From the NCBI RefSeq assembly GCF_022014595.1, contig NZ_CP091740.1:4080200-4144199 (forward strand): a DNA stretch of 64,000 nucleotides, read 5' to 3'. Shown piece after piece: positions 1-64,000 of the stretch. How positions within the stretch are numbered: the first letter of the stretch is position 1; the number at the start of each line of letters is the position of its first letter. Under the pieces are notes generated by a model, which had not been told where the DNA came from, did not search any database, and worked only from the letters and a program-made list of their open reading frames with translations. Position numbers and translations under genes: made by a program. The DNA is from Solitalea lacus (lineage in GTDB: Bacteria > Bacteroidota > Bacteroidia > Sphingobacteriales > Sphingobacteriaceae).

Positions 1-30
1 CAGTAAAGGACCAAAGTTTAAGAGTTAATA

Positions 31-62
31 AAAAAGGTCGGAAGATACTTCCGACCCTTTTT
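31..62. terminator. Bidirectional rho-independent terminator
   Basis: A perfect 9-bp stem (GGTCGGAAG at 36-44, CTTCCGACC at 48-56) with a 3-base loop is flanked by an A-run on the left and a T-run on the right, so it can end transcripts from both sides. It lies just after the stop of the minus-strand ROK kinase gene. Confidence 0.85.
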
Positions 63-86
63 ATTAACCTATACTACTTATGAAAT

Positions 87-992
87 TTAATCAAAACAAA
101 GTGATGCTGCTCCCAACAACCCAGCATCATTACCCAAAGATGCTAAACGCAAATCAAGGTCTTTGAGGTAATAAGGAGTTAAAAAATATTCCAGTTGCTT
201 TTTTATACCAGGCTCAATAAATTCATAAGCTGCAGATAAGCCTCCGCCGATAATTATAGTTTTAATATCCATAATTCGGATAAATGCAACCAATCCCTCA
301 CCTAAAACTTCACCCACTTCAAAGAACACCTGACGGGCAAACTCATCACCCTCGTTTGCAGCAATAACTGTTTTAGTAGCTGAGGCCGGCTCTTCTCTTG
401 ACACCTTAGTATGTCCTGAATATTCTCTCAAACGGGTTTCAATCAAATTCAAGATCCCTTTTTTACCGATATTCTCTTCAAGGGTCTTATTATTGCGTGA
501 TGGGATATGCCCTAATTCCAAACCATTTCCATCTCCACCAGTAAAAACTTTTCGATCGATTACCGCAGCACTTCCAATACCGGTACCTAAAGTAATGAAG
601 CCATAGGTGTCAGGCGCCTTTTTTTTAGCAAAATGTAATTCACCTAAAGCAGCAGCATTGGCATCATTTTCAAGAAAAATATCCATATCAGGAAACCTAT
701 CTTCAAATGCCTTTAACAGCTTTACCCCATTAAGCTCAGGAATGGCTGTAATTTCAATCATAGCTGAGCGATCTTTAGTTATTGTACCCGGAAGACCAAT
801 ACCGATTCTTTTTACGTCTTTATGGTTGATAAGTCTATAAACCATTCGATCAAGCAGGTTTTCAACAAATTGACCGTTCTTTCTTAATTCGGCAGTCTCA
901 TAACTTTTAAAATCCTGAATCTCTCCTATATTATCAACGATTCCGGTTTTAACATGATTCCCACCCACATCTATTCCTAGGTATCTTTCCAT
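87..992 (-). CDS. ROK-family sugar kinase (glucokinase-like)
   Basis: A 301-residue cytoplasmic kinase of the ROK / actin-like ATPase fold, expected to phosphorylate glucose or a related hexose. The phosphate-binding motif GIDVGG is at residues 6-11, the catalytic Asp sits in LENDAN (about D110), the second glycine-rich segment GTGIGSA is near 136-142, and the ROK histidine is in ELGH (about H162). The CxCGxxGC zinc knuckle that normally follows this histidine in ROK repressors and many ROK kinases is absent; the region reads HIPSRNNKT. That pattern also occurs in polyphosphate-type glucokinases, so ATP versus polyphosphate as donor is open. It is a single gene with its own terminator. ROK kinase is secure; the exact sugar is not. 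Confidence 0.85.
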   Translation of the reverse strand: MERYLGIDVGGNHVKTGIVDNIGEIQDFKSYETAELRKNGQFVENLLDRMVYRLINHKDVKRIGIGLPGTITKDRSAMIEITAIPELNGVKLLKAFEDRFPDMDIFLENDANAAALGELHFAKKKAPDTYGFITLGTGIGSAAVIDRKVFTGGDGNGLELGHIPSRNNKTLEENIGKKGILNLIETRLREYSGHTKVSREEPASATKTVIAANEGDEFARQVFFEVGEVLGEGLVAFIRIMDIKTIIIGGGLSAAYEFIEPGIKKQLEYFLTPYYLKDLDLRLASLGNDAGLLGAASLCFD

Positions 993-1112
993 GTTTTAAT
1001 TTTTGTGAGGTAAATTTAATTATTCTTATGCTTTTTAAAAGCACTTCTTGTAAAGATTACACCTACCAATCATATCGGGTAACCAATTATAAGAAAGCAC
1101 ATTAAAATACAA

Positions 1113-2801
1113 TTAAGAAAGATACTTACCTACTATTGGCATTCTTCTTCCAATACCGAATGCTTTTGGCGACACTCTCAATATAGGTGGTGTTTGATGG
1201 CGTTTATATTCGTTAGTATTCACCAGCTTTAAAATTCGTTTTACCAAGACTTCGTCAACACCCTGAGCAATAATTTCTCGCGAACTTTTCCTTAACTCAA
1301 CGTATTGATAAAGTACTTTATCTAAAGCTTCATATTCAGGCAATGAGTCACTGTCCTTTTGGTCTGGACGAAGCTCTGCTGATGGCTCTTTAGTAATGAT
1401 GTTTTCAGGAATGATGATTCCGTTTCTGTTAATGTAACGAGCTAAGGCAAACACCTGTGTTTTGTACACATCTCCAATGACTGAAAGTCCGCCGCACATG
1501 TCGCCGTAAAGGGTTCCATAACCCACTGCATTTTCACTTTTATTTGATGTGTTAAGCAAAATATAGCCAAACTTATTGGATATTGCCATTAACAGCACCC
1601 CACGGATACGCGCCTGCATATTCTCTTCGGTAAGATTAAACGGCAAATCTTTAAACTGAGGTTTAAGAGCAGTTTGAAATGAATCAAAGATATCTTTAAT
1701 GGCAATCGTCTCATGCTTACAGCCAATGAGATTTATCATATCCATTGAGTCATCAACTGAATGATTTGTTGAATACTGCGAAGGCATTAAGACCGGCAAC
1801 ACATTATCCTTACCCAATGCCTCAGCAGCCAAAGCCAGCACTACTGCAGAGTCAATTCCGCCAGACATTCCTAAGGTAGCTTTGCTGAAACCAGACTTTT
1901 GGAAATAATCGCGAATGCCTAACACTAAGGCATTGTATATACGCTCAATGGTTTCAAGACCCGAAACATCAAGTGGTTTATCATTATCTTCATTTTGCCA
2001 GGCGCCCCCAATTGAAACTTCTTTGGCTTCAAATGCGCATAATCCGCTGTTAAATTCTACTATTGAAAAATCTTCTTCGAAATATTTTAACTCATCAATT
2101 AAATGTCCATTTGCATTCATTACCATCGAACCTCCGTCAAAAACCAACTCGGTTTGAGCACCAATATGATTTACGTAGATCAAGGGTAAATTATATTTCT
2201 CACAATTATTGCTCAACACCTCTAAACGATCTTCACGATGACGATAGTCGAAAGGTGATGCCGCAATATTAATCATCAAATCTGGACGGAGGTGAATCAA
2301 CTCGTCCATAGGAGCTTTTACATACAGCGGGTCTTCATCAACATTCCAAAGATCTTCACAAATGGTCAGAGCGATTTTCTTACCCATAAGTTCAACCAAC
2401 TCAAACTGCGTATTGGGCTCAAAATAGCGGTATTCGTCAAACACATCATAAGTAGGCAAAAGTGTTTTATGCACTTTAGCCTTTACTCGTCCTTTTTCTA
2501 AAAAGTACGCAGAGTTAAACAGGTTCTTGCCCTCAATCTTAGGATTTACAGAAGGACAACCCACAATGGCGGCAATTCCTTTACACTCAGCGGCAATAGC
2601 AACAACAGCTTTATCACATAGTTCAATGAACTCGGTAAATTCTAAAAAGTCACGCGCAGGATAACCACAAACTGCCAGTTCTGCAAACACCACTAAATCA
2701 ACCTTTTTTGCTTTGGCAGCATGTATAGTTTCAATAATCTTTTTTGTGTTTAATTCGAAATTACCTATGTGATAGTTTAATTGAGCTAGGGCTATTTTCA
2801 T
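1113..2801 (-). CDS. nadE: Glutamine-dependent NAD+ synthetase
   Basis: This 562-residue, two-domain enzyme performs the last step of NAD+ synthesis, amidating nicotinic acid adenine dinucleotide with ammonia released from glutamine. The N-terminal nitrilase-like glutaminase domain shows the Glu-Lys-Cys triad (about E41, K112 and C148 in TICED). The C-terminal synthetase domain starts near residue 285 and carries the ATP-pyrophosphatase loop SGGIDS at about 313-318. The length matches the two-domain class. It starts with MKIALAQLNY, the usual N-terminus. It is divergent from gldB; nadE and gldB are neighbours in other Bacteroidota too (recalled, not checked). Confidence 0.97.
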   Translation of the reverse strand: MKIALAQLNYHIGNFELNTKKIIETIHAAKAKKVDLVVFAELAVCGYPARDFLEFTEFIELCDKAVVAIAAECKGIAAIVGCPSVNPKIEGKNLFNSAYFLEKGRVKAKVHKTLLPTYDVFDEYRYFEPNTQFELVELMGKKIALTICEDLWNVDEDPLYVKAPMDELIHLRPDLMINIAASPFDYRHREDRLEVLSNNCEKYNLPLIYVNHIGAQTELVFDGGSMVMNANGHLIDELKYFEEDFSIVEFNSGLCAFEAKEVSIGGAWQNEDNDKPLDVSGLETIERIYNALVLGIRDYFQKSGFSKATLGMSGGIDSAVVLALAAEALGKDNVLPVLMPSQYSTNHSVDDSMDMINLIGCKHETIAIKDIFDSFQTALKPQFKDLPFNLTEENMQARIRGVLLMAISNKFGYILLNTSNKSENAVGYGTLYGDMCGGLSVIGDVYKTQVFALARYINRNGIIIPENIITKEPSAELRPDQKDSDSLPEYEALDKVLYQYVELRKSSREIIAQGVDEVLVKRILKLVNTNEYKRHQTPPILRVSPKAFGIGRRMPIVGKYLS

Positions 2802-3033
2802 AAAAGTTAACCTGTGTTTTCAAGTAAAAAAAAGAACTGAACAATTATTCTGTTATTGAGCAGCCTCTTTTTTGATTGACAAAGATAAATGAAAAAGGTT
2901 TCAAGCAGCCTTTAATTTGCATAGCTTTCAGAGTTTATCCATCCGGGTAGTTTTTAAAATAAAAGTTTACGTTATTAAAAGATCTTTACTCTTTGCTTTT
3001 CTTACTTTTATCTAATTTCTGACTTTAATAAGA

Positions 3034-3041
3034 TACCTTTG
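3034..3041 (+). promoter_or_regulatory. Bacteroidetes -7 box for gldB
   Basis: TACCTTTG matches the Bacteroidetes primary-sigma -7 consensus TAnnTTTG and lies 26 bases ahead of the gldB ATG. No clear -33 TTTG is visible. Confidence 0.55.
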
Positions 3042-3067
3042 TCTACATCAATTAAAACCAGATTTTT

Positions 3068-4096
3068 ATGCCGAAAATAAAAGTTACATTTACTTATCTA
3101 ATAACTTGTTTGCCTTTACTGGGGTTGTTTGGTTGTTATAATAACAAAAAGCACCCGGATGTATCCAACATCAACCTTACTATAAAAATAAACCGGTTTG
3201 AGAACGACCTTTTTAATTTAGACACTACTAATATTGCCCAATCTGCTGCTCAGCTCCGTAAAAAATACCCTGATTTTTACTCAGTCTATTTCCGTAACAT
3301 TTTACGCAGCAATGATCCTAATGATCCCAACAACTTGCAGCTGATACAAATGATTAGAAACAATCATGATTTTAAACTGCTCAAACATGATGTTGATTCG
3401 GTATATCCGCAATTACAAAACGTTGAAGAACAGTTTACTGATGCTTTCAAGTACTATAAATATTATTTCCCTAAAGGCAATGTGCCACAACTTGTTAGTT
3501 ATATTGCTGATTTTCAACTGGGAGCCAGTACAGTAAATAATACATTGGCCGTTGAATTGGATATGTTTATGGGCAAAGGCTATCGTTTTTACCAGTCGAA
3601 AAATGTCAACCTTCCTAATTTTATTCAACGCAAATTAAATAAAGACCACATTGTACCTACAGCAATGAAAGCTTTTGCTCAGCAATTGTACCCTTTGGAT
3701 GAAACCGACAAAACCCTGCTTCATCAGATGATTTATCAGGGCAAAATTTTATACTTTTTGGATAATATTTTGCCAGATATGCCGGATTCTGCAAAAATCG
3801 GTTTTTCACAAAAACAAATTGACTGGTGTAACACTTATAAAGCTGATGTGTGGACTGATTTAATGGCGCAAAATATTTTGTATTCGACCGACGAGCTGAA
3901 ATATGCAAAATACTTGAACGATGCCCCATTTACCTCGGGCCTAGAAAATGACTCTGCACCAATGTTAGGAGTTTGGACAGGATGGCAAATTGTTCGTCAA
4001 TATATGAATGAACATCCTGAGATAACACTGGCACAATTAATGAGCGAATCAGATAGTCAGAAGATATTAAAGGATTCGAAGTATAAACCTAAATAA
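3068..4096 (+). CDS. gldB: Gliding motility lipoprotein GldB
   Basis: A 342-residue predicted lipoprotein with a signal peptide ending in LLGLFGC (lipobox Cys about residue 23), so it is exported and lipid-anchored. The body carries the GldB pattern: INRFENDLF near residue 40, KYPDFYSVYFRNIL near 67-81, and a C-terminal segment with WTGWQIVRQYMNEHPEITL. GldB is required for gliding and for stability of the type IX secretion machinery in Flavobacterium. No gldC lies next to it here; the following gene is a patatin-like lipase. Other T9SS genes (gldK-N, porW) are in the same window, so the protein probably acts with that machine. Identification is by motif reading. Confidence 0.9.
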   Translation: MPKIKVTFTYLITCLPLLGLFGCYNNKKHPDVSNINLTIKINRFENDLFNLDTTNIAQSAAQLRKKYPDFYSVYFRNILRSNDPNDPNNLQLIQMIRNNHDFKLLKHDVDSVYPQLQNVEEQFTDAFKYYKYYFPKGNVPQLVSYIADFQLGASTVNNTLAVELDMFMGKGYRFYQSKNVNLPNFIQRKLNKDHIVPTAMKAFAQQLYPLDETDKTLLHQMIYQGKILYFLDNILPDMPDSAKIGFSQKQIDWCNTYKADVWTDLMAQNILYSTDELKYAKYLNDAPFTSGLENDSAPMLGVWTGWQIVRQYMNEHPEITLAQLMSESDSQKILKDSKYKPK

Positions 4097-4178
4097 AGTA
4101 ATAAGTACTGAGTAAGGTTAAGACGAAAACTGACAATGTAATCATTACCTACTCATAAAACCTTCAACTTAAAACTTT

Positions 4179-4970
4179 ATGAAGATTGGATTTGTTATGT
4201 CGGGCGGTGGTATCCGCGGAATTGCGCACCTTGGTGTTGCAAAGGCCTTGTATGAAGCTGGTTTAACCTTTACGAAGATCTCCGGCACAAGTGCAGGGGC
4301 CATTGTGGGCTCCTTTTTGGCTAATGGTTACCAACCTGATTATATCTTAAACATGTTTAAGGTCACCAACCTGTTTAAATACATCAAACCTACCATTAAG
4401 GGCTTTGGATTGCTTTCATTACAAAACACTGAGGTTTTATACCATCAGTTTTTACCTAAAACCTTTGAAGAACTGAAAATACCATTAGTTGTGGCTACAA
4501 CAGACTTGGGCAATGCCCGAGTTACCTATTTTTCTTCTGGTGAATTAATTAAACCTATACAGGCTTCAAGTTGCATTCCTGCCGTTTTTAAACCGATTGA
4601 AATTGACGGCAAATTATATGTAGATGGTGGTTTACTTGATAATTTTCCGGTAGAAGTTATCATGGACGATTGTGATTTCATTATTGGTTCATGCTGTAAC
4701 CATCTGGAAAAGATTGACCACGTTAATGGAATCAAATCGGTAATTGAACGTTCAGTGGTTATCAGTCTCAACTCACGCACCGAAAGCAAAAAGCGTTTTT
4801 GCAACGTAATTATTGAGCCCAAGGGCTTAGGCGCAACCAGCCTGTTCCATGTAAAGCGCACAGATGAAATCTTCGAATTGGGCTATAAAGCAGCCAAGGA
4901 AGAATTAAAAAACAACCAGGACCTGAAAGATGCCATCAAGAGCTTTAAAGAACTACAGTTAGAAAAATAA
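4179..4970 (+). CDS. Patatin-like phospholipase (RssA type)
   Basis: A 263-residue protein without signal peptide. It has the complete patatin hydrolase signature: oxyanion loop GGGIRG at residues 9-14, nucleophile motif GTSAG with Ser about 38, and the catalytic Asp in VDGG (about D149), giving a Ser-Asp dyad. It should hydrolyse acyl esters of lipids in the cytoplasm; the physiological lipid is unknown. It lies 82 bases after gldB on the same strand, with a TTAC/GAGTA-rich spacer, so it could be co-transcribed. Length is normal for short bacterial patatins. Confidence 0.9.
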   Translation: MKIGFVMSGGGIRGIAHLGVAKALYEAGLTFTKISGTSAGAIVGSFLANGYQPDYILNMFKVTNLFKYIKPTIKGFGLLSLQNTEVLYHQFLPKTFEELKIPLVVATTDLGNARVTYFSSGELIKPIQASSCIPAVFKPIEIDGKLYVDGGLLDNFPVEVIMDDCDFIIGSCCNHLEKIDHVNGIKSVIERSVVISLNSRTESKKRFCNVIIEPKGLGATSLFHVKRTDEIFELGYKAAKEELKNNQDLKDAIKSFKELQLEK

Positions 4971-5065
4971 GTAAACTCAACTGTAACATTTTTCAAGCAG
5001 TTTAACTAAAACAAAACCGTAATGCTTTCCGTTTCGTAACTAAAACTGAACAAAAATTCAGTAAG

Positions 5066-5566
5066 ATGAAAACGTTAAAAATAACATTGTTAATTACACT
5101 GATACTGATAACAAGCGGGCTCACCGCTTGCGCTCAACAAAAAAACACAGATCCCAAAACTGAAAAGAAGATGAGTTATAAAGTTCACAAAACGGATGAG
5201 GAGTGGAAAAAAGAACTAACTCCTGAGCAATATTCGGTATTACGCCAAAAGGGTACAGAAAGACCTTTTACCGGAAAATATGATAAGTTCTTCGAAAAAG
5301 GATCGTACCACTGTGCCGCATGTAATGCCAAACTGTTTGAATCGGGCACCAAATTCGATTCTCACTGTGGATGGCCAAGCTTTGATAATGCCATAGCCGG
5401 AACAGTTGAGTATCATAAAGACTTAAGTTATGGAATGGTACGCACCGAGGTTACCTGTGCAAATTGCGGTGGTCATTTGGGCCATGTATTTGAAGATGGA
5501 CCAACCTCCACAGGAGATCGCTATTGCATTAACTCTGTTTCGTTGAAATTTGTGCCGGAGAAGTAA
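5066..5566 (+). CDS. msrB: Peptide-methionine (R)-S-oxide reductase, lipoprotein form
   Basis: A 166-residue MsrB that reduces methionine-R-sulfoxide in proteins. Two CxxC zinc pairs (about C83/C86 and C131/C134), the HCGWPSF motif and the catalytic Cys in DRYCINS (about C154) are all present. A 35-residue extension precedes the usual cytosolic start ([12 protein letters not shown]) and is a lipoprotein signal with lipobox LTAC (Cys about 22), so the enzyme should act at the cell envelope. The upstream spacer contains TTTCGTAAC, reminiscent of ECF-type -35 elements but unproven. It converges on ppc across a shared terminator. Confidence 0.95.
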
Positions 5567-5595
5567 CATTAATCACTTAAGTACACACTATTCAT

Positions 5596-5640
5596 AAAAA
5601 CAAAACCGCTGTAAAAAAAAGTACAGCGGTTTTGTTTTTA
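5596..5640. terminator. Bidirectional terminator between msrB and ppc
   Basis: CCGCTGTA (5606-5613) pairs with TACAGCGG (5622-5629) around an A-rich loop; the arms extend into complementary AAAACAAAA and TTTTGTTTT, giving a T-run on either strand. It serves convergent msrB (+) and ppc (-). Confidence 0.85.
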
Positions 5641-5657
5641 TCTCTACAGAAGCTTAC

Positions 5658-8447
5658 TTATCCCGTTGTTCCCAATGCACTTGCAATAGCATTAATTGAA
5701 GTCAACAAAGTAATCAGCACATTTTCTGTTTCCACCACAGAGCTTCCTTTTTGCTTCATCTCTCTCCACTCCTTCAACAGATTAATCTGACTTAGATGCA
5801 ATGGCTTTAATGCTACAGCCCGCAGTTGTGTTGAATAGTAACGGTTTTTACGACGCTCTTCAAAAGAACGGTCTTGTAGTTTAGCAAGCATCTCACGTGT
5901 TCTGGATAACTCATCCAGCAACAAGGCTAATATCTCTTCTTTTGCTTCAATAATTGTCATTAAATCAGCATAAGCTGAAATGATTTCTTCATCGGTGGAG
6001 TCTAATGATGACTCAACATTAGTAAACACATAACGAACCAAAGGATCTGAATTTAACGCATCTTTTAATTGTTTAAACTGTTCAGGTTGTTCGTTAAATA
6101 ATCGTTCCAATGTATAACCTACGCCATACCAGCTCGTCATATTACAGCGGGTTTGGTTCCAACTGAACACCCAGGGAATAGCACGCAAATCTGCCAGGGT
6201 ACGTTCTCCTGTTCTTCTCGCCGGACGCGAACCAATACGGCTTGACTCAATTGCATCAATTGGGGTGGCCTGGCTAAAGAAATGAATAAAATTAGGCCGA
6301 TGGATTAAATCGCCATAAAATGAACAGCTTTCTTTTGCCATCCACTCAAATATTGCGGCCAAAGGATGAGGTTGACGCTCCGTATGCTGGTGCAATAAGG
6401 TAGAGGCTGTTGTACCTGCCAATAACAATTCAAGGTTATAGCTGGCGTTCATTTTATTGGCATATTTCTGCTCAATAGTTTCCCCCTGTTCTGTCTCTCG
6501 TAAATCGCCTTGCAGTGCAGAATGCGGCAACGCCTGGATAAACCAATTTGCCGGACCGGCTCCACGACTTACCGAACCTCCTCGACCATGGAAGAAACGG
6601 ACACAAACACCATGCTTACGACCAATTTCAGCCAATTCATACTGCGCTTTATACAACGACCATTGCGAAGCCAAAATACCACCGTCTTTATTACTATCGC
6701 TATAACCTACCATTATCATTTGTACTGGTTCTTGTCCGCCAGCTTGTCTGCTTTGATACGCCAAGCTTCGCTGGGTAACAGGATGGCCGAGGAAGGTATC
6801 CATAATAGCCAAGCTATTATTTAAATCGTCAATGGTTTCAAACAACGGAACAACCGGCAGATGACAAACCAAGCCTTCCTCGGTAAATTCAGAAAGACCT
6901 GCTTCTCGTTGCAACAGGTAAACAGCCAGCAAGTCTGAAACGCTTCGGGTCATGCTAACAATGAGTGAACCAATTGCATCAGCTCCATATTTTTCAACAT
7001 GCTTGGCCAGTTCGTCATAAGTTTTCAGTACAGCACTAGCGTTTTCCTGCAATTTTATAGAAGGGTGAACGAACGGGCGGTTATACTGCAATTCGCAGTT
7101 AAGGAACATTTGTTTACGTTCTTCTGTCCACTCCGCATAATTGTCGCCTTGCAAAGCGCTCGCTTGCAATAATTGGTTAATGGCTTTGTCATGATAAGCT
7201 GAATTCTGACGCACATCTAACTTGGCCAAATGAAATCCGAAAGTATCGACTACCCGAATAGCATTGTTAAGATAACCCAATGCAGCGCGCTTGGCTCCAT
7301 ATTTTATCATCGACTGACGCAGGAGTACCAAGTCGTTCAATAATTCATTTGCATATTTATATCCTACCTCAACCTCTTTAATTTCAATAAGGTGATTTCG
7401 TTTAACCTTAACAGGCAACATGGCCAAACAAAGGTTAATAAACTGACGGAATGCTTCTCCTGAATTTCGGAAAAATGCATCATCGCCTTCTTTTCCTAAA
7501 ATGGCCCTCATTTCAAGCATACGCTGTTGTAAAGCAGCATCTGCATCTTCAAAGGGATGAGTAAAGCTTAACTTTCTTACCAACTCCAGCAATGATCGTC
7601 TGATAACCACAAATGCATTTAAACGGAGGGTTTTAAGAGCCTCTGCAGTTACCTGATCAGTTACCAAAGGATGCCCGTCCCGGTCGCCGCCAACCCAGTT
7701 ACCAAAAGAAATCTTAGGTCGATTTCTGATATCCTGTATTAATTCAATGTCAAAACCTGCATCAACCCAAGCCTGTTCTAACCTGCTATCTAGAATTGGT
7801 AAAACTTCAGGAAACACATTAGTTAGGTAGTGTAACACATTTCTCAACTCCGATTCAACATTAGGCTTTTCCAGGTAGATTTCACCGGTACGCCATAGTG
7901 TATCTAGTATCAGCTTAATTTCATTCCGAATTTGCTCTTGTTCCAGTCCGGTAAACATTGTATTCTGGCGTTGCACCAACAATAAATAGAGTTGGCGATG
8001 ATGCTCCAATACTGTAATACGTTTCGCTTCAGTTGGATGCGCAGTTAAAACCGGCTCAACTTTTATTGCATTAAGTTTTCCAGCAATTGCGCTTGAATCA
8101 AGCCCTTTTTCTTTTAATGCATTAAGTTTTTGTGCCCATAAGCCATTAGCACTTTTCAACTGTTCATTCTCCTTTTTACGGCGATGCTGAACAGCCCCAT
8201 TAACTTCTATGAGATTGAGAACATGGAAAACCATGGAATACAACTGAATATGCTTAATTGAAAGCTCTTCACTCTTGGGAATTTCATCATGTATCCAAGG
8301 AATAAAACGGGCAAGTTCCTTTTCGCCGCTTTCTTCCAAGACCTCTTTAAAACAGGTCAAAATAAATTCCAAATCATGAAAAGAATTGCCCATCCGCTCT
8401 TTCGCCAAATGCAAATCATTCAGTAATGTTTCACTCAGGTGTTCCAT
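5658..8447 (-). CDS. ppc: Phosphoenolpyruvate carboxylase
   Basis: A 929-residue cytoplasmic enzyme that carboxylates PEP with bicarbonate to oxaloacetate, refilling the TCA cycle. The active-site His is in VLTAHPTEAKR (about H137), the second signature GYSDSNKDGG lies near residue 580, and the glycine-rich catalytic loop FHGRGGSVSRG near 618. The C-terminus ends in TG, close to the usual conserved tail. Length agrees with bacterial PEPC (880-940). The gene is monocistronic: a terminator follows its stop and a 255-base spacer separates it from the ethanolamine-type operon. Confidence 0.97.
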   Translation of the reverse strand: MEHLSETLLNDLHLAKERMGNSFHDLEFILTCFKEVLEESGEKELARFIPWIHDEIPKSEELSIKHIQLYSMVFHVLNLIEVNGAVQHRRKKENEQLKSANGLWAQKLNALKEKGLDSSAIAGKLNAIKVEPVLTAHPTEAKRITVLEHHRQLYLLLVQRQNTMFTGLEQEQIRNEIKLILDTLWRTGEIYLEKPNVESELRNVLHYLTNVFPEVLPILDSRLEQAWVDAGFDIELIQDIRNRPKISFGNWVGGDRDGHPLVTDQVTAEALKTLRLNAFVVIRRSLLELVRKLSFTHPFEDADAALQQRMLEMRAILGKEGDDAFFRNSGEAFRQFINLCLAMLPVKVKRNHLIEIKEVEVGYKYANELLNDLVLLRQSMIKYGAKRAALGYLNNAIRVVDTFGFHLAKLDVRQNSAYHDKAINQLLQASALQGDNYAEWTEERKQMFLNCELQYNRPFVHPSIKLQENASAVLKTYDELAKHVEKYGADAIGSLIVSMTRSVSDLLAVYLLQREAGLSEFTEEGLVCHLPVVPLFETIDDLNNSLAIMDTFLGHPVTQRSLAYQSRQAGGQEPVQMIMVGYSDSNKDGGILASQWSLYKAQYELAEIGRKHGVCVRFFHGRGGSVSRGAGPANWFIQALPHSALQGDLRETEQGETIEQKYANKMNASYNLELLLAGTTASTLLHQHTERQPHPLAAIFEWMAKESCSFYGDLIHRPNFIHFFSQATPIDAIESSRIGSRPARRTGERTLADLRAIPWVFSWNQTRCNMTSWYGVGYTLERLFNEQPEQFKQLKDALNSDPLVRYVFTNVESSLDSTDEEIISAYADLMTIIEAKEEILALLLDELSRTREMLAKLQDRSFEERRKNRYYSTQLRAVALKPLHLSQINLLKEWREMKQKGSSVVETENVLITLLTSINAIASALGTTG

Positions 8448-8592
8448 TGCGTTTAAATTGAATATAACCGCAAATTAACAATTATTGTTATTCTATCAAT
8501 ATTTAATTTAATTTATTAACAATTTAATATACTTTCAATCAAAAGCATGCAAGCATCAAAAAACACCCCCCCCCATTCACTTAAAAGAAAAA

Positions 8593-8640
8593 AGCCCGGT
8601 CCAAATTAGACTACCTCCAAAAGTTTAGACACTTGGGGCT
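8593..8640. repeat. Probable insertion-sequence end remnant, copy 1
   Basis: The segment containing CCTCCAAAAGTTTAGACACT (8614-8633) resembles a second copy at 49757-49780 that differs by a few bases. CTCCAAAAAGTTAGACA-like strings are recalled as terminal repeats of IS3-family elements. No transposase coding is left here. It lies between ppc and the aldehyde dehydrogenase gene. Confidence 0.4.
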
Positions 8641-8670
8641 GCTTAATTTTAAACCGTGGCTTTATTTAAA

Positions 8671-8702
8671 CTTATTGGAAAACATTGCCAATAAGAAAAC
8701 CA
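8671..8702 (-). terminator. Candidate terminator of the five-gene operon
   Basis: CTTATTGG (8671-8678) and CCAATAAG (8688-8695) form a perfect 8-bp stem directly after the stop of the last operon gene. The minus-strand tail is only moderately T-rich, so termination strength is uncertain. Confidence 0.5.
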
Positions 8703-10067
8703 TTAATTCCTTAAATGCCAAGCTTTGAGTTTTGTAAATACTCGAAAGCCCTGATGCGAAAGTGTGGCTCCAATACCCGAATGTTTGCGACCACTCCATG
8801 GCAGTGCCGCACTCACACGATCGCAGCAATTCCAATAGCCGGTTCCAGCATTTATTTGCTCCAATATTTTCTTTGCTCGTCCTTCATCACTGGAATAAAC
8901 GGCTGCCGTAAGCCCATATTGGGTATCCTGCATAAGCGTTAAAGCTTCCGCATCGTCTTTCACTTTCATGATGCCGATAACAGGGCCAAAACTTTCTTCC
9001 TGCATTATTTTCATAGTATTAGTCACTCCAATTAAAACCGTTGGTTCAAAATAATATCCCTTTCCTTCACAACGTTTACCCCCTGTTAATACTGTAGCAC
9101 CTTTGGCGAGTGCATCGTCAATCTGATGCTCCAAAATGGCTATTTGATCCTTGCGGGTTAATGGCCCGATATACACACCTTGCCCAGTAGGCTCTCCCAC
9201 CTTCCACGATTGAACTTCTTTTAAAAATGCCTCTACATATTGATCATAAATTTTTTCATGTACGTAGATACGCTCCACAGCACAACAGCTCTGACCGTTA
9301 TTATAGAATGCCCCATCAGCTGTTGCCTCCGCCACAGCAATAATATCCTGTACATCATCTGCTACATAAAGTGGATCTTTTCCTCCTAATTCCAATTGAC
9401 AAGGCACCATTTTAGAGGCTACACATTCATAAATATGTTTTCCGGTTTTATAAGATCCGGTAAAAAAGTAGCCGTCAAACTCCATATCCAGCAATAGCTC
9501 TCCTGTATCTTTTCCGCCAATGGCCACCTGAAAAACATCTTCGGGAACCCCTGCTTTTTTTAATAATTTCTCTATTTGTAACCCAGTTAGAGAGGCATAC
9601 TCAGAAGGCTTATACATAACTACATTGCCCGCCAATAACGCTGGAACAAAAACATTAACTCCTACCAGATAAGGGTAATTCCAAGCTGATATATTACAAA
9701 CAACACCCAAAGGCTCGTACGATATTTTTTCTATTAGACCTTCTTCAAAGGTCATAAGTTCATCTGTTAAATACTTTTCAGCATTCTTGAGCATCCAATC
9801 AATTCGACGTCTTGCTCCTTTTAGCTCATTTCGGGATTGTTGCATAGGTTTTCCCACTTCAGCAGTAAGGATGCCTGCTAAGTGTTCGCTATCATTTTCC
9901 AGCAAATTGCAAAAATTACGCAGTAGCTCAATCCGAACTTCCAAAGGCTTCTGGGCCCAACTAGGTTGTGCTGCTTGTAAGAGCTGAAATTTTATCGATA
10001 GGGAATCCTGGCCGTCTTCTTTTAGTGTAGTTATGATTTCTTCGGAGGCTGGGTTAATGACATTCAT
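8703..10067 (-). CDS. NAD(P)+-dependent aldehyde dehydrogenase
   Basis: A 454-residue ALDH-superfamily enzyme. The general-base Glu is in LELGGK (about E226), the catalytic Cys in NNGQSC (about C261), the cofactor segment PWNYP-like SAWNYPY near residues 127-133, and EESFGPV near 345. It is the fifth gene of the operon starting with the permease at 14689. In the pathway proposed here it would oxidise gamma-glutamyl-acetaldehyde (a gamma-glutamylated aminoaldehyde) to gamma-glutamylglycine, the position PuuC holds in the putrescine pathway. The fold and activity class are clear; the substrate is inferred only from neighbours. It is slightly shorter than typical 480-500-residue ALDHs but complete at both ends. 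Confidence 0.93.
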   Translation of the reverse strand: MNVINPASEEIITTLKEDGQDSLSIKFQLLQAAQPSWAQKPLEVRIELLRNFCNLLENDSEHLAGILTAEVGKPMQQSRNELKGARRRIDWMLKNAEKYLTDELMTFEEGLIEKISYEPLGVVCNISAWNYPYLVGVNVFVPALLAGNVVMYKPSEYASLTGLQIEKLLKKAGVPEDVFQVAIGGKDTGELLLDMEFDGYFFTGSYKTGKHIYECVASKMVPCQLELGGKDPLYVADDVQDIIAVAEATADGAFYNNGQSCCAVERIYVHEKIYDQYVEAFLKEVQSWKVGEPTGQGVYIGPLTRKDQIAILEHQIDDALAKGATVLTGGKRCEGKGYYFEPTVLIGVTNTMKIMQEESFGPVIGIMKVKDDAEALTLMQDTQYGLTAAVYSSDEGRAKKILEQINAGTGYWNCCDRVSAALPWSGRKHSGIGATLSHQGFRVFTKLKAWHLRN

Positions 10068-10092
10068 TGGAGTTATTTTGGGAATTTGTTCT

Positions 10093-10800
10093 TTAATATT
10101 TTCTCTTCCATGTTCTTACAGCCTCCATAAACGCGTTCAGTATATTCCTTACAAACGGACTTTGCTGATCTTGCATCCTTTCAGGGTGCCATTGAACCAA
10201 ACACAAAAATGAACTGTTTTCGGGACTGCTTCGCTCCAATGCTTCAGCTATACCGTCAAGCGAGTGAGCACTCACCACCAATCCATAACCTATTTTATCT
10301 ACGCACTGATGGTGATTACTGTTGATGAGTCCTTCGTCTGCCTGTAATATTCTTCTCAACCAGGAATGTGAATCAATATTCACCGGATGATACTTATCAT
10401 TTCCATTGGCCAATTTTGCATGACTAGGCTTACCCCAGGAGGGAATATCAGGAATAAGTGTCCCTCCGAAAAAAACATTGCCTATTTGCATCCCCCGACA
10501 AATCCCCAGCACAGGTAATGCATTTTGCTGAGAATATTCTAATAATTTCAATTCAAACTCATCACGCGCCTCGTTCATGTCATCGGCATAGCAATACTCA
10601 AGATTTTCGGGCTTATTATAAAACCGAGGGTTCACGTCCTCTCCTCCTGTAAGCAGCAGTCCATCACATTTTTTAATAGCATCAAAATCTCCGACACCAA
10701 GTTTCAACACTTCAACTGTATCGGCGTAGGATATAACCCAGTTGCTATAATTACTATACTTACTGCAATCAGTAATACCTATGGTTAGTTTATCTTTCAA
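10093..10800 (-). CDS. Class-I amidotransferase-like gamma-glutamyl hydrolase (peptidase C26, PuuD-like)
   Basis: A 235-residue stand-alone glutaminase-fold hydrolase. The nucleophile elbow is GICRGMQ (Cys about 101), and the His/Glu pair is in WHPE (about H205 and E207). The N-terminal GGEDVNPRFY segment is characteristic of the peptidase C26 group, which includes gamma-glutamyl-GABA hydrolase PuuD. With no synthetase domain it should cleave gamma-glutamyl amides. In this operon the expected last step is hydrolysis of gamma-glutamylglycine into glutamate and glycine. It sits 25 bases upstream of the aldehyde dehydrogenase gene and 30 bases downstream of the alcohol dehydrogenase gene. Substrate is inferred from context. 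Confidence 0.88.
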   Translation of the reverse strand: MKDKLTIGITDCSKYSNYSNWVISYADTVEVLKLGVGDFDAIKKCDGLLLTGGEDVNPRFYNKPENLEYCYADDMNEARDEFELKLLEYSQQNALPVLGICRGMQIGNVFFGGTLIPDIPSWGKPSHAKLANGNDKYHPVNIDSHSWLRRILQADEGLINSNHHQCVDKIGYGLVVSAHSLDGIAEALERSSPENSSFLCLVQWHPERMQDQQSPFVRNILNAFMEAVRTWKRKY

Positions 10801-10830
10801 ATCATGGAATTTAAATGAAGAGATTAACGT

Positions 10831-11979
10831 TTATAATGCTTTTAAATATAAAGACTTAAAATCTTCCCTTGTAACTGGTTTAGGATTATTAGGATGGGCA
10901 AAGTCAGCAGCAGCCAGATCTGACAGGGTTTCAATATGAACATCCTTTACTCCAATTTCCCGAAGCTTATGAGGGATATTGATCTTCGAGTTTAAATCAA
11001 ACAAATAGCTCACTACTGCCTCGCCGGTTTCTTCTTTTAACTCCAGAGCTCGTGCAATTCTCCTGAATTTATCTTCAAACCCTTTAATATTAAACTCCAT
11101 GCCGTAGGGAATGTTTACCGCATTGGCTAAACCATGATGAGTATCTAACAAGGACGAAAGTGGATGCGCCAGAGAGTGTACCACTCCTAACCCTTTTTGA
11201 AAGGCTATGGCTCCCATCATAGAGGCCATCATCATTTTACTTCGTGATTCCAAATCAGGCTTATTAGTTGCCTTTTCGAGCGATTCCTTGATCAGGTAAA
11301 TACCTTCCAAGGCTATACCTTCACAAATCGGATGTGGATTTTTAGCAAGAAAAGCTTCCATATTATGCGTAAGAGCATCCATACCGGTAGCAGCCGTAAC
11401 AAAGGCCGGCAATTCCAAGGTTAAGATTGGGTCTGCAAACACAACTTTAGCCATTAGTTTAGGAGAAAACAGAATCCTTTTTTGATGCGTTTCATCATCG
11501 GCAATAATGGCACTTCTGCCTACCTCACTACCGGTACCTGCAGTAGTGGGAATTGCGATAAAATGGGGCACTTCATTGGTTACATAGATATCACCGCCAA
11601 TTAAATCATCGTATTTGAACAGGTCTTCACGATGATTAATGCGCAAGACAATTGCTCTGGCAATATCTAATGAAGCCCCACCTCCTATTCCTACAATAGA
11701 ATCTCTCTCCGTATGATCCCAAACATCAGTTCCTTTATAAACATCAGACTTTACAGGGTTTTTATGTGTATCACAAAATACTTCCACTGCAATGGAGTTT
11801 CGTCTTAAATCTTCTAAGATCTCTTTAAAGAAAGGCAATTGAGCCACTATCGCATCTGTAACAATCAAGGGTTTCTTCAAACCATGATATTGAAGATAGG
11901 CAGGAAGCTCCTTTACAGCGCCTGCACCAAAACGAATGATTGTTGGGAAATTATATTGATATACTTTGTCAAATATCAT
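10831..11979 (-). CDS. Iron-containing (group III) alcohol dehydrogenase
   Basis: A 382-residue enzyme of the Fe-ADH family. It shows the NAD-binding GGGASLD (about 99-105), the TAGTGSE motif (about 146-152), and a full metal set: D201 and H205 in GMDALTHNMEAF, H268 in VVHSLAHPL, and H282 in DTHHG. It is in mid-operon between the glutamine-synthetase-like ligase and the amidase. Its presence is what separates this operon from the Puu pathway, where an FAD amine oxidase (PuuB) stands in this position. An alcohol dehydrogenase fits a gamma-glutamylated amino alcohol such as gamma-glutamylethanolamide. Family certain; substrate inferred. Confidence 0.93.
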   Translation of the reverse strand: MIFDKVYQYNFPTIIRFGAGAVKELPAYLQYHGLKKPLIVTDAIVAQLPFFKEILEDLRRNSIAVEVFCDTHKNPVKSDVYKGTDVWDHTERDSIVGIGGGASLDIARAIVLRINHREDLFKYDDLIGGDIYVTNEVPHFIAIPTTAGTGSEVGRSAIIADDETHQKRILFSPKLMAKVVFADPILTLELPAFVTAATGMDALTHNMEAFLAKNPHPICEGIALEGIYLIKESLEKATNKPDLESRSKMMMASMMGAIAFQKGLGVVHSLAHPLSSLLDTHHGLANAVNIPYGMEFNIKGFEDKFRRIARALELKEETGEAVVSYLFDLNSKINIPHKLREIGVKDVHIETLSDLAAADFAHPNNPKPVTREDFKSLYLKAL

Positions 11980-12009
11980 AAATGAAAGTTTTGAGCTTAT
12001 AGTGTTATG

Positions 12010-13368
12010 TTATATAATCTCCAAATACCTCTTGAGCTCCCAATCAGTCACTGCTTTTGCAAATTGGCGGCACTCCCACTCCCTTGTTGATGTAAAATGC
12101 TCAACAAATGCCTCGCCAAACAATTCTTTGGCAAGCGTTGATTGTTTCATTTGTTGAGTAGCCTCTTCTAAACTTCGAGGCATTGTTCCATTAGAGTAAT
12201 CACGGTAACCATTACCAATTGTGGCAGGCTGAGCAAGTATAAGTTGCTTTCTTACACCATATAGACCTGAGGCCAGACATGCAGCCATCGCCAAATAAGG
12301 GTTCACATCTGAACCTACTACTCGCGTTTCAAGACGAGTAGATTTTTTATTAAGAGGAAGAGCCCGCAGGGCTACCGTACGATTATCAACCGACCAGGTT
12401 ACCGTGGTTGGAGCCCAGGCTCCCTCCACCAAACGTTTATAACTATTTATAGTGGGTGCTACCATAGGTAAAATCTGGGGTAGACAGTATAGTTGTCCGG
12501 CAATATAGCTTCTAAATAGAGGGCTCATTTTCTGCGGATCATGTTCATCATAAAAAAGATTCTGTTGTGACTCTTTGTCCCATAAACTCTGATGAACATG
12601 ACCACTACAACCAGGCAAATTTTCATTCAATTTGGCAATGAAAGTGGCGATGATCCCATGCTTATACCCAATTTCCTTAACTGCCGTTTTAAATAATGCA
12701 GCCCGGTCTGCAGCCTCTAAAATATCGGTGTACAGAATAGCTGCTTCATACACTCCAGGTCCTGTTTCGGTATGCAGACCCTCAATAGGCACATCAAAGC
12801 ATTTTAGCAGTTCAAACAAGTCGGTCATAAATGCATTCTTCAATGAGCTTCGAAGAATCGAATAACCAAACATCCCAGGACTAAGTGATTTAAGATTTCT
12901 GAAGCCTTTCTCATGCAAACTTGACGGAGTTTCCTCAAAATTGAACCACTCAAATTCCTGAGAAAAGTAGGGTTTAAACCCTTCCTGTTCACATTGCTCC
13001 ATCACTTTTCGTAATAATTGCCGAGGGCACGCAATAGAGGGGGCATCCTTTTCATCGATAAAATCACCCAAAAAAAAAGGCACATCATTTTCCCAGGGGA
13101 TCTTTCTAAAGGTTTTAAGGTCGAGTTTTACGGCTGCATCCGGATAGCCTGTGTGCCAGCCTGTAAACTTTACATTGTCATAGGCTGCATCATTCATATC
13201 CCAGCCAAAAGTAACATCACAAAAACCCAGACGACCTTCTACCAATGATAAAAATTTATCCGTAGCAACGTATTTCCCTCTTAAAACTCCATCTATATCG
13301 GTAACTGCTAATTTTACTTTTCCTGACGAATGTTGGCTAACGTATTCCAGTATTTGCTGTTTTGTCAT
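12010..13368 (-). CDS. Glutamine-synthetase-like gamma-glutamyl-amine ligase (PuuA / GlnA4-like)
   Basis: A roughly 452-residue glutamine synthetase family protein. Visible GS landmarks are YFSQEFEWF near residue 145 (metal-binding glutamates), GLHTETGPGVYEA near 200, the ATP/ammonium region NLPGCSGHVHQSL near 250, and RVVGSDVNPYLAMAA near 370. Overall it resembles the gamma-glutamylputrescine/gamma-glutamylethanolamide synthetases rather than housekeeping GlnA. The start is taken at the ATG at 13368, six bases inside an earlier TTG; it overlaps the permease gene by about 30 bases, suggesting translational coupling. Expected reaction: ATP-dependent joining of glutamate to the amine taken up by the permease, inferred to be ethanolamine. 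Confidence 0.9.
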   Translation of the reverse strand: MTKQQILEYVSQHSSGKVKLAVTDIDGVLRGKYVATDKFLSLVEGRLGFCDVTFGWDMNDAAYDNVKFTGWHTGYPDAAVKLDLKTFRKIPWENDVPFFLGDFIDEKDAPSIACPRQLLRKVMEQCEQEGFKPYFSQEFEWFNFEETPSSLHEKGFRNLKSLSPGMFGYSILRSSLKNAFMTDLFELLKCFDVPIEGLHTETGPGVYEAAILYTDILEAADRAALFKTAVKEIGYKHGIIATFIAKLNENLPGCSGHVHQSLWDKESQQNLFYDEHDPQKMSPLFRSYIAGQLYCLPQILPMVAPTINSYKRLVEGAWAPTTVTWSVDNRTVALRALPLNKKSTRLETRVVGSDVNPYLAMAACLASGLYGVRKQLILAQPATIGNGYRDYSNGTMPRSLEEATQQMKQSTLAKELFGEAFVEHFTSTREWECRQFAKAVTDWELKRYLEII

Positions 13369-14689
13369 AAGCAAGAGTGTTACGGGTCTTAAAAATCTTA
13401 AATAACAGGAAGGCGAAGGCTAGTATGCTAAAATATACCGTGCCCAACTTAAGGTTGAAAATGAACATGGCAACAAGCGAAACAAGAGCAATAATCAAAG
13501 CCATGAGGGGAAAAAAAGGATAAAAAGGCACCTTAAAAGGTCGATTTAGTTCCGGCTGCTTTTTCCTTAAAACTATCAATGAAATCATGGAAATGATATA
13601 AAGGGTTAAGGCTCCAAAAACAGAAATGATAATAATCTCTCCGGTTTTACCTGATAAAAGCGCCAACATTCCAATAATCATATTGCCCAGAAGGGCATTA
13701 GCAGGAGTATGGAAGCGTTCAGAAATTGCACCTAAAAACGGAGGTAAGTTCCTCACCCTACCCATTTCATAGGTAGAACGTCCGGCAGCAAGAATTAACC
13801 CATGAAATGAAGCGATGAGCCCAAACAATCCTATGGCTATCAGTAAATGAAACATTGGATGATTATTGCCTGTAATTTTCGCTAAGGCCAAAGGCAATGG
13901 AGAATCGGAGGTCTCACTGCTGCTGCCATTTTTGAAAACAATGGTTTCCCATCCGGCAACCCCTATGGAAGAAACAAATACGAGCACACACAGAACAACA
14001 AGTGTAAATATTGCCCATCCAAAACCTTTTACGATGTCACGCTGAGGATTTTGCGTTTCTTCAGCCACATTTGCCACTCCTTCAATACCTAAAAAGAACC
14101 AGATAGCAAAAGGAATAGCTGCAAAGGCTCCTGATGCCCCGTTAGGAAACGCATTGTGAAGCAAGTTATCTGTTTGAAACCTTGGTGCGGTAATTCCGGT
14201 AAATAATAGCAATTCACCAACAGCCAATATGGTTATAATGGTTTCAAATGATGCTGCAGCCTTAATTCCGTAAATATTTAGTGCAGTAAATACAAGGTAG
14301 ATAACAAAGGCATTGGCTAAAATAGGTATTTGAGGATAAATAGCATTGAAATAGGCTCCAATGGCAAAGGCAATGGCAGGAGGTGCAAAAGTGAATTCAA
14401 CTATTTGGGCAATCCCTGCAATAAACCCAACATTTGTACCAAGCGCTTTATTTGCATAATCAAAAGCTCCACCAGCTTTTGGAATGGCACAGGTTAACTC
14501 GGTATAGCTGAATGTAAAAGTAAGGTACATGACCATAATGACTATGGTGGCCAGAGCCATGCCCAATGTACCTCCTTTCTCCAGGCCTAGGTTCCAGCCA
14601 AAATACATACCCGAAATAACATAACCAACGCCTAATCCCCATAGCATAAAAGGACTCAACGTTTTTTGCAAGCCGTTTTTTGTACCCAT
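13337..14689 (-). CDS. APC-family permease, ethanolamine-permease-like
   Basis: A 450-residue inner-membrane transporter with about 12 hydrophobic segments. The first membrane region reads LGVGYVISGMYFGWNLGL (residues about 17-34) followed by a GG and later IPKAGGAFDYANKALG (about 70-85), the arrangement recalled from the ethanolamine permease group (TIGR00908-type) of the amino acid-polyamine-organocation superfamily. It is the first gene of a five-gene minus-strand operon, and its 3' end overlaps the ligase gene. Import of ethanolamine is the best guess; a related amino alcohol or amino acid is possible. Confidence 0.87.
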   Translation of the reverse strand: MGTKNGLQKTLSPFMLWGLGVGYVISGMYFGWNLGLEKGGTLGMALATIVIMVMYLTFTFSYTELTCAIPKAGGAFDYANKALGTNVGFIAGIAQIVEFTFAPPAIAFAIGAYFNAIYPQIPILANAFVIYLVFTALNIYGIKAAASFETIITILAVGELLLFTGITAPRFQTDNLLHNAFPNGASGAFAAIPFAIWFFLGIEGVANVAEETQNPQRDIVKGFGWAIFTLVVLCVLVFVSSIGVAGWETIVFKNGSSSETSDSPLPLALAKITGNNHPMFHLLIAIGLFGLIASFHGLILAAGRSTYEMGRVRNLPPFLGAISERFHTPANALLGNMIIGMLALLSGKTGEIIIISVFGALTLYIISMISLIVLRKKQPELNRPFKVPFYPFFPLMALIIALVSLVAMFIFNLKLGTVYFSILAFAFLLFKIFKTRNTLAYDKTANTGIR

Positions 14690-14784
14690 AGGTCTGATCG
14701 ATTAACACTTTAAAATAAGACTTTATCGCTGAATTACAATAAGCTGTCCATTTTATTATCTTCAATCATTTTGAAGCATGGCAC

Positions 14785-14826
14785 AAAATAAAACAGCCAC
14801 GATAAGAACAAACTTTATCGCGGCTG
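14785..14826 (-). terminator. Terminator after phospholipase C gene
   Basis: CAGCCaCGATAA (14794-14805) pairs with TTATCGcGGCTG (14815-14826) with one internal mismatch; the minus strand continues into TTTTATTTTG. It separates the phospholipase gene from the permease operon. Confidence 0.75.
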
Positions 14827-14845
14827 CCGTTAATATGTTTTAAAT

Positions 14846-17404
14846 TTACACTAGCATACCCATTGCAGGATCACTATAACTCCCTTGTCCGGTTTCAACC
14901 CGTCCGGCATAGCGTTGTTCAAACGTATCAAACCCTTCAATTTTGACACTGAAATCATACCAGCCATGACTATTACTCAAATCAATCGTAATTAGGGCTT
15001 TCCCTTTAAATGATCCGGCAGCATCAACCACCTGTACTTTCTCCTTCTGCTTGTAAGCATTATCAATTATGAATACTTTGTATTTACGTTTGTTATCTAA
15101 ATTGCTAATCTTAAGATCGATATTTCCGGTAAGCTTTTTAGTATTGAACCTGTTTGGATTATAATCGGCTATAATCTCAATTTCCGGATCGGAGCTATTA
15201 CCCTTAAACTCCCGGAAAAATCCGTTAGGCCCATAAACACGAAGGAAATAATTTTCGTTTTCGAAATTATTTAACAACCAGGAGTAGTTCAAGAATTCTC
15301 CTGCCTTGGCAGCAAAGGCCCACGTTTGAACAGTATCAAATCCTTGATTTTTTAATGAACGATATTTGCCTGGAGCGTATACATTAAATGGCGCTCCTGC
15401 TGATTTAGGCCCAAACACATCCGTTTTGGCAGCAAATTGCAACTCAAAACTTTTTTTATCCTTACTAAGTTTGCCTCCCGCATACAATTGATAAGGCAAC
15501 GAACATGAAGCTTTTACGCCCTTTTCCTGTCTCGGCATAAAATCCGTTGACAAAGGATTCTTATTACCTTGCGCAATTTCTACCGCAGTAAGCTGTTTGA
15601 ATCCCTTTGGAACGTCTTTAAACTGGGAGTTATTGATACTTTCAAGAAAAGGTTCTTTTTCGACAGAAGCCGGAAGATCTATTTTTTCTCCGTTATACGG
15701 TCTAAAAACGGAAGTTAAATCTCCGCAAACTGCTCTACGCCATGAGCTAATATTAGTCTCTTCAATTTTTTTACCGGTTTTATTGCTTAAGAATTCCTCA
15801 AGGAATTGAAGCGTTGAGGTATGATCAAAAACTTCTGAATTTACCCAGCCACCACGCGTCCAAGGTGAAGCTACAATAAATGGAATTCGATATCCTAGCC
15901 CTATCGGACTTTGACGGGCATACTTTTCCGATCGACCATCACGAAGCTCCTGGTCCTTAGTTACATAATCTACACTTGCATCAATTCCCTTTGAGGTTGC
16001 TCCGCTTTCGGGCCTGGCAGGATCAGGAGCAACAAATGGAGGAATGTGGTCGAAGGATCCATCGTTTTCGTCGTAAGTAAGAATAAAAATGGTTTTCTTC
16101 CACACTTCAGGATTTTGAGCAAGAATATCCATTACCTCAGAAAGATACCAAGCTCCAAACCATGGCGAACTCGGATGATCTGAAAAATGTTGCGGAGCCA
16201 CCAACCACGAAACAGTAGGCAGTTTTCCGTTTTTTACATCTTCTCTAAACTGGTGTAACACATCACCCTTGGGCACTTTCATTTGCCTTTTCGTACCAGC
16301 CTCATCATAATTTAAGGTTAAAAGTTGATGATAATCAGGGTCTCCCGAATTGGTCACAAAAGCCTTTTCATGCAAATTTTTCTGTTTTTGCGAAAGCTTT
16401 TCAAACTCATCTGAATTGTATTTAGTTATTGTTTCTTTCGCTTTTATCAAAGACACTTTCTTTTGTTCCAGTTTCTTTTTGGCCGCCTCTGCCTCTTTTC
16501 CCAACAGGGAAGAAATTTTCGCTTCCATTACCTCTATTTCTCCAGGAAGCTGTATAATTCTCTTTTTTAGATAGTTAATATGTACTGCTGAAAAACGGAC
16601 ATTATATTGCGAAAACCATTCAATTGGATTGTCGGTAAAGTTGGCCAGCCAGACATCTTCATCGTCATCAAAACCAGCACCTACACTTATTTCATTCTGA
16701 TATACTTTCCAGGAAACACCATGTTCTTCCAATCGCTCGGGAAAAGTTGTCCAATTGGCTTCTTTATCGTAATCAACATCAGAATTCCACACATTGGCTT
16801 TGGCGCCTGTGTTTTGTTTATCACGAATTGTACCTGTCCAGAAATAGAGCCGGTTAGGAGTAGTTCCTGTTAACGATGAACAAAAATGCTGATCGCAAAC
16901 GGTAAAAGCATCGGCTAAAGCATAATAAAAAGGAATATCTTCCCTGTTATAGTAGCCAAGAGTCATTGGAATGTCGGGATAATTACCGGATTGCTTTGCT
17001 ACAAGCCATTGATCATATTTACCATCATTACGTGCATCCACCTGGTCGCCCCAAGAGTGCGGAAGCGAACTCATCCAGGTAGCTTTAGAAGCTTTTATAT
17101 CCATTCGGAAGGGAACATACGTTCTTCCTTTTTGATCCTTTTGAAACCATACCAGGTTCTTATCAGGTAAGGTAATTGCCCGGGGGTCATTAAACCCACG
17201 AACGCCTTTTAACGAACCAAAACAATGGTCGAAAGAGCGATTCTCCTGCATCAACAACACCACATGTTCGGCATCCATAAATGTACTACCTGCCTTGGGA
17301 TCAATTGCAAGTGCTTTTTGAATGGATGGAGGCAATACACTAAATATCCCGGCCGCACCAGAAAGCATTGCCGCCTTTTTAATAAATTCTCTTCTAGTAT
17401 CCAT
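14846..17404 (-). CDS. Phospholipase C, phosphocholine-specific type, Tat-exported
   Basis: A protein of about 852 residues in the bacterial phospholipase C / acid phosphatase superfamily, which releases phosphorylated head groups from phosphatidylcholine and related lipids. The N-terminus has the twin-arginine motif TRREFIKK followed by a hydrophobic stretch, so it is exported folded. The metal-site signature QENRSFDHCFGSLKGVRGF follows, with further blocks HFCSSLTGTTPNR and TYDENDGSFDHIPPF. The last 200 residues look like the paired C-terminal PLC beta domains. A charged coiled-coil insert near residues 280-360 is usual in the family. The ATG at 17404 is preferred because an earlier ATG at 17434 adds ten residues before the Tat motif. 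It lies upstream of, and in line with, the ethanolamine-type operon. Confidence 0.93.
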   Translation of the reverse strand: MDTRREFIKKAAMLSGAAGIFSVLPPSIQKALAIDPKAGSTFMDAEHVVLLMQENRSFDHCFGSLKGVRGFNDPRAITLPDKNLVWFQKDQKGRTYVPFRMDIKASKATWMSSLPHSWGDQVDARNDGKYDQWLVAKQSGNYPDIPMTLGYYNREDIPFYYALADAFTVCDQHFCSSLTGTTPNRLYFWTGTIRDKQNTGAKANVWNSDVDYDKEANWTTFPERLEEHGVSWKVYQNEISVGAGFDDDEDVWLANFTDNPIEWFSQYNVRFSAVHINYLKKRIIQLPGEIEVMEAKISSLLGKEAEAAKKKLEQKKVSLIKAKETITKYNSDEFEKLSQKQKNLHEKAFVTNSGDPDYHQLLTLNYDEAGTKRQMKVPKGDVLHQFREDVKNGKLPTVSWLVAPQHFSDHPSSPWFGAWYLSEVMDILAQNPEVWKKTIFILTYDENDGSFDHIPPFVAPDPARPESGATSKGIDASVDYVTKDQELRDGRSEKYARQSPIGLGYRIPFIVASPWTRGGWVNSEVFDHTSTLQFLEEFLSNKTGKKIEETNISSWRRAVCGDLTSVFRPYNGEKIDLPASVEKEPFLESINNSQFKDVPKGFKQLTAVEIAQGNKNPLSTDFMPRQEKGVKASCSLPYQLYAGGKLSKDKKSFELQFAAKTDVFGPKSAGAPFNVYAPGKYRSLKNQGFDTVQTWAFAAKAGEFLNYSWLLNNFENENYFLRVYGPNGFFREFKGNSSDPEIEIIADYNPNRFNTKKLTGNIDLKISNLDNKRKYKVFIIDNAYKQKEKVQVVDAAGSFKGKALITIDLSNSHGWYDFSVKIEGFDTFEQRYAGRVETGQGSYSDPAMGMLV

Positions 17405-17490
17405 TTTTAAAGTAGAGTTTCCTTCAATTTCCATTTATTAAAAGAAAACAGTTTTCAATTAAATTCTTTTCTGTCCAATTATCAATAAAA

Positions 17491-17514
17491 AACCCGACAA
17501 TATTATATCGGGTT
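17491..17514 (-). terminator. Terminator downstream of sigma-factor remnant
   Basis: AACCCGA (17491-17497) and TCGGGTT (17508-17514) form a hairpin; read on the minus strand it runs into TTTTTTATTG. It lies after the sigma-factor fragment, presumably its former terminator. Confidence 0.65.
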
Positions 17515-17544
17515 CTTTATGCTTATGATAATTAAATGTTATTC

Positions 17545-17724
17545 TTAACCCACCACATTGGTTAAGTCTTGGATACTGTCCTTGACAATTTCCTCATCCT
17601 TAATAAATCGCGTACCATATTCAAATAGTTTATGAAAGTTAAGCTCATAAATCAGCGAGAAAGCATCCATATCTCCTTTTTTTAAGGAAATCCAAATTTC
17701 AGTATATGATTTGTGATTCTCTTT
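17545..17724 (-). pseudogene. ECF sigma-factor remnant (region 2 only)
   Basis: The minus strand reads an open frame beginning KENHKSYTEIW and continuing ISLKKGDMDAFSLIYE, NFHKLFEYGTRFI and EEIVKDSIQDL before ending in TNVVG and a stop. That is the region 2.1-2.2 pattern of Bacteroidetes ECF sigma factors (LKKGD.DAF..IY, Y.....LFEYG, V.DSIQDLF). The frame is closed by TAA just upstream and has no ATG until inside KGDM, and regions 2.3 to 4 are missing, so the gene is broken at both ends. It lies between the phospholipase C gene and atpG. Its own terminator hairpin is still present at 17491-17514. Confidence 0.75.
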
Positions 17725-17861
17725 TTATATCCACAATTTATCTTTTTTAAAAAGCTTGACCTCCGCATATAAGGTAGCGTGAAACAAATGGATACTTAAT
17801 TCTCTATAATCAATACCTATCAGCGTATTATGAAAAAGTTAATTGAATCCTAAATAAAACA

Positions 17862-17895
17862 AAAAACCCTGACCAGCAATCTGATCAGGGTTTTT
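17862..17895. terminator. Terminator of the atpB-G operon
   Basis: AAAAACCCTGA (17862-17872) and TCAGGGTTTTT (17885-17895) form an 11-bp stem; the outer A and T runs serve either strand. It follows the atpG stop by about 20 bases. Confidence 0.85.
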
Positions 17896-17916
17896 CGTAT
17901 ATGCTTTACATTTATC

Positions 17917-18795
17917 TTATGCTTCCGCCAAAGCGTTTGCACCAGAAACGATTTCTAAAATTTCGTTAGTAATTGCAGCCTGACGAGCCTGGTTATATTG
18001 TAATGTTAAGGTTCTTAACAATTCACCAGCATTATCAGTTGCTTTATCCATCGCTGTCATACGAGCACCGTGTTCTGCAGCGTGAGAATCAAGAATGGCC
18101 TTGTAAAATTGTAAACGAATTGATTTAGGAATCAACTCTTCAACAATTTCTTCTTTTGTAGGCTCAAACAAATAGTCAGTTTTGCTACCATGAGCATCAG
18201 CAACAGCTTTTGGCAATGGTAATAGTTGCTCATGCGTAAGGATCTGTACAGCAGCATTTTTGTACTGGTTATAAATCATTTCAACATGATCAAACTTGCC
18301 CCCGGCGAAACCTTCCATAATGGCTTCAACAATGGCAGAAGCGTTGGCAAAATTTAACTTGCTGAATAATTCATTGTTATTACCAATTACTTGAAAATTA
18401 TTGCGAGTGTAGAAATCCTGAGCTTTTTTACCAACAGCAACAATGTACAGATTACCTTTTTTATGTTGCTCTGCATATTTTTCAGCAATTAACGCATTTG
18501 TGGCTTTAATTACGTTGTTATTGAAAGCACCGGCCAAACCACGGTTAGATGTAACCACTACAAGCAACACGTTGTTAACTTCGCGATCCTGTGTGAAAAC
18601 ATTATCCATATCGGCAACTGATTCACTTAAGTTGGCGAGCATACCTTTCAGCTTATTGGCATACGGACGCATTTGAACAATAGCGTCGGTTGCTCTACGA
18701 AATTTAGCTGCCGAAACCATTTTCATGGCTTTGGTGATCTGTTGCGTTGATTTTACAGATGCAATTCTAAGACGTACTTCTTTTAAGTTGGCCAT
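17917..18795 (-). CDS. atpG: F1Fo ATP synthase gamma subunit
   Basis: A 292-residue central-shaft subunit. It has the N-terminal coiled-coil start MANLKEVRLRIASVKSTQQITKAMKMV and the C-terminal helix with MTAMDKATDNAGELL...YNQARQAAITNEILEIV, both diagnostic of AtpG. It rotates inside the alpha3beta3 hexamer to couple proton flow with ATP synthesis. It is last in the minus-strand run atpB-E-F-H-A-G; no atpD (beta) or atpC (epsilon) gene follows, as is usual for Bacteroidota, where those two are encoded elsewhere. Confidence 0.97.
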   Translation of the reverse strand: MANLKEVRLRIASVKSTQQITKAMKMVSAAKFRRATDAIVQMRPYANKLKGMLANLSESVADMDNVFTQDREVNNVLLVVVTSNRGLAGAFNNNVIKATNALIAEKYAEQHKKGNLYIVAVGKKAQDFYTRNNFQVIGNNNELFSKLNFANASAIVEAIMEGFAGGKFDHVEMIYNQYKNAAVQILTHEQLLPLPKAVADAHGSKTDYLFEPTKEEIVEELIPKSIRLQFYKAILDSHAAEHGARMTAMDKATDNAGELLRTLTLQYNQARQAAITNEILEIVSGANALAEA

Positions 18796-18880
18796 TTTTT
18801 ATTGATTTCGGGTTTCGAGTTACGAGTTAAGAGTAAACACCCATTAACTCGTAACCTTTAACTCGGAATTAATGTTGATT
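18796..18880. repeat. Inverted GAGTTACGAGTTAA-type spacer repeat
   Basis: The atpA-atpG spacer contains GAGTTACGAGTTAA followed 14 bases later by TTAACTCGTAACCTTTAACTC, an imperfect inverted repeat. The atpF-atpH spacer (21043-21126) contains CAACTCGTAACTGC, a related string. Confidence 0.5.
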
Positions 18881-20455
18881 TTAGTATTTTGATGAAACTT
18901 CTTTTCCTACTGCTTCAAGAACCTTAGTAACTTCGTCAGTTAATTGTCCTTTTTTCAATTGACCAAGAACATCTTTATGACTAGTTTCTAATGTTTGAAG
19001 GAACTCTGCTTCAAATTCTCTTACTTTAGCTACTGGCACGTTACGTAATAAACCTTTAGTACCTAAGTAGATAATCGCAGTTTGTTTCTCAACTGAAAGT
19101 GGAGAGTATTGTCCTTGTTTAAGGATTTCTACGTTACGTGCACCTTTATCTAACACTGCCTTAGTTGAAGCATCCAAGTCCGAACCGAATTTAGAGAAGG
19201 CCTCTAACTCACGGTATTGTGCCTGGTCAAGCTTTAAGGTACCAGAAACTTTCTTCATCGACTTGATCTGAGCGTTACCACCTACACGTGATACCGAAAT
19301 ACCTACGTTGATAGCCGGACGAACACCAGCGTTAAACAAGTTCGATTCCAAGAAGATCTGACCATCAGTAATTGAAATTACGTTGGTTGGGATATACGCA
19401 GATACGTCACCTGCTTGAGTTTCGATAATTGGAAGTGCAGTTAATGAACCGCCACCTTTTACCTTACTTCTCAATGACTCTGGAAGGTCGTTCATTTGCT
19501 GAGCGATCTCATCAGTAGCATTGATTTTGGCAGCACGTTCTAACAAACGTGAGTGTAAGTAGAATACGTCACCAGGATAAGCCTCACGACCAGGTGGACG
19601 ACGTAATAACAACGACACCTCACGGTAAGCAACAGCTTGTTTAGACAAATCATCATAAACGATCAACGCAGGACGACCTGTATCACGGAAATATTCACCG
19701 ATAGCTGCACCTGCAAACGGAGCGTAGAACTGCATAGGAGCAGGGTCTGCAGCCGAAGCAGCAACAATTACAGTATATGGCATTGCGCCGTTCTCTGTTA
19801 ATGTCTTAACAATGTTAGCAACGGTAGAGTTTTTCTGACCACAAGCAACATAGATACAATAAACAGGGTTTCCGGCTTCGTAAAATTCTTTTTGGTTAAT
19901 AATGGTATCAATAGCAACAGCAGTTTTACCTGTCTGACGGTCACCAATGATCAACTCACGCTGACCACGACCGATAGGAATCATTGCATCAATCGCTTTA
20001 ATACCAGTTTGTAATGGCTCGTTTACCGGCTGACGGTAAATTACACCTGGAGCTTTACGCTCTAAAGGCATTTCAAAAGTTTCACCGGCAATAGGACCTT
20101 TACCATCAATTGGCTGACCTAGGGTGTTTACAACACGACCTAACATACCTTCACCAACATTGATAGAGGCAATGCGGCTTGTACGTTTCAAGGTATCACC
20201 TTCTTTAATACCTTCTGAAGGGCCCAACAATACAACCCCTACGTTATCCTCTTCAAGGTTTAATACAACACCTTGCAAACCGTTACTAAACTCAACAAGC
20301 TCACCTGATTTAACTTTGGTTAAGCCGTAAACACGAGCGATACCGTCGCCCACTTGCAACACCGTTCCAATCTCTTCTAATTCAGCTTCTGATTTGAAGC
20401 CCGCCAATTGCTGACGTAGAATTGCCGAAACTTCGTCGGGTCTTACTTCTGCCAT
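18881..20455 (-). CDS. atpA: F1Fo ATP synthase alpha subunit
   Basis: A 524-residue regulatory nucleotide-binding subunit of F1. The Walker A loop is GDRQTGKT (about 170-177), and the alpha signature [14 protein letters not shown] follows near 370. The N-terminus [20 protein letters not shown] contacts the delta subunit. It lies between atpH and atpG in the ATP synthase run. Length and motifs are ordinary; nothing suggests impairment. Confidence 0.98.
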
Positions 20456-20490
20456 GATATTTTAGTTCTAATTTTTACTATTTAAATTAA

Positions 20491-21042
20491 TTATGCTACT
20501 AAATTATTATTAGTTAATTTAGTCTTAAGGCTTTTCAACTGCTTAGAAATACTAGCATCAAATTGTTTATCACCTACGGTTAAAACAAACCCTCCAATTA
20601 AAGCAGCATCTACTTTAGTATTTAGCACTACTTGCTTACCCAACTCTTTCTCAAGACTCGCCTGAATAGCATTTTTATTTACTTCAGAAAGTGCAGTTGC
20701 TGAAACAATTTCAGCCTTTACAATACCTTTTAACTGATTGTAAAGCTCGCTAAATTGGTTAGCGCTTGAATATAAGTAGGCTCCTCGGCCTTTTCCAATT
20801 ATCAAATCAAAAAAACTTAGCAATACATTATCAACTTTACCGTTAAAAATGCTTTGCAAGATCTTTTTCTTATTGTCAATTGAAATTATAGGGTTACCCA
20901 AAATGGCTTGCAGTTGATGATTAACTCTTAGAGTTTGCGAAAGCAATTTAACATCGTTGTTAATTTGCTCTACTTTATTCTGCTCTTTTGCAATATCAAG
21001 CAATGATTTTGCGTAACGTAAAGAAATTTTAATTTCTGACAT
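20491..21042 (-). CDS. atpH: F1Fo ATP synthase delta subunit
   Basis: A 183-residue OSCP/delta stalk subunit joining F1 alpha N-termini to the b-subunit stator. It starts with ISLRYAKSLLDIAKEQNKVEQI and ends with the C-terminal block LIGGFVLTVGDKQFDASISKQLKSLK, which fits the delta signature. It sits 36 bases upstream of atpA and 85 bases after atpF; the atpF-atpH spacer holds a GAGTT/AACTCGTAAC-type repeat. Confidence 0.96.
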   Translation of the reverse strand: MSEIKISLRYAKSLLDIAKEQNKVEQINNDVKLLSQTLRVNHQLQAILGNPIISIDNKKKILQSIFNGKVDNVLLSFFDLIIGKGRGAYLYSSANQFSELYNQLKGIVKAEIVSATALSEVNKNAIQASLEKELGKQVVLNTKVDAALIGGFVLTVGDKQFDASISKQLKSLKTKLTNNNLVA

Positions 21043-21126
21043 ATATCTTTTAATTACGGGCTCGGTTTCGCATTAAGGGTTAAAGATTCGGAAATCAGTC
21101 ACCAGCAACGCTCAACTCGTAACTGC

Positions 21127-21621
21127 TTAATTTAGTTTTACGTCTTTTAACAAATCTGCAACTAAAGCTTCTTGCTCATTGGCATTATCAAATTTCTTGC
21201 GAAGCACTTTCTCGGCAATTTCAATTGAAAGAGAAGCTACTAGGCTTTTCATATCGGCCAAAGCAGCATTTTTTTGTGCGTTAATTTCGTCATGTGCTTT
21301 AGCGATCATTTTAGCACCTTCAGACTGTGCATTGTGTTTAGCCTCAGTGATTAAATTATCGCCTAGAGTTTTAGCTTCTTTAAGAATTTTGTCGCGCTCC
21401 AAACGAGCTTCCTTCAACAATCTATCGCTTTCCTGATTTAAACGCGTTAACTCTTCTTTTGCATTATCAGCTGCACTTAAAGCGTCTTCAATTGAACGCT
21501 CACGCTCATTTAATGCTGAAACAATAGGTTTCCAGGCAAACTTGCCTAAAAGAAGAATAAGAAAAACGAAAGTTATAGTGGTCCAAAAAACCAATCCGAT
21601 GCTTGGGGTAACTAATTCCAT
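21127..21621 (-). CDS. atpF: F1Fo ATP synthase b subunit
   Basis: A 164-residue peripheral-stalk subunit. One N-terminal membrane helix (residues about 7-27, IGLVFWTTITFVFLILLLGKF) is followed by a long charged coiled coil (ALNERERSIEDALSAADNAKEELTRL...), the normal b-subunit build. It anchors the stator in the membrane next to subunit a. It lies between atpE and atpH. Confidence 0.97.
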   Translation of the reverse strand: MELVTPSIGLVFWTTITFVFLILLLGKFAWKPIVSALNERERSIEDALSAADNAKEELTRLNQESDRLLKEARLERDKILKEAKTLGDNLITEAKHNAQSEGAKMIAKAHDEINAQKNAALADMKSLVASLSIEIAEKVLRKKFDNANEQEALVADLLKDVKLN

Positions 21622-21731
21622 TATATTAGCTGGTTATAAAAGTTCTTTTTAATAAATCCGTCAAAAATGATTTTGATATTTTAAAACTAAGCCTGTTGCC
21701 AATCGCCGCAGGCTTAATTTTAATGCAATAA

Positions 21732-21953
<222 letters not shown>

Positions 21954-22007
21954 TTATTTAGTTAAAAAATAATTACTTATTAAAAATTTCTGACCAATGG
22001 TCAACTA

Positions 22008-23171
22008 TTAATGATGATGCTCTTCAACAGCAGTACCGATAAATAGTGCGGTAAGCATGGTGAAGATAAATGCCTGCAGGAATGCAACCAACAATTCCAA
22101 CACATCCATAAATAATACGAATGCTACTGATACTGGTGCTATATACAAGGTCTGGAATATAAAGATCAATGAGATCAAACTCAGAACGATAATGTGACCT
22201 GCAGTAATGTTTGCAAACAAACGAATGATAAGTGCAAATGGCTTCGACAATAAACCGATAATCTCAACTACCAACATAATTGGATATAACCACCATGGCA
22301 CATCAGGAGCCAATACGTGTTTCCAATAATATTTATTTCCGCTGAAGTTTGTTACAAGGAAAGTAATTGTACCTAATACTAAAGTAACAGCAATATTTCC
22401 GGTTAAGTTAGCTCCTCCTGGGAAAATTGGAATTAACCCGATTAAGTTATTAATCCAGATAAAGAAGAATACTGTTAACAGGAACGGCATATAAGCAACA
22501 TACTTATGACCAATGTTCGGACGGGCAATTTCATCACGAACAAACACGATGATTGGCTCAATTAGGCTTTGGAAACCTTTAGGAGCTTTACCTTCACGTT
22601 TTTTGTACGCACCGGCAACGCTAAAGAAAATAAGGCAAAGAATAATAGCCGATAGGAACATTGAGGCTACATTTTTCGTAATTGAAAAATCAAGTGGCTT
22701 GGCATTTGTTGCATGCTCACCTTCCAATGTTACATACTGTCCTTCTTCAGTTGCAGATTCACTCGCATAGTAGATTTTGTTTTCAAAGCGAACAAATTTT
22801 TGTCCGTCTTTTTCTACTACATGTTTACCTTCTTGGTCATGGTGAAATTCTGAAGAATTGAAAATTACAAGACCGGCATCTGTTTTTAAAATTACAGGTA
22901 AACCGATTGAGGTATGCCCCCATAAGTGCCAATCGTGAGAATCACCAATGTGTTCCATAATTACCTTAGTCGGCTCAAAAGGTTTTTTCTCCTCATGACC
23001 TGCGCCATGAGCTTCATCCTCAACATGCGCTTCAGTTACGTGAGCACTGTCTTTTAATCCGGTTTCATTATGCTCCGAATTTGCTTGCGCAGTTTTATTA
23101 ATTCCTGCCACAAATGCAAAAATCAGCGATAAAACGAAAAGTTTTTTAAGAAAAAGTGTGTTTAAGCGCAT
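22008..23171 (-). CDS. atpB: F1Fo ATP synthase a subunit, with long N-terminal extension
   Basis: A 387-residue membrane subunit providing the proton half-channels. The conserved Arg region is near PFALIIRLFANITAGHI and the last helix reads FLQAFIFTMLTALFIGTAVEEHHH. It carries about 160 residues ahead of the usual start: a signal-like hydrophobic stretch (LFVLSLIFAFVAGINKTAQA) and a His/Glu-rich, soluble region (EAHVEDEAHGAGHEEKKPF). Such an extension is common in Bacteroidota atpB genes. It lies directly after the AtpI-like gene. Confidence 0.95.
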   Translation of the reverse strand: MRLNTLFLKKLFVLSLIFAFVAGINKTAQANSEHNETGLKDSAHVTEAHVEDEAHGAGHEEKKPFEPTKVIMEHIGDSHDWHLWGHTSIGLPVILKTDAGLVIFNSSEFHHDQEGKHVVEKDGQKFVRFENKIYYASESATEEGQYVTLEGEHATNAKPLDFSITKNVASMFLSAIILCLIFFSVAGAYKKREGKAPKGFQSLIEPIIVFVRDEIARPNIGHKYVAYMPFLLTVFFFIWINNLIGLIPIFPGGANLTGNIAVTLVLGTITFLVTNFSGNKYYWKHVLAPDVPWWLYPIMLVVEIIGLLSKPFALIIRLFANITAGHIIVLSLISLIFIFQTLYIAPVSVAFVLFMDVLELLVAFLQAFIFTMLTALFIGTAVEEHHH

Positions 23172-23175
23172 TTAT

Positions 23176-23613
23176 TTAACGATTTTCAATTTTTTTTTGG
23201 TCGCGCAAGTTATATATTAAATTATAAACTTCAAACACTGTGTACAATAAATATAAAAGAAAGAAGTTACTGATGAATATCCATTTATCTGTAATCCGAT
23301 CCGTATAGATTAGCACCAGAGCTAAACTCATACACAATAACATCTTTACAACAATAGTTACTAATACTGTTAATACAGAAAACTCTCCTCCTTTTTTTAA
23401 TCCATAGCCTGCTAAAACAAATGTGAACAAGGTTACAAGGGTATAAAAAAGATAAAGAACCCATATTTCGCCCATAAACCAGTTTCTTTCAGGAAAAAAA
23501 TATTGAATACCACCAATGAATAATGCTATAATCAACGAAAAGAAAACAAACTTGGCTAGAAACGGTCGTAATATCTGTATCAAGGTGCTTGAAATATGGC
23601 CGCAAAGATGCAA
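23176..23613 (-). CDS. AtpI-like small membrane protein of the ATP synthase operon
   Basis: A 145-residue (or shorter) protein with four hydrophobic segments and a short charged tail (YNLRDQKKIENR). I do not recognise it from sequence alone; its position four bases upstream of atpB suggests the AtpI role in c-ring assembly or ion handling. The start is doubtful: codons 2-5 contain CATCTTTG, a near match to the -7 box TAnnTTTG followed by CGG, so transcription may begin inside the annotated start and translation at the TTG at 23583. Confidence 0.6.
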   Translation of the reverse strand: MHLCGHISSTLIQILRPFLAKFVFFSLIIALFIGGIQYFFPERNWFMGEIWVLYLFYTLVTLFTFVLAGYGLKKGGEFSVLTVLVTIVVKMLLCMSLALVLIYTDRITDKWIFISNFFLLYLLYTVFEVYNLIYNLRDQKKIENR

Positions 23614-23939
23614 AATTTAGTTTAGATAAGTATATGATTTGCAGATAAATTGATTCTACTTCATTAGGATTCTGAATTATCGAAATTCATTTATATTCAA
23701 AAAACAAATGGCTTTTATATTATACTTATGTATTTTTTTGCAAACATCCTCATTGAATGCCTTCTTGCTAAAAATTCATGTAACCAAAACTTTTAATACA
23801 TCGTTAAACAGATTGATATTTAAGAATATTACAAACCAAAACTAAAGGAGGTATTCTATTTTAATAAATCAGAATTTATAAAGTTACATCTTACATTACC
23901 TACATCTTACCTTACCTTACATCTTACATTACATTTTTA
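23614..23939. other. Spacer between atpI-like gene and TonB receptor locus, with TTAC-rich repeats
   Basis: No long open frame is visible. The right part (23883-23936) is a low-complexity array of TTAC/TTACAT units in which a 16-base string (TTACATCTTACATTAC) occurs at 23884-23899 and again at 23917-23932. GGAGG at 23847-23851 is an isolated ribosome-binding-like string with no matching frame. Confidence 0.6.
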
Positions 23940-24050
23940 ATGAAAAAATTTATTCTTATTGGCTTAACAGCTACTGCTTTAATTTCCTGTAACAAAGGGG
24001 AAACCATTTATGATAACAACATTACTGGGCAGATTAAACGGCTATCGTAG
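23940..24050 (+). CDS. 36-residue lipoprotein-like small ORF, possibly a gene remnant
   Basis: ATG at 23940 opens a frame with a lipoprotein signal: MKKFILIGLTATALISC, then NKGETIYDNNITGQIKRLS and a stop at 24050. The lipobox ALISC is convincing but only about 19 residues would remain after cleavage. It lies immediately upstream of the TonB receptor on the same strand. Either it is a true lipopeptide or the 5' end of a longer lipoprotein gene cut off when this locus was rearranged. Confidence 0.4.
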   Translation: MKKFILIGLTATALISCNKGETIYDNNITGQIKRLS

Positions 24051-24095
24051 TTAATAATAATTTAGTATCAAATCCTTTCTCAAATGAGGCTATAA

Positions 24096-26486
24096 ATGAA
24101 GTCATCAAACAGGAGTTACAAAAGCATAATTAGAAGCGCTTCGATTTTAGTCGTCTTTTCTAACCTATTATTTTCCACAAAGGTTTTAAGTCAAAGCATT
24201 ATTGTTCAGGGCATAGTAAAGGATAAGCATACCGGTGAACTTTTAGAAAACGTTGCTTTGAATACACGATCATTAAGAGTGTTTACAAATGCATATGGTT
24301 TTTACAGTATAAATTTGGATAAGGCCGATACTTTAGTAGTTGATTTTTTAGGTTATCAAAAACTGTTGTTACCCGTTAATTATTCCCAGCGGTTAAATCT
24401 ATCATTAGAACCTAAAATAATCAATCTAAAGGAAATCCAAATTAATTATAGAAAAAACATTGTCGACAAGAACAATATTAGTGTTTTTTCATTAAATGCA
24501 AATGATATTAAACAATTACCGTCAATGGCCGGCGAACCTGATGTTTTAAAAAGCATTCAAACTCTTCCAGGAATTCAGGTTAGCAATGAGGGTACTAATA
24601 ATCTATCTGTTAGAGGAGGCACTCATGACCAAAACCTCATTTTATTAGATGAAAGTACTGTTTATAATCTATCGCATTCCATCGGCTTCCTTTCGGTATT
24701 TAATACTGAGGCAGTAAAAAATGTAAGTTTTTATAAATCATATATCCCTGCAAGATACGGAGGCCGAACATCTTCTGTTTTAGACATAAAAATGAAGGAA
24801 GGCAATGAAAAACAAACTAATGTCCATGGATCTATTGGTTTGTTAGCGTCCGGTTTAATGATAGAAGGCCCAATACTTCCAGACTCCCTTTCTTACATGA
24901 TTTCAGGTCGTTATTCTTATGCAGGGCAGGTAGTTAATGGTTTAGGACATGTGTTGCAGCAATTCAATATTACTGGTTTACAAAATTTTAGCACGAAAAA
25001 CCGCATTAATTTTTACGATATAAATGCTAAAATTAATTACAAGCTTAACGAGAAGAATCGATTTTATTTTTCAATATATAATGGTAACGATAAGTTCTAC
25101 TATTATTTATTTGACAATGACAATGGAATGTTAAACTGGGGAAATACAAATGGTACTTTTCGTTGGAACCAAGTTATCACCCCCCGGTTATTTGCGAATT
25201 ATTCAATTATCTGGAGTAAGTACCACTACAACTATGATTTGGACCAAAATTCGAACAGAAATTTCCGTTGGAAATCTTCCATTAACAATTTTAGTATAAA
25301 AGGGGATTTTCAACAAACATTAACAGGCAATGTTACGTTAAAATCGGGATTCCAATCTGAGCTATTAAACATTCAACCAGGTTCGGTTTTTCCGCTTTAT
25401 GTTAATTCTGTTATCAAGAATTTTAAGCTAAACAATCAAAAAGGAGTTCAAAATGCAATATATGTAGAAAGCAATATTGATTTAACTTCAAAACTAAAAC
25501 TTGATTTAGGTTTAAGGGCATCAAATGTATTTAATCTGACCAAAGGATGGAGTTACATTTATTCTTCAAACCATAACATAATCGATTCTACATTTTACAA
25601 TAGCAACCAGATAAATAGCACTTACTGGACACTTGAACCCAGGACACAATTAAGTTATTCACTCACTTCTGAAAAAACAATTTATGGTTCTTACATAAGA
25701 ACTACTCAATATGAGCATTTATTGAGCAATTCACAAGTAGGATGGCCAACCGACATTTGGATGCTCTCAAATAAAAACATACATCCACAAAGAACAGATC
25801 AAATTAGTTTGGGAGCAAACTTTTCAGAGAACGAAAATAATTATACCAGCAATATTGAAGTCTATTTTAAAAAGAGCAATAACATTTTAGATTACGTTGA
25901 TAACGCGGACCTTTTCCTAAACAATAATGTTGAGAATCAAATCATACAGGGTCATGGCCGTTCTTACGGTGTGGAATACTTTTTAAACAAAACCAAAGGA
26001 AAGTTTACAGGATGGTTCAGTTACACTTTATCAAAATCTGAAAGAAAAATCCCGGGTATAAATGAGGGGAAATATTATCCTCAATTACACGACAAGCGCC
26101 ATAATTTAACTATATCGGCAAATAGAAAACTCTCAAAAAAATGGAGTCTGAATGCTTTGTTTACTTTCAATTCAGGAGGTATGGCAAATTTACCTCAAGG
26201 GAATTTCTTTTATGAAGGTGTTGTTTTTAATGATTATGGGCAGAGAAACAGTTTCAAACTGCCAAACTATCATCGCTTAGACTTATCTCTTCAATTTGAG
26301 CCTGCGAAAAATCTAAATAGAAAATGGCAAAGCAAATGGGTATTCGAAATTTACAATGTCTATGCCAAAAGAAACTTGTTTAGCTTGTATATGAAACAAG
26401 ACCCCTATAACCTTACAGATATAAAGGCTTATAAAGTATATTTAAATACCATAGTTCCCACCGTTAATTATAAGTTTTCATTTTAG
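24096..26486 (+). CDS. TonB-dependent outer-membrane receptor
   Basis: A 796-residue protein: signal peptide to about residue 33, then a carboxypeptidase-regulatory-like domain (GIVKDKHTGELLENVALNT, residues about 39-58), a plug domain (LPGIQVSNEGTNNLSVRGGTHDQN near 160-185), and a long beta barrel ending in an aromatic residue (VNYKFSF). It imports an unknown large or scarce substrate using TonB energy. A DUF4249 lipoprotein gene follows four bases later, as in many Bacteroidota. No sigma/anti-sigma pair is adjacent. The locus lies between atpZ and atpI, in the opposite orientation to the ATP synthase genes. Confidence 0.92.
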   Translation: MKSSNRSYKSIIRSASILVVFSNLLFSTKVLSQSIIVQGIVKDKHTGELLENVALNTRSLRVFTNAYGFYSINLDKADTLVVDFLGYQKLLLPVNYSQRLNLSLEPKIINLKEIQINYRKNIVDKNNISVFSLNANDIKQLPSMAGEPDVLKSIQTLPGIQVSNEGTNNLSVRGGTHDQNLILLDESTVYNLSHSIGFLSVFNTEAVKNVSFYKSYIPARYGGRTSSVLDIKMKEGNEKQTNVHGSIGLLASGLMIEGPILPDSLSYMISGRYSYAGQVVNGLGHVLQQFNITGLQNFSTKNRINFYDINAKINYKLNEKNRFYFSIYNGNDKFYYYLFDNDNGMLNWGNTNGTFRWNQVITPRLFANYSIIWSKYHYNYDLDQNSNRNFRWKSSINNFSIKGDFQQTLTGNVTLKSGFQSELLNIQPGSVFPLYVNSVIKNFKLNNQKGVQNAIYVESNIDLTSKLKLDLGLRASNVFNLTKGWSYIYSSNHNIIDSTFYNSNQINSTYWTLEPRTQLSYSLTSEKTIYGSYIRTTQYEHLLSNSQVGWPTDIWMLSNKNIHPQRTDQISLGANFSENENNYTSNIEVYFKKSNNILDYVDNADLFLNNNVENQIIQGHGRSYGVEYFLNKTKGKFTGWFSYTLSKSERKIPGINEGKYYPQLHDKRHNLTISANRKLSKKWSLNALFTFNSGGMANLPQGNFFYEGVVFNDYGQRNSFKLPNYHRLDLSLQFEPAKNLNRKWQSKWVFEIYNVYAKRNLFSLYMKQDPYNLTDIKAYKVYLNTIVPTVNYKFSF

Positions 26487-26490
26487 AAAT

Positions 26491-27351
26491 ATGATAAAGA
26501 AGGTACTTTCCAAAAGTATACTGTTTCTTGGGCTAATACATTTAGCAAGCTGTGCCGAAGAAATTGACCTAACGAATTCAACCAATCAGCAAAAGCTTGT
26601 AGTTGATGGTTTAATTACTGATGAGCCCGGTTCTTATTACGTTCGATTAACCTATACTTTTAAAAAAGGAGAAAAAGCCAAAGGGGTAAACAATGCGTTA
26701 GTTGTTATTTCAAATGATGAGGGATTAAAGGACACATTAAAACTGCTAAATTATGTTGGCATGGATAAAAAAGGATTTTATGAAGGCAATAAAATTAAAG
26801 CCAAGCCCAACCATACATATTATCTTGAAATTTCAGTAGATGGAAGAAAATATACAGCTGAATCCTACATGACTCCGACCCCAAAAATTGACTCTTTAGC
26901 GTTAAAACATAAAGAAGGGGACACAGGAAAACCCGAGCAAATTATTCCAATTGTTTATTTTAAAGATTCTCAAGAAAAAAATTACTATTTATTTTCATCA
27001 CTAACGCCTGATATGTTCGCCTATTTTGGCGAACTGGGAAGAGTTTGGCCGATATCAATTCTTGATGATAAATTATTAAAGAATGATGTTAATGGCTTTG
27101 AGATGGATGACGGGGAATCTCCAGATGGTCTTACATTTTATCCAAGTTCATATGGCTTTGATTCCTTATCGGTTACCTTCATGTGTATCGACAAGAGCGT
27201 ATATGAATTTTATCAACAAGCTATTAAACAGATCAATAACAATGGACAGGCCTACTCCCCTGCTCCATCAACACCTAAGGGCAATATCACAAACCAAGCA
27301 ATCGGTATTTTTAGAGCCGTAAGCATAAAACGGGCTGTCATTAAGTGGTAG
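26491..27351 (+). CDS. DUF4249-type lipoprotein, TonB-receptor partner
   Basis: A 286-residue predicted lipoprotein with signal ending LASC (Cys about 22). The start of the mature part, KLVVDGLITDEPGSYYVRLTYT, is the pattern of DUF4249 proteins, which are usually encoded next to TonB-dependent receptors and presumably act as surface accessory lipoproteins. The start ATG is four bases from the receptor stop, so the two are almost certainly one transcript. Substrate unknown. Confidence 0.82.
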   Translation: MIKKVLSKSILFLGLIHLASCAEEIDLTNSTNQQKLVVDGLITDEPGSYYVRLTYTFKKGEKAKGVNNALVVISNDEGLKDTLKLLNYVGMDKKGFYEGNKIKAKPNHTYYLEISVDGRKYTAESYMTPTPKIDSLALKHKEGDTGKPEQIIPIVYFKDSQEKNYYLFSSLTPDMFAYFGELGRVWPISILDDKLLKNDVNGFEMDDGESPDGLTFYPSSYGFDSLSVTFMCIDKSVYEFYQQAIKQINNNGQAYSPAPSTPKGNITNQAIGIFRAVSIKRAVIKW

Positions 27352-27409
27352 TTTCCAAAGTAATCCACTCCAGATAAGCAAGGTCAAAAAAGGCTGCATA
27401 ATAAATTCA

Positions 27410-27446
27410 AAAAAGCGGTAAAAGTTTCTCACTCATACCGCTTTTT
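27410..27446. terminator. Bidirectional terminator between DUF4249 gene and atpZ
   Basis: AAAAAGCGGTA (27410-27420) pairs with TACCGCTTTTT (27436-27446), 11 bp, with T-runs on both strands; it separates the plus-strand receptor pair from minus-strand atpZ. Confidence 0.85.
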
Positions 27447-27449
27447 AAT

Positions 27450-27677
27450 TTATTCTTTAAGTTGTTTTATGACAAAATAAAATGATAACCCTATACCCAT
27501 CAGGCAGCCCAAAATGGTAAACCATGGAGTTTGGCTTGCAATTCGCTCGTCGAGTTTTACCCCTGCAAACGCAAATACGCCTATAACGGCTATCATTTGA
27601 AAACCCATGCCCGAGTAACGGGCATAACTACGCAACAACGCTTTCCGCTTTTCGTTCGTTGAGTTTTCCATTGTCAT
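27450..27677 (-). CDS. AtpZ/AtpI-family F0F1 accessory protein
   Basis: A 75-residue protein with two membrane helices (YSGMGFQMIAVIGVFAFAGVKLDERI and WFTILGCLMGIGLSFYFVIKQ). This is the ATPase gene-1 (AtpZ) pattern, a small partner of Fo that in other bacteria works with AtpI. It overlaps the end of the bactofilin gene by 50 bases in another frame, so the two are tightly coupled. The rest of the ATP synthase genes now lie 3.8 kb away, beyond an inverted receptor locus. Confidence 0.8.
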   Translation of the reverse strand: MTMENSTNEKRKALLRSYARYSGMGFQMIAVIGVFAFAGVKLDERIASQTPWFTILGCLMGIGLSFYFVIKQLKE

Positions 27678-28059
27678 CTTTATTGGTTGTTAATTTAACT
27701 TCGGAGCCCATATTACATTTACCGGTAAAAATTGCTCCTGATTCAATCACCATTTTGTTCGTGTTAATGTCACCCATCAACTTACTGGTAGATTTCAAAA
27801 ACAATAATTCACTCACTTTAATATCACCCTGTAAAGTTCCTGAAATATCAGCATTTGCACAAACTATACTGCCATCCACCAGTCCAGAATTTCCTATAAC
27901 CACTTTGGCAGTTGAGTTTATGTTACCTTTCACAGTACCGTCAATGCGAATATCACCCTTGCTTACTACGTCACCCACTATAGTTGTTCCTGCTCCAATA
28001 AGATTTATTGAGCCGTACACAGCCTCTTCGGCTTGTTGTGTTTTGTCTTTTTTAAACAT
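27628..28059 (-). CDS. Bactofilin (polymer-forming cytoskeletal protein)
   Basis: A 143-residue protein whose middle consists of repeating beta-helix rungs (VVGDVVSKGDIRIDGTVKGNINSTAKVVIGNSGLVDGSI...), flanked by short charged tails. Bactofilins self-assemble into filaments that position envelope enzymes. It lies between atpZ and a LytM-family protein; bactofilin plus M23/LytM gene pairs are a known arrangement in other bacteria (for example CcmA and Csd peptidases in Helicobacter). Confidence 0.92.
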   Translation of the reverse strand: MFKKDKTQQAEEAVYGSINLIGAGTTIVGDVVSKGDIRIDGTVKGNINSTAKVVIGNSGLVDGSIVCANADISGTLQGDIKVSELLFLKSTSKLMGDINTNKMVIESGAIFTGKCNMGSEVKLTTNKDDNGKLNERKAESVVA

Positions 28060-28142
28060 GGTTTGGTTTGATATAGTTTAATTGTTTGGTTTGCTAACTG
28101 CGTAAAATTAATTATTCAACTTGATTATGGATAAATTTCAAC

Positions 28143-28991
28143 TTAAAACTTAAAATACTCATTTGGATCCACCGAAACCCCATTACTCCATAGCTCAAAA
28201 GCAAGTAACGAACCATTTGCACTTTTATCCTTTTTCCCAGTAACTGCAATTGTCTCTCCTGTTTTTACATAATTGCCGGACTTTTTTGTTGTCCCCGAGC
28301 ATTGCTTATATACCGAGACCACATTTGCATCATGCTGAACAACAATTACATAACCTGCATCAACAGTCAATCCGCTAAACAATACCAAGCCATCACATAT
28401 CGACTTTACAGGTGCTTTATCAGCAGTTTCGATTACCTGAAACGGTTTATTGGCCAATAAGTCATATTTTATCGCAATTTCACCTTGAACAGGCGCTGTT
28501 AAATCTAAATCAGCAAGTGAACGTTTATTTTTAGCAACTGAATACTTTTTTTCTTCTTCCTCAAATTGATTACGAAGCTCTTCCACTTCAGCGGGGTATT
28601 TTTTATCCAAATCCACAATCGATTTAGACAAGTGAGTAACAGAATCAGCAACGCGATTGTCCACTTTTCCATTAATCACATTCTTAATATTACTCAAATA
28701 AACCTCGTTGGCTCTAAATAAATGTTCCAATGAATCAGCCCTAATAGCTGCTTCTGTAACGTTTTTCTTTAAAGAAACATCTGCATACCCCGGTATGTAT
28801 TCTTTTAAAGGTGTAAATACAACCAATAAGGTTGACAGAATGATAAGCAGAATAGCGCTTAAACCAACTGCCACAAAGACATTTAAGAGGTTTAGTGTTA
28901 AAGAGATTTGCTCTTCAAAAGTATCATCATTAAGAACAACCAGTTTATACTTGATTTTTAATTGTTCAAGCAGTTTTCTTCTTTTTTGCAT
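28143..28991 (-). CDS. M23/LytM-domain envelope protein, probably catalytically inactive
   Basis: About 282 residues: cytoplasmic N-terminus, one membrane helix (residues about 30-55), a coiled coil, and a C-terminal LytM fold (VVQHDANVVSVYKQC...SGNYVKTGETIAVTGKKD...LLAFELW). Active LytM enzymes have HxH in the final strand (HLHFE) and a His in the SxYxH motif; here these read LLAFE and YKQC, so zinc ligands are lost. It probably acts as a regulator or scaffold like EnvC or NlpD. The ATG at 28991 is chosen over 29033 because the -7 box TAACTTTG (29012-29019, minus strand) lies between them. Confidence 0.8.
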   Translation of the reverse strand: MQKRRKLLEQLKIKYKLVVLNDDTFEEQISLTLNLLNVFVAVGLSAILLIILSTLLVVFTPLKEYIPGYADVSLKKNVTEAAIRADSLEHLFRANEVYLSNIKNVINGKVDNRVADSVTHLSKSIVDLDKKYPAEVEELRNQFEEEEKKYSVAKNKRSLADLDLTAPVQGEIAIKYDLLANKPFQVIETADKAPVKSICDGLVLFSGLTVDAGYVIVVQHDANVVSVYKQCSGTTKKSGNYVKTGETIAVTGKKDKSANGSLLAFELWSNGVSVDPNEYFKF

Positions 28992-29011
28992 GATTTTGGT
29001 TTGGTGGTTAG

Positions 29012-29019
29012 CAAAGTTA
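29012..29019 (-). promoter_or_regulatory. -7 box for the LytM-domain gene
   Basis: Minus strand TAACTTTG followed by C matches TAnnTTTG. It lies 20 bases before the ATG at 28991 and inside the extended frame, which moves the start downstream. The left transposon end is only about 30 bases upstream. Confidence 0.65.
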
Positions 29020-29059
29020 TATTTTCTATTCAAATTAATTTTATAAAAGGAGCGTAAAA

Positions 29060-29082
29060 CCCATCAGTCTTTAGCCGATGGG
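29060..29082. repeat. Left-end IS605-type hairpin
   Basis: CCCATC (29060-29065) pairs with GATGGG (29077-29082), extended by a G-C pair; loop contains TCTTTAG, shared with the right-end hairpin. Confidence 0.8.
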
Positions 29083-29098
29083 ATGTAAGCGACAAACG

Positions 29099-29505
29099 CT
29101 AACCTTGTGAAAGGATGTACTGACGAACTGTTTCAGGAGAAGCCTCACCGATAGAGCAAACAAAATATCCATCGCTCCAAAAGGTGTGTTCTTTCCAAAA
29201 GTTCTTTGACAATATGTTTTTGTTCTTTTGCCAAATTGCAAGGGTGCTTTTCTGCTTCAATTTACGAACAATGGAAGTAACCGAAAGAGGTGGAATGTAG
29301 CGAATAAGGAAATTATGGTCTATGTCAGATTCAAATACTTCAAGTTCAAAATCAGATGTAGAAGTAATTGAAAGCAAGATAGACTTCATGTCATTATCCC
29401 AATCACCTACAAGCAGCTTTTTACGGTATTTGCAAACAAAAATGAGATGGCATTTAAGATAACGCTTTGAACGATTTGTGGAAACGTGATTACTTTTTTA
29501 GACAT
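29099..29505 (-). pseudogene. tnpA: Y1 transposase TnpA, frameshifted and missing HUH second histidine
   Basis: The expected start ATG at 29505 begins MSKK, then a six-A run (29494-29499) puts the frame out by one base; in the next frame the typical TnpA N-terminus SNHVSTNRSKRYLKCHLIFVCK appears and continues into the 96-residue open part beginning MKSILLSI. One extra A would give a 136-residue protein of normal length. The HUH motif, expected as DHxHFL, reads DHNFL, as if three bases were deleted and the second His lost. The catalytic-tyrosine region ETVRQYI is intact. Two independent lesions indicate a dead transposase, although slippage at the A-run could still yield full-length protein. 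Confidence 0.8.
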
Positions 29506-29603
29506 GGTAGCGAAGTTTTGGTGAAACAATCTTTTACCCTTATCGGTTTGTTTTACAAAAAACGTAGCGGATTTTGTAAAAAAAGTATATCATTACACCG
29601 AAA

Positions 29604-30797
29604 ATGAAAACAATACATAAGACCTATCGTTTTGCGTTGTTACCGACAAAGGAACAGGAAGTTCTTTTGAATAAGCATTTTGGGTGTGTCCGCTTTGTAT
29701 TCAATCATTTTTTTAATGAACGAATTGAACAATATAAGGAACGTAAAAAATCCGACAATTACCATAAACAAGCAGGCTCATTGACATTGCTAAAGAAGCA
29801 AGAAGAAACGGAGTGGTTAAAAGCGGTCAATAGCCAAACCTTGCAAACTGCATTACGAAGTTTAGATACCGCCTTTGTAAACTTTTTCAGGGGCAATGCT
29901 AAATTTCCACGCTTTAAAAGCAAACGCAAAAAGAATAGTTTCACTGTTCCGCAATTTGTTGAGGTTGAACATGGCAAATTGGTTTTCCCTAAATTCAAAG
30001 AGGGTATCCAAATAATTGAACACAGGGAATTAAGAGGCCAAGTGAAACATTGCACAGTTTCAAAAACACCGACAGGTAACTATTTTGCTTCTATTCTTTG
30101 TGAAGTGCAGCATACGCAAATTCAACCAACGAAAAAACAAGTTGGTATTGACTTAGGAATTAAAGATGTTGCGGTTACTTCCGATGGTACAAGGTTTAAA
30201 AATAACTATCATTTAAAAAGATATGAAAGGCAATTAGCAAAAGCACAAAAACATCTTTCAAGAAAGGTAAAAGGTTCAAACAGTCGAAACAGGCAAAGAC
30301 TAAAAGTAGCTGCAATACATGAAAAGATTGCAAATGCAAGACTTGACTTGTTGCATAAAGTATCTACACAGATAACCAATGAGTACGATATTATATGTTT
30401 GGAAGATTTGAACGTAAAGGGAATGATGACAAACCATAAACTTGCAAAGCATATAGCTGATGCAAGTTGGGGAACATTCGTCAAGCTTTTAGCATATAAA
30501 GCAAGCTGGAATGATAAGCGAATCGTTAAAATCAATCGCTTCTATCCATCGTCAAAGACTTGCAACGAATGTGGATATATCCATCAGGACTTAACTCTTT
30601 CTGAAAGAATATGGACTTGTCCAAATGGGCATACTTTAGACAGGGACATAAATGCAAGTAAAAATATCCTTGAAGAAGGATTAAGAATAATCGGGGCGGA
30701 ACTCTCCGATAACACGGGCAGAGCCTTAAATAAGACTTCTGAAAAGAAGCACAAGGCGTTGAAGTCCGAAGCTCATTTGTCTTTAGCAAATGGGTAG
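29604..30797 (+). CDS. tnpB: TnpB RNA-guided nuclease (IS605 OrfB, Cas12 ancestor family)
   Basis: A 397-residue TnpB. The RuvC triad is complete: D183 in GIDLGIKD, E267 in CLEDLN, and D346/D348 in TLDRDINAS. The zinc-knuckle region has C320 and C323 (CNEC) and C339 (TCP), but the fourth ligand position reads NGH rather than NCG, so H343 may substitute for the last Cys. The N-terminal WED/REC part (KTYRFALLPTKEQEVLLNKHFGCVRFVFNHF) looks normal. TnpB cuts DNA next to a transposon-specific motif under guidance of an RNA made from the element's right end. The frame is intact although the neighbouring tnpA is broken. The right-end hairpin overlaps the last codons. Confidence 0.93.
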   Translation: MKTIHKTYRFALLPTKEQEVLLNKHFGCVRFVFNHFFNERIEQYKERKKSDNYHKQAGSLTLLKKQEETEWLKAVNSQTLQTALRSLDTAFVNFFRGNAKFPRFKSKRKKNSFTVPQFVEVEHGKLVFPKFKEGIQIIEHRELRGQVKHCTVSKTPTGNYFASILCEVQHTQIQPTKKQVGIDLGIKDVAVTSDGTRFKNNYHLKRYERQLAKAQKHLSRKVKGSNSRNRQRLKVAAIHEKIANARLDLLHKVSTQITNEYDIICLEDLNVKGMMTNHKLAKHIADASWGTFVKLLAYKASWNDKRIVKINRFYPSSKTCNECGYIHQDLTLSERIWTCPNGHTLDRDINASKNILEEGLRIIGAELSDNTGRALNKTSEKKHKALKSEAHLSLANG

Positions 30798-30815
30798 TTC
30801 ACATCATTCATATAC
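30660..30815 (+). ncRNA. Putative omega RNA (TnpB guide RNA), boundaries approximate
   Basis: In this family the guide RNA overlaps the 3' end of tnpB and reads out through the right end, so the guide is the flanking DNA. Here the right-end hairpin ends at 30794, three bases before the tnpB stop, so the guide would derive from about 30798 onward, the sequence just upstream of porW. Inferred from family knowledge; no independent sequence proof. Confidence 0.4.
30772..30794. repeat. Right-end IS605-type hairpin
   Basis: CATTTG (30774-30779) pairs with CAAATG (30787-30792); the loop TCTTTAG is identical to that of the left-end hairpin. Confidence 0.8.
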
Positions 30816-30830
30816 TTAATTGCAATCATT

Positions 30831-30838
30831 TATATTTG
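30831..30838 (+). promoter_or_regulatory. -7 box for porW
   Basis: TATATTTG matches TAnnTTTG exactly and is 23 bases ahead of the TTG start at 30862. No TTTG-type -33 is visible at the right distance; the transposon end lies there. Confidence 0.55.
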
Positions 30839-30861
30839 TCAATATCAAAAGGTACAAACCA

Positions 30862-33561
30862 TTGCAAAAGCCGTTCAGAACCAATCTATTTGGAGCATTA
30901 TGCTGCATCATGTTATTAGCAGCCGGAGCCTGTAAAATGAGAGATCCTTTGGGCAACCGTATAGGGGTTGTGAAAGGCACCTATCATAATACAACAGCTA
31001 AGTTTAATGCCTATTTTAATGCCAAAGAAATTTTCAGGAAAGATGTAACCAATTTTGAGAACAGTTATTCGTTTTCGTATTCTAACATTTTGCCTTTATT
31101 AAAGCTTCCTGATGAAAGTGCAGCAGCTTCAATGGCAACCAATATGGATCAAGTGATCGAAAAATGCTCAAAGGTAATTGCCAATCACAAAGCTAGTAAG
31201 TGGACTGATGACGCATACCTAATGGTTGGAAAGTCTTATTTCTACAAAGGCGATTTTTTTAATGCAGCACAAACCTTTCAATATATCTACAACACCTTCC
31301 CAAACAGGGATTTAAAGGTTGAAGCACTGGCGTGGGTTGGTTTATCAAAAATGCAAGACAAGCTTACTGCAGATGCTGTTACCGCTTTTGAAATGGCAGA
31401 GGCAAATCTTGCTGATGCTAAAAAATCTGAAAAATTTGTTCTTTCGGCAATTGCACAATTTAATATCAACCAAAAAAACTATGAGAAGGCAGCAAACATA
31501 CTTGAGCGGACTGTCAGATCATTAAAAAATGAAAAGCCAGCTAGGGCCTATTTTTATTATGTACTTGGTCAAGTTCTTGAAAAAAATGAAAAATACGCTG
31601 AGGCTACCAATGCCTTTAAACAGGTACAAGGATTGGGTATTACTTATGAGCTTGAACTTGCCGCTAAGATTAATGCTTTCAAATTAACCAACCTCTCTGA
31701 AGGCGGCAACACTGATGATTTAGTTAGAAAGCTGAACGATTTACTTAAGGATGACAAGAATGCTGATTACAAAGATCAAATCTACTTCGTTTTAGGAGCA
31801 ATTGCGCAACGTAAAAATCAGATAGATTCTGCGGTTACCTTGTTCAGTAAATCAGCAACCAATAGCGATAAAAATTTGAATCAAAAAGCACTGTCCTATT
31901 CACAAATAGCCAATATCTATTTTAATAAAAAAGATTATGATAAAGCTCGTTTGTACTACGACAGTACCCGAACCTTTGTTCAGCGTGACTTACCTGATTA
32001 TGACAAAATCATCCAGCGCAGTACCAAATTGAATGAACTGATTGCAGATATAAGAACTATAGATCGTGAGGACAGCTTACAGCGAGTGGCGTCTATGCCT
32101 GAAGCCGAGCGTAATAAAATAATTGATCAGCAGGTTACTAAAATTCAAAATCGAATTCGTGAAAGCAAGTTACAAGAAAATCAATTCTCAACTTATTATA
32201 ATACACAAGCCATTAATCGCTTTGATAACACTGAAGGAACAGGTTCTACTTGGTATTTTTATAACCACAACGCCATTGCTGCCGGTTACAATGAATTTAT
32301 AAGAAGATGGGGTAACAGGCAATTGGAAGATAATTGGCGCATTAGCAGTTCCCAGACCTTTGCCAACAATAAGCTGTTCGATAACGACCCTGCTTTCGAT
32401 TTAGAGAAAATGGATCCGGCTCAACCTGAAAAAATCAAATCCAGGCTGCTTGGAACCCTGCCACTTACCCCTGCCAAACTAGACTCTTCAAACTTATTGA
32501 AACAACAGGCGGCCTTAAAACTTGCAGCCATTTACGATAACGACCTAGAGGAGTATAACAATGCCATCAAATATTACGAATTGGCAGTTAATAATCCTAT
32601 GGAGTTAAGAAACACTGATGAAGTGCTTTATAACTTGCATCGCTTGTATGGTTTAAATGGAAATAATATAAAAGCTGACGCGATTAAAAATCGCTTGATA
32701 AATGAATATCCGGCCTCATCATATACCGCAGCCTTGCGAAATCCGGGAGCAACTTTAGCCCATACCGCCACCCAGAAGCAAGCTGAGGAACTTTATGAAA
32801 CAGCTTATACCGATTTTCAAAACCATGAATACGAAAAGGTTATTGAGGCGCATAAGAAATTTCAAGGAGCAGAGGCCAACAGTTCATTAAAATCCCAATT
32901 TGCCTTGTTAGCTACTATGGCTGTTGGTCACACACAAAAACCTCAACAATTTGAAGCTGAATTACGAAAGGTTGAAGCAGCATTCCCCAATGAAAATGCA
33001 GGAAAGCAAGCAGGTATGTTCATTGCTTCAATTGAGAAAAACCGTACTGAATTTGAGACCAGAACACTCGCCTTAGAAGGCACTTCTTATGCAACTACAA
33101 CAAATGCAGCAATTATTTCAAAACGTTTTGAAGAAGAGAAGCGCAATGAAGAGGAACAACGCAAGCGTGAAGAAGAATTGGCCGAGGCAAAAAGTTATTT
33201 CAAGAAAGCTACTCCTGAGGCTAAATATGTATTGGTTGTATCAGTGAACAATGCCAATGCCAACCTAAACCGTATCCGTTTAGGAATTGGGCAGTTTAAC
33301 CGTTCACTTTTTGCCGATAAAAACTATTTGCACAGTAGTAAAACCATAAATAATGAAACACAGTTAATTTCGGTGAGTCAATTTAATGATCTTGAAACAG
33401 CGAAAGGTTATTTTCGAAAATTTATGGACTATAGATCAGATGTAGTAGGTCTACCAGATGACAAATACAACGTTTTCATCATAACAACTGATAACTTTGC
33501 AAGACTGATTAATCAACAAACTGTAGAAGATTACAGAAACTACTTTAGAATTAACTTTTAA
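30862..33561 (+). CDS. porW: T9SS / gliding lipoprotein PorW (SprE), TPR-rich
   Basis: About 899 residues. The signal peptide ends LLAAGAC, a lipobox, followed by the SprE/PorW N-terminal block YHNTTAKFNAYFNAKEIF. Multiple TPR-like repeats follow (for example WTDDAYLMVGKSYFYKGDFFNAAQTFQYIYNTFP), then a charged coiled-coil (EEEKRNEEEQRKREEELAEAKSYF) and a conserved C-terminal domain. PorW/SprE is an outer-membrane lipoprotein needed for type IX secretion and gliding, linking the translocon to the PorKLMN motor. The TTG at 30862 is favoured over the TTG at 30820 because the -7 box lies between them. A PBP1A gene follows nine bases later. Confidence 0.88.
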   Translation: MQKPFRTNLFGALCCIMLLAAGACKMRDPLGNRIGVVKGTYHNTTAKFNAYFNAKEIFRKDVTNFENSYSFSYSNILPLLKLPDESAAASMATNMDQVIEKCSKVIANHKASKWTDDAYLMVGKSYFYKGDFFNAAQTFQYIYNTFPNRDLKVEALAWVGLSKMQDKLTADAVTAFEMAEANLADAKKSEKFVLSAIAQFNINQKNYEKAANILERTVRSLKNEKPARAYFYYVLGQVLEKNEKYAEATNAFKQVQGLGITYELELAAKINAFKLTNLSEGGNTDDLVRKLNDLLKDDKNADYKDQIYFVLGAIAQRKNQIDSAVTLFSKSATNSDKNLNQKALSYSQIANIYFNKKDYDKARLYYDSTRTFVQRDLPDYDKIIQRSTKLNELIADIRTIDREDSLQRVASMPEAERNKIIDQQVTKIQNRIRESKLQENQFSTYYNTQAINRFDNTEGTGSTWYFYNHNAIAAGYNEFIRRWGNRQLEDNWRISSSQTFANNKLFDNDPAFDLEKMDPAQPEKIKSRLLGTLPLTPAKLDSSNLLKQQAALKLAAIYDNDLEEYNNAIKYYELAVNNPMELRNTDEVLYNLHRLYGLNGNNIKADAIKNRLINEYPASSYTAALRNPGATLAHTATQKQAEELYETAYTDFQNHEYEKVIEAHKKFQGAEANSSLKSQFALLATMAVGHTQKPQQFEAELRKVEAAFPNENAGKQAGMFIASIEKNRTEFETRTLALEGTSYATTTNAAIISKRFEEEKRNEEEQRKREEELAEAKSYFKKATPEAKYVLVVSVNNANANLNRIRLGIGQFNRSLFADKNYLHSSKTINNETQLISVSQFNDLETAKGYFRKFMDYRSDVVGLPDDKYNVFIITTDNFARLINQQTVEDYRNYFRINF

Positions 33562-33569
33562 TATTTATA

Positions 33570-35780
33570 ATGACCAAATCTCAGTTAAGCAAAGACGACT
33601 TACGCAGGTATATTAAAAATTTTTGGCTGCTTGTTTTGGGCGGCGTCGGTTTATTAGCACTTTTTATCTTATCCATTGCACTTGGTTTGTTCGGCAGGCT
33701 ACCCTCATTCAGAGACCTTGAAAATCCTAAAAGCAACATTGCCTCAGAAGTAATTTCTGGAGATGGTAAAACAATTGGCACCTATTACCTTGAAAATCGC
33801 TCATTTGTAAAATACAGTGAACTCTCACCCAATATCGTAAATGCACTTGTCGCTACTGAAGATACCCGTTTTTATGAGCATTCAGGTATTGATTTCAGTC
33901 GCACATTTACCATCGTTTTTTATAATTTGATAGGAAAACGCCAAGGTGCAAGTACTATTACCCAACAGCTGGCTAAAAAATTATTTGGTCGTCAAAAAAC
34001 TAATATCATAATAACCAAGGTTAAAGAATGGGTTACGGCAGTTAAACTTGAGCGCAATTATACCAAGCAAGAGATCTTAGCAATGTACCTAAACACTGTT
34101 GATTTCGGCAGTAATGCCTACGGTATAAAAACCGCTTCGCGTACCTTTTTCAATACCACCCCTGATAAACTTTCGGTAGAACAAGCCGCATTGCTTATCG
34201 GAATCCTAAAAGGCCCTTCTTACTACTCTCCTATCCGCTACCCGGAGCGTGCATTGTCTCGCCGGAATACCGTTTTAGAGCAGATGCGTAAAAGCGATGT
34301 ACTAAGTAAAGAAGATGCCTCTTTAGCAAAATCCCGACCTCTTAAACTTGATTATAACCCTGAAAGCCATAATGAAGGGTTAGCCGCCTACTTTAGAGAG
34401 TATCTCCGGACAGAAATCTCTAAGCTGTTAGAAAATGGCACTATCAAATCAAAAGCAGACGGTACTCCGTATGACTTATACCGTGACGGATTAAAGATTT
34501 ATACTACGATTGATTCTCGCATGCAAGAATATGCCGAGGATGCTATTAAGCAGCATTTAATGGAATTGCAATCTACTATCAAAAATCAATCACCTTGGGC
34601 AAAAGTTCCCGAAGTAATTGATATCGCAATGAAACGTAGTGACCGCTACCGGGAGTTGAAAGAATCGGGGGCATCACCAGATAGTATAAAGCGAGATTTC
34701 AATAATAAAATAAAAATGACCGTCTTCTCCTGGAAGGGCCCGATTGACACGGTTATGTCTCCGCTGGATTCCATTAAATATTATAAACGAATTGTAAGAG
34801 GTTCATTAATGTCGATGGATCCACATTCAGGACAAGTAAAAGCCTGGGTTGGAGGAAACGATTTTAAGTTTTTCAAATATGACCAAGTGAAAGTTGGTCT
34901 TCGCCAGGTAGGTTCAACATTTAAGCCGTTTTTATATGCTACAGCAATTGAAAACGGATTTTCGCCATGCCAACGTTTGCCCAACTCGCCAATTGATATT
35001 GATGGGTGGTCTCCTAAAAATGCAGATGGAAAGTCTGACGGACAAATGTATACTTTGACTGAAGCCCTTGCTCGTTCAATCAACCTGGTTACAGCGCGCT
35101 TAATGCAAGAAGTCGGCCCCAAACCGGTAGCAAAACTTGCCCGTGAAATGGGTATCACTTCAGAAATTCCTGAATATCCTTCCATTGCTTTAGGAAGTGC
35201 TGACGTTTCATTATTTGACATGGTTGGCGCTTATAGTACTTTTGACAATAAAGGAATTTGGCACAAACCCGTTTACCTTCTGCGTATAGAAGATAAAAAC
35301 GGAAATGTGATATTTGAGAACAACAGCGGTGCTCAAGAAATCAGGCAAGTATTAAGCGAGCAAACAGCTTATGTAATGTTGAGAATGATGCAAAACACCG
35401 TTGATAAGCAATACGGAACGGCCTATCGCTTACGCTGGAAATTTGGCCTTACAAACCCCATTGCAGGAAAAACCGGTACAACTAATAGTCGTGCCGACGG
35501 TTGGTTTATGGGTATAACTCCTGATTTGGTTACCGGAGTATGGTCAGGTTTTGAGGATCCTACAGTTTATCTCTCAGGAGATGCATCCAGAACAGCGGTA
35601 CCGGCTTGGGCCTTCTTCATGAAAAAAGTTTATGCCAATGCAGGTTTAAAAATCAGTAAAGGAGACTTCACCCGACCAGACTCTGTTCAAGTTGAGCTGG
35701 ATTGTTCTAAATATAAGTTTGAAGAGCCCTCAGGCCATGAAGATACTGTTAACTCTGACAAAGATCGCTTAGGATTCTAA
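33570..35780 (+). CDS. Bifunctional class A penicillin-binding protein (PBP1A)
   Basis: A 736-residue inner-membrane enzyme that polymerises and crosslinks peptidoglycan. One N-terminal membrane helix (residues about 16-40) precedes a GT51 transglycosylase domain (EDTRFYEHSGIDF, then STITQQLAKKLF, KEWVTAVKLER). The transpeptidase domain has the nucleophile motif GSTFKP, the SxN motif in ARSINLVT, and KTGTT. All three catalytic motifs are intact. It starts nine bases after porW, so the two are probably co-transcribed. Confidence 0.95.
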   Translation: MTKSQLSKDDLRRYIKNFWLLVLGGVGLLALFILSIALGLFGRLPSFRDLENPKSNIASEVISGDGKTIGTYYLENRSFVKYSELSPNIVNALVATEDTRFYEHSGIDFSRTFTIVFYNLIGKRQGASTITQQLAKKLFGRQKTNIIITKVKEWVTAVKLERNYTKQEILAMYLNTVDFGSNAYGIKTASRTFFNTTPDKLSVEQAALLIGILKGPSYYSPIRYPERALSRRNTVLEQMRKSDVLSKEDASLAKSRPLKLDYNPESHNEGLAAYFREYLRTEISKLLENGTIKSKADGTPYDLYRDGLKIYTTIDSRMQEYAEDAIKQHLMELQSTIKNQSPWAKVPEVIDIAMKRSDRYRELKESGASPDSIKRDFNNKIKMTVFSWKGPIDTVMSPLDSIKYYKRIVRGSLMSMDPHSGQVKAWVGGNDFKFFKYDQVKVGLRQVGSTFKPFLYATAIENGFSPCQRLPNSPIDIDGWSPKNADGKSDGQMYTLTEALARSINLVTARLMQEVGPKPVAKLAREMGITSEIPEYPSIALGSADVSLFDMVGAYSTFDNKGIWHKPVYLLRIEDKNGNVIFENNSGAQEIRQVLSEQTAYVMLRMMQNTVDKQYGTAYRLRWKFGLTNPIAGKTGTTNSRADGWFMGITPDLVTGVWSGFEDPTVYLSGDASRTAVPAWAFFMKKVYANAGLKISKGDFTRPDSVQVELDCSKYKFEEPSGHEDTVNSDKDRLGF

Positions 35781-35787
35781 GAAAAAA

Positions 35788-35826
35788 AGAAAGAGCAAAG
35801 GCTTCAAATGTCTTTGCTCTTTTTAT
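35788..35826. terminator. Bidirectional terminator after PBP1A
   Basis: AAGAGCAAAG (35791-35800) pairs with CTTTGCTCTT (35812-35821) with A-run and T-run flanks; serves PBP1A (+) and the oxygenase gene (-). Confidence 0.85.
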
Positions 35827-35853
35827 ATGATAAGCTAAAATCTGCTTGGTAAA

Positions 35854-36813
35854 TTAGTTCTTCAACCCTATTTCTCTTAAACGCTCATTAAGATATTCAC
35901 CAGCAGTCATGTCAGAGAATTGCTTAGGATGCTCAGCATCAATGCATGATTCAAGACTTCGTAAATCCATGTCAGCTTTTGGATGCAAAAAGAAAGGAAC
36001 TGAAAAACGTGAAGTTTTCATCAGTTCGCGGGGAGGGTTAACTACACGATGTGTTGTTGATACTAATTTGCCATTTGTAAGGCGTTGTAACATATCGCCT
36101 ACATTTACTACAATATCCTGCTGTCCTGCTTTAATCGGATACCACTCATTGTTTCTTGTCAATACTTCTAAACCATCGGCACTGGCTCCTATCAATAAAG
36201 TAATTAGATTAATATCTTCATGTGCACCCGCTCTAACGGCCTCTGTTGGAATAGCATCCGGATCTTCAATCGGAAAATAATGAATGCAGCGTAAAATGCT
36301 GTTTCCATTTCTAACCTTTTCATCAAAGTAAGTTTCCTCCAGGCCTAAATAAACGGCAATCGCTTTTAATAATAGTTTACCGGCAGCTTCAAGCTTTTTG
36401 TACACTTCTTTGGTAATATTATTAAATACCGATAGTTCCTCAACCTCCAAATTATCAGGATAAACCTCTTTACTCAGATCTTCCCCTTCAACGTATTGGC
36501 CAATTTGCCAAAACTCTTTCAAATCAGGTGTTTTAGCCCCTTTTGCCTGCTCTCTACCTTTGCTAGTATACCCCCTTTGCCCAGCAAGTTCAACCTTTTC
36601 ATAACTTTTCTTAACCTCTTCCGGCAAAGCAAATAAATCTTTAACCTGAGAATATAAATCTTCTATTAATTGGTCACTTAATCCGTGATTTTTAATGGTA
36701 ACAAAACCGGTTTCATTAAATGCTTTACCAATTGCATCAGAAAACTGTTTACGCTGCTCATCTGAACCATTTATGTAATCATTCAAATCTAAACAAGGAA
36801 TATTGATTGACAT
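35854..36813 (-). CDS. 2-oxoglutarate/Fe(II)-dependent dioxygenase, isopenicillin-N-synthase family
   Basis: A 319-residue soluble oxygenase. The N-terminal DIOX_N part starts IPCLDLNDYI with ETGFVTIKNHGL near residue 34. The iron triad is H198-x-D200 (GAHED) and H255 (THRVV), and R269/S271 in RFSVPFF bind 2-oxoglutarate. The substrate cannot be told from sequence; members hydroxylate or desaturate diverse small molecules, and antibiotic synthesis should not be assumed. It is monocistronic and faces the dienelactone-hydrolase gene divergently. Confidence 0.9.
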   Translation of the reverse strand: MSINIPCLDLNDYINGSDEQRKQFSDAIGKAFNETGFVTIKNHGLSDQLIEDLYSQVKDLFALPEEVKKSYEKVELAGQRGYTSKGREQAKGAKTPDLKEFWQIGQYVEGEDLSKEVYPDNLEVEELSVFNNITKEVYKKLEAAGKLLLKAIAVYLGLEETYFDEKVRNGNSILRCIHYFPIEDPDAIPTEAVRAGAHEDINLITLLIGASADGLEVLTRNNEWYPIKAGQQDIVVNVGDMLQRLTNGKLVSTTHRVVNPPRELMKTSRFSVPFFLHPKADMDLRSLESCIDAEHPKQFSDMTAGEYLNERLREIGLKN

Positions 36814-36987
36814 CTTAATCGGTTTTCTATTTTAAGAAATTAAATGTTAATAACTACGCAAAAATACTCGTATATTTTAATATTAACTTACTAATCAAGT
36901 CAAAGCACATTGACTAATTTTCAACATTTCAGCCCTACTATTTTAAATAGGCTACAATAATTATCTTTATAGGTTTAGTTTATCATT

Positions 36988-37842
36988 ATGAAAAATATAG
37001 TTGGTTTATTACTACAGTTAATTTGTATTCCATTGCTAGGCTTTGGGCAAACAGGACTTCATTGCTGTCAGTTAGATTCTACTACAAATACCAAAGAGTT
37101 TGCACAATTTTCTTCTGATAAAGAATTTATAAGCTCACATATTGAACCCTTAAAATTTAGTTACACTAGTAAAATTGGCAAAGACCTAATGCTACCGACA
37201 GCAGACGGGAAAGATGCCCATGTTTATGAGTTGAAAGCTGCAAAACCCACTAACAACTACATTTTTGTCATACACGAATGGTGGGGATTAAATGACTACA
37301 TTAAACGGGAATCTGAAAAATTGTATAAAGATGTGGGCAATGTAAATGTGATTGCTATCGATTTATATGACAAACAAATTGCTACAAGCAGTGAAGATGC
37401 GGCAAAGTTTATGCAAGGCGTTACAGAAGAGCGTTCGCAAACAATTATTGAAGCTGTAAAAAAACATGTTGGAACAAAGGCTAAAATTGCCACCATTGGC
37501 TGGTGTTTCGGCGGAGGATGGTCGTTAAAAACTTCACTTATTTTAGAGAAGCAAGCCGTTGCTTGCATTATGTACTATGGCATGCCCGAAAGAAACGTTG
37601 AAAAACTTAAAGCACTTAACCCGGATGTTTTAGGAATTTTTGCAAAACAGGATAAATGGATCACCCCTCAAATTGTCGAAGAGTTTGAGCAAAACCTTAA
37701 AAAGGCAGGAAAAAAAGTTACCATAAAAATGTACGATGCAGATCACGCCTTTGCCAATCCTAGCAATCCCAAATATAATAAAGCGGCAAGCGAAGATGCA
37801 TATGCAACAAGCATTGCTTTTCTAAAAAACAGATTAAAATAA
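36988..37842 (+). CDS. Dienelactone-hydrolase-family alpha/beta hydrolase, exported
   Basis: A 284-residue protein with an N-terminal signal peptide (LLLQLICIPLLGFGQ) and the dienelactone hydrolase fold. The nucleophile elbow GWCFGGG places Cys at about 173, and the catalytic His is in DADHAF. The HEWWGLNDYIKRE motif near residue 96 is typical of this family. Substrate is unknown. Two cysteines (HCC, about residues 25-27) directly follow the signal region. Confidence 0.9.
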   Translation: MKNIVGLLLQLICIPLLGFGQTGLHCCQLDSTTNTKEFAQFSSDKEFISSHIEPLKFSYTSKIGKDLMLPTADGKDAHVYELKAAKPTNNYIFVIHEWWGLNDYIKRESEKLYKDVGNVNVIAIDLYDKQIATSSEDAAKFMQGVTEERSQTIIEAVKKHVGTKAKIATIGWCFGGGWSLKTSLILEKQAVACIMYYGMPERNVEKLKALNPDVLGIFAKQDKWITPQIVEEFEQNLKKAGKKVTIKMYDADHAFANPSNPKYNKAASEDAYATSIAFLKNRLK

Positions 37843-37943
37843 AATTATTACCTGTTTCAGATTTTCACTTGAGTTTTTTTTAAAAAACATTCTCACTGAT
37901 AATCAGTCAATTTCAACAGATGATCAGATTTTTTGAAAAAACA

Positions 37944-37975
37944 TTTTGCAGTTAATAAAAAAGACCTCATATTTG
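37944..37975 (+). promoter_or_regulatory. tRNA promoter with -33 and -7 boxes
   Basis: TTTTG (37944-37948) and CATATTTG (37968-37975) are separated by 19 bases, the spacing of Bacteroidetes -33/-7 promoters; the -7 differs from TAnnTTTG at one position. The first tRNA starts 15 bases downstream. Confidence 0.65.
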
Positions 37976-37990
37976 CAGTCCCAAAAGCAA

Positions 37991-38068
37991 GGGAGATTAG
38001 CTCAGCTGGTTCAGAGCACCTGCCTTACAAGCAGGGGGTCACTGGTTCGAACCCAGTATCTCCCACCA
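37991..38068 (+). tRNA. tRNA-Val (anticodon TAC), CCA encoded
   Basis: Cloverleaf: acceptor GGGAGAT/ATCTCCC, D arm with AGCTCAGCTGGTTCAGAGC, anticodon stem CCTGC/GCAGG with loop CTTACAA, T arm with GGTTCGAACCC, discriminator A, then encoded CCA to 38068. TAC reads GUA (and GUG) valine codons. Confidence 0.95.
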
Positions 38069-38081
38069 AAAAACTTCTTTT

Positions 38082-38156
38082 GGAAGATTAGCTCAGCTGG
38101 TTCAGAGCACCTGCCTTACAAGCAGGGGGTCACTGGTTCGAACCCAGTATCTTCCA
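38082..38156 (+). tRNA. tRNA-Val (anticodon TAC), second tandem copy
   Basis: It is identical to the preceding copy except for the acceptor pair at positions 3:70, where G-C has become A-T (GGAAGAT/ATCTTCC), a compensatory double change that preserves pairing. It is followed by CTA, so CCA must be added after transcription. The two copies are 13 bases apart including the first copy's CCA. Confidence 0.93.
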
Positions 38157-38163
38157 CTAAACA

Positions 38164-38190
38164 AAAAGCGACTTCAACGAGTCGCTTTTT
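38164..38190 (+). terminator. Terminator after the tRNA pair
   Basis: AAAAGCGACT (38164-38173) pairs with AGTCGCTTTT (38180-38189) and runs into TT; it ends the tRNA transcript. Confidence 0.85.
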
Positions 38191-38222
38191 TCATTTAAAC
38201 GGAATTCCTTTTAACTATCCAA

Positions 38223-38843
38223 TCACTTTCCAGTCACATTTACAGAATTGAGTTCGTTTGGAGGGACAGGAGCCGGAACTTGGTTATTAATTGGAGGAAG
38301 GGATTTTAAATAGGCAAAAACAGATTTCAAATCCTCATCAGTCATCTTATTAATAAAAAACCAAGGCATTGGAGGCAATATTTGACGGCCGCCTACTTGC
38401 CCTAAATGCTTCCCTGTTCGTAATGTTTTGATAAAGGTATCCTCTGTCCAGGCTCCAATACCAGAGGTTTCATCAGGAGTAAGATTGGCTGCATAAGAAA
38501 TCCCCCAAGGTCCTACGAAAGCTGTAATCTCAGGACTCATGCTAATCCATCCATTAGGGTTTACCATACTCGTATCAAGTTTAGGAAGCATACTGCCGGC
38601 ACGATGCCCTGACATTAACCGGGTAGAATCTAATATTGGCCCTTGTGGAGTCATAATCTTTGGAGAATGGCAATCGTTACAGGAAGCAATTGTAACCAAG
38701 TATTGGCCTCGGTCAACCATTTGTTCCTTGGCCATCTCTCCGTCTGGCTTTGCCTGGTTTGCGCAGTCAGTCAAGCACAAACTTAGTGTTACTAGTCCCA
38801 AAGCAGTTAAAAAGGATTGAAGGATTGAAGTGTTGTTTCTCAT
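38223..38843 (-). CDS. Monoheme cytochrome c lipoprotein
   Basis: A 206-residue exported cytochrome c with one heme motif CNDCH (C55, C58, H59). The signal peptide ends in LTDC (about Cys 27), so it is likely lipid-anchored to the outer face. The downstream blocks WTEDTFIKTLRTGKH and MPPMPWF-like ILPPMPWFFINKMTDEDLKSVFAYLKSLP are typical of class I cytochrome c subunits attached to dehydrogenases, with Met ligand in PPMPW. Its redox partner is not adjacent. Confidence 0.9.
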   Translation of the reverse strand: MRNNTSILQSFLTALGLVTLSLCLTDCANQAKPDGEMAKEQMVDRGQYLVTIASCNDCHSPKIMTPQGPILDSTRLMSGHRAGSMLPKLDTSMVNPNGWISMSPEITAFVGPWGISYAANLTPDETSGIGAWTEDTFIKTLRTGKHLGQVGGRQILPPMPWFFINKMTDEDLKSVFAYLKSLPPINNQVPAPVPPNELNSVNVTGK

Positions 38844-39109
38844 AAACTCATAGTTTAAATTGTATTTTGTAAGTTGAATTAATCAATAATTGTTATTCAA
38901 ACAATGAACACAGACACAAGCCTAGTACTATAAATTCAGAAGTTAGATTTTTATTACTATCCTTAGGTTAGAGGAAACGAAAAGTTAAAACATAGACTGT
39001 TAGTTTTCAGATAGCTCTCATTTTAAATATAACAATAAATCTATTATCTCAAATACATATTATTACAATCATAAGTTGCATTAATTTATTTGAATAAGCC
39101 CTCTGCCTA

Positions 39110-39841
39110 CTAGGCTAATACTTCTTCCAACACCTCTAGGGATTTCAATTTTCCAAAGTTATCTACATGGAGTTCGTAATACTCCACCAGAGTATGAAGC
39201 AAAACTTTTCGTTCTGCTGAAGATATTTTCAGCTGCTCCATAGTCTCAAAATTCAACTGCATTAATTGGGCTATATAACCGCTATAGGGCTGCACAACAG
39301 TTTGAACATGTTTTGGCCTTAATGGCGTAAACACCCCATCCTGTAAGTCAAAATACTCTACAGAGGCGGAAAAAGAATTATCAGGAAAGAAGCCCAGAAA
39401 CTTTGCAAAATGAACCAGAAAAACCAGATGGAAGTTGGAGGGCACACCCTGGTAGACATCCAACAATTGTAACCCGTTGTAAATAAACGAATACAATGGC
39501 GGCTCCGGAGATTCCTGCTTTAAGCATTTCAGTAAAACTTCATTTAAAAACAAAACAATTGTCGTTTTATAAAAATCAAATGAGACAGATGTATAAGCAG
39601 GCGAATTTCTTACTTCAGCAATTCGTTGTAAACCTCCGGATGGCTTGTGATAAATTACCATTTCAAGCAGGTTCAAAGGTTGAAACAAACTGGCGGCAAA
39701 CTTTGCTTTGGACTTTCGCACCCCATTCACTATAAAGGATTGTAAGCCATATTGTTCAGTAAACATTAAAACCACAACGCTACTTTCGGCATAATTTGTG
39801 GTTCTTAATACTATTCCTGTGGTTTTTTGCAGGGTTGACAA
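39110..39841 (-). CDS. recO: DNA repair protein RecO
   Basis: A 243-residue mediator that helps RecA load on gapped DNA with RecR/RecF. It has the N-terminal OB-fold (TGIVLRTTNYAESSVVVLMFTEQYGLQSFIVNGVRKSK) and the helical part, with GFFPDNSF near residue 151. The four Cys zinc knuckle found in many RecO proteins is absent; this lack is common in Bacteroidota. The gene starts divergently from the RND-type exporter gene. Confidence 0.93.
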   Translation of the reverse strand: MSTLQKTTGIVLRTTNYAESSVVVLMFTEQYGLQSFIVNGVRKSKAKFAASLFQPLNLLEMVIYHKPSGGLQRIAEVRNSPAYTSVSFDFYKTTIVLFLNEVLLKCLKQESPEPPLYSFIYNGLQLLDVYQGVPSNFHLVFLVHFAKFLGFFPDNSFSASVEYFDLQDGVFTPLRPKHVQTVVQPYSGYIAQLMQLNFETMEQLKISSAERKVLLHTLVEYYELHVDNFGKLKSLEVLEEVLA

Positions 39842-39898
39842 GACAGTTTTATTTAGTTTTCAAACATAATTCAAAAATCGTAAATCAAACTAAATCCG

Positions 39899-39906
39899 TA
39901 CTTTCG
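39899..39906 (+). promoter_or_regulatory. Weak -7-like box before the RND exporter gene
   Basis: TACTTTCG resembles TAnnTTTG with one mismatch and lies 22 bases before the ATG at 39929. Confidence 0.35.
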
Positions 39907-39928
39907 CAGCGCTTATTTTTTATTTCAT

Positions 39929-42304
39929 ATGTGGAAGCCAATCTCAAAATTCATTCTTAACAACCGCTATATCTTACTTGTTATTGTTTTAAGCATTACC
40001 GCATTTATGGCTTATCACAGTAAGAATTTGCAGTTGGCATATGCCGGAAGCAAAGTTTTACCACTTAATGACCCGGCCTATGTAGAATACAATGAATTCA
40101 AGAGCAAGTTCGGAGAAGATGGTGCCGTTTTAGTAATCGGTTTAAATGATAAGCGAATTTGGGAAAAAGACGCTTTTAATGATTGGGCAAAACTTAGTGC
40201 CGACATTAAAAATATTAAAGGTATACAAGAAGTTCTTTCTCTTGGAAGGATATTTGAACTTAAAAAGGATACAACTGAACGTAAATTTAATTTAGCGGCA
40301 GTAACAAAAGCGCCACTAGCTACTCAAGCTGAGGTAGACTCAATAAAGCAAAAAATTGAAAGCTTGAAATTCTACGATGGCCTACTGTTTAACTCCAAGA
40401 ATGGCGCTACTTTAATGGCCATTACTTTTAATAAGCAAGTTTTAAATTCAAAATATCGCGGCAAAATTGTCAACAACATTAACCAATTAGCAGCAAGCTT
40501 TGCCGAAAAACATAAAATTGAACTCCATTATTCAGGGCTTCCTTGGGTAAGAAGTAAACTTTCAGATAAAATTGCCAAAGAATTCGTTTTATTCCTGGTA
40601 TTAGCACTCGTAACTACTGGTTTAGTGCTGGCTATTTTCTTCAAACAATTTCACGCTGTTTTCTTCCCACTGCTGGTAGTAATTAATGGAGTAATATGGG
40701 CATTGGGAATTATATCACTGTTCGGGTATCAAATTTCACTGCTATTGGGTATTATCCCCGCATTAATCGTAATCATTGGCATACCTAATAGCGTATTAAT
40801 TCTTAACAAATATCACAATGAATTCAGGAAGACGGGCGACAAACGACATTCTTTGGAAGTAGCCATTCAAAAAATTGGCCCCACTGCCCTTTTGGCAAAT
40901 GTTTCCGCAGCAATCGGATTCGGTGTATTTTCGTTTACCAACAGTGCAATTCTTGAAGAGTTCGGCCATATTGCCTCTATCAATATCATTGCAACGTATA
41001 TCAGTTCCATGATTCTGGTGCCGATTATTTTCAGCTTTCTGCCTGCCCCTTCAATTCGTCACACCCGTCACCTTGATAGTAAAAAGCTTACTGGTTTCTT
41101 AAAGCGTATCGATCACTTGGTATTCAATTACAGAAATCCGATTTACTTAATCTCGGCGGCGCTCGTATTAGTTGCGCTTTATGGAGTGACCAAAATGCAC
41201 GCTAACGGCTATGTAGTTGACGATTTACCAAAAAAGGATCCAATTTATAAAGACTTAAAGTTTTTTGAGAAGAATTTTGACGGAGTATTGCCGCTAGAAG
41301 TAAGTATTGACACTAAAAAGAGAAATGGAGTCATGAATGCCTCCTTTATTAAACGAATTGATAAATTTCAGGACATGGTTTCAGCCTACCCTGAAATTTC
41401 GAGAGCCCTTTCGCTTGATGAAGTATTAAAAATGGCAACCCAAGGCTTTTACAATGGCAATCCATCCCAATATCGATTACCAAATACCATGGAACAATCT
41501 TTCATTCTTTCCTATGCCGGTAAATCAGGTGGAAAAGATGCAGGGAGTTTACTTAAAGCCTTTTTGAACAAGGATAAAAGTGAAACCCGCATTAGCTTTC
41601 AAATGGCTGATATAGGTTCTGAAAAGATGAATGTATTATTAAAAGAACTTGAAGTCCGCACCGATTCAATTTTCCCAAAAGAAAAGTACAATGTTGTGTT
41701 TACAGGTTCAAGCCGCATTTTTGTTAAAGGAACTGATTATTTGGTGGAAAACCTTAAAGAGAGTTTATTGTTAGCAATTGGCCTGATTTCAGTGATTATT
41801 TTCATTTTATTCCGATCACTACGAATGAATGGAATTGCATTGATTCCAAATATTATCTCATTAATTGTAACCGCAGGAATTATGGGCTATGCTGGCATCA
41901 ATCTTAAACCTTCAACCATTTTAATATTTAGTGTAGCGTTCGGTTTAGCAAATGATCAAACAATCTATTTTCTAACCAAATATCGTCAGGAACTTGAAAA
42001 TCCAGCCAATAGCATATCCAAAGCTGTATCACTAGCTTTAAGTGAAACAGGAGTAAGCATGATTTATGCTGCTGGAATTTTATTCTTCGGCTTTGGAATT
42101 TTTGCTGCATCGAATTTCGAAGGCACCATGTGGCTGGGCATTTTAGTTTCAATTACCCTATTGGTAGCTTTATTATCAAACCTGATTTTGGTTCCTGCGC
42201 TGCTGCTAAGTCTTGAGCAGCGCATTAACCGCAAAAAAGTTGCTAAGCCATTGTTTCCAATGGACATGGAATTGACAGACGAAGAAAATAATCGGAGCGT
42301 CTAA
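39929..42304 (+). CDS. RND-superfamily (MMPL-type) exporter
   Basis: A 791-residue inner-membrane protein with two repeats of one helix, a large periplasmic loop and five further helices, the MMPL/RND half-transporter build. Helix segments are visible at about 15-33, 220-370 and 600-770; conserved GxxxD-like proton-relay segments occur in repeat 1 (IPNSVLILNKYHNEF) and repeat 2 (LANDQTIYFLTKYRQEL). It probably moves lipids or hydrophobic molecules; substrate unknown. Its stop overlaps that of the convergent HTH gene by four bases. Confidence 0.88.
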   Translation: MWKPISKFILNNRYILLVIVLSITAFMAYHSKNLQLAYAGSKVLPLNDPAYVEYNEFKSKFGEDGAVLVIGLNDKRIWEKDAFNDWAKLSADIKNIKGIQEVLSLGRIFELKKDTTERKFNLAAVTKAPLATQAEVDSIKQKIESLKFYDGLLFNSKNGATLMAITFNKQVLNSKYRGKIVNNINQLAASFAEKHKIELHYSGLPWVRSKLSDKIAKEFVLFLVLALVTTGLVLAIFFKQFHAVFFPLLVVINGVIWALGIISLFGYQISLLLGIIPALIVIIGIPNSVLILNKYHNEFRKTGDKRHSLEVAIQKIGPTALLANVSAAIGFGVFSFTNSAILEEFGHIASINIIATYISSMILVPIIFSFLPAPSIRHTRHLDSKKLTGFLKRIDHLVFNYRNPIYLISAALVLVALYGVTKMHANGYVVDDLPKKDPIYKDLKFFEKNFDGVLPLEVSIDTKKRNGVMNASFIKRIDKFQDMVSAYPEISRALSLDEVLKMATQGFYNGNPSQYRLPNTMEQSFILSYAGKSGGKDAGSLLKAFLNKDKSETRISFQMADIGSEKMNVLLKELEVRTDSIFPKEKYNVVFTGSSRIFVKGTDYLVENLKESLLLAIGLISVIIFILFRSLRMNGIALIPNIISLIVTAGIMGYAGINLKPSTILIFSVAFGLANDQTIYFLTKYRQELENPANSISKAVSLALSETGVSMIYAAGILFFGFGIFAASNFEGTMWLGILVSITLLVALLSNLILVPALLLSLEQRINRKKVAKPLFPMDMELTDEENNRSV

Positions 42305-42621
42305 CTTTTCTCAAGCAGCGAAATTACTTTTTTCTGAAGTTCAATAATTTCAGCTTCACGCAAAGCCAGCTTATCTTTAAGCTGCTGTAGCTCGCTATTG
42401 TATTTTTTCTGCTCCTCTTGATTATGGTATGTAATCAGTTCTACTGCAGAAAGTCCAAACAGTTGAGCTATTTGATCAAGCCTTGAAAAGTTAATGTCAG
42501 TAAATCCACTTTCAATTTTTGAGAATGCCGGAGCGGTTATTCCCAACTTAGTGGCAACTTGTTCTTGAGACCAGTTTCTCGACTGACGGAGCGATTTAAT
42601 ATTTTTACCTATTGCGTTCAT
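42301..42621 (-). CDS. XRE-family HTH regulator with coiled-coil tail
   Basis: A 106-residue DNA-binding protein. Residues 1-60 form a Cro/C1 helix-turn-helix (IKSLRQSRNWSQEQVATKLGITAPAFSKIESG), followed by a charged heptad-like coiled coil (QQLKDKLALREAEIIELQKKVISLLEK) that probably dimerises it. It overlaps the end of the exporter gene and is divergent from ileS. Targets are unknown. Confidence 0.9.
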   Translation of the reverse strand: MNAIGKNIKSLRQSRNWSQEQVATKLGITAPAFSKIESGFTDINFSRLDQIAQLFGLSAVELITYHNQEEQKKYNSELQQLKDKLALREAEIIELQKKVISLLEKS

Positions 42622-43022
42622 TTAGGCAGAATTAGAGCGTCTAACAAAAAAACAGTTTTAGATATAACTTAAAAAACAAAAGTATTGGTTGATAGCTCAT
42701 TAAGTCATGCGCCCATAACTTAGTAACTAAAAAACCTTGTATTAAGTTAATTAATTTCCAGCTAAAAAAATAATGTCTATAAAATAAAAGTTAATTGTAT
42801 ACAAAAATAACGTTTAAGACTAACCAAAAGTTTACTGTCATTCATATTATTTATGTTACACAACTTTTAAACATTTTTTCCAATTATATAACAACCTTCT
42901 TGCCAAAATTTATAATTTAAATTAAAATCATTTACCATCACTGAAAAGAAATCAGATATTTAGACGGAAAACCGTAACTTTGCGTCCAATTTTAAACACA
43001 CATCAGATTAGTTTTTAAGGCT
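42622..43022. other. AT-rich spacer between HTH gene and ileS
   Basis: About 400 bases of AT-rich sequence with no convincing open frame or RNA. It holds the ileS -7 box and presumably the HTH gene's upstream region. Confidence 0.55.
42975..42982 (+). promoter_or_regulatory. -7 box for ileS
   Basis: TAACTTTG, followed by CG, is a perfect TAnnTTTG box 41 bases upstream of the ileS start. Confidence 0.65.
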
Positions 43023-46000
43023 TTGAAATACAGAGAATATAAACAGTTAGATTTATCGACCATCGGAAGTGAAGTACTCTCGTTTTGGAAGGATAATAAC
43101 ATTTTTGAAAAAAGTGTAAGCTCACGCCCGGCTTCAAAAGCGTATAACTTTTACGAAGGTCCACCTTCTGCCAACGGAATGCCTGGAATTCACCACGTAA
43201 TGTCGCGTGCTATTAAAGATATTTTCTGTAGATATAAAACCTTAAAAGGTTATCAGGTAAAACGTAAGGCGGGGTGGGATACTCACGGCTTACCAATTGA
43301 GCTTGCTGTTGAAAAAGCCTTAGGTATCACCAAAGAAGATATCGGTAAGAAAATCTCAGTCGATGACTATAATCAGGCATGTCGTAAAGAGGTAATGAAA
43401 TATACCGACGTATGGAACGACCTGACAGTAAGTATGGGCTACTGGGTTGATATCGAAAACCCGTACATCACTTACGAGAACAACTATATTGAAACGCTTT
43501 GGTTCTTACTAAGCGAACTTTATAAAAAAGGTTTGCTTTATAAAGGTTATACCATTCAACCTTTTTCTCCTGCTGCAGGCACAGGTCTTAGCTCACATGA
43601 GTTAAATCAGCCTGGAACTTATAAAATGGTGAAAGACACTACCATTGTTGCGCAGTTTAAAATTAAAGAAGAAGGGACATTAAAACTTAAAACCTTTACC
43701 AATGGGGAGTCTCCAAACTCAGAAAGCTTTTTCCTTGCCTGGACTACCACTCCCTGGACCTTACCTTCAAACACAGCTTTGGCTGTAGGAAAAGATATTG
43801 ATTACTTAATCATAAACACTTTTAACCAATATACTTTTAAACCGGTAACTGTTGTTTTAGCAAAAGATCTTTTCAGAAAATATTTCTCTGAAAAAAATGA
43901 AGATCTTCCTCTAGAAGGCTACAAAGAAGGCGACAAAGCAATTCCATTTAAAGTTATTGGAACAGTAAAAGGCAGCGATTTAAATGGAATTCGTTACGAA
44001 CAACTCTTGCCTTTCATTCAGCCTGATAATGGTGATGCCTTTAAGGTGGTGGTTGGTGATTTTGTCACCACCGAAGATGGTACCGGTATTGTGCATATTG
44101 CTCCTTCATTTGGTGCTGATGACTTCAGGGTAGCTAAACAAAATGGCATAGGTTCATTAACGCTGGTTGACCGTCAGGGACGATTCATTGCAGGAGTTGG
44201 CGAATTTGCCGGTCGTTATGTAAAAGAAGAATATTACTCTGATGAAGAACGTAATAAAGAGGACTTCAAACCGACTGACGTTCTGATCGCTATCAAATTA
44301 AAAGAAGAAAACCGTGCTTTTAAAGTTGAAAAATACGAGCACAGCTACCCACACTGCTGGCGTACCGATAAACCGGTTTTATACTATCCATTAGACTCAT
44401 GGTTTATTAAAACTACAGCTCTTAAAGACCGCATGGTTGAGCTGAATAAAACCATCAACTGGAAACCTGAATCAACAGGAACAGGAAGATTTGGCAACTG
44501 GTTGGAAAACCTTGTAGACTGGAACCTTTCTCGATCACGTTACTGGGGCACACCACTTCCAATTTGGAGAAGCGAAGATACTTCGGAAGAGATTTGCATT
44601 GGTTCACTTGCTGAACTGAAAAAACACCTGGAAGAAGCTGTTGCTTCAGGACTATTATCGGAGGAAGAAACAAAAGCGAATACAATCTATTTGGAAAAAA
44701 TACAGAATGATTCGTACGATCTTCACCGCCCGTATGTTGACGACATTGCTTTTGTAAAAAACGGCAAAAAACTTTATCGCGAACCTGATTTAATTGACGT
44801 TTGGTTTGATTCTGGAGCAATGCCTTATGCTCAATGGCATTATCCGTTTGAAAACAAAGAAGTATTCAATCAGTGCTACCCGGCAGATTTTATTGCCGAA
44901 GGAGTTGACCAAACTCGCGGTTGGTTCTTCACATTGCATGCTATTGCAGTAATGTTGTTTGATTCGGTGGCATTCAAAAATGTTGTATCCAACGGATTGG
45001 TTCTAGACAAAAACGGCAACAAAATGTCAAAACGTTTAGGTAATGCCGTTGATCCATTTGAGACCATTAGTAAATACGGCGCTGACGCTACACGCTGGTA
45101 TATGATTTCAAATGCATCGCCTTGGGATAACCTTAAGTTTAATATTGAAGGATTGGATGAGGTGCGTCGTAAATTCTTCGGAACCTTATATAATACCTAT
45201 TCATTCTTTACTCTTTACGCTAATATTGACGGATTTAAGTACCAGGAAGCAGAAGTTCCGCTTGCTGAACGTCCTGAAATTGATCGTTGGATCATTTCAT
45301 TATTGAATTCATTAATTAAAGAAGTGGATGAATGCTATGCTGATTATGAGCCAACCAAAGCTGCTCGTGCAATTCAAACATTTGTTGATGAGCACTTAAG
45401 TAACTGGTACGTTCGTTTATGCCGTCGCCGCTTCTGGAAAGGTGATTACACGCTGGATAAAATTTCAGCATACCAAACACTGTATCGCTGTTTAGAAACA
45501 ATTGCACAGTTAATGTCGCCAATTGCTCCGTTCTACAGTGAACGTTTGTACTGCGACCTGAATTCGATTACTCAACGACTCAAAGCAGAATCAGTGCATT
45601 TAACTGATTTCCCTGTTGTAAACGAGGCAGAAGTTGACAAAGAACTGGAAGAGCGCATGGCAATGGCTCAGGATATTTCGTCAATGGTGCTTTCATTACG
45701 TAAGAAAGTTGACATCAAGGTTCGACAACCTTTGAATAAAATTTTACTTCCTGTATTGGATAATGAGTTTCAACCTAAAGTGGAAAAAGTAAAAGACTTA
45801 ATCCTCTCTGAAACAAATATTAAAGAAATACAGTATATACATGACACAGCCGGTATTCTGATTAAAAAGATCAAGCCTAACTTTAAAACCTTAGGGCCAA
45901 AAGTTGGTAAAATGATGAAAGAAGTCAGCGCCGCAGTTAATAACTTCTCTCAAGAGGATATTAACGCAATTGAGCGCGACGGCTTTTATTCTCTACAGTT

Positions 46001-46385
46001 AAACGGAGAATCCTTTAAATTGGAACTAACCGATGTAGAAATTTTATCAGAAGATATTCCGGGTTGGCTGGTAACAAACTTAGGTAAACTAACAGTTGCC
46101 TTAGACGTTACTATAACAGAAGAATTAAAGCAGGAAGGTATTGCTCGTGAGTTAGTTAACAGGATTCAAAATCTCAGAAAAGACAAAGGGTTTGAAGTAA
46201 CTGATAAAATTAACGTTAGGCTGCAATCAAATGAGTTGGTTGATAATGCTGTAAAGAACTTTTTACCATACATCAACGCGGAGATTTTAGGCACTAATTT
46301 TGATTTGACAGATGTGGGTTTTAACGATGCTGATTTGATTGAAATCGAGGAAACAAACCTTAAAATTGAGATTGAGCGCATTTAA
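43023..46385 (+). CDS. ileS: Isoleucyl-tRNA synthetase
   Basis: A 1120-residue class Ia synthetase that charges tRNA-Ile and edits valine. The ATP-binding HIGH-type motif appears in GMPGIHHVMSR, the editing (CP1) domain includes TTPWTLPSNTALAV, and the KMSKS loop is NKMSKRLGNAVD. The editing Asp region TEDGTGIVHIAPSFGADDF is intact. It is of the longer type lacking a C-terminal zinc site. TTG is the start. It is the first gene of ileS-dksA-like-lspA. Confidence 0.97.
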   Translation: MKYREYKQLDLSTIGSEVLSFWKDNNIFEKSVSSRPASKAYNFYEGPPSANGMPGIHHVMSRAIKDIFCRYKTLKGYQVKRKAGWDTHGLPIELAVEKALGITKEDIGKKISVDDYNQACRKEVMKYTDVWNDLTVSMGYWVDIENPYITYENNYIETLWFLLSELYKKGLLYKGYTIQPFSPAAGTGLSSHELNQPGTYKMVKDTTIVAQFKIKEEGTLKLKTFTNGESPNSESFFLAWTTTPWTLPSNTALAVGKDIDYLIINTFNQYTFKPVTVVLAKDLFRKYFSEKNEDLPLEGYKEGDKAIPFKVIGTVKGSDLNGIRYEQLLPFIQPDNGDAFKVVVGDFVTTEDGTGIVHIAPSFGADDFRVAKQNGIGSLTLVDRQGRFIAGVGEFAGRYVKEEYYSDEERNKEDFKPTDVLIAIKLKEENRAFKVEKYEHSYPHCWRTDKPVLYYPLDSWFIKTTALKDRMVELNKTINWKPESTGTGRFGNWLENLVDWNLSRSRYWGTPLPIWRSEDTSEEICIGSLAELKKHLEEAVASGLLSEEETKANTIYLEKIQNDSYDLHRPYVDDIAFVKNGKKLYREPDLIDVWFDSGAMPYAQWHYPFENKEVFNQCYPADFIAEGVDQTRGWFFTLHAIAVMLFDSVAFKNVVSNGLVLDKNGNKMSKRLGNAVDPFETISKYGADATRWYMISNASPWDNLKFNIEGLDEVRRKFFGTLYNTYSFFTLYANIDGFKYQEAEVPLAERPEIDRWIISLLNSLIKEVDECYADYEPTKAARAIQTFVDEHLSNWYVRLCRRRFWKGDYTLDKISAYQTLYRCLETIAQLMSPIAPFYSERLYCDLNSITQRLKAESVHLTDFPVVNEAEVDKELEERMAMAQDISSMVLSLRKKVDIKVRQPLNKILLPVLDNEFQPKVEKVKDLILSETNIKEIQYIHDTAGILIKKIKPNFKTLGPKVGKMMKEVSAAVNNFSQEDINAIERDGFYSLQLNGESFKLELTDVEILSEDIPGWLVTNLGKLTVALDVTITEELKQEGIARELVNRIQNLRKDKGFEVTDKINVRLQSNELVDNAVKNFLPYINAEILGTNFDLTDVGFNDADLIEIEETNLKIEIERI

Positions 46386-46412
46386 TATTAATTAAAGGAT
46401 AGGAAAAATACC

Positions 46413-46811
46413 ATGGACAACAACGGAGCTCAGGTAACTGAAAAAACCAGATATTCGGACTCAGAATTACAAGAGTTTAAAGATTTAATTCTGGACAAAC
46501 TAAACAAAGCCAAAGCTGAGTTGCATATTCTTGCGACCAGTTTGAGTAACCCTAACGAAAACGGAACGGATGATACTGCCGGAACATTTAAAGCGTTAGA
46601 AGATGGTTCAGCAACTTTAGAAAAAGAACATGTAAATCAACTCGCTGCGCGTCAGAAGAAGTTTATTGAGAACTTGGAGGCAGCGTTGGTTCGAATTGAA
46701 AATAAAACATATGGTATTTGCCGTGAAACTGGCAAATTGATCCCTAAAGAACGTTTACGTGCGGTACCACACACAACGTTAAGCATGGAAGCAAAATTAA
46801 AACAGTCATAA
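46413..46811 (+). CDS. TraR/DksA-family protein lacking the zinc cysteines
   Basis: A 132-residue protein with a charged coiled-coil N-terminus and the DksA/TraR C-terminal segment (YGICRETGKLIPKERLRAVPHTTLSMEAK). DksA zinc fingers have four Cys; only one is present here, a known variant in Bacteroidota. Such proteins modulate RNA polymerase or remain uncharacterised. It lies 27 bases after ileS and 25 bases before lspA, so the three are probably co-transcribed. Confidence 0.85.
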   Translation: MDNNGAQVTEKTRYSDSELQEFKDLILDKLNKAKAELHILATSLSNPNENGTDDTAGTFKALEDGSATLEKEHVNQLAARQKKFIENLEAALVRIENKTYGICRETGKLIPKERLRAVPHTTLSMEAKLKQS

Positions 46812-46836
46812 CGGCTGTAATTATATTGTTAAATAG

Positions 46837-47454
46837 TTGGCATTGAAAAAATCATTAAAAGCATTTCTGATTATAGCTCTTGTAGTTATAGCTGATCAGG
46901 TACTGAAAACTTGGATCAAAAACAATATGTTTATTGGCCAGGAGTTCAATATTATTGGTAATTGGTTCATTATACATTTTACTGAAAATAACGGAATGGC
47001 TTTCGGGATGGAATTTGCCGGAGAATATGGCAAGCTCTTCCTTACCTTATTCCGTATTGCAGCCGTTGCCGGCATAGGCTACGGAATTCATTACGTAATA
47101 AAATACCGCTATCCTTTTGGATTAGTTATTGCTGCAAGCTTGATTTTTGCAGGTGCATTAGGAAATATAATCGACAGTGTTTTATATGGCGTGATTTACA
47201 ATTATTCAACGCTGTTTCATGGACGTGTGGTTGATATGTTTTACTTCCCGATCCTTCAGGGCCATTTCCCGCAATGGTTCCCTATTTGGGGTGGAGATGA
47301 GTTTGTGTTCTTCCGTCCGGTGTTTAACATTGCAGACGCAGCTATTTCAACTGGAGTTGCCATGGTATTGGTATTCCAAAAGAAATACTTCAGGGTAATG
47401 GAAAAACCGCCTATTGAAGAAGACGACACTCAATCAGAAGTGGTAGAGGCTTAA
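46837..47454 (+). CDS. lspA: Lipoprotein signal peptidase (signal peptidase II)
   Basis: A 205-residue inner-membrane aspartyl protease that removes lipoprotein signals after lipidation. Four hydrophobic segments are visible, and the two catalytic Asp lie in NIIDSVLYG and FNIADAAISTG. The FTENNGMAFGM motif near residue 47 is conserved. A 40-residue loop between the Asp motifs (NYSTLFHGRVVDMFYF...) is longer than in E. coli, as usual for Bacteroidota. A TTG start is used. Confidence 0.95.
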   Translation: MALKKSLKAFLIIALVVIADQVLKTWIKNNMFIGQEFNIIGNWFIIHFTENNGMAFGMEFAGEYGKLFLTLFRIAAVAGIGYGIHYVIKYRYPFGLVIAASLIFAGALGNIIDSVLYGVIYNYSTLFHGRVVDMFYFPILQGHFPQWFPIWGGDEFVFFRPVFNIADAAISTGVAMVLVFQKKYFRVMEKPPIEEDDTQSEVVEA

Positions 47455-47480
47455 GATTTAAAATAAGAGAATAACATAAA

Positions 47481-47515
47481 GAAAACGGAAAGCATGTAAA
47501 ATGCTTTCCGTTTTC
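47481..47515. terminator. Strong terminator after lspA
   Basis: A perfect 15-bp stem (GAAAACGGAAAGCAT with ATGCTTTCCGTTTTC) and a 5-base loop, followed by TTTTA. Confidence 0.9.
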
Positions 47516-47636
47516 TTTTACCCCCCTACTTTCTGCCTTAAAAATTATTTTCAGCTTAGCTATTTTTTCCTCAAATTCGAACCACATTAACTACTACTAT
47601 CATTTATTAATCAATCGGAATTTCTTACACATCAAA

Positions 47637-48830
47637 ATGAACAACGAAAACTTTAACAACGAAACATCTCAATCTAACTTTGAAGAACACTCGTCAAGCA
47701 CTGAAATTCCTGGCAAGAAAAAATGGCTATTACCAACCGTATTTGCTGTGTTAGGTATTTGTAGTACCATACTCTTTTTTAAAGCCGGAGAACTAAAAAA
47801 ACTTTGGTCAAACTCATCTGCTGACAGCCTAAAATGTGGCATGACACAAACCGCTATTTATGAAAAATACAAAAACAGTGTTGTTTTAGTTGCCAACAGC
47901 TATGTATATGAAGTAAAAGTGAAAGGATCGGCCCCTGTTCAATTTACTGTTACCGAATCAGGCGAATTAACTCCTTATGATGAGCATCAAAACAACCCTA
48001 TAACGATCACCGGCACGGGTTTCTTTGTTAGTAAGGATGGAAAACTAATTACAAATCGACATGTTGCATCTCCTTGGACTGTAAACTCAGCTGATGATAT
48101 AACTTCCATTAAAGAGGTTGTGAGTTATAAGATACCGGATGACATTGAAGCATCACAAATTGCCGACTATATTAAGCAACATTGGAGTGAAGAAATTAAA
48201 GAAATTGATGAAGAATGGGCAGAGGTTAAACTTCACACCGACACTGCAGTTGCTGCTGTTGATTCTGCCGCTGGCGACATTAGCATTAATATGCCTGAGC
48301 AGAAGTCAAAAAATCCGGTTGATATAGCAGAAATAGAAGTCACTGGCAAAATTGTTCGTTTAGGTATTGCTTTACACAATAACAAGGTGAAACAAATTGA
48401 GGATTTCATCCCCTGCGAGTTCATCAGTCAATCAGACGATCCTAATGTTGATGTCGCAGTAATCCAAACAATTAGTCATAACTTACCTTCCAAGGTTAAA
48501 AATGTTGTTGACTTATCATTAGCAGCAAATGATGATTCAGCAATTAAACCCGGCACTAAGGCTATTATGATTGGTTACCCTATGGGAATGCAACTTGCAG
48601 GAACACAGAAAGGGATTAAAGTGCAGGTTTATGAAGGTGAGGTCAATAAGGAATCCGACGGATTTGCCGTTCAATATAATATCACCTCAACGCATGGAGC
48701 AAGTGGATCTCCTGTGTTTAATGATTGTGGAAGGCTGATTGCTGTAAATTTTGCCGGTTATGACCAAACCCAAGGTTTCAACTTTGGTGTTGTGGCTAAA
48801 TATGCTCTATCACTGTATGAAAATGAATAA
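47637..48830 (+). CDS. Membrane-anchored trypsin-like serine protease
   Basis: A 397-residue protein with a short cytoplasmic tail, one membrane helix (about residues 31-48) and a trypsin-like protease domain outside. The triad is H142 (TNRHVA), D272 (NVDVAVI) and S356 (THGASGSPV). An unusual stretch of about 90 residues lies between His and Asp (SADDITSIKEVVSYKIPDDIEA... with an acidic segment), longer than in DegP-type proteases. No PDZ domain follows. Role probably envelope protein quality control, uncertain. Confidence 0.85.
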   Translation: MNNENFNNETSQSNFEEHSSSTEIPGKKKWLLPTVFAVLGICSTILFFKAGELKKLWSNSSADSLKCGMTQTAIYEKYKNSVVLVANSYVYEVKVKGSAPVQFTVTESGELTPYDEHQNNPITITGTGFFVSKDGKLITNRHVASPWTVNSADDITSIKEVVSYKIPDDIEASQIADYIKQHWSEEIKEIDEEWAEVKLHTDTAVAAVDSAAGDISINMPEQKSKNPVDIAEIEVTGKIVRLGIALHNNKVKQIEDFIPCEFISQSDDPNVDVAVIQTISHNLPSKVKNVVDLSLAANDDSAIKPGTKAIMIGYPMGMQLAGTQKGIKVQVYEGEVNKESDGFAVQYNITSTHGASGSPVFNDCGRLIAVNFAGYDQTQGFNFGVVAKYALSLYENE

Positions 48831-49000
48831 GGGTAGATTAAACTCTCATTAAAATCGGAGATATAAAGCTTCCTTCATGTAGCAAATTGCGCATTTTTTG
48901 CGTAGGGTATAAACAGAGATGCTGTCATGATTGAACATTTTTAAAATTTCCGTATGGAATCATTGAACCTTTTGCATCTAAATTTTAAACAATAAAGATT

Positions 49001-49720
49001 ATGAAAAGATTAATTGCAAGTATTGCTCTTATTGCTGCCGGATTTAGTGCCATGGCTCAAACTGCTGTTTTAAATCCTGTAAAGAAAATTGAAGTTACCG
49101 GAAATGCAGAGATGGAAATCGTTCCTGATATTATCTACTTAAATATCTCTCTTAAGGAATATTATAAAGACAATAACAATAAAACCAAAGTTGCTATTGA
49201 AACGGTAGAGAAACAGTTGCAGCAAGCAGTAATCAACGCAGGAATCCCAAAAGAGAACTTCATGCTTGATAATGTTTACGGCTATAACTATGATTGGAAC
49301 ATGCGAGATAAAAAACGTGACCCTAATTTCCTGGCCCGTAAACAATATCGCTTAAAATTAACCAAATTGGACAAGGTAAATGATATCCTATCTGCTGTTG
49401 ACCCAAAAGGAATTGAGTCTGTAAACGTTGCCGAGTACACTCACAGCAAAATGGACGATTTCAAGAAAGAGTTGAAGATTAAAGCAATGAAAGATGCAAA
49501 AGAAAAGGCTGGATACCTTGTTGGTGCAATTGGTGAACAATTAGGCGGGGTATTGGAAATTTATGATAATGAATCGCAACCTTCTTATTATCCACGTCCT
49601 ATGATGGCCATGTATAAATCGGCTGATGCCATGGGAGCCGAATCAGGTTCAATGCCTGAAATTGATTTTAAATCGATTAAATTGAAATCAGATGTACGCC
49701 TGATATTTAATATCAAGTAG
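49001..49720 (+). CDS. SIMPL (DUF541) domain protein, exported
   Basis: A 239-residue periplasmic or surface protein with signal peptide MKRLIASIALIAAGFSAMAQ. The mature part starts KKIEVTGNAEMEIVPDIIYLNISLKEYYKD and has MKDAKEKAGYL near residue 165, the SIMPL/DUF541 pattern. The function of this family is poorly defined; BP26/OMP28 of Brucella is a homologue type. Confidence 0.85.
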   Translation: MKRLIASIALIAAGFSAMAQTAVLNPVKKIEVTGNAEMEIVPDIIYLNISLKEYYKDNNNKTKVAIETVEKQLQQAVINAGIPKENFMLDNVYGYNYDWNMRDKKRDPNFLARKQYRLKLTKLDKVNDILSAVDPKGIESVNVAEYTHSKMDDFKKELKIKAMKDAKEKAGYLVGAIGEQLGGVLEIYDNESQPSYYPRPMMAMYKSADAMGAESGSMPEIDFKSIKLKSDVRLIFNIK

Positions 49721-49754
49721 AAAATAAACCTTAAAACAAAAGGGTTAGTTAGAA

Positions 49755-49792
49755 TGCCTCCAAAAAGTTAGACACTTATTGGGGGCATTTTT
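49755..49792 (+). terminator. Terminator-like hairpin that is also an IS-end-like repeat
   Basis: TGCCTCCAA (49755-49763) pairs with TTGGGGGCA (49779-49787), with one T-G pair, followed by TTTTT. The loop GTTAGACACTTA and flanks match the sequence near 8614-8633. Confidence 0.6.
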
Positions 49793-49858
49793 ATGAACAA
49801 GCAAACAAAGTATTCACTGAGTTTAAATTTAAAAGGCATCTTTTTTGTGTATTCCTGA
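49757..49858 (+). mobile_element. Probable IS3-like end with orfA 5' remnant
   Basis: The IS-end-like string is followed at 49793 by ATG and the 21-residue frame MNKQTKYSLSLNLKGIFFVYS, then a stop. That N-terminus resembles IS3-family OrfA proteins (recalled, not searched), truncated by a frameshift or deletion. Suggestive, not proven. Confidence 0.4.
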
Positions 49859-49901
49859 TTGGTTATTAACCTCTTCTCGTCCTGGTTTTTTATATTCGTA
49901 T

Positions 49902-50954
49902 ATGGTTAACAATGAAACTTTAAAATCAAACGTACCATCAAAAAAGAAACTATATTACCCTATTCAACTTAAATTAAGGGAGTATTTGGTGAAATATGGA
50001 AGAGAGATTAAACTTCCTATTCAGTATACCGATATGCTGCGTTTTAACCTTGAGGTACCACTAATCGATAAGAATGGCAAGGATACGCTTTGGAAAACGG
50101 TTTATTACGACGAAAGCAATATGCGTGAGCTTTTTCCAGCTCTTACCTACATTTATGCTTTACTTACCACCGATGGTGATATAGCACTAATGGACAACCT
50201 TTCCGTTGCACGCATTGATTTTTGTGCTTTTGGGAATTCAAAACCTTTCCGGGTGCGCATTATCAATCGCTTAAATGATAATTACGACCACTTCTATGTA
50301 AAAGTTGCAGATTCATCTCGGGTTTATGGTCTTGAACTGGAACATATTTTATCCCCTAATAGGATTACTTACCTTACAGATAAGGATACTTTAATTGAAG
50401 AACATATAATTGGCCTGCCTGGCGATGTGTTTATTGAACATCATCTTGATGACATCCCATTCAACCAAATTCGCATCAGTAAGGAATTTGTAAAATTTAA
50501 CGAGCGTTGTTTTGTGCGTCTTTTAGGCGATATGCGGGCATATAATTTTGTGATGGACATAACCCCTGACATAGAGGGATTACAGTACCGTATCCGCGCT
50601 ATTGACTTCGATCAGCAATCATATGAAGGGCGTAAGAGCTTTTATTTACCTCATTACTTTAAAGAGAATAATAAACTGGTTTTTATGGGAATGAAACACA
50701 TGAATCATAAAACCATGAGCCAATATCAGGAAGAAGAACGAACCTTAATGTCGAACCGTATTAAGTCGTCTTCCAGAAGAGTGAACGAATTGTTTTCTGT
50801 ATTGGAAACAGATGAAATATCTACTCCGCAAAAAACCGAAATGCTTAAAAAAGAACTTGCTGATCATCATAAGCGGGATACTTTTTTATCCTGCCAAAAC
50901 ATGGGGCAGGTGGTAATCGAGCATATCACATGTTGCTTGGCAAAAAAGCTCTAA
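49902..50954 (+). CDS. Conserved hypothetical protein, function unknown
   Basis: About 350 residues with no signal peptide or membrane segment. I do not recognise a family. The start is set at the ATG at 49902; an earlier ATG at 49845 adds 19 residues (MCIPDWLLTSSRPGFLYSY) that look non-coding and adjoin the IS remnant. Features: basic N-terminus; DNLSVARIDFCAFGNSKPFRVRI near 145; RVYGLELEHILSP near 185; and YNFVMDITPDIEGLQYRIRAIDFDQQSYEG near 255, which superficially recalls the AIDFD segment of kinase-like folds. It is followed by uvrC after 45 bases. Confidence 0.6.
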   Translation: MVNNETLKSNVPSKKKLYYPIQLKLREYLVKYGREIKLPIQYTDMLRFNLEVPLIDKNGKDTLWKTVYYDESNMRELFPALTYIYALLTTDGDIALMDNLSVARIDFCAFGNSKPFRVRIINRLNDNYDHFYVKVADSSRVYGLELEHILSPNRITYLTDKDTLIEEHIIGLPGDVFIEHHLDDIPFNQIRISKEFVKFNERCFVRLLGDMRAYNFVMDITPDIEGLQYRIRAIDFDQQSYEGRKSFYLPHYFKENNKLVFMGMKHMNHKTMSQYQEEERTLMSNRIKSSSRRVNELFSVLETDEISTPQKTEMLKKELADHHKRDTFLSCQNMGQVVIEHITCCLAKKL

Positions 50955-50999
50955 GCTTTAATTTGCATACTGATCGCGAGCTCTTTAACTTCGTTTCAT

Positions 51000-52805
51000 A
51001 TGCAAGATGAGTTTGATTACAAGAAGTATTTAGCCAAAATACCTCACAAACCTGGTATTTATCAATACTTTGATTCGGCCAGTAAGCTGATTTATGTTGG
51101 CAAGGCTAAGGATCTACGCAACCGTGTGGCCTCTTATTTTATAACCGACAAACAGGTTAACGCCAAAACCCGTGTTTTGGTAAGTAAAATAAGGGATATT
51201 AAATTCACGATCGTTGATAGTGAGATTGAGGCCCTATTACTTGAAAACAATCTCATAAAGGAACATCAGCCTCGTTACAACGTTATGTTGAAGGATGATA
51301 AGACTTATCCTTCAATTATTATTAAAAACGAGCCCTTCCCACGGGTTTATGGTACACGCAAAATCATCAGAGACGGATCTAAGTATTATGGCCCTTATGC
51401 ATCGGTAGCCATGATGCGGACCATGCTTGAGATGATTAAAAGCCTTTATCCGTTGCGCAATTGCAACTTAGCCTTAACAGAAGCTAACATAAAAGCCGGA
51501 AAATTCAGAGTTTGTCTTGAATACCAAATAGGTAACTGCAAAGGCCCCTGTGAAAACCTCCAAAGTTTTAATGACTATGATGCTAACATAGCCGATATAA
51601 AAGATATTCTTAAAGGAAATACGACGGGTGTTTTAAAACACCTGAATGATCAGATTAATGAAGCAGCTGCTAACCTAGACTTTGAACAAGCGCACCACTT
51701 AAAAGAAAAACTGGACATTTTGGAAACCTACCAAAGTAAATCAACAGTGGTAAGCGCTGTATTGAATGACATTGATGTTGTTTCCATAGCCTCTGAGGGC
51801 AAATACGCATTTGTAAATTACCTTAAAGTTTTAAATGGAAGTATTGTTCAAACTCAAACCATTGAACTGAAGAAGAAACTTGATGAAAGTGACCGCGAGC
51901 TAATTGAATTGGCAATTGCCGAGTTTAGGAATCGCTTTGAAAGCACATCCAAAGAAATTGTTATTCCCTTTGAATTAGAAATAAATGATCCTAAAATAAA
52001 ATTTACTGTTCCTAAAGCCGGGGATAAAAAGAAACTACTCGAACTTTCCGAAAAAAATGTTCTGTTCTTTAAAAAGGCGAAATTGGAGCAATATGAGAAA
52101 CTAAACCCTGAATTAAGGACAGAAAGAGTGCTTACTCAGCTAATGAATGATTTGCATCTTTCAACACTACCTCGGCAAATCGAATGTTTTGATAACTCTA
52201 ACTTTCAAGGCAAGTATCCCGTTTCGGCCATGGTGGTATTTAAAGATGCCAAACCATCCAAGAAAGATTACCGTCACTTTAATGTTCGAACTGTTGAGGG
52301 GCCCAATGACTTTGCTACCATGAAGGAGGTTATTGATAGAAGATATAGCAGGGTAATTAATGAGCAGCAAAATTTACCTGACCTTATAATTGTTGATGGA
52401 GGGAAAGGCCAGCTTTCTTCAGCCGTTGAGGTTTTAAAAAAACTAAAGATTTATCATAAAGTCCCAATCATCGGCATAGCTAAACGACTGGAAGAAATCT
52501 ATTTTCCAAATGACCCTCTTCCCTTATATATTGATAAGAAATCGGAAAGCTTAAAGTTAATTCAACAATTGCGGGATGAAGCTCACCGATTCGGCATTAC
52601 ACATCATAGGAAAAGAAGAGATAAAGGCACTTTGGCTACAGAATTGGAGCAAATTGAAGGCATAGGCAGCAAAACAGCAGAGAATCTGCTGAAGCACTTT
52701 AGATCAGTTAAAAAAATCCGAGAAGCAAAAAAGGATGAGTTATTGGAAGTGGTAACCCTTAAACAGGCACTAGCAATTTTAACTTATTTTGGCACTGAAG
52801 AATAA
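51000..52805 (+). CDS. uvrC: Excinuclease ABC subunit C
   Basis: A 601-residue nuclease of nucleotide excision repair. The N-terminal GIY-YIG domain (KPGIYQYFDSASKLIYVGKAKDLRNRV) makes the 3' cut, the UVR helix (EAAANLDFEQAHHLKEKLDIL) binds UvrB, and the RNase H-like domain (IECFDNSNFQG, LIIVDGGKGQLSSA) makes the 5' cut. The C-terminal helix-hairpin-helix is IEGIGSKTAENLLKHF. All parts are present, with normal length. Confidence 0.97.
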   Translation: MQDEFDYKKYLAKIPHKPGIYQYFDSASKLIYVGKAKDLRNRVASYFITDKQVNAKTRVLVSKIRDIKFTIVDSEIEALLLENNLIKEHQPRYNVMLKDDKTYPSIIIKNEPFPRVYGTRKIIRDGSKYYGPYASVAMMRTMLEMIKSLYPLRNCNLALTEANIKAGKFRVCLEYQIGNCKGPCENLQSFNDYDANIADIKDILKGNTTGVLKHLNDQINEAAANLDFEQAHHLKEKLDILETYQSKSTVVSAVLNDIDVVSIASEGKYAFVNYLKVLNGSIVQTQTIELKKKLDESDRELIELAIAEFRNRFESTSKEIVIPFELEINDPKIKFTVPKAGDKKKLLELSEKNVLFFKKAKLEQYEKLNPELRTERVLTQLMNDLHLSTLPRQIECFDNSNFQGKYPVSAMVVFKDAKPSKKDYRHFNVRTVEGPNDFATMKEVIDRRYSRVINEQQNLPDLIIVDGGKGQLSSAVEVLKKLKIYHKVPIIGIAKRLEEIYFPNDPLPLYIDKKSESLKLIQQLRDEAHRFGITHHRKRRDKGTLATELEQIEGIGSKTAENLLKHFRSVKKIREAKKDELLEVVTLKQALAILTYFGTEE

Positions 52806-52850
52806 TAACCAGCACCGACCATCTGAATATTAATCAAGAAATGTAAAAGT

Positions 52851-52882
52851 AAAAATGGGCATCATAACTGATGCCCATTTTT
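52851..52882. terminator. Bidirectional terminator between uvrC and gldN
   Basis: AAAAATGGGCATCA (52851-52864) pairs with TGATGCCCATTTTT (52869-52882), 14 bp, loop TAAC; A and T runs on both sides. Confidence 0.9.
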
Positions 52883-52901
52883 ACTAATACTCTTAAAATT
52901 T

Positions 52902-53942
52902 TTAATATTCCCACAGATCTTGTTCGTAATCCATGAGCTTTTTCTTGATACGTTCAGCTTCATATAAACGGTCTATTCCGTTAGCATAGTCCTGAATACG
53001 TAAATCATCTGAGTTAGATTCTTTAATAATATAGCTTGTAAACAAACGCTTAATGAAGTAGTCATCAAAGCTTAAGTTAGAAGCGTCATTAAAACGGTTA
53101 AATACTTCAGCATTGGCTAACACCTGACGAGCTTCAGGATAATAAACCCAGAAGATAGGAGTAACACCAATAGTATCACCAGAGGTTTTACTGATATTTA
53201 GTTTACAAGGTGCAATTGCAATAATGCGTGGTTCGAAAATAGAACGCTGCTTGTCGAAAATCCAGTCTTCTTTGATACGGTATTTAACAATTTGATCAGG
53301 GTTAAAGTTTTCACGTACTACCGTATCACGCATAATACTCGGATCGTTGATATCTGGAATTTGAATCGTATCAACACGACCTCCAGCCATCTTCGCAACT
53401 TGCTCAACAGACATCATATCACGGAACGTACTGTCACTTCCATCTTCAGGATTGCTATACGCAGTTAATTCTCCCGCATTAATCGCTTTCATCAAGACAT
53501 TGATTAAACGAGAATTAGGGTGATTTAACGGTCTGTTCATTTTCTCGTGAATGTCGATCTCTCTCCAAATACGCTTTGCAAACATAACGTCAGCCTGACG
53601 AATATAAGGATAAGGAATAACCTTCACATTCACATTATTTTCCTTCTTGTAAACACCATCTATCACGTCGCCAAATAATGAACCTGTAGCAGACGGACGC
53701 TTTTTAGTTGTGTCAACTGGTTTAGGAGCTGGTGCTGGAGGCACAGCAGCCATAGTTGTTGTTGCTGGAGCAGCCGTTTTTGTTTTCGCTTTGGCAACAG
53801 TTTTTTTTGTGCCTTTTTTTGCGGCCACAGATTTGCTACTTGTTGCTTTTGGTTTCGTTCCGGTAGATTTTTTCTTGGCCTGGCCAAGAGCTACAGAACA
53901 GCAAACAAGCATTGCTAAGGCGACTAAATAAAATCTCTTCAT
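52902..53942 (-). CDS. gldN: Type IX secretion / gliding protein GldN (PorN)
   Basis: A 346-residue exported protein that forms the periplasmic ring with GldK. Signal peptide to about residue 21 (ALGQ). The conserved part starts GSLFGDVIDGVYKKEN near 90 and includes VMFAKRIWREIDIHEKMNRPLNHP and ends KKLMDYEQDLWEY. Between them lies a low-complexity segment (residues about 22-85) rich in Lys, Ala, Thr and Pro, reminiscent of histone-H1-like tails, longer than I recall for typical GldN. It is the last gene of gldK-L-M-N. Confidence 0.93.
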   Translation of the reverse strand: MKRFYLVALAMLVCCSVALGQAKKKSTGTKPKATSSKSVAAKKGTKKTVAKAKTKTAAPATTTMAAVPPAPAPKPVDTTKKRPSATGSLFGDVIDGVYKKENNVNVKVIPYPYIRQADVMFAKRIWREIDIHEKMNRPLNHPNSRLINVLMKAINAGELTAYSNPEDGSDSTFRDMMSVEQVAKMAGGRVDTIQIPDINDPSIMRDTVVRENFNPDQIVKYRIKEDWIFDKQRSIFEPRIIAIAPCKLNISKTSGDTIGVTPIFWVYYPEARQVLANAEVFNRFNDASNLSFDDYFIKRLFTSYIIKESNSDDLRIQDYANGIDRLYEAERIKKKLMDYEQDLWEY

Positions 53943-53950
53943 CAGTAAAA

Positions 53951-55480
53951 TTATTGAACAGTGAGCGATACCCCAGTTGATAACCTGCGTGAGTTACCTT
54001 TAGGATCGCGAACGGTAATATCTTCAATTGTGATCTTATCACCAGTAGTTACACTTGACAAGGCTTGACGTAAACGGGCACTTAATGCAGGTCCGTTAAC
54101 TGACTCATAGATTGGGTCGGTACGTTTTTTAACAACATACATTGTATAACCTGTTACGTTAAACTTCATGTCAAAATCAAAGTTTTCAAGAACTGCAAAT
54201 ACACCAGGCTGAGCTTTAACAGCTGCAGAACTTACACGACCAGAAGAAAGACCGGCAAATTTAGGTGTAGGTGGAGGTACTTGTTTAACACGATAAACCT
54301 GAGATCCCATGTTGGTCATTTTACCATTAATCTCAGCACTTACGTTTACGGTAACTTGTCCAGGGGTAGTAACCTCGGCAATATATTTACCATTACTACC
54401 TCTTAAAGAACCAGCCCCGCTTAAACTTGCACGTACTTTGCTATTTGGAACACCAGCTGCAGAAATAGAAACAGGGTTTTCAACACCAATGTAAAGTACG
54501 TTCATTTTATCAGCACTTACGTTAGCAGAAGGAGCCGCAACTTCGTACTTAGCAGTTTTAGAATAGGTTTCAACTGTTCCGTCACCTTTCTTAACTGAAA
54601 TTTTAGCTTCGAAACTTCTTTCTCCAACACCTGATGCAGTAACAGTATATTTAGCTTTACCGTTTGCATCAATAGGCAATTTAGAGCCGCCTACATAAAC
54701 ATCAGGAGCCATGGTTGAGCTAGAAGCCGTTAAAAATACTTCAGCAGAATATTGCTGACCTGCTAAAACGTAGCTTGAAGGTGCTACAATTACAGCATCA
54801 AGTTTGTCAAATTTGAAGTCTTCAGCATAAATCTTGCTTTGAAGATATTTCAAAATTTCAACTTCCGAGTTTTTAACATCACCTTCTAATTTTGATAAAA
54901 TGGTAACAGAAGCAGTAACAGGCACTTCCTGAAACTGTGCATTTTCCCATTTTTTATCTTTGCGATCCTCTGCTTTTAAGTTAATCGATACTCTGTCTTT
55001 ATCAGCAGGATCAATTAAGCTTAATAATTTCTCGCGAGTTTCATTAATTTTTGCTTTTAACTCAGGACCTTTTGCTTCTGAAGGTTTTTCCTCATTCAAC
55101 ATGATTCTGGTTGAAATATCAAGGTCATCGTTTTTAGCAATGTCACCGGTCTCTTGGTTAATACCATCGGCTTCTTTAACAATCTGGTCTTTGATGCCTT
55201 TAATATAAGAGCCTAACTCATTACTAACTTTAACGGCTTCTTGAGCTTTAGTGAACCAAGGTCCAGTCTTTCCAGGGTCAGTTTTCATACTGTTCTGGAA
55301 AGCTTCCATGGTTTTATTTACAGTTTGATCTAGGTTTGTGGTTGATTCATCCAAACCATCTCTTACAGTTTTGAATGCGTTCAACACTTCCGCACTTACG
55401 TTCAACGCCAACATCGCAGTGAGTACCAGATACATCAGGTTGATCATCTGCTGACGTGCCGTTTGTTTACCACCGGCCAT
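53951..55480 (-). CDS. gldM: Type IX secretion / gliding motor protein GldM (PorM)
   Basis: A 509-residue inner-membrane protein with one N-terminal helix (about 15-35, MINLMYLVLTAMLALNVSAEV) and four periplasmic domains. With GldL it forms the rotary motor that draws on the proton gradient. The start MAGGKQTARQQMINLMYLVLTAMLALNVSAEVLNAF is diagnostic. The C-terminus ends SRRLSTGVSLTVQ. Eight bases separate it from gldN. Confidence 0.95.
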   Translation of the reverse strand: MAGGKQTARQQMINLMYLVLTAMLALNVSAEVLNAFKTVRDGLDESTTNLDQTVNKTMEAFQNSMKTDPGKTGPWFTKAQEAVKVSNELGSYIKGIKDQIVKEADGINQETGDIAKNDDLDISTRIMLNEEKPSEAKGPELKAKINETREKLLSLIDPADKDRVSINLKAEDRKDKKWENAQFQEVPVTASVTILSKLEGDVKNSEVEILKYLQSKIYAEDFKFDKLDAVIVAPSSYVLAGQQYSAEVFLTASSSTMAPDVYVGGSKLPIDANGKAKYTVTASGVGERSFEAKISVKKGDGTVETYSKTAKYEVAAPSANVSADKMNVLYIGVENPVSISAAGVPNSKVRASLSGAGSLRGSNGKYIAEVTTPGQVTVNVSAEINGKMTNMGSQVYRVKQVPPPTPKFAGLSSGRVSSAAVKAQPGVFAVLENFDFDMKFNVTGYTMYVVKKRTDPIYESVNGPALSARLRQALSSVTTGDKITIEDITVRDPKGNSRRLSTGVSLTVQ

Positions 55481-55544
55481 AGTCTAATCTTAAGGTTTTG
55501 ATTTAATTAATAAAAACAGTTAATCAAATAAAAGTACAAGAAGC

Positions 55545-56339
55545 TTACGCTCTTTGAACATTCATTGCCGATAGCATATTACCGTACACTGAGTTAAGTG
55601 AAGTAAGGTTTTTAGCCAATTTAGCAACTTCTTCTTTGTATACCTTAGAGTAGTTAAGGGTCTCGTTGAAACCTTGCATAGTTTCGTTGATATTAGCATA
55701 GTATTTACCCATAGATTTCAGGTGGTTGTTAGACTCCTGTAATTCCATTTCGTAAACCGCGTTTAATGCTGCTAAGTTCTTAACCATTAAGTTGATTTGC
55801 TCGTTGTAAGCTTTAGTATCAACATTGGTGCCCGCCATTTCAACTAATGACTGAGAAGCTCTTTGGTAAGAAACTACTAATTGATTTACTGAATCAGTAC
55901 CGCGCTTCAAGCTGTCAGATAATGCAGTAGTGTCAATTGACACATTAGCAATATTTGAAATCGCATTTACTTTATCACCAAATGTTCTTAAACCCACTCC
56001 TAAATTATTTACCATTTCAGGAGTAATGTTTGCCTCGCCTAACATTCTGTCTAATGCATTTGTAGTACCGCCACCTATTGAGCCGCGTGACATGCTTGCT
56101 CCGGCAGGAACAGGCTCGTTCTCTGGCAATAACTCAGGGTAAACTCTTGACCAGTCTGGTTCATCAGTCTGTTTTTGAAAAGCCATGGCGATGAAAATGA
56201 TTGCCTCACAACCCATACCTACCATCAGCATTTCCCTGGCACCATCCCAGTGAAGAATTTTAAATAAGGCACCTAAAATTACTGGTGCAGCGAACAAAGA
56301 CGCGAAGAAGTTTAAGTTAAACTTGATTTTACCGTTCAT
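55545..56339 (-). CDS. gldL: Type IX secretion / gliding motor protein GldL (PorL)
   Basis: A 264-residue protein with two membrane helices near the N-terminus (about 9-26 and 36-54) and a cytoplasmic coiled-coil tail. The membrane residues ILHWDGAREMLMVGMGCEAIIFIAMAF include K27, H30 and the conserved Glu (about E45) thought to carry protons through the GldLM motor. The long tail (SDSLKRGTDSVNQLVVSYQRASQSLVEM) is normal for the family. Confidence 0.95.
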   Translation of the reverse strand: MNGKIKFNLNFFASLFAAPVILGALFKILHWDGAREMLMVGMGCEAIIFIAMAFQKQTDEPDWSRVYPELLPENEPVPAGASMSRGSIGGGTTNALDRMLGEANITPEMVNNLGVGLRTFGDKVNAISNIANVSIDTTALSDSLKRGTDSVNQLVVSYQRASQSLVEMAGTNVDTKAYNEQINLMVKNLAALNAVYEMELQESNNHLKSMGKYYANINETMQGFNETLNYSKVYKEEVAKLAKNLTSLNSVYGNMLSAMNVQRA

Positions 56340-56384
56340 AATAATTCGATCAGTTTAGTTGTAATTGTTAATGTTTATCTCTGG

Positions 56385-57656
56385 TTAGTTTTTAGCACCT
56401 AATTGTTTTCCCATGTGTTGAGCAACACAACGGAAGCCGATATAAGACTTAGCGCTGTCTTGATACTCATAAGAACGAGAACCGTTTTGTAAGAAGAATC
56501 CAATATCTTTCCATGATCCGCCTCTTACCACTTTACGACGCTGCGCTAATGATGACATATCATCTTCTTGTGTTCTATAAGTAGGGTTCATGTCATGAGT
56601 GAACGTATATGAAGACTCATCATACGTTTCACTGGTCCATTCTGAAACATTACCCGCCATATTATACAATCCGTAATCGTTAGGGAAATAAGATTTTGCG
56701 TGAACTGTATAGAATCCTCCGTCATCAGCATAATTACCACGACCTGGCTTAAAGTTCGCTAACAAACAGCCTTTGCTGTTGCGAATATAAGGACCTCCCC
56801 AAGGGAAATCAGTACCAATTCTTCCGCCACGAGCAGCATATTCAAACTGGGCCTCAGTTGGAAGGCTAACTTCACCTCTGCGAGGTTTCTTGTTTTTATC
56901 GCGGTAGTTATTGTTAAACTCTGTTCTCCAAGCACAAAATGCATTTGCTTGTTTCCAAGTCACTCCTACAACCGGATAATCATCAAAAGCAGGGTGTGAG
57001 AAATACTGCTGAACCATTGGTTCATTTTGTGCATAACTAAAGTCGGCCAACCATACTAATGTATCAGGGTAAATAGTTACTTTTTCACGTTTGATAAACG
57101 ATGAACGAGGTTTTGTACGGTTCTGCTTTAATGCCGCTGCACGTAAATCAAACCAGGTGTATTGATAAACTAATTTGGTTACATCCCAATCATTTCTACC
57201 CGTAATCTTATCATCTCCCTGGTAGTACATACCTTTTAATTGGTCAGCATTAGGATTATTTTTAGCTGAGTAGTTAACTTTTTGTTTAGGGTTGATATAC
57301 TCTGTACCGTCTTCACCTTTTACAACAAAGTTACCTCCCATTGTTTTTGCAGCAATTGAATCGCGGACCCATAAAACAAATTGACGGTACTCGTTGTTGG
57401 TAATCTCAGTTTCGTCCATATAAAATGGAGAAATTGTTTGTTGACGATTTTGTGCAACCCTTGAAGCGGTTACATCTTGGTCGGCTTGACCCATGATAAA
57501 TGTTCCTGCAGGTATGTAAACCATACCGTATGGAACATCCTGTTTATATGGTTTGCGCCCCTGAACGCCAACCAACTCACCTTTAGCTCCCGAAGAACCA
57601 CATCCGCTGAGTGAAAACAGAAGTGCCGATGTACAAAGCAGCCACAAATATTTCAT
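56385..57656 (-). CDS. gldK: Type IX secretion / gliding lipoprotein GldK (PorK)
   Basis: About 423 residues. The start is set at the ATG at 57656 because MKYLWLLCTSALLFSLSGCG is a standard lipoprotein signal, whereas the TTG at 57683 adds nine residues over the promoter region. The body has the formylglycine-generating-enzyme (sulfatase-modifying-factor) fold: MVYIPAGTFIMGQADQD, EITNNEYRQFV, LPTEAQFEYAARGG, NMAGNVSEWTSE, VVRGGSW, GFRCV. GldK pairs with GldN to form the outer-membrane ring of the T9SS. It is the first gene of the gldK-L-M-N transcript. Confidence 0.94.
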   Translation of the reverse strand: MKYLWLLCTSALLFSLSGCGSSGAKGELVGVQGRKPYKQDVPYGMVYIPAGTFIMGQADQDVTASRVAQNRQQTISPFYMDETEITNNEYRQFVLWVRDSIAAKTMGGNFVVKGEDGTEYINPKQKVNYSAKNNPNADQLKGMYYQGDDKITGRNDWDVTKLVYQYTWFDLRAAALKQNRTKPRSSFIKREKVTIYPDTLVWLADFSYAQNEPMVQQYFSHPAFDDYPVVGVTWKQANAFCAWRTEFNNNYRDKNKKPRRGEVSLPTEAQFEYAARGGRIGTDFPWGGPYIRNSKGCLLANFKPGRGNYADDGGFYTVHAKSYFPNDYGLYNMAGNVSEWTSETYDESSYTFTHDMNPTYRTQEDDMSSLAQRRKVVRGGSWKDIGFFLQNGSRSYEYQDSAKSYIGFRCVAQHMGKQLGAKN

Positions 57657-57704
57657 AAAATTTAAGTTGTAAAGGTTTGGCAAATAGTATTAGTAAATAT
57701 TGTA

Positions 57705-57738
57705 ATTCTCTTTTCTAATATAGTTATTCTCTTTTCTA
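57705..57738 (-). promoter_or_regulatory. Pair of 13-bp direct repeats upstream of gldK
   Basis: Minus-strand TAGAAAAGAGAAT occurs exactly twice (57705-57717 and 57726-57738), starts 21 bases apart, that is two helical turns. No -33 box is visible nearer the gene, suggesting a site for an activator such as a response regulator. Function is inferred. Confidence 0.55.
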
Positions 57739-57815
57739 CACAGAAAAAACTATTCCTTAATTCGTTTAAACGAGATATATTTTTAATTGTTACGCAACTT
57801 ACGAAAATTATTCTC

Positions 57816-57867
57816 AAAAAAAAATCGTTAAAACGTCTGGAAAAAAACTTTCCTTTCGCTTTAACGA
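57816..57867 (-). terminator. Terminator after hemD
   Basis: Minus strand TCGTTAAAGCG pairs with CGTTTTAACGA (57825-57835) around a loop, followed by a nine-T run. It separates hemD from gldK, so the gld genes have their own promoter. Confidence 0.85.
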
Positions 57868-57909
57868 CCCTTAAAAAATCGTGTAAAAATTACTATAGAT
57901 TAAGATATT

Positions 57910-58668
57910 TTATTTATTAGCAGATTTTATATACTCTTCGATAGCCATTGTCATTGATGGCGATTGTGGTGTAGGTGCCTGTACATCAAGGAATAAACCA
58001 GCATCTAAAACTGCCTTATGAGTGGTAGACCCAAATGCTGCAATGCGTGTATTATTCTGGACAAAATCGGGAAAATTTTGATACAGTGACTTGATACCTG
58101 ATGGACTAAAAAATGCAATCATATCATACTTTACTTCCGCTAGATCTGAAAGATCACTACAAACAGTACGATACATAACTGCCTCAGTAATGTCATACCC
58201 GGCATCCCGCATTTTAATCGGAACTTCTTCTTTGCTCACATCTGAACATGGAAACAGGTATTTCTCACTCTGGTGTTTTTTAAACTGTTCCATCAAATCA
58301 GCAGTTGTCTGTTTCCCAAAGAAAATTTTGCGTTTTCTGTACTGAATGTACTTCTGAAGATAAAGTGCTGTCGACTCCGTATTACAGAAATACTTCATCT
58401 CGGCAGGCACTTCAAAACGCATTTCTTCGCATAAACGAAAATACTGATCAATTCCGTGACGACTTGTAAAAATAATTGCCGTGTAATCAGGTAAATTAAT
58501 TTTACCTTTCCTGAATTCTTTTGCCGGAACACCCTCAACATGAATAAATGGCCTGAAGTCCAGCTTCAAATTGTATTTTTTAGCTAGTTCAGTGTACGGA
58601 TTCTTGTCGCTCTCTGGCTTAGGCTGTGTGATTAAAATACTTTTAACCTTTATTTTCCTCTCTGTCAT
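57910..58668 (-). CDS. hemD: Uroporphyrinogen-III synthase
   Basis: A 252-residue enzyme that closes and inverts the D ring of hydroxymethylbilane in heme synthesis. It is recognised by low-conservation blocks: SILITQPKPES near residue 10, AIIFTSRHGIDQYF near 65, MIAFFSPSGIKSLYQNF near 188, and IAAFGSTTHKAVLDAG near 210. No other heme gene adjoins it. It is 31 bases downstream of the DUF4271 gene, the arrangement recalled for other Bacteroidota. Confidence 0.85.
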   Translation of the reverse strand: MTERKIKVKSILITQPKPESDKNPYTELAKKYNLKLDFRPFIHVEGVPAKEFRKGKINLPDYTAIIFTSRHGIDQYFRLCEEMRFEVPAEMKYFCNTESTALYLQKYIQYRKRKIFFGKQTTADLMEQFKKHQSEKYLFPCSDVSKEEVPIKMRDAGYDITEAVMYRTVCSDLSDLAEVKYDMIAFFSPSGIKSLYQNFPDFVQNNTRIAAFGSTTHKAVLDAGLFLDVQAPTPQSPSMTMAIEEYIKSANK

Positions 58669-58699
58669 GATTTTTTATCCCCTTACTTCAGCTGAAATT

Positions 58700-59641
58700 T
58701 TAATTCAAAAGTACTTTATACAATATAATTAATGGACAAATTTCGAAGGCGCAAAGATAAATAATAAAATAAAATTTCGAAAACTGAAAATTTGACGAAA
58801 TGAATATTGCTCCTCTAAGATATTGGTAAGTAAAACTCAGTACCAATATCGAACTAAACACAATTATCATATTATGCTTAAACACTAGTGGTCCAAGTGT
58901 ATATAATATTAATAATGGTATCAACAACAAGGTAAATGTTCCGAATGAAATATAAATAATGGAAATATAGTTATTCACCATATTCTTGATTCCAAACAAT
59001 GCACCTGCTAATCGTAACACTATCGTTTTTGCCATAAAAAACAACATGACAAACAACGACAACAGTAAATAAGTTCCTACCCCACTTATGCCCAGCAATT
59101 CATTTATTCCGAAGAGTATTTGAAGTAAATAACCAAACGTCAAACCTATCAAAATAGCCATAAAAATAAATGACTCGGAATTGAGCAGGTTATTATCCCT
59201 TACAAGCTGATTCAAAATTCTATTGTTAATAAACCCCTGCGCCATTACACTCAAATCTCTTGAAAAGAAATAGCTCACTAAAACGAGCAACAAGAATAGA
59301 GCAAATAGAATGTAAATCTGATCAGGAGCTTTAAATTTCCTATCCAAAGGTTCTACATCAGAAGCGGTAGCATGCAAAGACATTTTCTTCTTGAGCGTGA
59401 TGTACTCCTTAAAATCTTTGTTATAGGCAACGATAAATGAATCGATGGAAGTGTTTTGTTTGCTTTTATCAATTAACACCGGAACCTTGCGCAAATTTGC
59501 AAGAGCTATACTGTCTTTTATAGCTGTAGAATCAACTTGCATTATCGTCGGGGTAAAAGATACAGAGTCCTGCGCATATCCCCCGATATAACAAACCGAT
59601 AAACATATTGTAATCAATAAAATTCTGACAACCGCTCTCAA
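58700..59641 (-). CDS. DUF4271 membrane protein
   Basis: About 313 residues with a signal-like first helix (VRILLITICLSVCYIGGYA), a periplasmic segment and about seven membrane helices, ending in ICPLIILYKVLLN. The pattern fits DUF4271, recalled beside hemD and gliding genes in Bacteroidota; function unknown. The start at the TTG at 59641 is preferred because the -7 box TAGTTTTG overlaps the upstream TTG at 59665, which would otherwise add eight residues. Confidence 0.7.
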   Translation of the reverse strand: MRAVVRILLITICLSVCYIGGYAQDSVSFTPTIMQVDSTAIKDSIALANLRKVPVLIDKSKQNTSIDSFIVAYNKDFKEYITLKKKMSLHATASDVEPLDRKFKAPDQIYILFALFLLLVLVSYFFSRDLSVMAQGFINNRILNQLVRDNNLLNSESFIFMAILIGLTFGYLLQILFGINELLGISGVGTYLLLSLFVMLFFMAKTIVLRLAGALFGIKNMVNNYISIIYISFGTFTLLLIPLLILYTLGPLVFKHNMIIVFSSILVLSFTYQYLRGAIFISSNFQFSKFYFIIYLCAFEICPLIILYKVLLN

Positions 59642-59662
59642 AATATTAAAATGATATCGCCG

Positions 59663-59670
59663 CAAAACTA
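59663..59670 (-). promoter_or_regulatory. -7 box for the DUF4271-hemD operon
   Basis: Minus-strand TAGTTTTG matches TAnnTTTG exactly and is followed by CGG; it lies 22 bases before the proposed TTG start at 59641. Confidence 0.6.
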
Positions 59671-59999
59671 CCTGATTTCATTCTATTTCAAAAGACCTTA
59701 AGCTAAGTTTGTGGTACTATTTGTTTGATTTCTACCATAAACCTGTAAATCCATATAATAGTCCATCTTTATCAAAAGATATTTGATTTTTTCTGTAACG
59801 AATTGCTTCAATTCTCAACTTACTGTACAGATCAAAATAGAAAACACACAACTATGAAATGTATATGAGAAACTTTTTGACAATACCAGTCCTTGCACCG
59901 CACTTAAAGAGCATTTTTTAACTTCTCACTTAAAATTTAAAAGATTTCTGTAACGAATCAATAAACATTAACACTAACTAAATAAATTAACAACTTAAT
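59671..59999. other. Intergenic region with a duplicated TTCTGTAACGAAT box
   Basis: The same 13-base string occurs at 59791-59803 and 59946-59958. The second copy sits about 55 bases ahead of the TraB gene, where the -35 element of a promoter would lie; the AAC core resembles ECF-sigma -35 boxes. No gene is visible in this stretch. Confidence 0.5.
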
Positions 60000-60866
60000 A
60001 TGAAGAAGATTATTTTAACTCTACTGATCTTAACAACTATTACTCTATCCAATATGAGTAAGGCCCAAAAAATTGAACAAACGAAAAATTCTCTATTGTG
60101 GGAAATTACCGGTAATGGCTTACAAAAACCATCCTACCTTTTCGGAACAATTCATATGATTTGTGAGAATGATTTCTTTATCTCCGAAAAGTTAACCAAA
60201 GCTATAAACCACGCTGATCAGCTAGTCTTAGAAATAAATTTAGCAGACACTACTGAATTGAAGGATTTACAACAAAGTATGATATCTTCGGTTCCGTTAA
60301 GCAAGCAACTTACTTCAATACAATATCATTATATCGACTCTGTTATTAGTCATAGGATGTCATTGTCATTGAAACAGTTAGAAAATGCCAGCTTGCTTTT
60401 CCTTAATAGCATACTCCTTAGTTCAACTTTACCCTGCAAAACACCTAAAGTTTATGAAATCGAATTAATAGACCTTGCTCGTAAAAGAAATTTACCCATC
60501 AGGGCATTAGAAACAGTAAAAGATCAGGTAAACTCATACAACAAAGCATTCCCAAAAGACTTCCTGCTTTCACAAATGATGCTTTCCAATGAGTATGGTG
60601 AATATTTCGCTAAAATGATTGAAGATTATAAAAACGAAGATATCAGTAGTTTATACTCAAAAATGAGCGATAAGCGATTCTTAACTGATGAATCTTATAA
60701 ATGGATGCTGACCGAAAGAAATGCTAACTGGGTGAAAATTATGCCAGAGATGATGCAGAAAAACAGTGTACTATTTGCTGTAGGTACGGCTCATTTGGGG
60801 GGAAAAGATGGTGTAATTGAATTATTAAAAAAGAAAGGTTACACGGTAAAACCTGTATTAAATTAA
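60000..60866 (+). CDS. TraB/GumN-family exported protein
   Basis: A 288-residue protein with a signal peptide (MKKIILTLLILTTITLSNMSKAQ). Near residue 34 LLWEITGNGLQKPSYLFGTIHMIC is the TraB/GumN opening; the C-terminal VGTAHLGGKDGVIELLKKKGYTV is the second signature. Members are haem-binding or putative metalloprotease-like proteins with conserved GTxH and GxxH motifs, both present. Its stop codon is directly followed by the ECF sigma ATG. Confidence 0.88.
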   Translation: MKKIILTLLILTTITLSNMSKAQKIEQTKNSLLWEITGNGLQKPSYLFGTIHMICENDFFISEKLTKAINHADQLVLEINLADTTELKDLQQSMISSVPLSKQLTSIQYHYIDSVISHRMSLSLKQLENASLLFLNSILLSSTLPCKTPKVYEIELIDLARKRNLPIRALETVKDQVNSYNKAFPKDFLLSQMMLSNEYGEYFAKMIEDYKNEDISSLYSKMSDKRFLTDESYKWMLTERNANWVKIMPEMMQKNSVLFAVGTAHLGGKDGVIELLKKKGYTVKPVLN

Positions 60867-61376
60867 ATGTCTACAGCTAAAGAAAAAGAATTTCTTGCTC
60901 TTGTTGAAAAACATAAAGGAATTATCCATAAGATTTCCAAAATGTATATGGATAATACTGATGATCAAAATGATTTGTTTCAGGAGATCATATTGCAACT
61001 TTGGAAATCTTATGATTCCTTTAATCGCCAAAGCCAATTTTCAACCTGGATGTACAGGGTAGCCCTCAATACTGCCATTCTGTATTATAAAAAAGATAAA
61101 CGAAAGCCCGAAACCGTGTATGAAGCAATCCCTGAAACAATTGCCCTAGGAGATGACGATTCAGAAGAGAAAGAGTTACAATTGGCTCATTTTTACAGAG
61201 CCTTGCAAAAATTAGATAAAATTGAAAAAGCATTAATTTTCTATCACCTGGAAAACTACTCACACAAAGAAATTGGCGAAAACTTAGGTATTTCCGAAGG
61301 AAATGCCAGGGTAAAATTAAGCAGAGCAAAAAACCGTTTAAAAGAACTTATTAAGGAACAAGGTTATGAATTTTGA
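60867..61376 (+). CDS. ECF-type RNA polymerase sigma factor
   Basis: A 169-residue sigma-70 family protein with regions 2 (DLFQEIILQLWKSYDSFNRQSQFSTWMYRVALNTAILYYKK) and 4 (LENYSHKEIGENLGISEGNARVKLSRAKNRLKELI). It follows the TraB gene without a gap and overlaps the next gene by 11 bases. Such an organisation suggests the sigma factor is controlled by the following membrane protein and may autoregulate through the TGTAAC boxes upstream. Confidence 0.95.
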   Translation: MSTAKEKEFLALVEKHKGIIHKISKMYMDNTDDQNDLFQEIILQLWKSYDSFNRQSQFSTWMYRVALNTAILYYKKDKRKPETVYEAIPETIALGDDDSEEKELQLAHFYRALQKLDKIEKALIFYHLENYSHKEIGENLGISEGNARVKLSRAKNRLKELIKEQGYEF

Positions 61377-62004
61377 TGATTTGAAAGCAGCCTGGAACAA
61401 TGAGTCCGACAACAATATTAATATTCCACAAAATTTGGAAAGCTTAAAAGAAGCACAATCTCCTGTTGATAAAGTTAAGAAGAACCTTCGCATGGAGTTT
61501 TGGTTAAACATAGTATTTCTAGTTATTTTCATTGCGTTACCGTTCTTTTATAATCGATTAACACCAATGTCAACTGTATTGTACTATACGCTGTTACTCA
61601 CTATGCTAATGCCAATGAGTTATTATTTGGTAAATTTCTATAAGTTCTACGGCCGAATTAATCATTTGAGCATTAATACCAAAGACAGTCTGAATGAAGT
61701 TTACTTTGAGCTGAAGCATTTTATTGAGATTTATAAAGTGATGCAGCATTTTATTTCTCCAACCTGCCTCTTATTAGGCCTGATCATGGGCTTAGGGCAT
61801 AAAACCGGTAAAGTGCTGGATAAGATTGCAGATGCAACCATAACACAACACGATGGAATAATCCTTATAACTATATTGATTGTATCATTCAGTACACTTA
61901 TGACATTATTCTTCATCTACGTTAAATGGTATATAAACTGTCTGTATGGCAAGCATTTAAAAGAACTAGAAAACATTAGAGAAGAACTCAAAGAAATCGA
62001 ATAA
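61366..62004 (+). CDS. Membrane protein, possible anti-sigma factor
   Basis: A 212-residue protein beginning MNFDDLKAAWNNESDNN, a short cytoplasmic region of about 50 residues, followed by four membrane helices and a charged tail. The LKAAW(N/K) start is common in proteins encoded next to ECF sigma factors in Bacteroidota. The reading frame overlaps the sigma gene by 11 bases. An anti-sigma role is inferred from position; there is no recognised zinc anti-sigma HxxxCxxC motif. Confidence 0.65.
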   Translation: MNFDDLKAAWNNESDNNINIPQNLESLKEAQSPVDKVKKNLRMEFWLNIVFLVIFIALPFFYNRLTPMSTVLYYTLLLTMLMPMSYYLVNFYKFYGRINHLSINTKDSLNEVYFELKHFIEIYKVMQHFISPTCLLLGLIMGLGHKTGKVLDKIADATITQHDGIILITILIVSFSTLMTLFFIYVKWYINCLYGKHLKELENIREELKEIE

Positions 62005-62030
62005 CATCATTATAGTTAACCAAAATTAAG

Positions 62031-62066
62031 TGCGGTGAGGGGCAGATCTATTCACCGCATTTTTTG
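62031..62066 (+). terminator. Terminator after the TraB-sigma operon
   Basis: TGCGGTGA (62031-62038) pairs with TCACCGCA (62052-62059), then TTTTTT. Confidence 0.85.
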
Positions 62067-62544
62067 TAACTATCAAATACTGCTATTCTTTCCATAATTT
62101 TGCAGCATGGCTGGAATGGAATTTATATCTGTATAACAATTAGTTACATCCAAAAAGAAACAAATAAGTAACACTACAATAGAAGATTTATCGCGCTGGC
62201 TTAAAAATGGAGAATCAAATTTTAATTCGATACTATAACATTCCTGCTTATTTTTACAACATGCCACTAGATGCCCCCCAAAAAGGAAGTGGCAAGTAAT
62301 AAGTTCAGTAATAAGGATGGTAATAGGGATGGTAATAGAGATGGTAATAGAGATGGTAATAGAGATGTAGTATCTTAAAATCAAGTCATCCAATATCGTT
62401 GCAAAAGCCTCGTTCTAGGTAAATTTCTCCTCGCAATCGTTCACGGTTCATGAACACAGATATTTTATGAACAAACAAGCGCCTCCCATCATAAGTTCTA
62501 ACACGGCAGACAAATGCACGAGCAATCACAACAGTAAGGAAAAC
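62067..62544. other. Non-coding-looking stretch with repeats between sigma operon and PIN gene
   Basis: No gene start is convincing. It holds a 12-bp tandem repeat at 62315-62367 and, on the minus strand, an open 52-codon extension after the PIN stop (62386-62544). Both are described separately. Confidence 0.6.
62315..62367. repeat. 12-bp tandem repeat, about 4.4 copies
   Basis: Units of (G/A)GATGGTAATAG repeat four times with a partial fifth; they differ only at the first base. A minisatellite-like slippage site. Confidence 0.9.
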
Positions 62545-63132
62545 CTATTTCTTTGGCTGAATACTACTAGTGTAAGCCTTATAAAGTTTTAAGTTAAAAG
62601 TTCCAACTGAGACATCTAAGCCAAAAAAATCTGCATCATGAGTAACAATCATTGCTGATTGTTCTTTAGCTAAAACGTATAGGTAATGATCGTTAAAGTC
62701 TAACTTGCTGGCATCAAAGGAAGTTAACTGGAGGAAGGTTTTTTGATGAACGTCAGTAAAAACTATATGAGAAGAATATCCATCTAGATCGTCTATTATA
62801 CTTTCATATCTTATTTTATAATCATTACTGCCCCGATACTCGGCTTTATAGAATTCAGAGAACGACGGAATTACTCCTGTTTTCCCCTTATATTTCTTAC
62901 CAAATGCCTTATTTCCATGAAATCGCAATAAACGATTAAGTAGCTCACTTAACTGAAGGGGGCAAAGTAAGATTTTAGCTATATCGTGTTTTAAGATTTT
63001 ATCAAAGAAGATTTTGTAATGCTCGCTAGTAGGTTCATCATCAATACCCAATATAGGTAGCCAAACATTACTGTCTAAAAGATAATAGCGCTCTTTTGGA
63101 CTGCTATTATTATGTAAATTGATAATGTTCAA
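62545..63132 (-). CDS. PIN-domain ribonuclease-like protein
   Basis: A 195-residue protein with the PIN metal-binding acids: D20 in LLDSNVW, E63 in LQLSELLNRLL, D145/D148 in KLDFNDHYL and D166/D168 in VTHDADFF. Such proteins cut single-stranded RNA and often act as toxins or antiphage effectors. It begins five bases after the STAS-like gene, so the two are one transcript. No classic VapB antitoxin is visible; the partner is the STAS-like protein. Longer than VapC (about 130 residues). Confidence 0.85.
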   Translation of the reverse strand: MNIINLHNNSSPKERYYLLDSNVWLPILGIDDEPTSEHYKIFFDKILKHDIAKILLCPLQLSELLNRLLRFHGNKAFGKKYKGKTGVIPSFSEFYKAEYRGSNDYKIRYESIIDDLDGYSSHIVFTDVHQKTFLQLTSFDASKLDFNDHYLYVLAKEQSAMIVTHDADFFGLDVSVGTFNLKLYKAYTSSIQPKK

Positions 63133-63137
63133 ACTGC

Positions 63138-63494
63138 CTAGGCTAGAGCTTCCTCACGATAAGCTTGATAATTGTCTTTATTAACAAAGTTATCCCACAT
63201 ATCAGAGTACTTATTCATGAAGTTTAAAATCTGCGAATAACTGCTTGGATGGATATATTTTTTTACATCCTCCTCTCCATAGTCAGCCAATAACTTGCCA
63301 AAGGACGCATTAAGGAATAAAGTCGAACAACGCTTGATATCTGAGAAATCTACTTCAATTTCTTCTTTTTTAGAATCATTGAAATGCTTTTTGATTTCAC
63401 GATAAACTTTGATGCCGTCATCGTGCAAGGAAGCATTTGAACTGCTCAGAATATCTAAAACGTTAATTTTCATTGTCAAAACGGTTTGTTTCAA
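63138..63494 (-). CDS. STAS-like (DUF4325) protein
   Basis: A 118-residue protein (or 111 residues from the ATG at 63473). The block IEVDFSDIKRCSTLFLNASFGKLL (about residues 46-68) resembles the STAS/DUF4325 core, in which a Ser/Thr (S57/T58 here) aligns roughly with the phosphorylated Ser of SpoIIAA-type anti-anti-sigma factors. It lies between the PIN gene and a HATPase gene. A -7 box TACCTTTG at 63534-63541 (minus strand) precedes it. Confidence 0.75.
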   Translation of the reverse strand: MKQTVLTMKINVLDILSSSNASLHDDGIKVYREIKKHFNDSKKEEIEVDFSDIKRCSTLFLNASFGKLLADYGEEDVKKYIHPSSYSQILNFMNKYSDMWDNFVNKDNYQAYREEALA

Positions 63495-63533
63495 TGTTAA
63501 AACGAAAATTATATAAGAATTGTTTCAGGACGA

Positions 63534-63541
63534 CAAAGGTA
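63534..63541 (-). promoter_or_regulatory. -7 box for the STAS-PIN pair
   Basis: Minus-strand TACCTTTG matches TAnnTTTG and lies 39 bases before the ATG at 63494, inside the short gap after the HATPase gene. Confidence 0.55.
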
Positions 63542-63568
63542 TAAAAAATTTGACCACTTAAACATTTA

Positions 63569-64000
63569 TTAAATTAGTGTTTTTTTATTAAATTCCAAAT
63601 TTATCATAGCTCCCAAGTAGTTATTTCGTAAATCCGTAATCCCATCAGGGTAAAGCAGACTCATTCTCATTGTTTTACTACACCAGCCAGCATTTCCCGT
63701 GTAGACTTGAAGCCCACCATTATGATCAACTAAATACTGATTTAAATTTTTCAGTCCACTACCACCTGGAGCATCTGGTTTTGTACTGTTGCCAGCAAGA
63801 GCCCATAAAATTGCATCGCCACAACTATTTATTTTCTCAGGTTGCCTCTCTTTAATCTTTTTATAAAATCCGACGCCTAAGTCGGAGATTGAAAAATGGA
63901 TTACCCCCTGCTTTGGATAATACTGCCCACAAACAAAAAAAGGATCATTTGATTCGGCATGCTTATCAATATTTGCGTAAACCTCAGTCAGGTCATCAAT
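63569..64000 (-). CDS. Histidine-kinase-like ATPase, C-terminal part, cut by window edge
   Basis: Translating the minus strand from the edge gives an unbroken frame to a stop at 63569. It contains the GHKL fold blocks: N-box-like IDDLTEVYANIDKHA at the start, G1-type ISDLGVGF, and G2-type PGGSGLKNLNQYL. It is thus the C-terminal 143 residues of an ATP-binding protein continuing beyond 64000. There is no visible transmitter His in this part. Adjacent STAS and PIN genes suggest a SpoIIAB/SpoIIAA-like kinase and substrate pair. Confidence 0.8.
   Translation of the reverse strand: MDDLTEVYANIDKHAESNDPFFVCGQYYPKQGVIHFSISDLGVGFYKKIKERQPEKINSCGDAILWALAGNSTKPDAPGGSGLKNLNQYLVDHNGGLQVYTGNAGWCSKTMRMSLLYPDGITDLRNNYLGAMINLEFNKKTLI

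Follow-up and report, generated by a model that had tools for sequence, protein, structure and literature searches.

A putative gamma-glutamylation operon for ethanolamine in Solitalea lacus, with a phospholipase C gene as its neighbor

Ethanolamine is a constituent of membrane lipids. Its breakdown by glutamylation is already known in other bacteria: the gamma-glutamylated route has been described for Phaeobacter and Streptomyces (PMC6529630 for Streptomyces), is cited also for Chromohalobacter and Agrobacterium, and includes a gamma-glutamylethanolamide dehydrogenase step. In the Eto-type operon of Phaeobacter sp., a glutamine synthetase (GS)-like ligase, an aldehyde dehydrogenase (ALDH) and gamma-glutamylethanolamide dehydrogenase are encoded together. 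For GlnA4 of Streptomyces coelicolor, gamma-glutamylethanolamide synthetase activity is reported in vitro (PMC6529630).

The window that we analyzed, a stretch of 64,000 nucleotides of Solitalea lacus DNA, contains a run of five genes on the minus strand (8703-14689) encoding, in order, a permease, a GS-like ligase, an iron-dependent alcohol dehydrogenase (ADH), a C26 hydrolase and an ALDH, with intergenic spacings of -38, 30, 30 and 25 bases. The sequence-only reading had claimed a tight five-gene minus-strand operon, and the ORF coordinates, strand and family assignments agree with it; the profile matches were to amino-acid permease, Gln-synt_C, Fe-ADH, Peptidase_C26 and Aldedh. Scans for sigma-70-type promoters (25 found, 24.9 expected) and for terminators by pattern (10 found, 9.0 expected) were uninformative, and the window showed no sign of a regulator or inducer for the operon, which we counted against the ethanolamine reading.

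We propose, with a probability of roughly 0.8, that this operon degrades ethanolamine by gamma-glutamylation. The amino-acid-permease-type carrier would bring in ethanolamine, which the ligase would join to glutamate at the expense of ATP; the ADH would then oxidize the alcohol end of the resulting gamma-glutamylethanolamide to an aldehyde (gamma-glutamylacetaldehyde), the ALDH would convert this to gamma-glutamylglycine, and the C26 hydrolase would release glycine and regenerate glutamate. We infer the substrate, the intermediates and the role in vivo from features visible in the sequence itself, namely gene content and order, catalytic residues, conservation, and the kinship of the ADH and ALDH to a published cluster type. 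A permease above its family cut-off, that kinship with a Paracoccus cluster, and a ligase that lacks the ammonium-site Glu make the order of steps from ethanolamine to glycine and glutamate that had been suggested earlier the best reading of the locus. That suggestion is supported, but the pathway is not new: it has already been published, with its gamma-glutamylethanolamide dehydrogenase step.

The Paracoccus cluster in question (L111) runs RpiR, N-formylglutamate amidohydrolase, three TRAP genes, GS, ALDH and an annotated iron-containing ADH, the same order as the published Phaeobacter operon, and the window ADH and ALDH both group with those of this cluster. The window differs in carrying an amino-acid-type permease where the Phaeobacter description has TRAP EtoVWX, a C26 hydrolase where the Paracoccus cluster has N-formylglutamate amidohydrolase, and a ligase of another lineage than the Eto type as described, with no RpiR gene adjacent to the operon. 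Compared with the S. coelicolor GlnA4 pathway, likened here by its published description, the proposed intermediates are the same, and the figure legend names an ALDH, a putative transporter and a glutamine amidotransferase, as in the window. There, however, the alcohol step is given to a predicted dehydrogenase (short-chain dehydrogenase in the legend) instead of an iron-dependent ADH, hydrolysis to a member of the formylglutamate amidohydrolase family instead of a C26 hydrolase, and the pathway has an EpuRI regulator (PMC6529630). We rejected the Eut pathway, as EutB had no match in the whole genome while the E. coli control was positive, in line with the EutB part of an earlier statement that EutBC was absent.

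The permease (13337-14689, minus strand; amino-acid permease superfamily) scored 451.4 bits against the TIGR00908 "ethanolamine permease" cut-off of 381.75 and is the only match in the genome above it, which upholds its previously noted likeness to ethanolamine permeases. The ADH, a proposed gamma-glutamylethanolamide dehydrogenase (10831-11979, minus strand; PF00465, PF25137), is the genome's only iron-dependent ADH above cut-off, and its D201, H205, H268 and H282 align with D195, H199, H262 and H276 of FucO. The ADH and ALDH trees were built from hand-picked rows with few outgroups (7 and 10 rows). In the former, the window and Paracoccus ADHs fell in one group (97/94), apart from FucO, EutG and YiaY and also from four plasmid iron-dependent ADHs that do not adjoin a GS; three linked ADHs (L191-L193) sat with the unlinked plasmid ADHs at 83/75, which we counted against the reading. 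The ALDH, a proposed gamma-glutamylacetaldehyde dehydrogenase (8703-10067, minus strand; PF00171, 434.9 bits), has Cys261 aligned with PuuC Cys302. All 24 chosen cluster ALDHs formed one group (91/94), apart from PuuC, PatD, BetB, GabD, AldB and five of the six other ALDHs of the genome; the ALDH of L108 lies inside this group, another point counted against ethanolamine. In the proposed gamma-glutamylglycine hydrolase (10093-10800, minus strand; C26/class-I glutamine-amidotransferase-like, PF07722, 151.4 bits), C101, H205 and E207 align with the PuuD triad C114, H222 and E224. It is only weakly PuuD-like (48.8 bits; cut-off 266), again counted against. Fusions of C26 hydrolase and ALDH occur in L067 and L133, a point in favor of the reading.

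The ligase, a proposed gamma-glutamylethanolamide synthetase (12010-13374, minus strand; PF00120), begins with TTG in the ORF list, and seven aligned catalytic positions of E. coli GlnA are retained in it. That it could be a true, ammonium-using glutamine synthetase is suggested by its fold, the best Foldseek matches of its predicted structure being glutamine synthetases. Trp320, however, aligns with the ammonium-site Glu328 of GlnA and is invariant in alignments A1 and A3, and the protein falls below the cut-offs for GlnA (210.9 of 429.15 bits), type III GS and GGputSyn; with the ammonium-site Glu missing, we rejected this identity as extremely improbable. The same Trp is common to the ligases of context B and to IpuC, so it excludes ammonium use and does not name ethanolamine as the substrate. 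Identity to the ligase type of the TRAP clusters is about 35%, and the wider ligase lineage takes in L107 and L108, whose clusters also encode aminotransferases and ABC transporters of the polyamine type; all three points were counted against the ethanolamine reading. Foldseek alignments with the Csal_0679 structure (5dm3) gave 28-29% identity.

The sequence-only reading had framed the locus as a Puu operon with an ADH replacing PuuB, and the E. coli Puu system does follow the same logic of glutamylating, oxidizing and hydrolyzing, with a hydrolase of the same superfamily and an aligned triad; the ligase and ALDH also share broad superfamilies with PuuA and PuuC. A polyamine (Puu-like) operon is nevertheless very improbable: none of the five genes encodes an amine oxidase of the PuuB kind, the ligase (183.1 of 650 bits for PuuA), the ALDH (244 of 850 bits for PuuC) and the hydrolase lie far under the equivalog cut-offs, and the ALDH stands apart from PuuC in the tree. 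On the cut-offs and the ALDH tree we rejected it, and the earlier framing with it. The same chemistry could also act on another small amino alcohol (e.g., 3-aminopropanol, alaninol or serinol), yielding the matching amino acid and not glycine, as any primary amino alcohol suits an ADH and ALDH pair. The ligase also shares 38.7% identity with the product of a plasmid gene carrying the annotation ipuC (gamma-glutamylisopropylamide synthetase), in whose cluster there are an SDR and ALDHs along with two proteins annotated as putative glutamine amidotransferases. We consider such a substrate unlikely, since the permease exceeds the ethanolamine-permease cut-off and recurrent phospholipase C proximity points to phospholipid head groups; in contrast to the ipuC cluster, the five window genes include no P450 or ferredoxin.

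A genome search for the same five-gene order, as had been suggested, found it contiguous and on one strand at 50 of the 56 other loci from the same family and at 27 of the 78 named loci that were anchored; it was also present in 8/57 loci of our first two samples, many of which are of another context. This recurrence indicates that the arrangement is more than chance.

The next gene upstream of the permease, absent from the earlier description, encodes a phospholipase C (PC-PLC; 14846-17434, minus strand, 156 bases away; TIGR03396, 797 bits, cut-off 580.25), the genome's single copy. The N-terminus of its translation, with TRREFIKKAAML, was read by eye as of the twin-arginine (Tat) type. A terminator-like hairpin with a T-rich tail (14786-14828, ends set by eye, minus strand) lies between PLC and permease; the fold of 14780-14845 reached -22.1 kcal/mol (z -4.9), with 0 of 200 shuffles as good, and the hairpin was missed by the pattern scan, whose loop limit is 8. 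A shared transcript is disfavored by this hairpin, and the PLC is probably a separate transcription unit. We nonetheless propose it as a functional partner of the operon: by a further step of reasoning, the PLC, acting with some phosphatase, could contribute ethanolamine split from the head groups of phospholipids.

Whether the PLC merely shares an insertion site with the operon and has nothing to do with it deserves weight. Besides the hairpin, G002, of the same genus and with no ligase or permease match, has the PLC alone at this site, the operon occupies it in G001 and G003, whose genomes lack a PC-PLC, and no PLC lies in the stretch examined at 50 of 57 permease loci. Yet the PLC is near the operon in 7/57 family genomes, spread over three PLC lineages; the six besides the window add two arrangements and two PLC lineages, where chance would place a PLC within 20 kb in about 0.3 genomes. 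Coincidence is somewhat less likely than not. Neighbors at ten other operon-type loci had, by Pfam, mostly functions unrelated to lipids (symporter, peptidase, histidine kinases, glycosidases, helicase), so the lipid link is not general. Within Sphingobacteriaceae we tentatively suggest, at slightly under even odds, a locus for using phospholipid head groups, a lipid counterpart of a polysaccharide utilization locus, with the operon as its inner part. The permease and gamma-glutamyl route would receive their ethanolamine through a SusCD-type outer-membrane pair and a Tat-type PLC, joined in G017/G021 by an acid phosphatase lipoprotein, and the window would represent a reduced form (PLC and operon). 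The acid phosphatase of L024 had no match in the window's genome in a search run without a positive control. In Flavobacterium Pus clusters, SusCD-type outer-membrane pairs occur linked with a phosphodiesterase or a phosphatase, a pattern that L025, L261 and L265 share; the main text of the paper on them (PMC8115612) does not contain the word "ethanolamine", whereas here SusCD, PLC and an ethanolamine operon are joined.

What looks new is the Bacteroidota version of the route and its recurrent genomic link to PLC; none of the literature matches listed described a Bacteroidota or PLC-SusCD-ethanolamine version. If the reading is true, Bacteroidota such as Pedobacter, Chitinophaga and Sphingobacterium gain an ethanolamine route without an ammonia-lyase, tied to lipid-head-group scavenging. 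In the ligase tree, built by a quick method, the window ligase grouped apart from those of the TRAP clusters, and together with the ADH and ALDH trees this suggests that two distant GS-like ligase lineages may have come to supply the same downstream steps. In support of the ethanolamine reading, Legionella lytica carries an ADH from the Paracoccus subgroup alongside a ligase that falls on the same side of the ligase tree as the window's, and Photobacterium L218, not among the rows of that tree, has the same pairing by ligase identity (46%) and ADH tree.

The five ORFs of the minus-strand operon at 8703-14689 encode, in order of transcription, a permease, a glutamine synthetase (GS)-like ligase, an iron-containing alcohol dehydrogenase (ADH), a C26 hydrolase and an aldehyde dehydrogenase (ALDH). 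The window covers positions 4,080,200 to 4,144,199 of a 4.40-Mb single-contig genome, and the tight spacing described in the sequence-only reading was borne out, with intergenic gaps of -38, 30, 30 and 25 bases and margins of 255 bases to the next downstream gene and 156 to the next upstream ORF; the genes flanking this region, named by recognition, we take to be ppc and atpG. The claimed likeness to ethanolamine permeases also held, as the first product scored above the cut-off as an amino-acid permease and ethanolamine permease (Pfam, NCBIfam). The same databases assigned the other four to the GS catalytic domain, Fe-ADH, Peptidase C26 and ALDH, with no equivalog cut-off reached among the families listed (for the ALDH, 25 of 43 families). 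Genome-wide, we found one ethanolamine permease above the cut-off plus five weaker matches, one Fe-ADH above the cut-off plus one weak match, seven ALDHs (one in the operon) and a single phosphatidylcholine-type phospholipase C (PC-PLC). EutB, half of the ammonia-lyase said to be lacking, had 0 matches across the genome, while the positive control was matched.

Judged from its genes, the operon most likely encodes gamma-glutamyl-type ethanolamine catabolism in a Bacteroidota arrangement, which on sequence grounds combines an amino-acid-type permease, a C26 hydrolase, an Fe-ADH and ALDH akin to those of the TRAP clusters (Phaeobacter-type operons with an EtoVWX transporter), and a ligase belonging to a separate lineage. 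The pathway chemistry is already known. According to PMC10132767, Phaeobacter growing on phosphorylethanolamine raises proteins from one operon, including gamma-glutamylglycine amidohydrolase, EtoX, ethanolamine gamma-glutamylase, and gamma-glutamylacetaldehyde-type and gamma-glutamylethanolamide dehydrogenases; a legend adds RpiR and EtoVW. The genes are called close kin of the demonstrated C. salexigens and A. tumefaciens ethanolamine pathway (its reference 32, Vetting et al.). The term iron-containing is absent from that paper. Plasmid 1 of Paracoccus denitrificans PD1222 carries the Phaeobacter gene order, and its alcohol dehydrogenase is annotated as iron-containing; by analogy the published alcohol step would be carried out by this ADH type. 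In PMC6529630, GlnA4 is shown in vitro, the same intermediates are proposed, and a C. salexigens glutamylation pathway is described as earlier predicted in silico. Among the open-licence PMC papers listed in our literature searches, we found no account of the arrangement, the ligase lineage or the repeated PLC/SusCD link described below.

Searched with the ligase, 19 of 60 relatives (own genome counted) gave a match, as did 220 of 392 genomes in a phylum draw, most of the latter weakly. We read neighbourhoods at 17 and 40 loci and on 80 named contigs (the top-ranked of at least 593), 78 of which could be anchored and 2 could not, and distinguished two ligase contexts. Context A, permease-ligase-ADH-C26-ALDH, was contiguous in 8/57 loci of the first two samples. 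The five-gene order, which it had been proposed to seek in other genomes, was contiguous in 27/78 named loci (from the best 80 of at least 593) and in 50/56 same-family loci, the family sample being the 57 of 301 family genomes with a permease at E ≤ 1e-150; the six exceptions had a gene missing, interrupted or cut by a contig end, and locus counts are not independent because the sets overlap and contain near-identical genomes. The C26 and ALDH genes were fused into a single ORF in loci L067 and L133, and in L131 the fusion was split across two overlapping frames. Complete five-gene orders were also seen in L136 and L153, and parts of the order in L164, L165, L168 and L185. These contigs bear the titles Beijerinckiaceae, Bdellovibrionales, Bacteriovoracaceae, Myxococcota, Betaproteobacteria and Acidimicrobiales; the occurrences outside Bacteroidota may reflect transfer or mis-binned contigs.

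Context B, ligase-346-aa protein-HAD hydrolase, was contiguous in 34/57 loci and 15/78 named loci (best 80 of at least 593). It is exemplified by L034:10763-11797 and its relatives in alignment A2 (e.g., L161:10483-11520), has a ligase of the window's lineage, and in some loci adjoins a GSII gene. The 346-aa protein is conserved, and the two members scanned matched no Pfam family at E 0.001. A structural model (mean pLDDT 72.9) gave Foldseek matches to APH/choline-kinase-fold kinases, including a microcompartment aminopropanol kinase and an ethanolamine kinase, at E of about 1e-6 to 1e-5, TM of about 0.4-0.5 and rmsd of about 10. Context B may represent a kinase-phosphatase route acting on an amino alcohol.

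Alignment of the window ligase with E. coli GlnA showed that E130, E132, E213, E221, H270, R340 and R360 are retained and that Trp320 occupies the position of GlnA E328; the D51 column was left out, as the alignment is uncertain there. E328 is numbered E327 in the Salmonella-type scheme used by PMC6529630, which discusses the GS ammonium site. This position holds Tyr in PuuA, Phe in the Paracoccus ligase, and Trp also in IpuC, the Legionella ligase and two context-B ligases; W320 was invariant in alignments A1 (13 operon-type ligases) and A3 (14 ligases, including one from context B, L175). The residues D201, H205, H268 and H282 of the ADH aligned as metal ligands, C101, H205 and E207 aligned in the hydrolase, and Cys261 aligned at the catalytic position of the ALDH; the roles given to these residues, and to the ligase residues outside the ammonium site, are those usual in the families.

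In a ligase tree of 144 rows built by a quick method, the nearest rows to the window ligase were from same-genus genomes and named Pedobacter, which points to a Bacteroidota genome, probably of the Sphingobacteriaceae. The window ligase lies within a large lineage that contains Bacteroidota contexts A and B and, outside these, the ligases of Legionella lytica, Burkholderia vietnamiensis, Pseudorhizobium and Rhodobacteraceae M382. Neither context formed a single clade, A requiring at least nine changes and B two. Two Paracoccus ligases grouped with L038 and L102-L106 (8 rows). The substrate cannot be read from the ligase alone, because the clusters of Pseudorhizobium and M382 include ABC transporters of polyamine type as well as aminotransferases. 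At L107 and L108, ligases with about 45% identity to that of the window have as neighbours genes for polyamine-type ABC transporters, for aminotransferases and for N,N-dimethylformamidase-like proteins, and the lineage may perhaps have another substrate. In the ADH tree (40 rows), 30 of 33 linked ADHs fell in one group (97/94), with a subgroup of seven comprising Paracoccus, Legionella, Photobacterium, Shinella, L102 and L103; the other three grouped with four unlinked plasmid ADHs (83/75). All 24 cluster ALDHs chosen, M382's too, formed one group (91/94) in a 34-row tree in which several outgroup branches are long. Legionella lytica combines an ADH from the Paracoccus subgroup with a ligase that falls on the same side of the tree as the window's, and Photobacterium does likewise by ligase identity (46%; absent from the ligase tree); from this we infer that two ligase lineages serve one downstream chemistry.

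The PC-PLC gene is the next ORF upstream of the permease in the window, and in family loci L025, L256, L258 and L261 a PLC follows the ALDH directly in the same orientation. At L265 and L266 the PLC is the last gene of a divergent series (sigma factor, FecR-like, SusC, SusD, PLC), with Pfam assignments made on the L265 genes and on a sigma factor of that cluster from L225. A PLC was thus near the operon in 7/57 family loci, window included. By chance one would expect about 0.32 genomes with a PLC within 20 kb (7 observed) and 0.04 with one directly adjacent (5 observed), an estimate computed from hand-typed copy numbers and rough because the genomes are akin. The linked PLCs split into three lineages (PLC tree, 28 rows), which suggests that the proximity arose more than once. 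In 9/56 loci a SusC gene (>40% identical to that of L024), with SusD next to follow, stood two or three genes ahead of the permease, and an acid phosphatase with a lipoprotein signal (by eye) stood between SusD and permease in L024 (PF03767) and L025 (73% identical). Several observations nevertheless argue against a PLC-operon link. A terminator-like hairpin separates the two in the window; the same-genus genome G002, with no ligase or permease match, has a lone PLC at that site; and G001 and G003 carry the operon with no PC-PLC found in the genome. Co-occurrence itself carries little information because PC-PLC is so common (214/301 family genomes), and no PLC was seen in the stretch read at 50/57 permease loci, some of them contig-cut. 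The L024 acid phosphatase, used as query, had no match in the window's genome.

No Lrp/AsnC-type gene adjoins the window operon. Such a gene adjoins the permease in L265 and L266 (L265:10880-11344, divergent from the permease), with the same cluster in ten family loci, and is a candidate operon regulator. Elsewhere in the window, two adjoining tRNA-Val genes with identical anticodon lie at 37991-38157.
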